DNA of 39,137 bases. Origin: Planctomycetota bacterium. GTDB taxonomy: Bacteria; Planctomycetota; Planctomycetia; Pirellulales; Pirellulaceae. Shown piece by piece: positions 1 through 39,137 of the stretch. Made by a program: the position numbers and the translations under genes. The notes below the pieces were generated by a model. That model saw only the letters and a list, made by a program, of their open reading frames with translations, ran no database searches and was not told the origin of the DNA. Each line of letters begins with the position of its first letter. The first letter of the stretch is position 1. The stretch lies in contig JAQCHP010000032.1 of the NCBI GenBank assembly GCA_027619595.1, positions 1-39,137 on the forward strand, written 5' to 3'.

Positions 1-59
1 GCGGCTTCGGGGGCGGCGGATTTGGCGGCGGCGGATTTGGCGGGGGGGGCGGTTTCTAG
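1..59 (+). CDS. C-terminal end of a glycine/phenylalanine-repeat protein (partial)
   Basis: Reading from base 3, the plus strand encodes four GGF-type units (one Phe after each run of four or five Gly) and ends at TAG (57-59). Only 18 residues are inside the window, so the protein cannot be named. Gly/Phe-rich tails of this kind occur in disordered or low-complexity termini of secreted or RNA-binding proteins. The other two frames give Arg/Trp-rich or Ala/Asp-rich peptides without a sensible end, so this frame is the best choice. It converges on tsaD, whose stop lies 40 bp downstream. Function unknown. Confidence 0.5.
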   Translation, partial: GFGGGGFGGGGFGGGGGF

Positions 60-98
60 GGGAAACCGACAAGATTGCTGAAGTATTCGGCATCTACC

Positions 99-1121
99 CT
101 ATCGTACCAGTCCCGGTCCAATATCGAGATCAAGCTGCTCAAACAAGCCGGCTCGGTAGCGCTCCACGGCGATGGCTCCCATGGCGGCATTGTCTGTGCA
201 TAACTCGGTTGGGGCAATACAAAGCTCGAACCGTTGATTCTGCGAGGCGACACGTAACGCTTCGCGGAGACATTCGTTCGCAGCAACTCCACCACCTACA
301 CATAGTCTGTCCCGGCCCGTACGAGCGACCGCGCGACACGACTTGTCAACCAGACAATCGACTACCGCTTGCTGAAAACTAGCTGCCAAATCAGCCTTCT
401 GTTCCGAACTCAATGCGATCGACTGCGGATCACGTCTATCGCCAGGCCCTGTAATGGCGTACCGCACAGCCGTTTTGAGTCCACTGAAGCTAAATTGAAG
501 TCGATCGGTTTCCCGTAGAAACGAACGTGGAAATGCATAGGCCGCCGGATCGCCTTGTGCGGCCAAACGAGCCACGGCGGGTCCCCCAGGAAAAGGTAGT
601 CCCATCATCGCAGCAACTTTATCGAAGGCCTCGCCAGCAGCGTCATCGATCGTTCCCCCGAGCAATTCGAAATGGCACGGTGAATGGCAATCGAATAGGC
701 TCGTATGTCCACCGCTTACCACAAGCCCGACACACGGAAAAACATCACGTCGCTCGAACAATCGGCACGCATATAAATGCGCGTGAACATGATTCACTGC
801 CAGCAGGGGTATGTCCAATACCCAGGCCAACGTCTTGGCGGCAGTAACACCAATCAACAAGGAACCAGCGAGCCCCGGAGTATTCGCCACAGCAATCGCA
901 TCGATATCACTTAGTTCGCATGATGCACTTTGCAACGCCGATTCGATCACTGGCAGGACATGATCCAAGTGGGCTCGTGCTGCCAACTCTGGTACCACAC
1001 CTTGAAAGGGCCGATGGACTTCATCTTGCGAAGCGACGATCGAGGCAAGTACCTGCAGATCGTCGGTCACGACGGCGGCAGCTGTTTCGTCACATGTACT
1101 CTCTAGAAGTAAGAACTTCAT
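99..1121 (-). CDS. tsaD: tRNA N6-adenosine threonylcarbamoyltransferase TsaD
   Basis: TsaD transfers the threonylcarbamoyl group from threonylcarbamoyl-AMP to A37 of ANN-decoding tRNAs, acting with TsaB and TsaE in the cytoplasm. The 340-residue product has the usual family length and an ASKHA-fold N-terminus (LLLESTCDETAAA, residues 4-16). The metal-binding HVHAH motif is at 111-115, and there is a C-terminal GGVAANECLR stretch followed by CTDNAAMGA carrying the conserved Asp. The ATG at 1121 is preferred over an in-frame TTG at 1130 because it sits directly before the first beta strand. It lies 45 bp downstream of the protease gene on the same strand and may be co-transcribed with it. TsaB and TsaE are not in the window. 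Confidence 0.95.
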   Translation of the reverse strand: MKFLLLESTCDETAAAVVTDDLQVLASIVASQDEVHRPFQGVVPELAARAHLDHVLPVIESALQSASCELSDIDAIAVANTPGLAGSLLIGVTAAKTLAWVLDIPLLAVNHVHAHLYACRLFERRDVFPCVGLVVSGGHTSLFDCHSPCHFELLGGTIDDAAGEAFDKVAAMMGLPFPGGPAVARLAAQGDPAAYAFPRSFLRETDRLQFSFSGLKTAVRYAITGPGDRRDPQSIALSSEQKADLAASFQQAVVDCLVDKSCRAVARTGRDRLCVGGGVAANECLREALRVASQNQRFELCIAPTELCTDNAAMGAIAVERYRAGLFEQLDLDIGPGLVR

Positions 1122-1166
1122 GACGCCCAATCTCGCTGAATTACCAAAGATTCACCGGCGAAACGG

Positions 1167-2585
1167 TCATCGTTTTGCATATTGGGTCTGAAGAAATTCG
1201 ATCGCCTTTTGAAGCTGTCGGTCAACGAACGGAACTTCCGTCGTTTGGTTGACTTGGACATCTTTGACCGGCACGAACTGAGGTTCTTCCGGCGGCGTCA
1301 CACGCCGCAACAGATCAAGTTCACTTTGATGTTTTTGCAACAGGTCCATTTCCTCAGACGTCGCCTGTACCACCAGCTGAGGATCGGGTTGCACACCCCA
1401 ATCCTCTTCGGGACTACCAGGATAGCGTTGAATGTTCCGACCGCTCGGACGCTGGTAACCCGCAGTTGTTAGCTTGAGTGCACTGCGTCCTCCTTCGAGT
1501 TCGATGATATTCTGCACGCTGGCTTTCCCCCAGGTTCTTTCACCGACAATCGCCGCCCTGCCATGATCTTGGAGCGCAGCAGATACGATTTCGCTGGCGC
1601 TGGCACTGTATCGGTTCACCAGCACCGCCATGCGGAATCGATCAAACGTGCCTTCGGCTACCGCATCCCAACTTCTAGCGACCACGTTGCGTCCCGACGT
1701 ACTGACAATTCTGCCGGTAGCCAAAAACAAATCGCTCACTTCAACCGCCGCCGAGAGCAACCCTCCTGGATTGAATCTGAGGTCCAGGATTAATGATTCC
1801 ATTCCTTGCTGTTGCATTTGCACAAGGGCATCACGCAGTTCCTGCCCCGTATGGCGGCCGAAGGAAGTGATGCGGAGATAGCCAATTTTTTGATTCGCAT
1901 CGAGCACATAGTCCCAAGCATGATTGGGCTGTCGTCGATATCCCAGCACCGACTGGACGCGGACAACCTCCCTGCTTACCCGCAACGTTTCAATTTTTCC
2001 TTGCAGTTCATGGCGAACAACAAGAACGACCTCGCTGCCGACTGGTCCTTTGAGTTTATGCACCGCCTGATCAATCGACATACCATCGGTACTCATACCA
2101 TCGATCGAAAGGATTGCGTCGCCCGCCTCAATACCAACCCGGTAGGCCGGGGATGCATACAAGGGACTAATGACAATTAAACTACCTTTATCCGCCGAGA
2201 TGCGAATTCCTAAACCGCCAAATTCACTTTCCACATCCGTTTTCAGGTCGTCTAAGCCTTGGGGCGGAATATAGCTCGAATGCCGATCTAACTTCTTCAG
2301 CATCCCTTCGATGGCGGCCTCCATCAGTTCTCGGCGGCTAACCGGTTGGACATAATTGCGATCAATTTCATCCAGAGCATTTGTGAATAGCGTGAGCAAT
2401 TCGAAATACTCGTCAGCATCGGCGGGGGGCGGCTCGGACGGCCCCGGCGTTTCCGCGGCGGTGTTCGTCTCCCAACGCACCCCACCCACCAAGACACCGA
2501 CCATGACGACGGCGGCAAAGCACGTCGAAGATCGGGGAGAGTGGCCAATGAAAAAACGAAGCGCCGTAAGAAACGGGGTGGGCAT
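1167..2585 (-). CDS. C-terminal processing peptidase, S41 family (CtpA/Prc type)
   Basis: This is a periplasmic Ser-Lys protease that trims or degrades proteins from their C-terminus. The 472-residue product has an N-terminal hydrophobic segment (about 22-38) that would act as signal or anchor, then an Ala/Pro linker. A PDZ domain spans about 115-205 (EFGGLGIRIS, GIEAGDAILSIDG). The S41 core carries LDLRFNPGG (268-276), the nucleophile loop YSASASE (326-332) and the catalytic Lys in GERTWGKASVQ (K354). All catalytic elements look intact. Start is ATG at 2585 with no clear ribosome binding site. It is divergent from lhgO across 148 bp. Substrate cannot be told from sequence. Confidence 0.93.
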   Translation of the reverse strand: MPTPFLTALRFFIGHSPRSSTCFAAVVMVGVLVGGVRWETNTAAETPGPSEPPPADADEYFELLTLFTNALDEIDRNYVQPVSRRELMEAAIEGMLKKLDRHSSYIPPQGLDDLKTDVESEFGGLGIRISADKGSLIVISPLYASPAYRVGIEAGDAILSIDGMSTDGMSIDQAVHKLKGPVGSEVVLVVRHELQGKIETLRVSREVVRVQSVLGYRRQPNHAWDYVLDANQKIGYLRITSFGRHTGQELRDALVQMQQQGMESLILDLRFNPGGLLSAAVEVSDLFLATGRIVSTSGRNVVARSWDAVAEGTFDRFRMAVLVNRYSASASEIVSAALQDHGRAAIVGERTWGKASVQNIIELEGGRSALKLTTAGYQRPSGRNIQRYPGSPEEDWGVQPDPQLVVQATSEEMDLLQKHQSELDLLRRVTPPEEPQFVPVKDVQVNQTTEVPFVDRQLQKAIEFLQTQYAKR

Positions 2586-2733
2586 CGCGGTGTGCCTGGG
2601 AGGGGAAAATAGGTGCCAAAATCATAGGCAGTAAAATCAGTGTTCGCAAGATGTTCCCCTGCTTCACTGCGGGCATTATGATGTGGACGCTAACTTTCCT
2701 ACCTTTTGCAGAAACGAAAAGAGCAACTCGCAA

Positions 2734-3957
2734 ATGTCACGGACCGTGGACGTATTGGTTGTAGGGGGCGGCATTGTTGGATTGGCCACCGCCTACCGTT
2801 TACTTGCCCGCTTTCCCAAGGTCCAGATCGCTCTCGTGGAAAAAGAGGCTGAGTTCGGCCAGCATCAAACCGGCCACAACTCAGGGGTTTTACACTCAGG
2901 CATCTACTACCAACCCGGGTCCCTCAAGGCACTTAACTGCCGTGCCGGAAAAAAGGCGATGGAAGCGTTTTGCGCTGAGCACGCAATTCCGTTCGACATC
3001 TGCGGCAAAGTTATCGTCGCGACGGAGAAACATGAGTTGCCGTTGCTCGACAAGATCTTCCAGCGGGGGCTCGATAACGGCGTTCTCTGCGAGAAAATCG
3101 ATTCTTCACGACTGCGCGAGTTGGAGCCTCATGCAGCGGGCATTGCGGCGATCCACGTCCCCGAGACCGGCATTGTTGACTACGTACAGGTCTGCCACAA
3201 GCTCGCCAGCTTGCTCGGCGCTGGGGGAACTGCCTTGGAACGCGGAACGCGAGTGATCGGCATGCGACAGCAGGGTCAGCAGGTCATTGTCTCGACTTCG
3301 CAGGGTGAATTCGTGACCCGTTGGGTGGTCAACTGTGCTGGTCTCTACAGCGATCGCGTAGCGCGGCAAAGCGGCCAGGACGCCGGCGCCAAAATAATAC
3401 CGTTTCGGGGCGAGTACTTCGAATTAAAACCGGAGGCGGAGCATCTCTGCCGTTCCCTGATTTACCCTGTTCCCGATCCGAACTTTCCGTTCCTCGGAGT
3501 TCATTTTACTCGCATGATTCAGGGGGGCGTAGAATGCGGACCGAATGCCGTTCTGGCGTTGGCCCGCGAAGGCTACCGCAAGACGGACATTCATTGGGGA
3601 GACCTCTGGGAATCGTTGACCTATCCCGGCTTCCTGAAATTAGCAGCCCGTTATTGGCGGATGGGTGCGGGCGAAATCTGGAGATCGCTCAACAAAGGAG
3701 CGTTCGTACGCGCTCTTCAACGGCTGGTTCCCGAGATACGGAGCGAGCATCTCGTCGCGGCACCCGCAGGCGTTCGTGCACAGGCAGTGACACGTAACGG
3801 CCAGATGGTTGATGACTTCCTGATTTGCGAAACGGAGCGTGTTATCAATATCTGCAACGCTCCATCTCCGGCCGCAACCTCTTCGCTGAATATCGGTGAA
3901 TCGGTCGTCGATCGCCTGGCGCCTCGAATCATGGACTCCGCATCGGTGACACGGTAA
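2734..3957 (+). CDS. lhgO: L-2-hydroxyglutarate oxidase (FAD-dependent, LhgO/YgaF family)
   Basis: LhgO oxidises L-2-hydroxyglutarate to 2-oxoglutarate and passes electrons to the membrane quinone pool. The product (407 residues from ATG 2734) opens with a Rossmann FAD site, [19 protein letters not shown]. It continues with the family-typical [12 protein letters not shown], where FAD-dependent 2-hydroxyglutarate dehydrogenases keep conserved His and Tyr residues. Later hallmarks are the GEYFEL segment and a C-terminal [18 protein letters not shown]. The upstream in-frame ATG at 2683 would add 17 residues without homology, so 2734 is preferred. It is the first gene of an apparent four-gene plus-strand operon with glcD (37-bp gap), glcE and glcF. 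This company suggests a general 2-hydroxyacid oxidation role. Confidence 0.92.
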
Positions 3958-3994
3958 AACGTTGAGACACCAAATCGATAGATAGCCGCTCGAC

Positions 3995-5467
3995 ATGAAT
4001 GCATCGCAGGAAAATCGTCCGCATATGACTATGGCAAACTCAACGGTTACGTTGGCCCAACAATTGCGCGAGATCGTGGGCAACGAACGATTGCTCACAG
4101 CTCGATCCGATACACTCGTCTACGAGTGCGACGGATTCGTTCTGGAAAAAGACTCGCCCGACATCGTGGTATTTCCCGAAACGACGCAGGAGGTTTCTCG
4201 GATTGTTCAGTTCTGCCATGCGGCGGGCGTTCCATTTCTACCTCGCGGCGCTGGTACGAGCTTGGCCGGCGGTTGCCTGCCCGTCGGTGGCGGAGTGATG
4301 ATTGTCTTGACAAGGATGCGACGCATCCTCGAGATCAATCTGCGTGACCGATACGCCGTCGTGGAACCTGGTGTGGTAAACGCTTGGCTCACGCGAGAAC
4401 TGAAGGGATCGGGCTTCCACTACGCACCCGATCCGTCAAGCCAAGGTGCTTGCACAATCGGCGGCAACGTAGCCACCAATTCCGGGGGTCCGCACACGCT
4501 CAAGTATGGCGTAACCGTCAACCACGTATTAGGAATCGAGTGTGTCATGTCCGATGGCCAAGTGATCCAACTTGGGGGGCCGCTGGACGAGTATCCCGGA
4601 CTGAATCTGACAGGAGCCCTTGTCGGCAGCGAAGGTACTTTGGCAATCGTCACGAAAGTCTGGGTCCGCCTGACGCGTGACCCCCAAAGTTGCCGCACGA
4701 TGCTGGGCGTTTTTGAATCAGTAGACGATGCCACACTCGCGATAAGCGAAATGATTGGCGCCGGCATCATACCCGCAGCCTTAGAGATGATGGATCAGGG
4801 TATCCTCGTGGCCGTGGAGCAAGCATTTCAATTCGGATTCCCGTTGGATGCGGGTGCTATCTTGCTGATTGAAATCGATGGCCTGGATGTTGGCCTCGAT
4901 GCGCAACGCCAAGAAATCATCGACATCTGTATGCAATCCAAGGCTCGCGAGGTCCGATTAGCGGCGACGGAGCAGGAGCGACTTAAGCTTTGGAAATGCC
5001 GTAAGCAAGCCTTTGGAGCCATTGGCCGACTTAGCCCCAGCTATTGTACGCAAGACGGCGTGGTCCCGCGCACCAAGCTGCCACATATCCTGCGTCGCAT
5101 CCGCGAAATTAGTCAGCAGCACGATTTACGCATCGTCAATGTATTTCACGCTGGCGACGGCAACATCCACCCGATTATTTTGTTCGACGAACGAGATCAA
5201 CAACAATTGCGTCGTGTGATGCTGGCAAGTAACGACATTCTGCAGGAATGCCTCGATTGTGGTGGGAGTGTGACGGGTGAGCACGGAATTGGCGTAGAAA
5301 AACTGTCATTCATGGCATCCATGTTTAGTCCTCAAGACCTGGAAGTAATGGAACGATTTCGGGATGTCTGGAACCCGACGGGAAAATTGAGTCCGGGAAA
5401 GATGCTACCAACCGCCGGTGCTTGCGGCGCAGAACAAATACATCCAGGCAGAAGAGCCGCACTTTAG
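3995..5467 (+). CDS. glcD: Glycolate/D-lactate oxidase FAD subunit GlcD
   Basis: GlcD is the catalytic flavoprotein of the glycolate oxidase complex. It dehydrogenates glycolate or D-lactate-type 2-hydroxyacids at the inner face of the membrane. The 490-residue product matches the usual size. It has a PCMH/VAO-type FAD-binding half (VVFPETTQEVSRIV, then the PRGAGTSLAGG pyrophosphate loop and the TIGGNVATNSGG segment). The cap domain ends with FHAGDGNIHP and GSVTGEHGIGVEKL, both diagnostic of the GlcD/D-LDH family. Possible starts are ATG 3995, 4025 and 4031; the first is kept for lack of a deciding ribosome binding site. It is followed 25 bp later by glcE, its usual partner subunit. Confidence 0.94.
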   Translation: MNASQENRPHMTMANSTVTLAQQLREIVGNERLLTARSDTLVYECDGFVLEKDSPDIVVFPETTQEVSRIVQFCHAAGVPFLPRGAGTSLAGGCLPVGGGVMIVLTRMRRILEINLRDRYAVVEPGVVNAWLTRELKGSGFHYAPDPSSQGACTIGGNVATNSGGPHTLKYGVTVNHVLGIECVMSDGQVIQLGGPLDEYPGLNLTGALVGSEGTLAIVTKVWVRLTRDPQSCRTMLGVFESVDDATLAISEMIGAGIIPAALEMMDQGILVAVEQAFQFGFPLDAGAILLIEIDGLDVGLDAQRQEIIDICMQSKAREVRLAATEQERLKLWKCRKQAFGAIGRLSPSYCTQDGVVPRTKLPHILRRIREISQQHDLRIVNVFHAGDGNIHPIILFDERDQQQLRRVMLASNDILQECLDCGGSVTGEHGIGVEKLSFMASMFSPQDLEVMERFRDVWNPTGKLSPGKMLPTAGACGAEQIHPGRRAAL

Positions 5468-5492
5468 TCGCAAAGCCCTAGGAACGCGAACG

Positions 5493-6716
5493 ATGCCGAC
5501 GACGAATCACGAATGCCCACTACCTCTGGTAGACACCATCTGTCCCTCAACCGAAGAAGAACTCATTGCGGTCCTCAAGGCGGCAGGCCCGAAAAAACAG
5601 CCCGTCTATCCGCTCGGGGCAGGAACAGGCCTGCAGATGGGTTTGCCGGTCACACGGGAAGGGATCGGACTTTCCTTGGCAGCCATGGATCGGGTCGTGG
5701 AGTATCCCGCACGTGACATGACGATCACCGTCGAAGCCGGTATGAATTTTGACCAGCTACAGAATACGTTGCGTGCCGAGGGACAATGGCTGCCGCTCGA
5801 CCCACCTTGCGCTTCGCGGGCACAGGTGGGAGGAATTGTCGCTACCAACGCTGGGGGTCCGCGACGATTCGGCTACGGCACACCGCGAGAATTCGTCATC
5901 GGCATCCGGGCCATCGATGGACGGGGCGTCCCCTTTCAAGCGGGCGGACGGGTCGTCAAGAATGTCGCTGGTTACGATTTCTGCCGATTGTTGTCGGGGT
6001 CACGTGGAACGCTCGCTATTATCACACAAGTGACCTGGAAGCTTCGTCCGCGTCCTCGATCTTGTGCGATCCTGATGGTCCGGATCGACGATGGGAAGCG
6101 CGCGGAGAACTGGTTGGATCGACTCAACACTTCGCGCACCACGCCAGTGGCTGTCCAACTCGAAGCAGGCTCGTCGGAAGCGATAGGGGGGGGAATTTTC
6201 GGCATCGCTTACGAAGGCACCAGCGTCGAAGTCGATTGGCAAATTGACCAGATGGGCGCTGAGTTACGCGAAGCAGGCTTGACGGTAGAAACAGTATTGC
6301 GCGATGCAGAAACTCAGGAGACCTGGAGTCGCTGGCAAGAATTCGCCGTTTCGGGCGACGCTGTTGTTCGCTTTCGGGCCCATGTCCTGCCACATTCCAC
6401 CGTGCAAATGCTACGGTCGATTCAAGAATTGCTCCCGACGGCGCAGATCCTCGCCCAAGCGGGCTCCGGGATCGTCGACGTTCGTTTACCGAACTACCCA
6501 TCCGACGGACTAACCCAAACTTTTACCAAAAACCTTACGCCGCTGGCGATGCGGCTGGGCGGTCATCTAACCCTGACCTATCATGCTACAGGGCAGGAGC
6601 TAACGCATGAAATGATGTGGGGTGGAGCAACCGTACCGTGGCAACTCATGCGAAGTCTCCAACGTCAATTCGATCCCAACGGCATCCTCAACCCTCAACG
6701 GTTTATCTCCTCATGA
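5493..6716 (+). CDS. glcE: Glycolate oxidase FAD-binding subunit GlcE
   Basis: GlcE is the second flavin-binding subunit of the GlcDEF complex. The 407-residue product carries a PCMH FAD domain (YPLGAGTGLQMG, then QVGGIVATNAGGPRRFGYGTPRE) and GGRVVKNVAGYDFCRLLSGSRG, the clearest GlcE signature. The C-terminal half is divergent, as in the family. The frame is open upstream to an ATG at 5418 inside glcD; ATG 5493 is chosen because it clears the glcD stop and fits family length. The TGA stop overlaps the ATG of glcF (ATGA at 6713-6716), a classic translational-coupling arrangement that fixes the stoichiometry of the two subunits. Confidence 0.92.
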   Translation: MPTTNHECPLPLVDTICPSTEEELIAVLKAAGPKKQPVYPLGAGTGLQMGLPVTREGIGLSLAAMDRVVEYPARDMTITVEAGMNFDQLQNTLRAEGQWLPLDPPCASRAQVGGIVATNAGGPRRFGYGTPREFVIGIRAIDGRGVPFQAGGRVVKNVAGYDFCRLLSGSRGTLAIITQVTWKLRPRPRSCAILMVRIDDGKRAENWLDRLNTSRTTPVAVQLEAGSSEAIGGGIFGIAYEGTSVEVDWQIDQMGAELREAGLTVETVLRDAETQETWSRWQEFAVSGDAVVRFRAHVLPHSTVQMLRSIQELLPTAQILAQAGSGIVDVRLPNYPSDGLTQTFTKNLTPLAMRLGGHLTLTYHATGQELTHEMMWGGATVPWQLMRSLQRQFDPNGILNPQRFISS

Positions 6717-8041
6717 ACGAGTCATTCGTCGACTTACAACAGAAATCTGCTCCGCCAGCAGCCCTAGGGTCCGATATTCCCTACGAACGATTCCTGGATT
6801 GTGTCCATTGTGGCCTTTGCACTGCTGCCTGCCCCACTTATCTGGAGCTAGGTAACGAGAATGATGGCCCGCGGGGCAGAATTTATTTGATGCGAGCGGT
6901 GACAGACGCTCGAGTCGATTTGACGCCACAAATCGAGCGACATTTGGAACTCTGCCTGGATTGCCGCGCATGCGAAACCGCGTGTCCGTCCGGTGTACAG
7001 TATGGACGCCTGATTGAACCGTTTCGCGTCGCCATGGAACAACACAAGCCCAAGGGGAGTGATTGGTTCCAAAGCTGGATTCTATTTGGGCTCTTCCCCT
7101 ACGCTAACCGGATGAAGGCGGCACTGCGTTTCGCGCGCTGGAGTCAACGGATGCGACTGGACCAATTGCTCTTCGGTAGCGGAATTCTCCGTTGGTTGCC
7201 TCCTCGCGTTCGGCAGTTGGTAACGATGTTGCCCACCGTCCCACCGCCTCAGTCGTCATTTCCCCAGGTACTTCCCGCGAAGGGGAAGCGTCGAGCTCGA
7301 GTGGCACTTTTCCGAGGCTGCGTGGGAGACGCTTTATTCGGTCCGACGAATTGGGCCACCGCGCGGGTACTGCAAGAAAATGGCTGCGACGTGATCATTC
7401 CATCGGCACAGGTCTGCTGCGGTGCCATTCACTATCACGGCGGTCAATCGGAACCAGCCAAGAATTTCGCTGACCAAAACCTACGCGCATTCCAATCCTC
7501 CGAAGTCGATGCCATCATCGTGAATGTGGCGGGCTGCGGGTCCATGCTCAAAGATTATGGGCACCACTGGCACGACGAGTTGCAGCCGGAGCGAACGGCC
7601 ATGGCGGGCAAGGTCCAAGATGTACATGAATTCTTGGACCGATTGGGTTTAATTCCGCCGCAAGGGCCACTCATGGGACGTGCCACCTATCACGACGCAT
7701 GTCACCTAGCACATGCCCAACGTATTACGGAAGCGCCGCGACGAATCCTTCAACAGATTCCTCAGCTGGAGTGGACACCTCTCACGGAAAGCGAAGTGTG
7801 CTGTGGCGCTGCCGGCACGTACAACCTCACCGAGCCTGAAATGGCCGACCGGCTAGGGAAACGGAAGCTTGGACACATTGCCAGCACGAAAGCCAACATT
7901 GTCGTCACCGCGAACGCTGGGTGCCTACTGCAGATGGCTCGACACGCGCGGCAGCAAAACGCCGGCCTGCGGTTCTTTCATCCCATGGACCTGCTAGACC
8001 TTAGTTATCGCAAAAAATCACTGGAAGATATCCCGCAATAG
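6713..8041 (+). CDS. glcF: Glycolate oxidase iron-sulfur subunit GlcF
   Basis: GlcF carries electrons from GlcD/GlcE to the quinone pool. The 442-residue product has two ferredoxin-type 4Fe-4S motifs: CVHCGLCTAACP (Cys 30, 33, 36, 40) and CLDCRACETACP (Cys 81, 84, 87, 91). Two CCG-domain repeats follow, with VCCGAIHYHGG and later DACHLAHAQR plus VCCGAAGTYN. This is the GlpC/HdrD/LutA/GlcF architecture, and the position after glcDE decides for GlcF. Start ATG 6713 overlaps the glcE stop; an in-frame ATG at 6617 would lie deep inside glcE and is rejected. It ends 53 bp before the convergent response-regulator gene, with no obvious terminator hairpin between. Confidence 0.93.
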   Translation: MNESFVDLQQKSAPPAALGSDIPYERFLDCVHCGLCTAACPTYLELGNENDGPRGRIYLMRAVTDARVDLTPQIERHLELCLDCRACETACPSGVQYGRLIEPFRVAMEQHKPKGSDWFQSWILFGLFPYANRMKAALRFARWSQRMRLDQLLFGSGILRWLPPRVRQLVTMLPTVPPPQSSFPQVLPAKGKRRARVALFRGCVGDALFGPTNWATARVLQENGCDVIIPSAQVCCGAIHYHGGQSEPAKNFADQNLRAFQSSEVDAIIVNVAGCGSMLKDYGHHWHDELQPERTAMAGKVQDVHEFLDRLGLIPPQGPLMGRATYHDACHLAHAQRITEAPRRILQQIPQLEWTPLTESEVCCGAAGTYNLTEPEMADRLGKRKLGHIASTKANIVVTANAGCLLQMARHARQQNAGLRFFHPMDLLDLSYRKKSLEDIPQ

Positions 8042-8094
8042 TCGCACGGCAGAACCGCCGACCCCACGCGACCACGCTCAAGAAATGGTGATGG

Positions 8095-8733
8095 TTATGC
8101 GCCCATACCGGCGCGAACGGCCCACACCGCTGCCTGCGTGCGGTCAGTGGCATTGGTTTTTCGTAGGACGTTTTGCACGTGTTCCTTTACGGTCTCCAGA
8201 CTGATATCCATGGAGCGACCGATCTCACGGTTGCTGAGCCCGAGGGCCAAGTGTCGAAGCACTTGGATCTCTCGACGAGTAAGTTCCGGACACGCGTCGC
8301 ACTTGCCGCGATTTTCTGACATCGCTGCCCGCACGGTCTGTATCAGGCTTTCCTTCGGCGGCGACTCACCGTGAGCTGCACGACGAATGGCCGCCATGAG
8401 TTCATGAACAGGCGATCCTTTCAGGACGTAATCCCATGCTCCTAACGCAATGGACCGCGCAACATACGTGGGATTGTTGCTCATCGAATGCATCACAATC
8501 GGCAAGTCGGGCAGTTGGTCGTGAATGGCATCCACAGCGTCAAGACCGTCCGTTTCGCCCATCCGCACGTCCATAAGTACGACATCCGGACGCAGTTCGA
8601 TCGCCATGTCGACCGCCTCTTGGCCCGTGGAAACATCCGCGATGATCTCTATATCCGCTTCATCGCGCAAGATCACCGCTAGTCCCGTACGAACCACTTC
8701 ATGGTCGTCGGCTATGAGGACCGAAATTGACAT
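8095..8733 (-). CDS. NarL/FixJ-type response regulator (receiver + LuxR helix-turn-helix)
   Basis: This is a two-component DNA-binding regulator of 212 residues. The receiver domain has the acidic pair near residues 9-10, the phospho-acceptor Asp55 in VLMDVRMGETDG, and the conserved Lys in DYVLKGSP. The LuxR-type output domain (about 148-205) has the usual LTRREIQVLRHLALGLSNRE and the recognition helix region SLETVKEHVQNVLRK. Start ATG 8733 has a GAGG box eight bases upstream. No histidine kinase gene is adjacent; the neighbour upstream on the same strand is the NtrC-type activator, 137 bp away. The genes it controls cannot be deduced. Confidence 0.93.
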   Translation of the reverse strand: MSISVLIADDHEVVRTGLAVILRDEADIEIIADVSTGQEAVDMAIELRPDVVLMDVRMGETDGLDAVDAIHDQLPDLPIVMHSMSNNPTYVARSIALGAWDYVLKGSPVHELMAAIRRAAHGESPPKESLIQTVRAAMSENRGKCDACPELTRREIQVLRHLALGLSNREIGRSMDISLETVKEHVQNVLRKTNATDRTQAAVWAVRAGMGA

Positions 8734-8870
8734 TTTACCAACCTCACTTTTCTGAGGGCCATAGCAACGCAGTCATGTCCGCCAACAATCGACGTTCTGC
8801 CATCGGCATAGTTGAATGGGCAATCCTTGCACACGCGGTAGAACGACCTGGAACGCTGCAAAACGTGCGG

Positions 8871-10256
8871 CTAGGCCTTCCCAAAAAGGGTGCGATCCCC
8901 TTCCAGGGCAAGCCGCTTCATTTTCTTGTAGAGGGTCGTGCGATTGATGCCCAGTGCGTCGGCGGTCGCATTGCGATTCCATCCATTTGCTTCCAATACC
9001 TGCAGAATAATGTCCCGCTCCGGTCCCGAGAGGGCACCTTTGAGAGACTTTCCGCTGGACGCCGCCGCCACAGTCAAGACACGTGAACCGCGGACTTCTG
9101 GCGGCAAGTCTTCGACCGAAACCGATGATCCCTTCCCTAGAAGAACGGCACGTTCCACGACGTTTTGCAGCTCTCGGACATTTCCCGGCCACGAATGCTG
9201 TTGGAGCAACTGGAGCGATTCCGCCGTGAATTCGGTCACCTTTTTACCGGCATCGGCGCTAATTTGTTGCAAAAAGCGGTGTGCCAGCAGAGGAATATCG
9301 CCGGCCCTCTGCCGCAACGGCGGGATTTCAAGATTGATGACATTGACGCGATAAAATAGATCTTGGCGGAAACGCCCCGAGGCCACGGCCTGCGAAAGAT
9401 CCTCATTGGTCGCCAGAATGACACGCGTGTCCACCTTAAAAGTCTTGGTACCCCCAACCTGTTCAAATTGTAGTTCTTGTAACACGCGGAGCAGCTTGAC
9501 CTGCATGCTCATCGATGCCGTGCCAATTTCGTCAAGAAAAATAGTGCCACGGTCGGCCTGCTTGAATTTTCCCATCTTATCATGCACGGCGTTCGTGAAG
9601 GCGCCAGCGACATGCCCAAATAGCTCGCTTTCCAAGAGCGACTCGGTTAGAGCACCACAGGCGACTTCCACAAACGGCTGCTCGCGACGGTTACTCCGTC
9701 GATGGATTGCCCGGGCCAGCATCGACTTGCCGGTGCCGCTTTCGCCGGTAATCAATACCGTCGCTCGGGTATCAGCAACGCTTTCGATGACGTCAAACAC
9801 CCTCTTCATGCGATCGTCTTTGCCGACGATATGTTCCAAATGATCACGCTCGTCCAGTTTTTCGCGTAACCGCTGATTCTCTTCGATAACTTTGCGCTGA
9901 GAAAAGGCACGTTCGATGGACAGTTCCAATTCGCGGTCAATGAGGGGCTTGGTGAGCAGGTCAAACGCGCCGGCTCGCAACGCCTCCACACCCGTATCCA
10001 CCGTTGCATAACCGGTTATTAGGGTTACGGTCGTCTCCGGATGTTTTTCCCGGCAATGGGCCAGGATCTGAAAACCGTCACCGTCTTCGAGTCGAACGTC
10101 CGCCAAAACGACGTCATACCGTTTGGTTTCCAGGCGTCGGTAGGCCTCACTGCAACCAACGGCCGCGTCGACCAGGTAGCCCTGCTCTCGCAGCCAGGAC
10201 GCCATCGATTCACGTACGAGTCGGTCATCATCGATCAGGAGCAGCGAGCCACCCAT
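8871..10256 (-). CDS. Sigma-54-dependent response regulator, NtrC family
   Basis: This is an enhancer-binding activator that uses ATP to remodel sigma-54 RNA polymerase. The 461-residue product has a receiver domain (phospho-acceptor Asp53 in [13 protein letters not shown]), then an AAA+ domain: Walker A GESGTGKS (171-178), the sigma-54-contacting loop GAFTNA (218-223) and Walker B GTIFLDE (237-243). A Fis-type helix-turn-helix ends the protein ([21 protein letters not shown]). The usual loop is GAFTGA; here the fifth position is Asn. ATG 10256 is chosen because it begins four residues before the first receiver strand; ATG 10292 would add 12 residues. A nested palindrome 86-121 bp upstream may be its operator. 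No partner kinase is nearby. Confidence 0.94.
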
Positions 10257-10341
10257 GGACACTTTCGCTTTCTGTACCTTCTGCCACGCCATCGACTGGC
10301 CGCTGGGACCAACTCGACTACTTCGAAACCTAAGAGCTGAT

Positions 10342-10377
10342 GTTGACTATGTACGTCACACGTTGTGACGGGTCAAC
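10342..10377. promoter_or_regulatory. Nested inverted repeat upstream of the NtrC-type gene (candidate operator)
   Basis: The inner repeat is CGTCACA-cgt-TGTGACG (10354-10370), a perfect 7-bp inverted repeat with a 3-bp spacer. It is flanked by GTTGAC (10342-10347) and GTCAAC (10372-10377), an outer 6-bp inverted repeat. It lies in the 241-bp gap between the ketosynthase-like gene and the ntrC-type gene. There is no T-tract on either side, so a protein-binding site fits better than a terminator. Which protein binds is unknown; autoregulation is one option. Confidence 0.5.
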
Positions 10378-10497
10378 GTAGATCGCATACGGAACTGCGG
10401 GACAGCCAGAGAGGGCCAATTTTCTGTGCGGATTACAACAATTGTGCCGCCTATAGTGGGGGATTGAGGCGGCTGTGCGATTGAGGCGCCTGGCCGA

Positions 10498-11784
10498 TTA
10501 GGGGCCAAAGCAAAGGCACACCACCTGACCCGACGCTGCAATTCCCAACTTAAGCCACGCCCCGGGTTGGGCGAGCCTCGTTTGCTGAACAACGTTCACG
10601 GCGCAATTGGGATCCGGTTCGCGATAATTCGGATGACGTGGCAACTCACCATACATTTGCCCATAAATACTGGCGGCCATTTCTACAGCACCAGAACCCG
10701 CCCCGAGATTGCCAAAATTCGCTTTGGGGGCAATCACGGGCACTTGGGCCAAAACGTCCGTGATGCCCTGTGACTCCGCAATATCACTCTCGGGAGTACT
10801 TAGACCATGGGCATTGACATGGCAAACCTGATCGGGAGAGACACCAGCATTGGATAAACAACGCTGAATCGACTGACGGACGGCAGCTCTTTTGCTTTCA
10901 CGATCGGGTCGCGTTGCGTGCGTGGCAGCCCCCCCCAGGAACGTCGCGAGTATTCTCGCTCCTCGCCGTACGGCATGTTCGCGGTGTTCAAGCACCATCA
11001 CGGCGGAACCCTCACCATTCACCATTCCGTCCCGTGCCAAATCAAACGGCCGGCACGCTGCCGTTGGATCATCATTTCGACGGGAAAGTTGCCGGTCACC
11101 CCGAAAGACCAACGGGGTCATGATGAGCCGCGAACCACTGCCCCCAGTTAACATAAAGTCGGCGGCCCCCCGTTGAATCACCCGAGCCGCCTCGAGAACC
11201 GCCAGCAGACTGGAAACATCACCGGAAACCAACGTATTGCAAGGGCCCTGAGCGTTGTGAGCGATACTCACATGACAGGCAGACATGTTCGGCAGGTACT
11301 TCAGTAACCAGAGGGGATAGACCCGCAATGGAAACTGTTCTCCGAATAGCTGCACGCGAAAATCACCGTCGGAGACACAATGATGAAATAAATCTGCCAA
11401 TTCACCGAGTTCGGCGTAAAGCATCTCGGCACCGAGAACAATCCCCATCCTCAGGGGGTCAATTTCGTTGCCGGGCTCACCGAAACCAGCGTCGTCGATG
11501 GCGAGGCTCGCTGCAGCGACAGCTGTTTGAATTTCTCGCGACATGACCTTGAGACTTTTCCGGGGGCGAATCAGCTGTTTGGGCTCAAAATCCAACAATT
11601 CGCCACCGAACTGAACTGGCTGTCGGCTCGCATCCCACGCCCGAAGCGCACGAACCCCCGATGCGCCTTGCAGCAGCGCCTGCCAATAAGCGGACCCAAC
11701 GTTATGCCCCTGGCCTTGCCCAACAGGGCTAATGACGCCCAGGCCCGTGGCCACTATCTCTCGCATCGGCAGATCTGACGTCAT
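10498..11784 (-). CDS. Ketosynthase-fold protein of the FabF family lacking the catalytic cysteine
   Basis: The 428-residue product aligns along its length with beta-ketoacyl-ACP synthase II: EIVATGLGVISPVG at the start, then GPCNTLVSGDVSSLL, AARVIQRGAADFMLTGG, RPFDLARDGMVNGEGSAVMVLE, VNAHGLSTPESD and PKANFGNLGAG. Counting from the conserved GP to AARVI (17 residues, as in FabF), the nucleophile Cys is replaced by Asp189. The first catalytic His is kept (H326 in NAHG) and so is the Lys (K354), but the second His is Asn359 (GH becomes GN). The C-terminal NSFGFGG motif is missing. It should therefore not condense acyl chains by itself. Chain-length-factor-type partners of ketosynthases are a known precedent, but no active partner is adjacent. 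Start ATG 11784 or 11766. Confidence 0.85.
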   Translation of the reverse strand: MTSDLPMREIVATGLGVISPVGQGQGHNVGSAYWQALLQGASGVRALRAWDASRQPVQFGGELLDFEPKQLIRPRKSLKVMSREIQTAVAAASLAIDDAGFGEPGNEIDPLRMGIVLGAEMLYAELGELADLFHHCVSDGDFRVQLFGEQFPLRVYPLWLLKYLPNMSACHVSIAHNAQGPCNTLVSGDVSSLLAVLEAARVIQRGAADFMLTGGSGSRLIMTPLVFRGDRQLSRRNDDPTAACRPFDLARDGMVNGEGSAVMVLEHREHAVRRGARILATFLGGAATHATRPDRESKRAAVRQSIQRCLSNAGVSPDQVCHVNAHGLSTPESDIAESQGITDVLAQVPVIAPKANFGNLGAGSGAVEMAASIYGQMYGELPRHPNYREPDPNCAVNVVQQTRLAQPGAWLKLGIAASGQVVCLCFGP

Positions 11785-12182
11785 GGTTTCGCTCGCCCCG
11801 TAGGCCCAAAAAATCAGCCAAACAAGGGGCAATTATTTCCAAAAGGGGCGACGCTAAAAATACAAATGTTCACACCGATGTGGCGGCCATTTGCGGCTGC
11901 AGCAGGGGAGTTCCTGCAGCCGAAGGGGACCGCCCGGCCACGATGAACAATTCCGTGAAAAAGTACCGAAAAATCAAGTTACCATATTGGTTCCGGATTG
12001 GGGGGATAAGCCCCCCCTGGCTCTTGTCTAAAAATTCGTTCCTGCGTTACCGATATCGGATTGCGCGGTTTCGATTTCAGCCTTCTAAGGAATCGTAAGC
12101 GCCGCGGCCCCTCGGTCCGTGACGGTTAAAGGAAACCCGTTCGACGACATACCTACTGGACGTATTACACAGGTATAGAGCC
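11785..12182. other. 398-bp divergent intergenic region with two strong hairpins
   Basis: The region lies between the ketosynthase-like gene (minus) and the interrupted desaturase (plus) and should hold both promoters. Two perfect inverted repeats stand out: CGGCTGCAG / CTGCAGCCG (11894-11902 and 11914-11922, 11-base loop) and a run of six G, five bases, then six C (12000-12016). Neither is followed by a T-run, so they look like leader or operator structures and not simple terminators. No convincing open frame is present. Confidence 0.5.
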
Positions 12183-13373
12183 ATGATCGGCAAGACTGAC
12201 AAAATCACGTCTCCATTTTCGATTGCAGAAGCCCGCTCCTTGGTCAAGGATTTGTTTCCGCCGAACCTCGCTATTTATTGGACCGATTTTCTCGGCACGT
12301 ACTTTTTGGGAATATTCTGTTTTCAGCGCGTCCGCGGTGGGCCACTCTGGGTACCGCATCAGGGTTGGACGGGTCAGTGGTCACAAGTTACCTGGTTTCT
12401 TGCCTCTTGCCTACTGTTCTATCGGGCAGCCATGTTCATCCACGAATTAGTCCACCAGCGCAACGACCACATGTCTCAATTCCGCCACGCATGGAATCTG
12501 CTCTGTGGCATTCCCTTCCTCATGCCGCTGTTTGTTTACTACCCACATATCGATCACCATCGCCGTAGTCACTATGGCACACACCATGACGGCGAATATC
12601 TTCCGCTGGCACATTTTCGCGTGTTTTTTTTGGTGTTCTACCTATCGTGGAGCTTTATTATTCCAATTTTGGCCGTGTTCCGCTTCCTTATTCTAACACC
12701 CGTTGCGTGGGTTTTCCCTGCGGTAAGGACCTGGGTTCACGCACGGTGCTCCACCATGGTCATGGATCCCAGCTATATTCGGCCATTGCCTAGCCCCCGT
12801 GTATTGCAAGAAATCCGTTGGCAAGAAGCTTGTTGTTTTGCCTGGTGCTGGGGAGTTGCCGTTGTTCCGCCGCTGGTGTTGGGCCATTCTTCACTGCCGT
12901 TCGTGATTCATGCCTATCTGACGGGAGTCGTCATCGTCCTATTAAATTCAATCCGGACCTTGGGAGCCCACCGGTGGAGCAACCAAGGGGGCGAAATGAC
13001 GTATGTCGAGCAACTACTGGATTCCGTGAACTATCCACATCATGTTTGGCTGAGTGAATTTTGAGGGCCGGTAGGAACTCGCTTTCACGCCCTGCATCAC
13101 CTCTTTCCGTCGCTTCCGTACCACGCCTTGTCTGAGGCGCATCGCCGATTGATGCAAGGGTTGCCGTCGGACTCTCCTTACCATCGTACGGAGGAGGTTT
13201 CATTGGCGGTGGGACTCGCCAAGCTTGTGTTCCAGCGGCCCGCTGAAGCAACTCCCACCCGTCGCTTGCCTAAGTTCCTCGCCGCCGACGCCCCCAAGTC
13301 GCGTCGTCGTGTACGGCAAAATGGAACCGAGCGACGGAGCATTCAATGGAGATCGGACAGCACCGCGTCATAG
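12183..13373 (+). pseudogene. Fatty-acid desaturase interrupted by one in-frame TGA
   Basis: This is a membrane di-iron desaturase/hydroxylase-type enzyme. Frame 12183 encodes 293 residues with His box 1 (HELVHQR, 87-93), box 2 (HIDHHRRSH, 122-130, plus HH 134-135) and several membrane segments, then stops at TGA 13062-13064. The same frame continues without a shift into GPVGTRFHALHHLFPSLPYH, which contains the essential third His box, and runs to TAG 13371-13373. Read through, the protein is 396 residues, normal for the family. The residue usually found at the stop position is probably Trp (TGG), so a single G-to-A change explains it. The 293-residue product would lack an iron ligand set and be inactive. 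The tail overlaps the convergent GNAT-like gene by 31 bp. Confidence 0.85.
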
Positions 13374-14479
13374 AGACGATAGGTCTTGTCAAGCTTCGCG
13401 CCACCCTTTTCCAATGTGCCGCGCGATAGTTTGTTGCTCTCTAAAACCCAAGAAAACTCCGCTTCGCTGATTCCCCATGATTTGATGGTCGGTACGAGCT
13501 GTGCCAGCAATAGCAGTCCGACTCCCCACTTCTGATACTCCGGGACCACATTGGTACTGATCATGCGGACGCGTTTAATCGCCCTTCGATTCCATAGCAA
13601 TCGAAGGAATCCAAACGGAAACAATCGCCCGTTGATGGCACGGATTCGCGGATTGTAATCCAACAGGGCAAATACCGCTCCGACCGGCTTGCCTTCCACT
13701 TCGGCGACGGCGGTCATTTCTGGCGCAATCAACCTTCGCAGGCCACCCGCAAAACGATCTATTTCTGCCGCCGTTAGGGGCACAAATCCCCACGTTCCCA
13801 CCAAAGACCGATTGTAGATTTCAAGAAACATTCGGACTTCTTCCCGAAATCGACGCGTGTTCATCGGGCGCAGGGTAATATTGAGACGACGAGTCGCCTC
13901 CGTCATAATGAAGGACATTTTGGCATCCAACTGGTCTAACATTTCGACGTGCCCCCAAAATGCAAAGAGGTCTTGCGTCTTTTTTAACCCACATGCTTCA
14001 AGGTGGTCACCGTAATACGGCGGATTATATGTCATGAGAAAAAAGGGGGAGCTGTCAAAGCCATCCACGAGTAATCCACATTCGTAATTCAGTGATGGAT
14101 TGCAAGGCCCTCGGACACATGTCATACCCTGCTGTCGCAACCACGTAGCCGCAGCACCAATCAATCCTCGACAAACGTCGGCTCGATCCACAAATTCCAG
14201 GAAACCGAAAAAACCACGCTGATCGTCGTACCGATCCAAATGGCCTTGATTGACGATCGCGGCGATACGGCCAACGGGACGTTCTCCTTGGTAAGCAATA
14301 AACGTCTGCGCACGTCCCTGAAGGTAAAAGGGATGGGGGCGAAACCCCAACAACTCTTGCTGTTGGCCTAGCAGCGGCGGAATCCAGTAGGGATCGTTTT
14401 TATAGATGGTCCACGGCAACTGCAAGAAATCCCGCTTGTGCCGCGAACTCGTGACTGGAACGATTCTCAGGTCCGCCAC
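13343..14479 (-). CDS. GNAT-like acyltransferase family protein
   Basis: The 378-residue product begins ADLRIVPV and carries a conserved N-terminal module (LPWTIYKNDPYWIPPLL, then FIAYQGERPVGRIAAIVN). The C-terminal GNAT-like module has EVEGKPVGAVFALLDYN, and later VPEYQKWGVGLLLLAQLV in the place of the acetyl-CoA pyrophosphate loop. The substrate is unknown. The start is GTG 14479: an AGGAGG box (14485-14490) stands five bases upstream, much better than the ATG at 14554, whose extra 25 residues are Lys/Asp-rich and unlike the family. It converges on the interrupted desaturase with a 31-bp overlap. The neighbourhood suggests a lipid or envelope role, but that is inference. Confidence 0.8.
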   Translation of the reverse strand: MADLRIVPVTSSRHKRDFLQLPWTIYKNDPYWIPPLLGQQQELLGFRPHPFYLQGRAQTFIAYQGERPVGRIAAIVNQGHLDRYDDQRGFFGFLEFVDRADVCRGLIGAAATWLRQQGMTCVRGPCNPSLNYECGLLVDGFDSSPFFLMTYNPPYYGDHLEACGLKKTQDLFAFWGHVEMLDQLDAKMSFIMTEATRRLNITLRPMNTRRFREEVRMFLEIYNRSLVGTWGFVPLTAAEIDRFAGGLRRLIAPEMTAVAEVEGKPVGAVFALLDYNPRIRAINGRLFPFGFLRLLWNRRAIKRVRMISTNVVPEYQKWGVGLLLLAQLVPTIKSWGISEAEFSWVLESNKLSRGTLEKGGAKLDKTYRLYDAVLSDLH

Positions 14480-14985
14480 TCCCGCCTCCTTTTCGTTGTG
14501 TCGTCGGTAACCGTCGTCTTTCGGCTTTTTAGTCTCTATCGTTGGTCGACGCATGGACAGAGAGTTGAAAGTAGAGCGGTAATCTGAAGTACCTCCCGAA
14601 GCACGTCGATTTTAGGTGAGATATCCGGTTTCCGCCCCCCCAGGGAGGGCAAATCGCCGCATTAGGTATTCCATTACAAATAGGGGCTTTACATCGTGCG
14701 CCACCGATCATAAACTGGGCTCGGGAATAAGCTCCCCCGTTGGAGGTATCCTTTCCATCAGCAGAACCGGCGGAACTGGCATCTGGAATGGATGCAGATT
14801 GTCGACAAACTATGTATAAAACACTTGCGAGAAACTGGCCGCCAACTAACCTGAATTAGGAGAGCCGTAAATCCAACGGAGTACCGTCGGCCACGCCGAA
14901 CCGTAGAAGTGGCTCCCAATTATTTCGTAACACTTGCTTCCTTTGATGTCACACCGTGATTACCGTTTCGCAAGGCACAACTCGG
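14480..14985. other. 506-bp divergent intergenic region
   Basis: No supported gene. The stretch separates the GNAT-like gene (minus) from the glycosyltransferase (plus). It contains the AGGAGG ribosome binding site of the former (14485-14490), a 10-bp perfect palindrome TTGTCGACAA (14799-14808), and a TATAAA (14815-14820) that could be a -10 element for plus-strand transcription, without a convincing -35. Confidence 0.4.
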
Positions 14986-16002
14986 ATGAATCCGCTCGTA
15001 ACCGTCGGCATGCCGGTATTTGACGGTGAGCGATTTCTGGCACAAGCGATTGAGTCGGTCTTAGATCAGCGCTATCGGCACTTGCAGCTAGTCATATCGG
15101 ACAACGCGTCGCAGGACAGTACGGAGGCGATTTGCAAAAAATACCTCGCGTTGGATTCTCGCATTTCTTATCTGCGTCAGCCCCGAAACTTAGGCGTGGT
15201 CCGAAATAGTAATGAGGTCTTTCGTGCGGCACAAGGCAAATACTTCCGCTGGGCTTCGTACGATGACTACACGACGCTCGATCACTTAGAGCAATGCGTC
15301 GATGTCTTAGAATCTCATTCAGAAGCCGTGGCAACGTTTTCTCACACTGTATGGATCGAAGGCACGAGGGAATCGGAACGGTCGGAGAATCTCCATGTGA
15401 CGTCGGATGATCCGGTGGCACGATTTTCTAGCTGTTTGGCCGAAATGAGCAAATGCAATCTTCCGTATGGCCTCATTCGTACGAAAACGCTGCAAGCCAC
15501 TCGCCTGTTTGGCGATTATATCGGTTCCGATATCGACCTCATGTTAGAACTGTCTCTGTACGGCTCTTTTATCGAAATTCCGGAACCACTTTTTTTTCGC
15601 CGATTGCATGACGAGGCCGCGAGCCGATTGGGCGATGCCGCGCTCAGGCAACACTATTTTCCTGGGCAAGAAGATCGGTACCGTTGGGACGCTTGGTCAC
15701 GGCACCTCCAAAGAGTTCAATCCATATTCCGTGCCCCGCTATCTTGGACGCAAAAGCTGCAGGCCTTAACCATCATTGGACGGCACTTTTGCTGGGACCG
15801 TGAACGGTTACTGGGAGAACTGCGAGCAGTTGCCCCTTGGCAACATAAAAAAATCGCCGGGCCGCTGCAAACGTGTGAGTCGTGCTGTGACGCCGCTTCA
15901 CCAATCGAACAGGAAAATGGACTGAACCAAACGGCCTGGGACCACTCCCCGAACTCCGAACCGATCGCCATGACCGATCGCACACCGGTTGGACACGAGT
16001 AG
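14986..16002 (+). CDS. Family 2 glycosyltransferase
   Basis: This is a GT-A fold transferase that moves a sugar from a nucleotide donor to a glycan or lipid acceptor. The 338-residue product starts with the GT2 signature LVTVGMPVFDGERFLAQAIESVLDQ, then VISDNASQDSTEAICKKY and the metal-site region FRWASYDDY, where the aspartates replace the usual DxD. The C-terminal third is less conserved, and there is no strong membrane segment, so the enzyme is probably cytoplasmic or peripheral. ATG 14986 sits three residues before the first strand; GTG 14956 is an alternative 10 residues longer. No other polysaccharide genes flank it, so the acceptor cannot be guessed. Confidence 0.88.
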   Translation: MNPLVTVGMPVFDGERFLAQAIESVLDQRYRHLQLVISDNASQDSTEAICKKYLALDSRISYLRQPRNLGVVRNSNEVFRAAQGKYFRWASYDDYTTLDHLEQCVDVLESHSEAVATFSHTVWIEGTRESERSENLHVTSDDPVARFSSCLAEMSKCNLPYGLIRTKTLQATRLFGDYIGSDIDLMLELSLYGSFIEIPEPLFFRRLHDEAASRLGDAALRQHYFPGQEDRYRWDAWSRHLQRVQSIFRAPLSWTQKLQALTIIGRHFCWDRERLLGELRAVAPWQHKKIAGPLQTCESCCDAASPIEQENGLNQTAWDHSPNSEPIAMTDRTPVGHE

Positions 16003-16076
16003 GATCCGATTTCTCCGTAAGTCAGTTTCTACGTCACGGTATCAAATTTTGATGCGATAACCGTCACAAACCCATG

Positions 16077-16544
16077 CTAATTCGGCGTGATGCCGGAAAA
16101 CCTCTGTACGAGTTGCGTTAGCTCTTCGGTCGCTCGCCCGCCATGGATATAGAGGATCTGCGGCGGCACGAAGGGATGCTGACTGGAGTTTGTTTTTATC
16201 ACAATTCCGGCTGGGCGCTGTCGAATACCGACAACCGACTTCCAGGGAATGAGAACCCATCGTCGAAAAAGTCGATGTCGGATACCCAACGGCCCTATTC
16301 GATAAACCGAAGGAAGCCACGTGCGACAACTCGCTATCAGGGAACCCAACGCTGCCAAGGCCGGCATCCAAGCCACTTTGGATACCGCCCAACTCGCCAT
16401 CACAACCGTTAGACTTACGGCCGCCGTGAACAAAGCAAACCAGGGCTCGTCCCGGGGCGACCAGCAGGTAAACTCGTGCTCAGCCCAATCCGACTCGGGA
16501 TCCTCCATCCAAGGACGTACTGCGACCGACTCACTCGAATTCAT
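16077..16544 (-). CDS. Small membrane protein with PH-like C-terminal segment
   Basis: The 155-residue hypothetical protein has two adjacent hydrophobic stretches (about 37-75, WFALFTAAVSLTVVMASW and MPALAALGSLIAS). A soluble tail follows: VYRIGPLGIRHRLFRRWVL, then IPWKSVVGIRQRPAGIVI. That pattern (G-x-x-GIR, IPW-x-x-V-x-GI) resembles bacterial PH-domain (DUF304-like) membrane proteins, but the match is by eye only. Start ATG 16544 has GGAG eight bases upstream and is preferred over ATG 16571. It is convergent with the glycosyltransferase gene, 74 bp away. Function unknown. Confidence 0.65.
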   Translation of the reverse strand: MNSSESVAVRPWMEDPESDWAEHEFTCWSPRDEPWFALFTAAVSLTVVMASWAVSKVAWMPALAALGSLIASCRTWLPSVYRIGPLGIRHRLFRRWVLIPWKSVVGIRQRPAGIVIKTNSSQHPFVPPQILYIHGGRATEELTQLVQRFSGITPN

Positions 16545-17062
16545 GGCAACGGCTCCGGACTGGGTAACCATTCATCGCCCAGGGGGCCGCGAACAGTTAC
16601 AGTTCTACTTTCTACTTTCTACTGAGCGACGCGTGCCATGTCCACGGTTGTGGCACAAAACCCCAGCTCAAATCCAGATCAGTCTGCAGCCCGTTCGCGC
16701 ACAACTCCGGCAACGGTTACGCCATTGAACGTTGCGTGATTTGACGTAGAGGAGCAACTGCTGGGAGGTTTCCTAAAGACGTATCTTAGAGATTGCGTTT
16801 TTTTTGTCCGCGTGGGGGTGCTATGTAACATCTTTCTTCGCAGCGATTCGATACATAATAACTCGACTCGCAGTAATTTTCTCGACACGCAATTCGTTTT
16901 CTCATGAAATCGTACTCATCTCGGACCCCATCTTCGAAGGAGACGGAGCATGTACCCTGCCCCATAATCGAGGGAATCAAGGCGCGGAACGCTGCAGGCG
17001 TAAACGCTACAGCCGACCGACTCTCGAACCGTGCCGAGGTGGCACGAACGCGTTTCGACCCC
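16545..17062. other. 518-bp intergenic region with a short tandem repeat
   Basis: No supported gene on either strand; the frames present are short and Ser/Arg-rich. It holds three tandem copies of TTCTACT (16603-16623) and an eight-T run near 16798-16806 without a stable hairpin before it. It also holds the first of two CACGAACGCGTT copies (17043-17054). Confidence 0.4.
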
Positions 17063-17077
17063 TCACGAACGCGTTCG
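17043..17077. repeat. Direct repeat of CACGAACGCGTT, 21 bp apart
   Basis: CACGAACGCGTT occurs at 17043-17054 and 17064-17075. The second copy contains the perfect 12-bp palindrome CGAACGCGTTCG (17066-17077); the first is the same with one inserted T. The 21-bp phase is two helical turns, which would suit a dimeric DNA-binding protein. It overlaps the 3' end of the small membrane-protein gene. Confidence 0.45.
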
Positions 17078-17464
17078 GGTTATCCGGACACTCTGCAATG
17101 CGAACACCGCCATCGCGTAGATAATGGTCCATAAAGCGATTGCTGCAATCATGACGCGTGTAAATCCGAATCCAAACCACACCAAGGCGGGTGGTTGACG
17201 CAGAAGCGGTGCGGATTTCGACTCGCCCGGCACAAGCGACCTCTTTGTCGCGAGTCCATCTTGCCATCGGCGCTGTTCCAAGGAAGTGCCACTATCCGCC
17301 GTACCCACAGACACCGAATCGACCGGCACCGCACCTGTCGACATTGGGTCGACTTGGTAGCCCGCAAGTACATGCTGCCGAAAGTAGCACAAAACCCAAA
17401 TCAGCGCCAACAACGACAAGAAGTACCCGAAAATCCAGTAAACCCACTGCCAAGATCGTGCCAT
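17063..17464 (-). CDS. Small two-helix membrane protein, unknown function
   Basis: The 133-residue product has a membrane segment near the N-terminus (WVYWIFGYFLSLLALIWVL, about 6-24) and another at the C-terminus (MIAAIALWTIIYAMAVFAL). A polar linker of about 75 residues joins them. Topology would leave the linker on one side of the membrane. ATG 17464 is preceded by AAGGG and is preferred; the frame stays open to 17617, but the added residues are Arg/Cys-rich and not protein-like. It is divergent from the NsrR-like regulator across 176 bp and could share its control region. No family recognised. Confidence 0.6.
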   Translation of the reverse strand: MARSWQWVYWIFGYFLSLLALIWVLCYFRQHVLAGYQVDPMSTGAVPVDSVSVGTADSGTSLEQRRWQDGLATKRSLVPGESKSAPLLRQPPALVWFGFGFTRVMIAAIALWTIIYAMAVFALQSVRITRTRS

Positions 17465-17575
17465 GGAACCCTTTTTTATCCGTGGTCCGGGGCTGCCCGC
17501 AAACCAATCGCAACCCAACCGACCAATTTCCGACCGCAGTTTTCCGGCGCCGGCCACAAACGCTAAACTAGCATA

Positions 17576-17588
17576 AAAATGCCATTTT
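17576..17588. promoter_or_regulatory. NsrR-like palindrome upstream of the Rrf2 gene
   Basis: AAAATG-C-CATTTT is a perfect 6-bp inverted repeat. It resembles the AANATGCATTT half-site known for NsrR, apart from one extra C. It lies 52 bp upstream of the regulator's ATG in the region divergent to the membrane-protein gene. A likely -10 box TATATT (17619-17624) sits between it and the ATG. Autoregulation by the Rrf2 protein is the natural reading but is inferred. Confidence 0.5.
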
Positions 17589-17640
17589 GTGCACCTTTCC
17601 CCACGCCTCGCAAACAAGTATATTCAGGTCCATTTACACC

Positions 17641-18096
17641 ATGAATCTCCGACTCCAAACAGATTATGCCCTTCGTACTCTGATGTTTTTGGCTCACTGC
17701 GAGCGGCGAGCCACGGCGGTGGAAATTGCGGAAACCTTCAATATCTCCAAAGACCACCTCGTCAAAGTGATCCAACAGTTAGTGCGATGGGGTTATGTGC
17801 GAACCCATGCCGGCAGGGGTGGGGGCATTACGCTCGCTCGACCACCACAGGAGATCCTGGCTAGGGAATTGCTGGAACGAATGGAAGGACCGAACGGCGT
17901 CTTGGAATGCGTCCAACATCCGGAAGTTTGCCCTCTGGAGCCGGGATGCCGATTGCGGAAAATGCTCATGCAGGCCGAAACCGCTTTCTATTCTGTGTTT
18001 GACGGTGTGTCCGTGCACGATCTGGTACAGGGAAAGGGATCCGGAGGAATGGTGAATTTGCGACTTCTCCAAAACGAAAGACGAGCAAACCAATGA
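17641..18096 (+). CDS. Rrf2-family transcriptional regulator, NsrR-like
   Basis: This is a winged-helix regulator of 151 residues. The N-terminus MNLRLQTDYALRTLMFLA and the wing region GRGGGITLARPP are typical Rrf2. The HTH reads AVEIAETFNISKDHLVKVIQQL, close to NsrR. Three cysteines in CVQHPEVCPLEPGC have the C-x6-C-x5-C spacing of an Fe-S ligand set; in NsrR such a cluster senses nitric oxide. ATG 17641 is chosen over an upstream in-frame start because the Rrf2 fold begins there. Its TGA overlaps the ATG of the haem-protein gene (ATGA, 18093-18096), so the two are translationally coupled. NO sensing is the best guess; general redox sensing is possible. Confidence 0.88.
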   Translation: MNLRLQTDYALRTLMFLAHCERRATAVEIAETFNISKDHLVKVIQQLVRWGYVRTHAGRGGGITLARPPQEILARELLERMEGPNGVLECVQHPEVCPLEPGCRLRKMLMQAETAFYSVFDGVSVHDLVQGKGSGGMVNLRLLQNERRANQ

Positions 18097-18608
18097 ACAT
18101 GCCACGAAAACAGATCGGAAAATTGGCGTTTCTTGCAGCCGTGATCATCGGAGGCTTGGGTGCAACTCCAGCCGAAGATCCTGCGCTCGAACGGACACGC
18201 AAGCAAATTCGCATGTTGGACGACATCTACAAAGGGGGCGTGGTCTTGATTACGACCCACTATGTCAATGAAAAGAGCGATTTACCCGCTGGCACTGCTT
18301 TCAAGAAGCTGTTCGCAGCCGCCAAGGAGAAGGGCTGGCACGAAGTTCGTTTGCTCGATGCTACCGGGCAACCGTATAACGACGAAAACGCGGCACAGGA
18401 TGATTTCGAGCGAGAGGCCATCAAAAAATTGACACAAGGGAATGCCTGGCACGAAGAGCGAATCACGCGAGACGGAAAGCCGTTCCTGCGCGTGGCCACG
18501 CCGATCCCCGTCGTCATGGAGAAATGCATCATGTGCCACGACAATTACAAAGACGTCGCACAGGGTCAGGCCGTCGGCGCACTGGGCTACATTGTTCCGA
18601 TCGAATAG
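18093..18608 (+). CDS. Exported single-haem c-type cytochrome, DUF3365 (Tll0287-like)
   Basis: The 171-residue product has a signal peptide (LAFLAAVIIGGLGATPA, about 11-27), so it is probably periplasmic. A domain that looks like DUF3365 (Tll0287-like, a PAS-related fold) spans the remainder. The covalent haem motif CIMCH is at 145-149 near the C-terminus, following PFLRVATPIPV, as in that family. Members are found alone or as sensor modules of kinases and cyclases, and redox or gas sensing has been suggested for them. Here it overlaps an NsrR-like gene by four bases, which points to a joint response to nitric oxide or redox state. Haem attachment requires a cytochrome c maturation system elsewhere in the genome. 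Confidence 0.85.
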   Translation: MNMPRKQIGKLAFLAAVIIGGLGATPAEDPALERTRKQIRMLDDIYKGGVVLITTHYVNEKSDLPAGTAFKKLFAAAKEKGWHEVRLLDATGQPYNDENAAQDDFEREAIKKLTQGNAWHEERITRDGKPFLRVATPIPVVMEKCIMCHDNYKDVAQGQAVGALGYIVPIE

Positions 18609-18654
18609 CAGAACGGTCCGGCACACTTATCCGTGGCGACCCGTTCATTCGATT

Positions 18655-19782
18655 CTAGGCGCTGAATTGCGCCGTAAAGCTGGCAAACAGGTAGTGGCTG
18701 TCATGCGGCCCTGACGATGACTCGGGGTGGTACTGTACGCTGAATGCCGGCAAGGAGCGGTGCCGAAGCCCGGCAATCGTGTTGTCGTTCAGGTTCCTGT
18801 GGGTGACTTCAAGTGAGTCGGGCAGTCCGTCATCGGAAACCGCAAAACCGTGGTTTTGGGCCGTTATTTCTACGCGTCCCGTTTCCAAGTTGAGTACGGG
18901 CTGGTTTGCTCCGCGGTGACCGAACTTCAATTTGAAAGTCCGAGCTCCACAAGCCAAACCAAGCAGTTGATGTCCCAAACAGATTCCAAATATCGGCACT
19001 CTACCCAGCAATCCTCGGATGGTTTGGATCGCATACGCAAGGGGCTCCGGGTCGCCTGGCCCATTTGAAAGAAACACGCCATCCGGTTGGTGGTCCAATA
19101 CCGACTCGGTCGTAGCCGTCGTACCTGGAACGATGGTCACATCACATCCTTGTTGGTAAAGGTGGCGGGCGATATTCCATTTCATACCGAAATCGAGCGC
19201 CACGACGCGTGGGCGGCGAGCCGGGGACGCGAGTTGGGCGTGCTCAGCAAGGTCACTCCAGCGGCTTAATCCTTCAGCCCAAGCGCGGTCGGACGGAGAT
19301 ACAACCTCCCGAACCAAGTCCCTGCCGACCAATCCCGGGCTGGCTTGAGCTTTTTGCACGAGAGCGGTATCGTCCAGTTCCGTGGATGAGAGCACCCCTC
19401 GCAAGGCTCCTTTCGAACGGATATGACGCACCAGGGCCCGTGTATCGATTCCGGCCAAAGCCACGACGCCATGTTGCTGCAGATAGTCGTTCAGCGCCCC
19501 GCCAGCACGAAAGTTACTGACCACGCGACTCATTTCTCTCACGACGAATCCGGACAAATGAGGACATTGACTCTCCAGATCCTCCATGTTCACGCCATAA
19601 TTGCCTATCTGAGGATAGGTCATCGTGACGATCTGCCCGCGATAACTGGGATCTGTGAGGATCTCCTGGTAACCGGTCATGGATGTATTGAAACATACTT
19701 CCCCTTCGACGCAATTGGCGGCTCCCAAAGCCACGCCCGTGAACACTGTCCCGTCCTCTAGTGCCAGTTTTGCCGTCGCCAT
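18655..19782 (-). CDS. carA: Carbamoyl-phosphate synthase small subunit
   Basis: CarA is the glutaminase subunit that supplies ammonia to CarB for carbamoyl phosphate, used in pyrimidine and arginine synthesis. The 375-residue product has the N-terminal CarA domain (LALEDGTVFTG, CFNTSMTGYQEILTDPSY) and a class I amidotransferase domain. The latter has nucleophile Cys268 in GICLGHQ and His352/Glu354 in YHPESSSGP. All catalytic residues are present. The frame is open to 19977, but ATG 19782 begins at the conserved start, so the extra 65 residues are not coding. carB is not in the window. A 324-bp gap separates it from the aminotransferase gene upstream, so it probably has its own promoter. Confidence 0.96.
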   Translation of the reverse strand: MATAKLALEDGTVFTGVALGAANCVEGEVCFNTSMTGYQEILTDPSYRGQIVTMTYPQIGNYGVNMEDLESQCPHLSGFVVREMSRVVSNFRAGGALNDYLQQHGVVALAGIDTRALVRHIRSKGALRGVLSSTELDDTALVQKAQASPGLVGRDLVREVVSPSDRAWAEGLSRWSDLAEHAQLASPARRPRVVALDFGMKWNIARHLYQQGCDVTIVPGTTATTESVLDHQPDGVFLSNGPGDPEPLAYAIQTIRGLLGRVPIFGICLGHQLLGLACGARTFKLKFGHRGANQPVLNLETGRVEITAQNHGFAVSDDGLPDSLEVTHRNLNDNTIAGLRHRSLPAFSVQYHPESSSGPHDSHYLFASFTAQFSA

Positions 19783-20106
19783 AGATAACTCGATTCCCAA
19801 AAAAGGGGGCAATGAACCGCGGGAGTGCCGGACATTTCCGCCCTCCACCATCGTCCATTGGGATTGTTTCTCCCCATTATCACGCCTGCGACGCCCACGA
19901 CAATCCCAAGCGAATTCAAGTGACTGGTAGCTGCATTCCGATAAGAGGAGAACGGCTGTGGGTCCCGGACGCAACACTGTTAACGCCCGGTCAGCCTAGT
20001 TTGAGGGTTCTTGTTGCGGCGAGCAAGGACCCTCTTTTCGTAGAATCGCAGACGCGTTTCGGGGGTTCTGGCCAATTTTGGCGATTCGCTAGGGACCCTG
20101 GCGGGA
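19783..20106. other. 324-bp gap between the aminotransferase gene and carA
   Basis: It should contain the carA promoter and leader. No gene is supported; a 206-codon plus-strand frame crossing it runs antisense into the aminotransferase gene and looks random. The main structure is the hairpin at 20003-20038, listed separately. Confidence 0.4.
20003..20038 (+). terminator. Intrinsic terminator-like hairpin, T-run on the plus strand
   Basis: GAGGGTTCTTG (20003-20013) pairs with CAAGGACCCTC (20024-20034): 11 pairs, one of them a G-T wobble, with a 10-base loop. TTTT follows on the plus strand (20035-20038). Both flanking genes are on the minus strand, where there is no T-run after the stem. It may end the aminotransferase transcript weakly, or block antisense transcription. 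Confidence 0.45.
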
Positions 20107-21354
20107 CTACGCTTCGACCCGCTGTGGGTCGCCCGATTCAGACTGCTGCAAGCATCGGACAATCTGCCGTACCGCCTGCCGCAATCGGTTCTCGTTTTCC
20201 ACGAGCGCCATCCGCAGGTAGCCTTCACCAGCTTCTCCAAACCCACTGCCGGGGCTCACGGCAACATTCCCTTTTTCCAGTAGCATCAGGGCGAAATCCA
20301 TGGTGCTCATGCGGTTCCGCCATTCGGCCGGGATTTTGGCCCACACGAACATACCAGCTTTGGGCGGCGTCACGTCCCAACCGATTCTTCGCAAGCCGTC
20401 TACCAAGACATCCCGACGCCCTTGATAGATGAGCGACTGACTTTCGACTCCGGCATCGCCATGTCGCAGTGCCAGAATTGCCGCTATCTGAATGGCCTGA
20501 AACATTCCGTAATCATAGTAACCCTTGATCACCGCAAGGGCTTTCACCATTTCCGAGTTCCCACAACAGAAGCCCACCCGCCAGCCGGCCATGTTGTAGC
20601 CCTTGCTCATCGTGGTGAATTCCACACCCACATCGATGGCACCCGGTGCCGAAAGAAAACTGGGCGGCAGGTACCCATCAAACGCCACATCGGCGTAGGC
20701 GAAATCACTAATCACCATGAACTCGTACCGTTTGGCCAGCTTCACGACTTCACGAAAAAAACCTGGCTCCACCGTCGCCGAAGAAGGATTGTGTGGATAG
20801 TTGATGATCAAGAGTTTTGGTTTGGGATACAGGTGTTCACATGTGTACGCGACGTTCTTCAAAAAATCGTCCGCGTCGGCCACTTCGAGCGCGATGACGT
20901 TTCCTGCAGCCAATGCCACCGCATACGTGTGGACGGGAAAATAGGGATTCGGCACGATGGCCGTATCGCCAGGTCCCATCAGTGCTAAACACATATGCGA
21001 GAAACCCTCTTTGGAACCCAAACAAACGATGGTTTCTGTTTCCGGGTCAAGTCTCACGCCGTACTTCTTTAGATACTTGCTGGCAGCTTCCTTGCGCAGA
21101 TTCAGCAAACCGTTGGACTTGCTATATCCGTGGTTGTTTGGATCGTGAGCCGCTTCCGCCAATTTCTCGATGACCAACGGGTCGGGCGGATCGGATGGGT
21201 TGCCCATACCAAGATCGATCACGTCGTGACCTGCACGGCGTTTTTGGTAGAGCAGATTATTGATCCGGCCAAACATATACGGAGGGAGTCGCCGTACGCG
21301 GTCGGCCAGCTGAATCGGGAACTTACTCTGAGATTCGGGAGCACTATCGGTCAT
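20107..21354 (-). CDS. PLP-dependent class I aminotransferase (alanine/LL-diaminopimelate aminotransferase-like)
   Basis: The 415-residue fold-type I aminotransferase has [14 protein letters not shown] and [15 protein letters not shown] near the start. [11 protein letters not shown] holds the Asn/Pro motif, [13 protein letters not shown] the Asp/Tyr that contact PLP, and [16 protein letters not shown] the Schiff-base Lys251. The MGNPSDPPD and [10 protein letters not shown] patterns fit the AlaC/LL-DAP aminotransferase group, so pyruvate-glutamate or diaminopimelate chemistry is likely; sequence alone does not choose. ATG 21354 is preferred; the frame is open to 21498, but the added residues do not match the family. 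No lysine or alanine pathway genes adjoin it. Confidence 0.9.
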
Positions 21355-21523
21355 GGAAGCGTACCAGGAACAGTTGTAAACCGAATTGCTTCGCCAAGTT
21401 GCGAAGCTACCCCTGAGAATAGTCTGTAATCGCACCAACGGGAACGCCTCGTCGGGGAAGCTGCTCAGCGCCCCCGGCACGAAGTCGTATTCTCTCAAAA
21501 CAAACTTTTTCCCCCGACCGCGG

Positions 21524-23509
21524 TCACTTGTTTGACTGAGACACGGGAACGGCAGGCACCCGTGCGCTCACGTCCGCACGACCTGGCAAGTTCGCTATCA
21601 AGTTTTGTACTTTGGCCTCGGCCTTGAGTCGATCGAACTCTTCGGCCATCGCAATGCGGAGCTTTTTCTCTTGGATCGCCTTCGTCAGTTCGTCCCTTAC
21701 GGCCTCCTTCTCCGCATCTCCGACCACCGGTGCCGTGCGTCCCAGGCAACGCAAAATTACGAACTTGTCGCCCGTCGCAACGATACCCGAAAGCTCACCC
21801 GCCTTGAGTTTAAAGGCTTCCGACTCCACGAGGGGTTGCCCACCATGCCGGCCGATCGGTGGAATTCCGCCAAAATTGGCCCGTGACACTTGCTCCGTCG
21901 AATACTGGTTCGCCAATTCCCCAAAATAGGTCTGCGATGGATTGTCACGGGCCATTTTCCAAACTTCTTGCGCCGTCCTTTGGTTACTGAGTACGATCGC
22001 CAAGGCCTCCACCCGTTCGCCGTAATTGGCTTCAAATCCTTTCTTAAAATCCTCCGCACTGACCTTGACCGATGACGCCACGAGTTTCTTCAGCGCAACC
22101 GATGGCCAAACTGCGTCTTTCATGTACAGTTCCACCGTCATCCCCTCGGACGACTCAATCTCCTTGAGCCAGCGATTGCGATCCGGTTTTCCATCCGGCA
22201 AGAGGTATCCATACGATTCCGCCGCCCGATCCACCTCCCCATCGAGATCCTCTCGCGTTACACGTTGTCCTTGCTGAGCCAAGGCCTGATTCAAGACTCG
22301 GTAGTTAATCTCATCATCCAATACGTCCGCCGCATACCGATCAAAACAAGCCTGTCGCAATTGCTCCACAGGGATCGACTTGCCATTCACGGTGGCAGCA
22401 GCCTGCGGCATCTTTTGTCGGAGTTCCGGCTGGTTCCAGATATTCACGATATTTGCATCACTTTGGAGCTTTTCGAATAACTCGCTGGCGACACTGCGCA
22501 GGTTGTTCTCCTGAATGCGGTCGGTCAATCTTTTTCTCGCTTCCGCTTCAAACTGCGGAGCGATATGTGCAGCTGGAATATGTCGCTCGCACTTTAGAAT
22601 GATATACTTATCGTTAAGCTTCAAAACATCGGAGATCTCATTAGGTTGCATCGCAAACGCAGTTCGTTCTAAATCTGGATCCCCAGCATTTTTTCGAATT
22701 GGCGGTAACAAGCCACGTGCTGCTGCGCTGTGTTTGTCTTCTGACTTGTCCTTGGCGATGCGGCCAAAATCATCAGGATTCGCCCGTACTTCTTTCAGAA
22801 TCGCCTCGGCCGATTTCTTTGAATTCGCCATTATCATGCTTACCTGGACCTTCACGCCGTACTCCGACTCAAAGGCCAAATCAATCTCTCGCTCGTCTAC
22901 TTGAATGCGGTCCTGGGACAACTCCCGCAGTGCAAGCGTGGGCCAGACGATTTCATTGCGATATTGCGTCAGCGATATATTTCGCTCCTTTTGCAGCATA
23001 TCGATCCAATTTTCTACCGAAAGTTTAAACTTACCGGCAATCGCGACAATTTCGTCGTCGACCTGTTGCTGCGTAATTGTCACACCGCGACGACCACATT
23101 CTTCGAGTATGAGGTGCTTGTTCACGAGGCTCTCCAAAACCTCTACCCCGTGCCGTTCCAAACACTGCTGGGCGAGTTCCTGCCAAGTGATGATTTGGTC
23201 GTTAACTCTCGCCACCGGCCGTGCCGCGAGATTTTCAGCGCTGGTCTTCGATGCGGCTGCTATTTTCTTCTTCTCAGCCGCCGAACTCCCCTTCTTGGTG
23301 GTCCGCTTTTTCGTCAACGATTTGCTCGTCGCCGATTTTTCCGACTGTGATTTAACAGTCTTTGCCTGGCCGTAGGCAGCTGGATTTTGCGTCAGAATTG
23401 AGATAACGGTCAGCCACGCTGCACATTGCAACCAGCAGCTAGCAGTTGGGTTTCCGGCTCGGCCGACTGTAACATTGACGTAACCGCCCTGGTCCAAACT
23501 ATCACGCAT
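21524..23509 (-). CDS. SurA/parvulin-type periplasmic foldase with two tandem modules
   Basis: The 661-residue product begins with a hydrophobic export segment ([24 protein letters not shown]) and a Lys/Ser/Thr-rich linker. Two homologous modules follow, each with a SurA-N-like helical part and a PpiC-like part. The duplication is plain: [20 protein letters not shown] matches [35 protein letters not shown] matches [15 protein letters not shown], and [13 protein letters not shown] matches [13 protein letters not shown]. It should help outer-membrane proteins fold in the periplasm; whether either PPIase site is active is uncertain. Start ATG 23509 has AAGGA six bases upstream and is preferred to ATG 23524. 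Confidence 0.85.
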
Positions 23510-23729
23510 CCTATGTCCTTCCATAAACTCGTCCGCAGTTACTGTGTGACACGAACCGTCCAGTGCTGCGGTCGCATGTGCCCAGTGGCGTCCGAGTCTA
23601 CGGAAGAGTCTGGCAGGACGTCAAGACGAACTCATTGTCGGGAACGTCCGAACGACTCGGGGAAGGACGACACACGTCCTCCGCCGGTCCTGGCGAGGTG
23701 CTTGCAACCCAGGGCTACCAACGGAAGAG

Positions 23730-25988
23730 CTATCCCCCGTTGGAAGCTGAATTCGCCCGAGGAACTCGGAATACAACCACACCTAGAGGAGGTACGGTCA
23801 CGGAAATGGACCATGGCCGACCATGGGAATCGCAAGGTTCAGCTTCGACACCAGGAAAATTCCCCACGTTCGACCCACCGTAGTGCGCCGAATCGCTATT
23901 AAACAATTCCTGATACCACCCGGATTGCGGTACGCCAACTCGGTGATGTTGACGGACGACCGGCGTGAAGTTGCAATAAACAAGCAACTGATTGCTGGAG
24001 TCCTTTGCTTTCCGGAGAAAGCCCAAAAGACTTTCATTCGCACTTTGGCAGTCGATCCATTCGAAGCCTGCACTATCGAAGTCGATCTCGAACAGAGCGG
24101 GTTGCTCCCGATAAAATCGATTCAAGTCACCCACCAATCGCTGGATCCCACGGTGGGTCTCCCACTCAAGCAACCCCCATTGCAAAGTCCCGTCGTGATT
24201 CCATTCATTCCATTGTGCCAATTCATTGCCCATGAACAGCAATTTCTTGCCGGGATGCATCCACATGTAGGAATACAGGAGCCGTAAGTTGGCAAATTTT
24301 TGCCACAGGTCCCCGGGCATCTGATCGAGCATCGCTCGCTTGCCGTGTACCACCTCGTCATGCGATAGTGGCAAGCAAAAGTTCTCAGAAAATGCATAAA
24401 TCATGCTGAACATCAATTCGTTGTGGTGATATCGTCGGTGGATCGGATCTTCCGCCATAAATCGCAGCGTATCATTCATCCAACCCATATTCCATTTCAG
24501 GGAAAATCCCAATCCACCACTGGCCGTCGGTCGTGAAACGCCTCCCCAGGCTGTCGACTCTTCCGCAATCGTGAGTATCCCCGGGAACTTCGCATGCGTT
24601 ATTTCGTTAAATTCCTTCAAAAGCGAAATCGCTTCCAGATTTTCACGCCCACCAAATCGATTGGGAATCCATTCACCTTCTTTGCGGCTGTAGTCCAGAT
24701 ACAACATGGACGCCACTGCATCGACTCGCAAACCATCAATATGGTACTTATCCAACCAAAAAAGAGCGTTCGACAGTAAGAAGTTGCGAACCTCGTTGCG
24801 GCCATAATTGAAAATCGTAGTGCCCCAATCGGGATGCTCACCCTGCCGGGGGTCGGCGTGCTCATAGAGGGCTGTCCCATCGAAGCGATATAGACCATGG
24901 CCATCGCGGGGATAATGTGCCGGCACCCAATCGAGAATGACGCCGATCCCGTGTTGATGGCAGTAATCGACGAAATACATCAGGTCCTCAGGACGTCCAT
25001 AACGACTGGTCGCGGCGAAATATCCGACCGTCTGGTAGCCCCAACTGCCAGTGAATGGGTGCTCCGACACCGGCAACAATTCAATATGCGTGTAGTTTAG
25101 TTCCTGGCAATAGGCTACCAGTTGTTTCGCCAACTCACGGTAGTCGAGCCAGTCGGTATCCTGTTTTCCAGCGTCGTTCTTGCGCCGCCAACTACCGAGA
25201 TGAACTTCATAAATGCTAATGGGACGTTCGAGGGCATTGGTTGCCTGACGCTGTTCCAGCCAGGTCTGATCGTTCCAAGCGTATTGATCGAGGCTGCTTA
25301 CGATCGACGCGGTGCGCGGAGGAAGCTCCGCTGCGAATCCATACGGATCCGACCGATCCGTGGCGATCCCGTCATGTTGCAATCGGTACTTATACTTTTC
25401 GCCCGTCTGGATTTCCGGAATAAACAGCTCCCAAACACCGCTCGGAATGTGCTTGCGCATCGGGTGCCGTCGTCCGTCCCAGCCGTTAAAGTCACCGACC
25501 ACACTGACCCCGGATGCGTTCGGTGCCCAAACAGCAAAATTCACCCCCGTGGTATTGCCAATGGTTCGCAGGTGCGCGCCCAGCTTTTCATAACAAAGCC
25601 AGTGTTTCCCTTCACCGAACAAATAGAGATCAAACTCAGACAGGAATGCTGGAAATGCATAGGGGTCACGCATACTACGGATTGCTCCACCACGGGACTC
25701 AAAGCGAATTTTGTAGGCCGTCGGATCGGCTACCAGTCGAGGATGTTCCGCTTCGAACAATCCTGCTGGATGGACACGGCGCATGGGAGTCGACTCGCCA
25801 ACTTGATCAGGGCAGAGCCAAGCGGCATGCATATCGGGCAGGTACGCTCGAACTCGTAAATTCCTCACACCCTGGTGCTCAACAATATGTGGCCCCAGCA
25901 AGGCAAATGGGTTCTCGTGACGGCACTCGAGCAACGCCCCCAGGCCCTCTAATTCTACACTGCCAACTTGTGTGGTTGCCCTATTCAC
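23730..25988 (-). CDS. glgB: 1,4-alpha-glucan branching enzyme
   Basis: GlgB introduces alpha-1,6 branches into glycogen. The 752-residue product has an N-terminal extension domain, a CBM48 module ([21 protein letters not shown], about 150-170) and a GH13 barrel. Catalytic residues are all present: nucleophile Asp423 in [17 protein letters not shown], acid/base Glu476 in TIAEEST and Asp544 in [27 protein letters not shown] is the typical later motif. Length matches two-domain-N GlgB proteins. The start is GTG 25988 with a G-rich stretch upstream. No other glycogen genes are nearby. Confidence 0.96.
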
Positions 25989-26120
25989 CGCTTAAAATCC
26001 CCCCCCAAAATTGAACATCGATGCCGTTGCCTCACCGAATTTCTTGCCCGCCACGTTCAATTGCGGCAAATTGAGGCAAAATCGGGCTCCGCCATGCCCC
26101 AGAGCCCTTCACGCCACAGC

Positions 26121-26720
26121 TTAGCCCGAATGCCCCAATGCTAACTGTGGATCGGCCCAGGCGTCCGACACTGAGGCGGCCAGAGTGCCCCTTAGGCGAC
26201 GGACTAGCGCCGGGACTGCCGGCCGCAGGCTGGTCGGACGAGAAGGGGAATTCGTCGATCGGACCGGACGATAGGGGTACCTACCGTCCATTGGCTCGAT
26301 CCGCGGCGAAAGCCCAGCATCCCCCAGTCGATCATGCCGTCCGCGGACATAGTGAAATTGCAGCGCACGATCGAGACGTTGCCACAAATCGGTGTGCTTC
26401 ACCGACACCCATCGGCCAAATCGCTCCCAACGCCAGCCATTTGCCTTCCATTCCCGCAAGCCAAAGCGAAGGCCACGCACCACATAGCGATCCTCCGTCA
26501 CTAAAGTCACCCGCGACGGCTGCTGCAAAGCCTCAAGTCCCCGCACGACTGCCAATAACTCCAGACGCTGCCCGCAGATATTATGCTCGATATCCGACGC
26601 CTCTTCGGAAATCTCATGGCGATCCAACCGGTGCAAGAGAAAATTCCATCGGCCCTGTGGATGCTCCGCCGCAGAGTCCGTAGCCGTGAGCAAGAGGTAG
26701 TGGGGGGTAATTTCCTGCAT
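26121..26720 (-). CDS. RNase H-like protein with altered active-site surroundings
   Basis: The 199-residue product resembles type 1 RNase H. TATDSAA carries Asp15, RLELLAVVRGLEAL carries Glu54, and TEDRYVVRGL carries Asp77, which correspond to the first three catalytic acids. HTDLWQRLDRAL matches the VDLWQRLD helix of Escherichia coli RNase HI. The usual Gly/Pro-rich loop after the first Asp is missing, and the C-terminal KGH-x-x-x-x-NE-x-x-D region is reduced to YVRGRHDRLGD. A 65-residue Pro/Arg-rich tail follows. Cleavage of RNA-DNA hybrids is possible but not assured. ATG 26720 is the only sensible start. It is divergent from oleC. Confidence 0.7.
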   Translation of the reverse strand: MQEITPHYLLLTATDSAAEHPQGRWNFLLHRLDRHEISEEASDIEHNICGQRLELLAVVRGLEALQQPSRVTLVTEDRYVVRGLRFGLREWKANGWRWERFGRWVSVKHTDLWQRLDRALQFHYVRGRHDRLGDAGLSPRIEPMDGRYPYRPVRSTNSPSRPTSLRPAVPALVRRLRGTLAASVSDAWADPQLALGHSG

Positions 26721-27044
26721 GCGAATTCAATTACCGATCGTCGTAAGACCTATTTTCTCTACCCAGAATCACTAAAACACCCTATCGTCTTAAATTGCCT
26801 ATTTACATTAAATTATCGCCCTTTATTTATGACCATTATTTTCCTTTCCGCGAGCGTCTCTGGACGCGGCATTGACGAATGGGCGTATTCTCCGCACGAT
26901 AGACGCCCGACCGGCATATTCCGAACGAGTGGCCCGTAAGTTCGCCATCTCGCGGAACAATGCGCGAATCGCGATCAGGCATCCGTTGCACTCGGTCGCG
27001 ATTTCCGCACAAAGAGTCCGGGGAGGGGAGGCAATTCGCCTGCA
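26721..27044. other. 324-bp divergent promoter region between the RNase H-like gene and oleC
   Basis: The first half (about 26750-26845) is notably AT-rich against its surroundings and is the likeliest promoter area. The end carries a purine-rich GGGGAGGGGAGG (27020-27031) that can serve as the ribosome binding site of the TTG-started oleC. No gene is supported; a minus-strand frame of 132 codons here is antisense to the oleC start. Confidence 0.45.
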
Positions 27045-28739
27045 TTGGTTGATCCGACTCGATATCGCAACATAGGCTTTTCCCTCCATCATTCGGCGTT
27101 GTGCCGGCCCGATCAAATTGCAATTGCCGAACCGACGTTGCGACGGGTTGGAAAAGCCAGAGAACATCGCGGGGCCTACCGCTGCGTAACTTTTGCCGAT
27201 TTCGACCGCGACACCGACCAACTGGCGGCGGCCATGTTGGCCCGCGGTTTACGGCCTCGTATGCGCGTCGCTCTCCTAGTGCCACCCAGTATCGATTTTA
27301 TGGCTTTTACATTTGCTTTGTTTAAGGCGGGAGCCGTCATCGTGCTGATTGACCCTGGAATAGGTCGCCAGAATATGATCTCGTGCCTTTCCGACGCGCG
27401 TCCTGAGGGATTTATAGGGGTCCCCCGTGCTCAGGCCGCACGCGCGTGGTTTCACCGACGTTTCCCTGTTCCCAGGCTGTTGGTAACCGTCGGGTGGCGC
27501 GGTTGGTGGGGCGGCACGACCGCGACGCAACTTCGCGCCGACGAAGTCAGCCCACGACTTCCGCTGCTGGATGCGAATTCTTCCGACGCGGCAATCATCT
27601 TCACAAGCGGCAGCACCGGCCCCCCCAAAGGGGTCCTCTATTCGCATGAAAATTTCCTACACCAAGTTACCGCGTTGCAAACGTATTATGACATTTCACC
27701 GGGTAGCGTCGATGTTCCATGCTTTCCATTGTTTGCGCTCTTCAACCTGGCCATGGGGGTAACGACCGTGATACCCCGCATGGACGCCACGCGTCCCGCC
27801 AAGGCAAATCCACAGCATATACTGCAAGCCATTCAGGACTGGCAAGCAGATCAAGCCTTTGCATCTCCAGCGCTTTGGAACGTCGTGGGACGATATTGCG
27901 AAAAAAACAACCTACATGTCCCGACACTGAAGCGCGTGCTGTCGGCCGGAGCCCCCGTACCTCCGCACGTCTTGCGGCGCATGAGGGACGCGATCGGTAG
28001 TTCTGGTTGCGTCCATACACCGTACGGAGCCACCGAAGCGTTACCGGTCGCTTCAATTACTGACCGTGAAGTACTGGGAGAAACAGAGTGCCGGTCCGCG
28101 GAAGGTCATGGCACATGCGTCGGGACCCGGTTCCCAGGCATCGATTGGATGATTATTCGGATTCGAGATACTGCGATTGAGTCCCTCGACAAAGCGGAGC
28201 CACTGCCGACGGGAACTATTGGCGAATTAATTGTCCGCGGGCCCGTGGTAACTTGCGAATATGTGACGCGTACCGATATGAACGCCGTCGCCAAAATTCG
28301 TGACGGCGACCAGACGTGGCACCGCATGGGAGATGTCGGTTATTTGGACGAACAAGAACGGTTCTGGTTTTGCGGCAGGAAAAGCCACCGCATCGAAACG
28401 GCTGAAGGAACGCTCTTTACCATACCCTGCGAGGCCATTGCCAACGGTCATCCGAGAGTTTACCGATCCGCATTGGTCCCACTGGGCGTAATTGGCCGAC
28501 AGCAGCCAGCTTTGGTCGTTGAGTGCTGGCCTGAGCACCGAATTCGTTCGCGCCGAGATGCGGAACGACTTAGATCCGAAGTCTATGCTCGGTTACAGGA
28601 ATTTGCGCTAACGCGAACGATCGTACGTGAACACATCCTCTTCCGCCGAACTCTTCCGGTTGACATCCGCCACAACGCCAAGATCTTTCGAGAAAAGTTG
28701 GCTGTATGGGCCAACAAAAAACTACGCTTTCGCAGCTGA
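27045..28739 (+). CDS. oleC: OleC-type AMP-dependent synthetase (beta-lactone synthetase family)
   Basis: OleC activates 2-alkyl-3-hydroxy fatty acids with ATP and closes them to beta-lactones in long-chain olefin synthesis. The 564-residue product has the ANL core: TSGSTGPPKG (187-196), PYGATEALPV (326-335) and RMGDVGYLDEQERFWFCGRKSHR. OleC-specific stretches are FPLFALFNLAMGVTTVIPRMDATRPAKA and LSAGAPVPPHVLRRM, which separate it from ordinary acyl-CoA ligases. The start is TTG 27045 behind a purine-rich box; the N-terminus then aligns with the family (RPDQIAIAEP). OleA, OleB and OleD are not adjacent, so the pathway must be split or the enzyme is used differently. Confidence 0.85.
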   Translation: MVDPTRYRNIGFSLHHSALCRPDQIAIAEPTLRRVGKAREHRGAYRCVTFADFDRDTDQLAAAMLARGLRPRMRVALLVPPSIDFMAFTFALFKAGAVIVLIDPGIGRQNMISCLSDARPEGFIGVPRAQAARAWFHRRFPVPRLLVTVGWRGWWGGTTATQLRADEVSPRLPLLDANSSDAAIIFTSGSTGPPKGVLYSHENFLHQVTALQTYYDISPGSVDVPCFPLFALFNLAMGVTTVIPRMDATRPAKANPQHILQAIQDWQADQAFASPALWNVVGRYCEKNNLHVPTLKRVLSAGAPVPPHVLRRMRDAIGSSGCVHTPYGATEALPVASITDREVLGETECRSAEGHGTCVGTRFPGIDWMIIRIRDTAIESLDKAEPLPTGTIGELIVRGPVVTCEYVTRTDMNAVAKIRDGDQTWHRMGDVGYLDEQERFWFCGRKSHRIETAEGTLFTIPCEAIANGHPRVYRSALVPLGVIGRQQPALVVECWPEHRIRSRRDAERLRSEVYARLQEFALTRTIVREHILFRRTLPVDIRHNAKIFREKLAVWANKKLRFRS

Positions 28740-28869
28740 CCCCGCATCGAGTCAAGTGCGAACACAGCCTCTGCCGAGGTCGACGGGACTTGGAAAGATC
28801 GTCCCATGGCCTTCCAAGGGCCAAACGGCAACGCTGTAAACAATGACTCCACCACAGCGACTCGTCGTG

Positions 28870-29892
28870 CTATTTGACTTTCAAGCCGGTAGGACACGTA
28901 ACTCCGGTACCGGCCAAGCCACAGTAACCCCACGGTTGCTTTCCTAGATACTGTTGATGGTACGCTTCGGCGTAATAGAAGGGCTGCGACTTCGTCACCT
29001 CGGTCGATATTGTGCCAAACCCGGCCGCGCGTAACGATTGTTGAAAAACCTTTAGCGACTCTTCGGCAAGTTGCAATTGGTCATCGTCATAGCAATAAAT
29101 AGTAGAACGATATTGGGTTCCTACGTCATTTCCCTGCCGCATGCCTTGGGTGGGATCGTGATTCTCCCAAAAAACTTGAAACAACCTATCTAGGCTTATC
29201 TTTTGGGGATCATAAATGACGAGCACAACTTCGGCATGACCCGTTGCACCTGAACATACCTCCTCGTAAGTCGGGTTCTTAGTGAATCCACCAGCGTACC
29301 CCACCGCCGTCGAAAATACACCGTCAATCTCCCAAAACAATCGCTCAGCGCCCCAAAAGCAACCCATGCCAAAGGCAATCCGTTGCATTCCAGGAAAGTC
29401 GCCAGCCAGAGGATTTCCGTTGACATAGTGGGCCACCGAAATTTCGATGGCTTGCTCCCGCCCTCGTAGAGCATTCTCCGCTGTCGGCATCTGTAGTTTG
29501 GTACTTTTCATCAGCAACAACTCCTGAGCGATATCAAGGCTTGAAGTCTTTTCGGCGGGGGCAGTTGAACCGTCGTGCAGTAATGCCTCATCGGCCGAAT
29601 CACCGGCCAGTAGGGGTTCGCTCGACGAGCGACCACTTGCCAATCCTTGCGAGTCGGCATCAGACACAGTTGCGTCTCTAGACACAGTTGCGTCTCTAGA
29701 CACAGTTGCGTCCCTAGACACAGTTGCGTCTCTGTCGATTGACACAGCAGAATCACTTTTGTTAAGAAACTTAGTATCACTGTTGACTAAAACAGCAGAG
29801 CCACCGCTAAATCGCGGGCCCGATCGGAGCGACATGCCAACGACCATCAAAACGGCAAACACTACGCCTAGACTTACCCAGAGTCGCACCAT
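28870..29892 (-). CDS. msrA: Membrane-anchored peptide methionine-S-sulfoxide reductase MsrA
   Basis: MsrA reduces the S-epimer of methionine sulfoxide in oxidised proteins. The catalytic domain occupies about residues 170-340, with the nucleophile Cys in GCFWGAER (177-184), then [27 protein letters not shown] and a C-terminal pair of Cys ([12 protein letters not shown]) for recycling. In front is an unusual 170-residue extension: a hydrophobic anchor (about 4-24), a Ser/Asp-rich region and four RDATVS hexapeptides (54-77) encoded by an 18-bp DNA repeat. The domain is thus probably exported and tethered to the cell envelope. ATG 29892 is preferred to the adjacent TTG 29895. No msrB is present. 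Confidence 0.93.
29663..29734. repeat. Four tandem copies of an 18-bp unit inside msrA
   Basis: The plus-strand unit is GACACAGTTGCGTCTCTA at 29663, 29681, 29699 and 29717. Copy 3 has one base change and copy 4 differs only in its last base. On the coding strand it adds RDATVS per unit. Such near-identical units suggest recent slippage expansion and likely length variation between strains. Confidence 0.9.
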
Positions 29893-29923
29893 CAATTGTC
29901 AGCCCCTGATCAATTGCCAGCCC
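29891..29923. repeat. 15-bp direct repeat at the msrA start
   Basis: ATCAATTGTCAGCCC (29891-29905) and ATCAATTGCCAGCCC (29909-29923) differ by one base and are 18 bp apart. The first copy overlaps the msrA start codon, so a bound protein would affect translation initiation or transcription there. Possible operator; no binding protein can be named. Confidence 0.4.
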
Positions 29924-30299
29924 GTTGGAAATTGGCGATTGCCTGCTGACTCGCCGAAATCGCCACGCTGTTCAACATCCTAACACAAATGAATCGGGCG
30001 TACAGCACTCTGGCAAATTCGTGCTATTAAATCGACCCACGGCCTCACCCGACCTATTGTCAACGACGATTGCCCCATCGGCACCCGTCGACTGAGACCT
30101 CAAAAAACGACTCTTGCCATCCACCACAGTGGGGGGCACAAAACGGCTGGACCACTTTCACCAGCCACTGGCGTTACCATCTTCTAATGGATCAATTGGA
30201 TACGCAGCGAAAACGTCTCCAATTGACGCCGTGGCCGTTTCCGTTTAGACCATTGCTCAGTGGTCCGGCCGTAGGGTACGAGGATGGGAGATTCAATCC
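29893..30299. other. 407-bp divergent intergenic region between msrA and the HerA-type ATPase gene
   Basis: It should hold both promoters. Apart from the 15-bp direct repeat at its left end and a GGGAG ribosome binding site ten bases before the GTG at 30300, I see nothing specific. A 77-codon plus-strand frame ending at 30303 has no protein-like character. Confidence 0.4.
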
Positions 30300-32765
30300 G
30301 TGAGTTCGACGCTGAAAAACTATGAAAAGCTGGGCGTGTTTTTTCTGGGTCGGGAATACGATCCCCAAAGAAACGCGACTGCGCCGGAACCATTCTTATA
30401 CGATTCTCGCGACCTCGTAACGCATGCCATGATTGTCGGTATGACGGGGAGTGGCAAGACAGGCCTCGGTATAACGTTATTGGAAGAGGCCGCCATCGAC
30501 GGCATTCCAGCGTTGATTGTCGACCCCAAAGGAGACCTGTCGAATCTACTACTTACGTTTCCGGAATTGCGCCCCTCCGACTTTGCACCATGGATCAATC
30601 CCGACGATGCACGTCGAAACGGTGTCGACGTGGAAAATTACGCTGACCAGCAAGCTACGGCGTGGCGCAAAGGCCTCGCCGAATGGGACCAGGATGGCAG
30701 CCGAATTGCTCGACTGCGCGAAGCGGCAGATTTTCGCGTGTACACTCCGGGGAGCAATGCGGGGACGCCCGTCTCGATACTTTCGTCGTTCAAATGCCCG
30801 CCGATGGCGGTCCGCGAAGATGAGGACCTCCTCCGCGAAAGAATCACCACGACCGTTACTAGTTTACTGGGATTGCTGGGGCAAAATGCCGACCCGATCA
30901 AGTCGCGGGAGCACATCTTGCTCACAAATATATTGGACCACGTTTGGCGACGGGGCGAAGACTTGGATTTGGGAGCACTAATTCGCACGGTGCAATCTCC
31001 ACCGATGGAACGCATTGGCGTACTGGACTTGGAATCGTTCTTCTCCGCCAAGGAACGGTTTGAGTTGGCCATGACGATCAATAATCTACTGGCATCTCCG
31101 AGCTTTTCGGCCTGGTTGCAAGGAGAGCCGCTCGACGTCGACCAATTGCTGTACACTCCAGAAGGGAAGCCCAGAATGGCAGTCCTTTCGATTGCACATC
31201 TCTCCGACGCAGAACGCATGTTTTTCGTATCGCTCCTCTTGAACCAGACACTCGGCTGGATGCGAAGCCGCCCGGGGACGACAAGTCTGCGGGCGTTGCT
31301 GTACTTCGATGAAATCTATGGTTTCATGCCACCACTGGGCGAACCACCTTCCAAGAAGCCCTTATTGACCCTCTTAAAGCAGGCACGTGCGTACGGGCTC
31401 GGAATTGTGCTTGCCACACAGAATCCCGTCGACCTCGACTATAAGGGGCTCTCCAACACCGGGACTTGGTTCATCGGACGGCTGCAAACAGAGCAAGACA
31501 AGCAACGAGTCCTCAAAGGTTTGCAAGGTGCGGCAGCCGATTCTGGGAACACTGGCCTCAACATCGACAATATTTCGGACCTACTTTCTGGACTCGGTAA
31601 ACGTGTCTTCTTAATGCACAACGTTCACGAAAACCATCCGTTACTCTTTCAAACGCGTTGGACGATGTCGTACCTTTCCGGACCCATGACACGGCAACAA
31701 ATCCGACAACTGGAGACTGCCCATGACGTTTCGCCGCACGTCGGCGGCGAGAATATCAGACCACAACCACAGACACCGCTGGAAAAATCAGCGTCACGAC
31801 CGACCCCGCCAAACTCCGCGGAGGGTTCGAAGAGCGACTCACAAAGCTTGCGTCCGATTCTACCGCCGGATGTACCACAGTTTTTCCTGCCGAACGACCA
31901 GGTAGCAGAATCGGATCGAGCCCCCACCTATGTGCCTCGCCTGTTAGCGCACTTCCGCGTCCACTTCGTAGATTCCCGAAAGGGATTACACGCAGATGAA
32001 GAGTCCGTATGGCTCATCGATTTCACCAATCAGGCTCTTGCCATAGATTTCCAAAACGCGGAACAGGTCGATATCGACCCGAGCAAACTATCATCGACTC
32101 CGGTCGAATTCGCGCAATTCATGCCCTTGCCTTCGGTCGCCACCGACGTGAAGCGATACAAACAATGGACACGGGAATTGTCCGACCACCTTTATCGCAC
32201 TCAGAGGTATCCGTTATGGCATAGCCCCGCCTTAGGGGAATACTCGCAAGCCGAAGAGGGAGAACGTGACTTCCGAATTCGACTCATGGATCGAGCTCGG
32301 GAGGAACGTGACACCGCAGTAGCAGCGATGCGCAAGAATTATGAAGCCAAACTGCGTAGACTAGCTGACAGGCAACGTCAAGCCGAACGCGCAGTAACTC
32401 GTGAAAAAGAACAAGCATCTCAAGGTACGATGTCCAGCGTCATCTCCATCGGTTCAGGTCTACTCTCCGCACTATTGGGGCGGCGTGCGTTGAGTACGCG
32501 CACGCTCGGACATGCCGCTTCGGCGGCTAAGGGAATAGGCCGGGCATCTTCCCAGTCAGCCGAAGTTCGCGAGGCAGAGAAAAAACTCGAATCGGTAGAG
32601 ACCGAGATTGAAAGTATGGAGCAGGAACTCAATACCGAAATCCAGGCGATCGAAGAAACGCTCAATCCACTCAAAGAACAACTAGAAAAATTCGAACTCA
32701 AGCCGAGAAAAACTGATATCGACGTACGCTTGGTAGCCCTCGCCTGGCAGCCTATCCGCGTATAA
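30300..32765 (+). CDS. HerA/FtsK-superfamily ATPase with long coiled-coil C-terminus
   Basis: The 821-residue P-loop NTPase has Walker A GMTGSGKT (47-54), followed by the HerA-like ALIVDPKGDLSNLL. Walker B is ALLYFDEIYGF (332-342) and a sensor-like LATQNPVDLDYKGLSN starts at 371. The ATPase part ends near 480. A Pro/Ser-rich linker follows, and then a second half with two charged coiled-coil stretches (about 650-700 and 745-800) around a short Gly/Ala-rich hydrophobic piece. HerA-type enzymes are hexameric DNA translocases. There is no NurA nuclease, SIR2 or other partner gene beside it, so DNA repair, defence or another membrane-associated job remain open. GTG 30300 has a GGGAG box. Confidence 0.8.
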   Translation: MSSTLKNYEKLGVFFLGREYDPQRNATAPEPFLYDSRDLVTHAMIVGMTGSGKTGLGITLLEEAAIDGIPALIVDPKGDLSNLLLTFPELRPSDFAPWINPDDARRNGVDVENYADQQATAWRKGLAEWDQDGSRIARLREAADFRVYTPGSNAGTPVSILSSFKCPPMAVREDEDLLRERITTTVTSLLGLLGQNADPIKSREHILLTNILDHVWRRGEDLDLGALIRTVQSPPMERIGVLDLESFFSAKERFELAMTINNLLASPSFSAWLQGEPLDVDQLLYTPEGKPRMAVLSIAHLSDAERMFFVSLLLNQTLGWMRSRPGTTSLRALLYFDEIYGFMPPLGEPPSKKPLLTLLKQARAYGLGIVLATQNPVDLDYKGLSNTGTWFIGRLQTEQDKQRVLKGLQGAAADSGNTGLNIDNISDLLSGLGKRVFLMHNVHENHPLLFQTRWTMSYLSGPMTRQQIRQLETAHDVSPHVGGENIRPQPQTPLEKSASRPTPPNSAEGSKSDSQSLRPILPPDVPQFFLPNDQVAESDRAPTYVPRLLAHFRVHFVDSRKGLHADEESVWLIDFTNQALAIDFQNAEQVDIDPSKLSSTPVEFAQFMPLPSVATDVKRYKQWTRELSDHLYRTQRYPLWHSPALGEYSQAEEGERDFRIRLMDRAREERDTAVAAMRKNYEAKLRRLADRQRQAERAVTREKEQASQGTMSSVISIGSGLLSALLGRRALSTRTLGHAASAAKGIGRASSQSAEVREAEKKLESVETEIESMEQELNTEIQAIEETLNPLKEQLEKFELKPRKTDIDVRLVALAWQPIRV

Positions 32766-32843
32766 GTCTAAGGACGGTTACGCGATACGCCTAAAAACAT
32801 CAGCGAGAAGAGTTGAAAAAGTGGAAAGGAGCATAGCAACCGT

Positions 32844-34727
32844 TCAGCGACCGTCCGAACCGTGGACAGTTACGGGCGTCAGCATGGGACCATCAGAAAC
32901 ACAGATACGCTGAATGTCGATTTGTTCATCTTCCAACAACGTCCCCATCGCCTGTTTGATGGTCATCTGTGACAGACTATAGTTGAGTTGGGCGTGTAGA
33001 AAACGGAACTCGGCGTCATTCACTCGCTGTTGAGACTCAAGCAGATCCTCCAGAAGCAGACTGCCAGACCGATCATCACCTGGGAGGAGTCGCCAACGAT
33101 CCGCGAGTTGCTGCATTTCTGCTTCGGCCGCCAGAATCGCTTCGTAACGCGCCTTCATTTCTTCGTAGGACGCGTTGAGGTCCCTGAGGGCAACTTCCAC
33201 TTCGTATCGAATGGTCTCGAGCGCTAGTTCGAACTCGCTGCGCATTTGCCGCAATTCCAAGCGACGCTGTTGGTGTCGGGCCCGTGCCGCCCGATTGTGT
33301 ACCGGTACCTCGTATTGCAGCCCGACCCCATAGCCAGGTTCGCCTGTCCGGAATTGATCCAGATATGCATTAGGAATATCGGTTCTTCCACGCAAGCCGG
33401 CGACATACGTTTCCAAAATGAGGTTCAGTTCCGGCAGCAGTTCATTTTTGGACATTTGCATCCGCACGCCGGCCGCTCGGACCTTCTGCATGGCGATGTT
33501 CACCTCAGGACGATGTCGGATCGCAGTTTGAAATAAGTCGGGAGTCTCAACCGAAAGGTGCGTTTGCGGCGGATGTTCAAGCGGCACCAGTTCCGGTGGG
33601 TTATCGCCCTCGAGACTTGGGTCGTTGACAAGCAGGCGAATCTTTCGTTCCGTGTTCAGTACCGCGGCACGACTACGCACCAAATCCGAGCCACGGGTTT
33701 TCACCGCCGCGCGCGCCTTGAGTATCTGACTCTCGAAGGCGTCCAATTCTCGCCGTCGCTCCAATTCCGACAGGACGTTGCCTGCACGATCGAAAAGTCT
33801 TTGTTTTTGCAGCAGCCCTGCACGCTCCAAGTAGAGAGTCCAGTACGCTTCGCTTATGTCCAACAAGTGCGCCTGAAGTTGCCGAGAAAATTCATCTCGT
33901 GCGATACTCGAATCGAGCTGCGCCAAGACGATCAAACTACGATTGTAGGCAGCTCCCCGTCCTCTTAGAAATGGCTGCGTGTAACGAAGACTCAACCGCG
34001 AGGTCCCTTGGTCGTTGGGGACAAAAAACACAGAATTCGTGTTTTGAAATCCGAATTGCTGCGCCACTTCCAGGCTTCCACCAGAAGATACTCGGCGACG
34101 AACGCCTCCCTTGAGCGACCATTGATTATTTCGATATCGATTGAAACTGCCAGTCTGCAGGGTTGTACTTACCGGATCACTGGTATCGTCCCAGCGTGTA
34201 TCGAGAAACCGCACCCAGTCGAAATCAGCTTCGGCTTCCACGATTCCACTTTCTCGTATCAATGGCTGCTCCGATATGATCCGAATCTGAGCGGAGTGCT
34301 GTAAAGCGCCTATCAACAGCGTCTCAAGACTAACGCCGAGATTTTGTTGAGGGGAATGAATCGGGGACGATACCCCCCCGGTCCACCATGCAGCCGATAT
34401 TTCCTGATGCGATTCAGTCGAATCCGGAAATGGCTGCGTTGACCCTGGCGGATCGGGCAGCGGCTGCTCACCGGAAGGTGTTGCTTCGGCTAGGCGAGTG
34501 ATCTGCGCGTCGCCTCGGATCGACGCCGATTCACGCTCATCACTTAACGCGGTCACCGACGAACGGGACACCGAAGATTCCGCTGAGGAAAACTGCGGAG
34601 GTGAAAGTCGGACCGTCTGGGCAAACGCCGTCGAGCCTCCGCTTTGGCCACTTCCGGCGACTGACACAAAGTGGCCAGCCCCGAAGAGCCAAACCAGCGT
34701 GATGAAGCGTTGCAGCGTTCCTTGCAC
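32844..34727 (-). CDS. TolC-family outer-membrane channel protein
   Basis: This is an outer-membrane efflux component. From GTG 34727 the product has 627 residues and begins with a good signal peptide: QGTLQRFITLVWLFGAG, with likely cleavage after AFA before Gln. An AAAGG box precedes the GTG by seven bases. The mature protein has a Ser/Pro-rich lead, then the TolC fold with two repeated halves rich in long amphipathic helices, for example SEAYWTLYLERAGLLQKQRLFDRA and SYEEMKARYEAILAAEAEMQQLADR. ATG 34877 and GTG 34958 are open upstream starts but would bury the signal peptide. No membrane-fusion or pump gene is adjacent, so its partner lies elsewhere. Confidence 0.85.
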   Translation of the reverse strand: MQGTLQRFITLVWLFGAGHFVSVAGSGQSGGSTAFAQTVRLSPPQFSSAESSVSRSSVTALSDERESASIRGDAQITRLAEATPSGEQPLPDPPGSTQPFPDSTESHQEISAAWWTGGVSSPIHSPQQNLGVSLETLLIGALQHSAQIRIISEQPLIRESGIVEAEADFDWVRFLDTRWDDTSDPVSTTLQTGSFNRYRNNQWSLKGGVRRRVSSGGSLEVAQQFGFQNTNSVFFVPNDQGTSRLSLRYTQPFLRGRGAAYNRSLIVLAQLDSSIARDEFSRQLQAHLLDISEAYWTLYLERAGLLQKQRLFDRAGNVLSELERRRELDAFESQILKARAAVKTRGSDLVRSRAAVLNTERKIRLLVNDPSLEGDNPPELVPLEHPPQTHLSVETPDLFQTAIRHRPEVNIAMQKVRAAGVRMQMSKNELLPELNLILETYVAGLRGRTDIPNAYLDQFRTGEPGYGVGLQYEVPVHNRAARARHQQRRLELRQMRSEFELALETIRYEVEVALRDLNASYEEMKARYEAILAAEAEMQQLADRWRLLPGDDRSGSLLLEDLLESQQRVNDAEFRFLHAQLNYSLSQMTIKQAMGTLLEDEQIDIQRICVSDGPMLTPVTVHGSDGR

Positions 34728-35031
34728 GATATTGCCTTTGCAGTCAGCGAATCCATTCTCCAGGCTGCATTCGATGCGCTCACCTGCCTGCGCATAAGCG
34801 TTGCCCGTTAACGGGGTTGTCTTCGTCGGAGCCACGCGAGTCACATCAATGCTGACGCTGGCTGCATTAGAATGCATGCTATCGCAATATCCGACAAAAC
34901 CCCAAGGGGTTAACGTTTGGGCTTGCCGAGGCAAGAGATCTGGCCCGATAACCGGCACAGCGATGCTATTCGACCGCGTCGCCAGGATTTGAGATTACTG
35001 TACCGGAGGCGGGTGCACTTCGCCGAGACCT
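34728..35031. other. 304-bp divergent region between the TolC-family and DUF481 genes
   Basis: It is open in the tolC frame but probably non-coding. It contains a 14-bp palindrome AACCCC-AA-GGGGTT (34898-34911), a candidate operator that could serve both genes. No clear promoter boxes were seen. Confidence 0.4.
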
Positions 35032-35922
35032 ATGGCTTTCCTTCGTCGACTCCTCGTAGCGTCCCTTCTCCTCTTGGTAGACATCTCGGTCTGCGCACAA
35101 GAAGACCTGAGGTTGTTGCCTCCTATCGATTCGGTCGTGCCACCGGCAGAAGAAATAACGCCCCCCGATTCGATGCCAGAAATCTCCACCGAAATCTTGG
35201 AAGATGGAACGGCAGTGGTGGACGGCGTCGCCTATCCATCTTGGGCTCAACCTTTCCACTGGTTCTTAGGCCCCCTCTGGACGGGAAGCGTCGAGATGGG
35301 CATGAACGGATCGGAGGGCAACTCCGACTCATTAAGCTTTCGCGTGGGGAGCGGACTGAAACGCGAGACTCCATTAAATACGCTCGAATTGCTCATCAAT
35401 TACGGCAGAAATCGGCAGGGAGGACTTGAAACTCAGAATAACGGACTCATGACAGGGCGATGGGACTGGAAACTCCCCCGACCCAACTGGATCTATTACA
35501 ACCGGTTTCAGCTGGAATTTGACAAGTTTAAAGCGTTTGATTTGCGTCTCACGATGGCGAGTGGTCTTGGGTACGACTTGATCAAGAACGAAAAAACAAG
35601 CTTCACGCCTCGCTTGGGTATGGCGGTGTCTCACGAATTTGGCGGACCCGACGATAGCTGGATCCCGGAAGCCGACTTTGGCTTCGACCTCACACATCAA
35701 ATCAGCAAGAAACAGTCCATCAAGGCGACCGTCGACTACTATCCCAGCTGGGAGAATTTTTCGGATTACCGATTGGTCTCGCAACTGAACTGGGAAATGT
35801 TGCTCGACGAAGCGACGAATCTGAGCCTAAAACTCGGTGCCATTGACCGATACGATAGTACCCCCAACGGACGACGACCGAATGACGTCGACTACTTCCT
35901 AACGCTCATCTGGAAGATTTAA
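35032..35922 (+). CDS. DUF481 outer-membrane protein
   Basis: The 296-residue product has a clear signal peptide (MAFLRRLLVASLLLLVDISVCAQ). A Pro/acidic lead follows, then a beta-barrel-like domain of alternating aromatic and polar residues. GSVEMGMNGSEGNSDSLSFRVGSG is the start of the DUF481 pattern seen in YdiY-like proteins, and the last residues (DVDYFLTLIWKI) end in an outer-membrane-type aromatic/hydrophobic terminus. The biochemical role of the family is unknown; its members are probably outer-membrane barrels. It is divergent from the TolC-family gene. Confidence 0.85.
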   Translation: MAFLRRLLVASLLLLVDISVCAQEDLRLLPPIDSVVPPAEEITPPDSMPEISTEILEDGTAVVDGVAYPSWAQPFHWFLGPLWTGSVEMGMNGSEGNSDSLSFRVGSGLKRETPLNTLELLINYGRNRQGGLETQNNGLMTGRWDWKLPRPNWIYYNRFQLEFDKFKAFDLRLTMASGLGYDLIKNEKTSFTPRLGMAVSHEFGGPDDSWIPEADFGFDLTHQISKKQSIKATVDYYPSWENFSDYRLVSQLNWEMLLDEATNLSLKLGAIDRYDSTPNGRRPNDVDYFLTLIWKI

Positions 35923-36082
35923 CGAGTACCGATGTCGTCGAGTGCATTGTGGCCCGCGGTCGACTGCAAATCACTCGGGAGCGGTCAGAGGGTGATCGAC
36001 ACGATTTCGCCCGTCGGAAAGCGCGGCGTAAAGTGCTGAATCCGCCACACGACAAAACGATGCTCACATTTTCCACTTGTCA

Positions 36083-36107
36083 TCGACGCGTCTGTCGTCG
36101 ACGCGTC
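36083..36107. repeat. Paired palindromic TCGACGCGTC repeats
   Basis: TCGACGCGTC occurs at 36083-36092 and 36098-36107, each containing the 8-bp palindrome GACGCGTC. They lie just beyond the stop of the small membrane-peptide gene and could form a hairpin with each other. The role is not known. Confidence 0.35.
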
Positions 36108-36117
36108 AACCCAGATC

Positions 36118-36276
36118 CTAGTGCTTTTTGATCGACCCGAACCCGCGCATACAAAACGCGCCCACCACAACGAGCAACACGCCTACGATGGACCAGTGCG
36201 TCATGTCCATTTGGCTGACTTTGGAAAAAAATACTTGTACCAGATTGGACGCAAGTCGAATAATCGCATCAATCAT
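36118..36276 (-). CDS. 52-residue single-pass membrane peptide
   Basis: ATG 36276 is preceded by a GGGGAAA purine box eight bases away. The 52 residues include an amphipathic N-terminal part and one transmembrane helix (WSIVGVLLVVVGAFCM), then a short basic tail GFGSIKKH, which predicts a cytoplasmic C-terminus by the positive-inside rule. Upstream in-frame starts (36294, 36450) give less protein-like extensions. No family recognised. It sits between the DUF481 gene and the tRNA gene. Confidence 0.5.
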   Translation of the reverse strand: MIDAIIRLASNLVQVFFSKVSQMDMTHWSIVGVLLVVVGAFCMRGFGSIKKH

Positions 36277-36484
36277 GTCGATTTCCCCATTCATTCCCCA
36301 TAGCTCGGGTACACGTCTCCCTTTGTAATAGTAAGTTTCCCACCCGTCCCAAGTGTTAATGGAAGCTCCGACTCGCGGGATTTTTGCCGGGGACCAATCG
36401 CTACATCCCCGTTTTCCTGCAAACTCGGATTGGATCCCCCGGTGAGCCAACGAAATTCTCGATTAGCTGGCCCGGGAGCCTCCC

Positions 36485-36512
36485 TTGCGGCGGCGATCGA
36501 CTATGCTACAAT
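36485..36512 (+). promoter_or_regulatory. Sigma-70-type promoter of tRNA-Asp
   Basis: TTGCGG (36485-36490) and TACAAT (36507-36512) are separated by 16 bp, and the -10 box ends 15 bp before the mature tRNA 5' end. This places transcription start a few bases upstream of the tRNA, as is common. Confidence 0.6.
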
Positions 36513-36527
36513 CGTGGGTCTAAACGA

Positions 36528-36601
<74 letters not shown>

Positions 36602-36606
36602 CCTTC

Positions 36607-36641
36607 AGAAAGCCGTGACCTGTAATGGGTTGCGGCTTTCT
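36607..36641 (+). terminator. Hairpin after tRNA-Asp, probable terminator
   Basis: AGAAAGCCG (36607-36615) pairs perfectly with CGGCTTTCT (36633-36641). The 17-base loop can pair further (GACC with GGGT). A T-rich stretch follows (TCATTTCT). It sits five bases after the tRNA and would end its transcript. Confidence 0.6.
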
Positions 36642-36671
36642 TCATTTCTCCACCAGTCGTGTTTGACAGCA

Positions 36672-37826
36672 TCATTTGACAGCAACCAGCTTTTCATCAG
36701 GTTTCCTGAACAGCTCATCCACACGTTCGACAGCATCGGCCTGTGCCGATTGCAGCAAATGTGAATACGTGTCCGCTGTCAGCTTGAACGTGGAGTGCCC
36801 CAGTCGCTCCTGAATCACCTTGATGTGAATTCCGGCCGCAATCATGAACGAGGCGTGAGAGTGCCGCAGATCGTGAAACCGGACGTCCTTCCCGATGCCG
36901 GCTGCATCTCGCATCACGTACCAGGTGTAATTACTCAATCCGCTCCGCGTCTGGTGCGTGCCGATCGTGTTCGGAAATACAACCGGGATTGCCTTCGGAT
37001 CCATGCCTTCCTCGATGGCCTTCCTGCGACGATTCCGAAGTGCTTCGATTGCAGGACGCCCCAGCGTGATGACTCGCCGCCCTGCCCGACTCTTTGGCTC
37101 TTTGAGTGACAGCCCGGAATTCGTTTCTACCAATGTCCTGCGAACCGACAGAACGCCTTCGGCCAGATTGATGTCATTCCATTCGAGCGCCAGCAGTTCG
37201 CCCAGTCGCAAGCCCGTCATGACAGCGAGCGTCACGATATCACCGAGACGGTTGGTCTCAGCTTCGGCGAACAGCCGTTCGCATTGATCAACTTCCAATG
37301 GCTGAACCTCACGGGAAACAACTTTCGGCTTCGCAATCGCCGATACCGGGTTGAATTGAATGACCTGGTTTCGGATCGCGCTATTCAAAGCGGCCCTGAG
37401 GACACGGATGGCCCGCATCCGACAATGGTCTGAATGTCCTTTTTTCACCAGTGACGCCTGCCACGATTCAAGATCCTGCGCCGACAGCTTCGCCAACTTC
37501 CGATGCCCGATGTACGGCACGATGTAGAGACGGACGGCCATCTCGTATTCTTCGTGAGTTCTCGCCGCTCGGTTCAGCTTCACGACGTTTTCCAGCCAGT
37601 GTTGCAGATACACGGCCAGGGAATCAGTCCCACGTTTGAAGTCGAGTTTCTTTCCCGCCTGCTGCCTGAGCAGATCCATCTTCTCACGGCATTCCTGTTG
37701 CGTTTTGCCGTAGACGCATTTCCGGATGGATTTCCCGTTCGGAGCCCGTCCCAGCGTCACCGCGCCCTGCCACCGGCCATCCTTTCGCCTGCTGATCGTT
37801 CCTTCGCCGTTCGCTCGTTTCGCCAC
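36672..37826 (-). CDS. Tyrosine recombinase (phage-type integrase)
   Basis: The 384-residue enzyme carries out site-specific integration and excision. An N-terminal AP2-like arm-binding domain (NGEGTISRRKDGRWQGAVTLG) is followed by a SAM-like core-binding domain (HWLENVVKLNRAARTHEEYEMAVRLY). The catalytic domain has Arg207 (TGLRLGE), a Lys near 242, His318 and Arg321 (HDLRHSH), His344 (RLGHST) and nucleophile Tyr354 (ADTYSH). All are present, so it should be active. GTG 37826 has AGGAG eight bases upstream. Its stop is 71 bp from the tRNA-Asp gene, the normal place for an integrase next to its attachment site. No excisionase is seen. Confidence 0.95.
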   Translation of the reverse strand: MAKRANGEGTISRRKDGRWQGAVTLGRAPNGKSIRKCVYGKTQQECREKMDLLRQQAGKKLDFKRGTDSLAVYLQHWLENVVKLNRAARTHEEYEMAVRLYIVPYIGHRKLAKLSAQDLESWQASLVKKGHSDHCRMRAIRVLRAALNSAIRNQVIQFNPVSAIAKPKVVSREVQPLEVDQCERLFAEAETNRLGDIVTLAVMTGLRLGELLALEWNDINLAEGVLSVRRTLVETNSGLSLKEPKSRAGRRVITLGRPAIEALRNRRRKAIEEGMDPKAIPVVFPNTIGTHQTRSGLSNYTWYVMRDAAGIGKDVRFHDLRHSHASFMIAAGIHIKVIQERLGHSTFKLTADTYSHLLQSAQADAVERVDELFRKPDEKLVAVK

Positions 37827-37920
37827 TGTAGCTCATCTCCTGAAAATGAGTTGAAAGAAATGGGGAGGTGTGGCAATCATGACCACACCAGCCCCCTGTG
37901 CCTTCCATGGCGAAAAATTG

Positions 37921-38820
37921 TTACGCAACGCGCACGGCATCAAGGGCCTCATCAAGTTCGACAAACTTTGACGGCGTGCTGATGTTCATCAACAACACAA
38001 AAACCCGCCCGGACTGGCCACGCCGAAACGCGATTTTTTCGACCGCTGCCAACTCGCCGAGAGCTCTCTGCGTCTCCTGTCGACTGAATCCGCGTTCAGC
38101 CGTACGCTTGAACAGCCGCTCAATCTGAATGGCATCAATTTCCGACATGTCGATTGCAGTGTCGACGATGGCAACCACAACCGGCGACCAGTCGCGCCCG
38201 TTGCGCATCACAGCATCACGCTGTGCCGGATCACTTAGCCACGCCAGATACCATTCCCTAAACCGCTTCGGGGATGTCTTCAGCGCCTGTCGTTGCTCCT
38301 GCTCAAGTTCCCAATATGGGACAAGCGGGATTTGTGGCTCGGCAGATCCACCGCCCAGAATTCGGCAGGCTTCAGTCGTGAGCCGCACACGCGTGCCGCT
38401 GTCCTTGTGCAGGAGCTCGATCACTCCCGCCGCAATCAGGTCTTCAATCTGCAGCTCCACGCGTGGCCGGTCCATTTTGTGACGTGCCAACATCAACGCG
38501 AAAACGGCCGCCAGTTTCGCCGTGTTCTGATTGGTGAAGTAGTCGCCGCAGCAGTGCCGGCAGGCCAGCAGAACGAGTTCCTGATTTCGCGTGACGTTCA
38601 ACCGTTTGAAACGCGTCTCAGGTTCGCCGCTGTCGTCGTCGGGGCCGTTTATTCCCGCGGGAATAAAATCCGGTTCCCCAGATTCACGTGTGACGTCGTG
38701 CGATTGATCGCATGAGGAATCGGTCGCGGGATTTTGCGGGACGTCTGCGGGGTCGTGGCCCGTGGGGGACATTTCAGCAGCGTCAATTCGTCCGTTCGTT
38801 TCGGCAGTTGCAGTAGACAT
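37921..38820 (-). CDS. Accessory protein of the integrative element, winged-helix-like
   Basis: This 299-residue product belongs to no family I recognise. The first 75 residues are acidic and low in complexity. The middle has two stretches that look like winged helices: LAAVFALMLARHKMDRPRVELQIEDLIAAGVIELL and, near the C-terminus, IERLFKRTAERGFSRQETQRALGEL followed by a beta hairpin. Such proteins in integrative elements are often replication or control factors. ATG 38820 has GGAG six bases upstream. The frame is, however, open to the window edge at 39137, so a longer form cannot be excluded. It lies 94 bp upstream of the integrase on the same strand. Confidence 0.6.
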   Translation of the reverse strand: MSTATAETNGRIDAAEMSPTGHDPADVPQNPATDSSCDQSHDVTRESGEPDFIPAGINGPDDDSGEPETRFKRLNVTRNQELVLLACRHCCGDYFTNQNTAKLAAVFALMLARHKMDRPRVELQIEDLIAAGVIELLHKDSGTRVRLTTEACRILGGGSAEPQIPLVPYWELEQEQRQALKTSPKRFREWYLAWLSDPAQRDAVMRNGRDWSPVVVAIVDTAIDMSEIDAIQIERLFKRTAERGFSRQETQRALGELAAVEKIAFRRGQSGRVFVLLMNISTPSKFVELDEALDAVRVA

Positions 38821-39137
38821 CACTTTCTCCGTGATGCTGCGAACGCCAGCCCTGTCGACATCGTGCCCGAACTCCGAAGAGTGCAAGCAAAATGCCGACT
38901 TCGACTTCCGAAGGCTTTCAAGGCTGCTCGAAACAGCCCGTGCATTGTTTCCGCAGCACTGCCATGGACGCCGAAGCCGGCATTCTGGTTTTCGAGTTGG
39001 TTTAGATTTTCGAGTGCCCGAAGGCTTTTGAGACTGCATTCTGCATTTCTGCCGTTCGTTCGTCAAGGGTGTCGCATCAGTGTCTTCTGCCCAGTCGAGG
39101 CATTCGTCGGCGTCCGGCCATGTAAGAATCTGAATCC
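38821..39137 (-). other. Leader region or 5' extension of the element gene; open to the window edge
   Basis: The minus-strand frame of the accessory gene continues without a stop to 39135. Its outermost part reads LTWPDADECLDWAED, which is protein-like and recalls the DxDE-type TOPRIM segment of element primases. The stretch between is Arg/Ser/Cys-rich and looks non-coding. A possible promoter lies at 39038-39066 (TTGACG, 17 bp, CAGAAT, minus strand). CCGAAGGCTTT is repeated at 38908-38918 and 39018-39028. Confidence 0.4.

Follow-up and report, generated by a model that had tools for sequence, protein, structure and literature searches.

A conserved cysteine-less FabF-fold protein of Pirellulales has an acidic residue at the ketosynthase nucleophile position and may be a relocated KSbeta subunit

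The window analysed here is the whole 39,137-nucleotide stretch of contig JAQCHP010000032.1 (GenBank assembly GCA_027619595.1, forward strand) from a planctomycete of the family Pirellulaceae, order Pirellulales. It contains a gene for a ketosynthase (KS) homologue that lacks the catalytic cysteine, here called KS-D; a desaturase homologue on the opposite strand separates it from a homologue of the N-acyltransferase YghO. The features are as follows, with frequencies given for 68 aligned KS-D sequences.

10498–11784, minus strand: KS-D, a cysteine-less FabF-fold protein of 428 residues (open reading frame, Pfam, alignment and AlphaFold2 model)
10525–10527, minus strand: codon of Gln420, conserved in the replaced C-terminal loop (Gln in 65 of 68; Gln also in 35 of 35 KSalpha sequences)
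10708–10710, minus strand: codon of Asn359, at the second-His position (Asn in 39 of 68, His in 24 of 68)
10723–10725, minus strand: codon of Lys354, kept (Lys in 67 of 68)
10807–10809, minus strand: codon of His326, the NAHG histidine, kept (His in 56 of 68)
11218–11220, minus strand: codon of Asp189, at the ketosynthase Cys position (alignment; counted from the ATG at 11784)
12183–13064, plus strand: membrane fatty-acid desaturase homologue, divergent from KS-D (sequence homology; the layout recurs at three other loci, L151, L152 and L154)
13343–14554, minus strand: YghO-family N-acyltransferase (GNAT), a homologue of bacterial ceramide synthase (sequence homology)

The KS-D reading frame is open over 10498–11832 of the minus strand, up to a TTG at 11832, and the ATG at 11784 yields the protein of 428 residues. 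Pfam detects both the ketoacyl-synt domain (E = 7.8e-31) and its C-terminal partner (1.1e-15), and the score against the NCBIfam fabF equivalog model, 258.5 bits, falls below the cut-off of 493.75 bits. An AlphaFold2 model (pLDDT 84.8, pTM 0.89) superimposes on FabF crystal structures with a Z-score of about 56 across about 390 residues, corresponding to the full FabF fold; the structural aligner ranks FabF at the top and the KS/CLF chains 1tqy_A, 6kxf_A and 6kxd_A further down. The double thiolase fold of about 410 residues typical of FabF/KAS II is present, the nucleophilic Cys is missing and the catalytic set of two His and a Lys is incomplete, the second His being Asn359.

The nucleophile column was set by alignment with FabF of Thermus and Synechocystis and with the Cys-bearing ketosynthases of the same genome. 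The stretch from GP to AAR measures 22 residues in KS-D and FabF alike, and Asp189 fills the Cys column. In the model, Asp189 sits at the N-terminal end of helix 188–204, as the nucleophilic Cys of FabF does. The alignment confirms the original prediction, made from the sequence of the window, that Asp189 replaces Cys at FabF-like spacing and Asn359 the second His, and that the NSFGFGG motif is gone while the NAHG His (His326) and the Lys (Lys354) are kept; the sole remnants of NSFGFGG are Gly419 and Gln420. Cys182 was considered as a substitute nucleophile and rejected, as it occupies the GPN position, which is Asn in most relatives. An acyl chain carried by ACP can be accepted by Cys but not by a carboxylate. 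KS-D is a FabF-type thiolase fold without this acyl-accepting Cys and would therefore not be expected to carry out condensation by itself.

The nucleophile position is acidic in all 68 aligned KS-D sequences, query included, with Asp in 47 and Glu in 21 (two of 70 sequences, of 330 residues or shorter, were dropped); an earlier, overlapping tally that included three sequences from other orders or classes gave 49 Asp and 24 Glu among 73. The contrast sequences have Cys here, in 11 of 11 of the FabF type and 35 of 35 KSalpha. As far as the alignment goes, the position stays acidic while Asp and Glu replace each other, and Asp itself is nothing special; what survives of the proposed Asp variant is the conserved position rather than the residue. 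Asn in place of the second His is the most frequent state in the family (39 of 68) and no sign of additional decay.

Matches at E<=1e-85, the range of likely KS-D orthologues (listed sequences are 42–53% identical), occur in 152 of 196 Pirellulales genomes, all of which have some ketosynthase match. Among 24 full-length members the identity to the query is 41–51%, and 60 columns are invariant. Judged from these comparisons, KS-D is a conserved subfamily and no lone decayed gene. It is accordingly very improbable that KS-D is a decaying paralogue without function, as might be read from the variable second and sometimes first His, the long branch of the query in the tree (1.11) and the in-frame TGA of the neighbouring desaturase gene: the identity and invariant columns, the spread over 152 genomes and the recurrent neighbours all speak against it. 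Neither of the two outcomes named in advance as contrary to a distinct subfamily, a Cys at the nucleophile position or a single degenerate gene, was found, the alignment giving Asp189 and the tree conserved relatives.

Some KS-D loci have peculiarities of their own. L053, on a contig shared with L063, holds two diverged copies inside a 4-kb stretch, oppositely oriented and separated by an SDR gene, each 48–49% identical to the query. The 330,760-base contig BPJU01000006 (L048, L060; G144:C6) carries the KS-D region inverted at both ends, likely an assembly artefact, and KS-D genes resembling those of Pirellulales in records titled Nealsonbacteria and Kuenenia (L040, L051) probably lie on misbinned contigs.

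A tree of 82 ketosynthases was calculated from a set in which KS-D is represented by the query and a random 36 of the sequences closest to it (L061, the L129 fragment and sequences of fewer than 330 residues being omitted). Fifty planctomycete Cys-less sequences form one group with the Streptomyces KSbeta (100/99). The Streptomyces protein is nested in the Cys-less clade (91/83), yet with a branch length of 2.56 its placement is unsure. Next to the Cys-less group (100/97) stand four sequences with Cys, each from the first of two tandem KS genes in family f34; the second genes of tandem pairs form a separate group (100/99), which includes a ketosynthase on contig C224 of the genome studied here. 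Membership of this second group, KSalpha, was assigned mostly by score across genomes, ten members having been tested in the tree.

Gene order in deeper Planctomycetota agrees with this division. Among 13 loci fetched for a KSbeta-clade gene, nine show the order dehydratase–ACP–dehydratase–KSbeta–KSalpha (the contig start truncating KSalpha in L204), two break off at KSbeta, where the contig ends, and two have the KSbeta–KSalpha pair only, so that KSalpha lies beside KSbeta in 11 of 13 and a contig end intervenes in the other two. KSbeta is Cys-less in nine of the 13 (four Glu, two Asp, two Asn, one Ser) and has Cys in the four loci of family f34. In Pirellulales the ACP and second dehydratase genes lie upstream of KSalpha with no KSbeta between, at 30 of 30 loci read, and no Cys-bearing ketosynthase was found in the flanks (up to 8 kb on each side) of any Pirellulales KS-D locus read, the window included. 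The description of the gene as standing alone holds for the window and these other loci; distant members of the clade do adjoin a Cys-bearing ketosynthase. By tree and gene order, KS-D belongs to the clade of operon-borne planctomycete KSbeta, and the distinct subfamily originally suggested is found as one Cys-less clade in which all 68 aligned KS-D sequences are acidic. The simplest reading is a single loss of Cys in KSbeta, which then left the operon and duplicated into KS-D and a second protein, KS-E; the tree is rooted at its midpoint only and does not prove a single loss.

The genome contains five genes with a PF00109 match. KS-E is its second cysteine-less ketosynthase, with Glu at the nucleophile position, and follows fabF in a fatty-acid operon on contig C253 (fabD-like acyltransferase, FabG-like SDR, Cys-bearing fabF, a gene without a Pfam match, KS-E). 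A Glu/His/Lys/Asn tetrad is present in 37 of 37 KS-E sequences, 31 from Pirellulales and six from family f21 (one of 38, of 330 residues or shorter, was dropped, and one Pirellulales sequence is counted twice, L111 being identical to L208). KS-E as a replacement for FabH was rejected as the main reading, since 37 of the 40 genomes searched have a FabH above the family cut-off; the present genome is among the 40 and outside the 37. The search for a Cys-bearing paralogue elsewhere in the genome, proposed at the outset, yielded a candidate partner, the KSalpha gene at C224:71894–73168; its operon, which has no KSbeta, comprises by Pfam two FabA-like domains, a PP-binding protein (ACP) and the ketosynthase. 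Another Cys-bearing ketosynthase, on contig C6, lies near a FabA-like protein, a KS III-like protein and a flavin oxidoreductase.

Across the phylum, KSalpha and KSbeta tend to occur together. In a sample of 149 planctomycete genomes, 22 have KSalpha at E<=1e-120, and all 22 have a KSbeta-clade gene: 18 by a match at E<=1e-56, G306 by the gene pair and the last three (family f23) by an unlinked Glu-type KSbeta found on a targeted look. In two further genomes KSbeta occurs without KSalpha, the contig ending at KSbeta in both. Fisher's test gives 6e-19 for the counts that preceded the targeted look (19, 3, 2, 125), for genomes that are related and with the 125 not read one by one. In the unlinked KSbeta of family f23 (L279, L282, L283), Glu takes the place of both the Cys and the second His, and Gly or Ser that of the Lys. 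Of the 196 Pirellulales genomes, 187 have KSalpha at E<=1e-160; KS-D is present in five of the other nine, which show no clear KSalpha (G011, G030, G037, G052 and G085, with completeness of 95, 95, 73, 96 and 62%, respectively), and this slightly lowers our confidence in the KSbeta reading given below. The counts 152/196, 187/196, 22 and 18, as well as the 135 and 17 given below, were taken by eye from search tables.

In type II polyketide synthases (PKS), an active ketosynthase forms an obligate pair with one devoid of catalytic residues, and their interface forms the acyl channel (PMC12664062; statements on papers cited by PMC accession refer to the extracts consulted). Given the kinship of KS-D with the KSbeta of a KSbeta–KSalpha operon, pairing of this type is the best model, and the partner-type role raised in the original prediction is the best reading of the clade and of the operon of its relatives. 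From the fold, the active-site residue, the clade, the operon in relatives, the candidate partner gene and the neighbours, we infer, tentatively and with rather less than full conviction, that KS-D is a relocated, chain-length-factor-like KSbeta subunit that pairs with KSalpha to set an acyl chain, possibly for ceramide. In Pirellulales, KSbeta would then exist outside the operon, as a KS-E copy in the fatty-acid operon (in this genome) and a KS-D copy in lipid-gene neighbourhoods. KS-D would probably pair with the Cys-bearing KSalpha (C224:71894–73168) and shape its acyl pocket, which in turn would set the chain length or type of the acyl-ACP; at this and several other loci, the YghO-type ceramide N-acyltransferase next to it, and the desaturase, may draw on this acyl group. 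Against KSalpha as the partner stand the lack of linkage between the two genes at the Pirellulales loci read and the lower frequency of KS-D (152 of 196 genomes, versus 187 for KSalpha), although KS-E could serve elsewhere. The partner might also be FabF, KS-E or KS-D itself.

Retention of the His and Lys is not required of a pure chain-length factor, yet KS-D mostly keeps both. The decarboxylating ketosynthases known to us carry Gln at the Cys position, not an acid. KS-D, and KS-E with it, could nevertheless act as a malonyl-ACP decarboxylase of the KS-Q type, using His326, Asn or His359 and Lys354 to make acetyl-ACP starters. The conservation of these residues in KS-D (first His in 56, Lys in 67 and Asn or His at position 359 in 63 of the 68) and the invariant KS-E tetrad are compatible with such a role, and priming ketosynthases use a Cys-His-Asn set (PMC12664062), so that Asn359 need not abolish decarboxylation. 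We nevertheless consider this unlikely: KS-D has Asp where KS-Q has Gln, FabH is above its cut-off in 37 of 40 genomes, with no starter step apparently missing in the relatives, and the KSbeta of family f23 have Gly or Ser in place of the Lys and Glu at position 359.

The acid could itself be catalytic, the carboxylate together with His326, Asn359 and Lys354 carrying out another acyl-ACP reaction (transfer, hydrolysis or dehydration) that serves the adjacent N-acyltransferase. In its favour are the conservation of acidity despite the swapping of Asp and Glu, unlike in a plain loss of Cys, and both the identical tetrad of all 37 KS-E sequences and the recurrence of acyl-lipid genes nearby. Three of the nine Cys-less operon-borne KSbeta, however, have Asn, Asn and Ser, so that acidity is not needed throughout the clade, and we regard a catalytic acid as rather less likely again. 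Slightly more doubtful still is its broadest form, in which KS-D and KS-E would make up a new catalytic class of the KS fold, with Asp/Glu-His-Asn-Lys instead of Cys-His-His-Lys, working on acyl-ACP with no acyl-enzyme and, in Pirellulales, providing or choosing the acyl chain of ceramide-type lipids made by the YghO-family N-acyltransferase.

The GNAT-like neighbour noticed in the sequence is indeed present, and its identity can be sharpened to a YghO homologue, from the ceramide N-acyltransferase family. It shares 33–34% identity with Escherichia coli YghO over 362–380 residues, and YghO is listed as the enzyme presumed to serve as acyl-CoA N-acyltransferase in making dihydroceramide (PMC9386255). 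The neighbourhood survey covered 56 distinct KS-D genes, some chosen for a nearby GNAT; linkage was counted on the loci fetched earlier (scoring the two KS-D genes of L053 separately), where a GNAT lies within 3 kb of ten of the 35 genes fetched regardless of neighbours with at least 2.5 kb upstream. Of the same 35 genes, 11 have an extended SDR no farther than 6 kb away and none has the desaturase nearby. The layout of the window, in which the desaturase on the opposite strand separates KS-D from the GNAT, recurs in three other families (L151, L152, L154), at loci picked because a GNAT was near. The desaturase frame ends in a TGA (13062–13064) where the homologue in L049 has Trp, and homology continues in the same frame to about 13292; the stop is either a nonsense mutation or a sequence error in the metagenome-assembled genome.

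The presence of KS-D is independent of GNAT, with KS-D in 135 of 174 genomes that have GNAT versus 17 of 22 that do not (p = 1.0 on hand counts; two of the GNAT-less genomes were taken to be G146 and G154, absent from the GNAT matches). A presence/absence link between KS-D and the ceramide synthase gene was therefore rejected, and the support that remains is physical linkage. In genus g20, five of six genomes have KS-D and none of the six has GNAT, nor a serine palmitoyltransferase (SPT) match better than 1e-59; at its loci (L140–L144) the genes next to KS-D code for an SDR, a FabG-like SDR and an MMPL/RND transporter, the last matched by the HAE3 and HpnN models with scores under cut-off. KS-D may have a role in providing acyl chains for ceramide-type lipids.

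The genes spt and cerR are not clustered with KS-D in this genome, an SPT-like fusion being on contig C164 and an SDR homologue on C123; clustering of ceramide genes is not universal in known producers either, and Spt-like proteins are reported in 138 Planctomycetota genomes assembled from Black Sea metagenomes (PMC11334938). The fusion (L106:8135–11536, plus strand) is a single 1134-residue protein made up of a fatty acyl-AMP ligase (FAAL), an ACP and an SPT/BioF-like domain, of which the ligase matches its counterpart in the E. coli cluster that includes YghO with 32% identity over 569 residues, the ACP weakly and the SPT/BioF-like domain (against SPT) with 32% over 351 residues. Among the matches listed, the SPT/BioF-like domain mostly lies in an open frame of about 1100–1300 residues, and in some genomes of family f1 in one of about 2600. 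Solved SPT structures rank first in a PDB search with this domain. A firm SPT assignment was rejected, as the NCBIfam bioF model scores above SPT and none passes its cut-off, and we use 'SPT-like' only; another BioF-like protein of the genome (L092) is closer to E. coli SPT than the fusion domain is (36% versus 32%). In the window itself, the aminotransferase at 20107–21498 was likewise rejected as SPT: the models for alanine and LL-diaminopimelate aminotransferases score best, though neither reaches its cut-off. The genome encodes an extended SDR with distant similarity to E. coli CerR, and the SDR neighbour, considered as a possible CerR, is 25–32% identical to the E. coli CerR homologue, with its best NCBIfam score for HpnA, under cut-off. 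Further along the window (27045–28739, plus strand) lies an OleC-like acyl-AMP ligase gene, over the cut-off of NF006754 and with olefin beta-lactone synthetase models next, under theirs.

The substitution itself is already known. Among FabF paralogues of Rhodopirellula baltica, Cys163 is replaced by Asp in RB3714 and by Glu in RB4527 (Rattray et al., 2009; PMC2649909), and the authors, who also give other replacements in Kuenenia, suggest a different substrate and function. RB4527 has the Glu/His/Lys/Asn pattern of KS-E, while RB3714 shares the Asp and first His of KS-D and differs from it in having Ile at the Lys position; from the residues in print we infer that the two are orthologous to KS-E and KS-D, respectively. 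The extracts of that paper, a ladderane study, concern two sequences from one species, with no mention of a KSalpha partner, order-wide conservation or a ceramide context. In the parts of the open-access literature examined we met no other report of Asp or Glu at the ketosynthase Cys position, nor of the features that are new here: conservation across the order, the operon, a candidate partner and ceramide genes nearby.

Among known systems, the KS/CLF pairs of type II PKS likewise place a Cys-less KS-fold subunit beside a Cys-bearing ketosynthase and an ACP, as in deeper Planctomycetota. The Streptomyces KSbeta has Gln/Asp/Lys/Arg, in contrast to acid/His/Lys/Asn in KS-D; KS-D is unlinked from KSalpha, and the deeper planctomycete pairs share an operon with two FabA-like dehydratases. 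A catalogue of KS–CLF pairs counts Planctomycetes among its phyla (PMC10132072) and may already include some of these deeper pairs. The very-long-chain fatty-acid cluster acpXL-fabZXL-fabF2XL-fabF1XL of Agrobacterium and rhizobia, compared by gene content, shares the ACP, the dehydratase and two tandem FabF genes (PMC11901934). The bacterial ceramide genes spt, cerR and bcerS/yghO are resembled by the FAAL–ACP–SPT-like fusion, the CerR-like SDR and the GNAT of the window; the extracts of the papers on that pathway name no ketosynthase in it (PMC9386255, PMC11087976, PMC11324152).

The analysis turns an active-site oddity noted in 2009 into a testable two-subunit system, consisting of a Cys-bearing KSalpha in a dehydratase–ACP–dehydratase operon and acidic KSbeta candidates. 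If it holds true, it would show how a lipid synthase widespread in Planctomycetota is built and why several FabF-like genes are kept, and would offer a gene-level handle on planctomycete sphingolipids.
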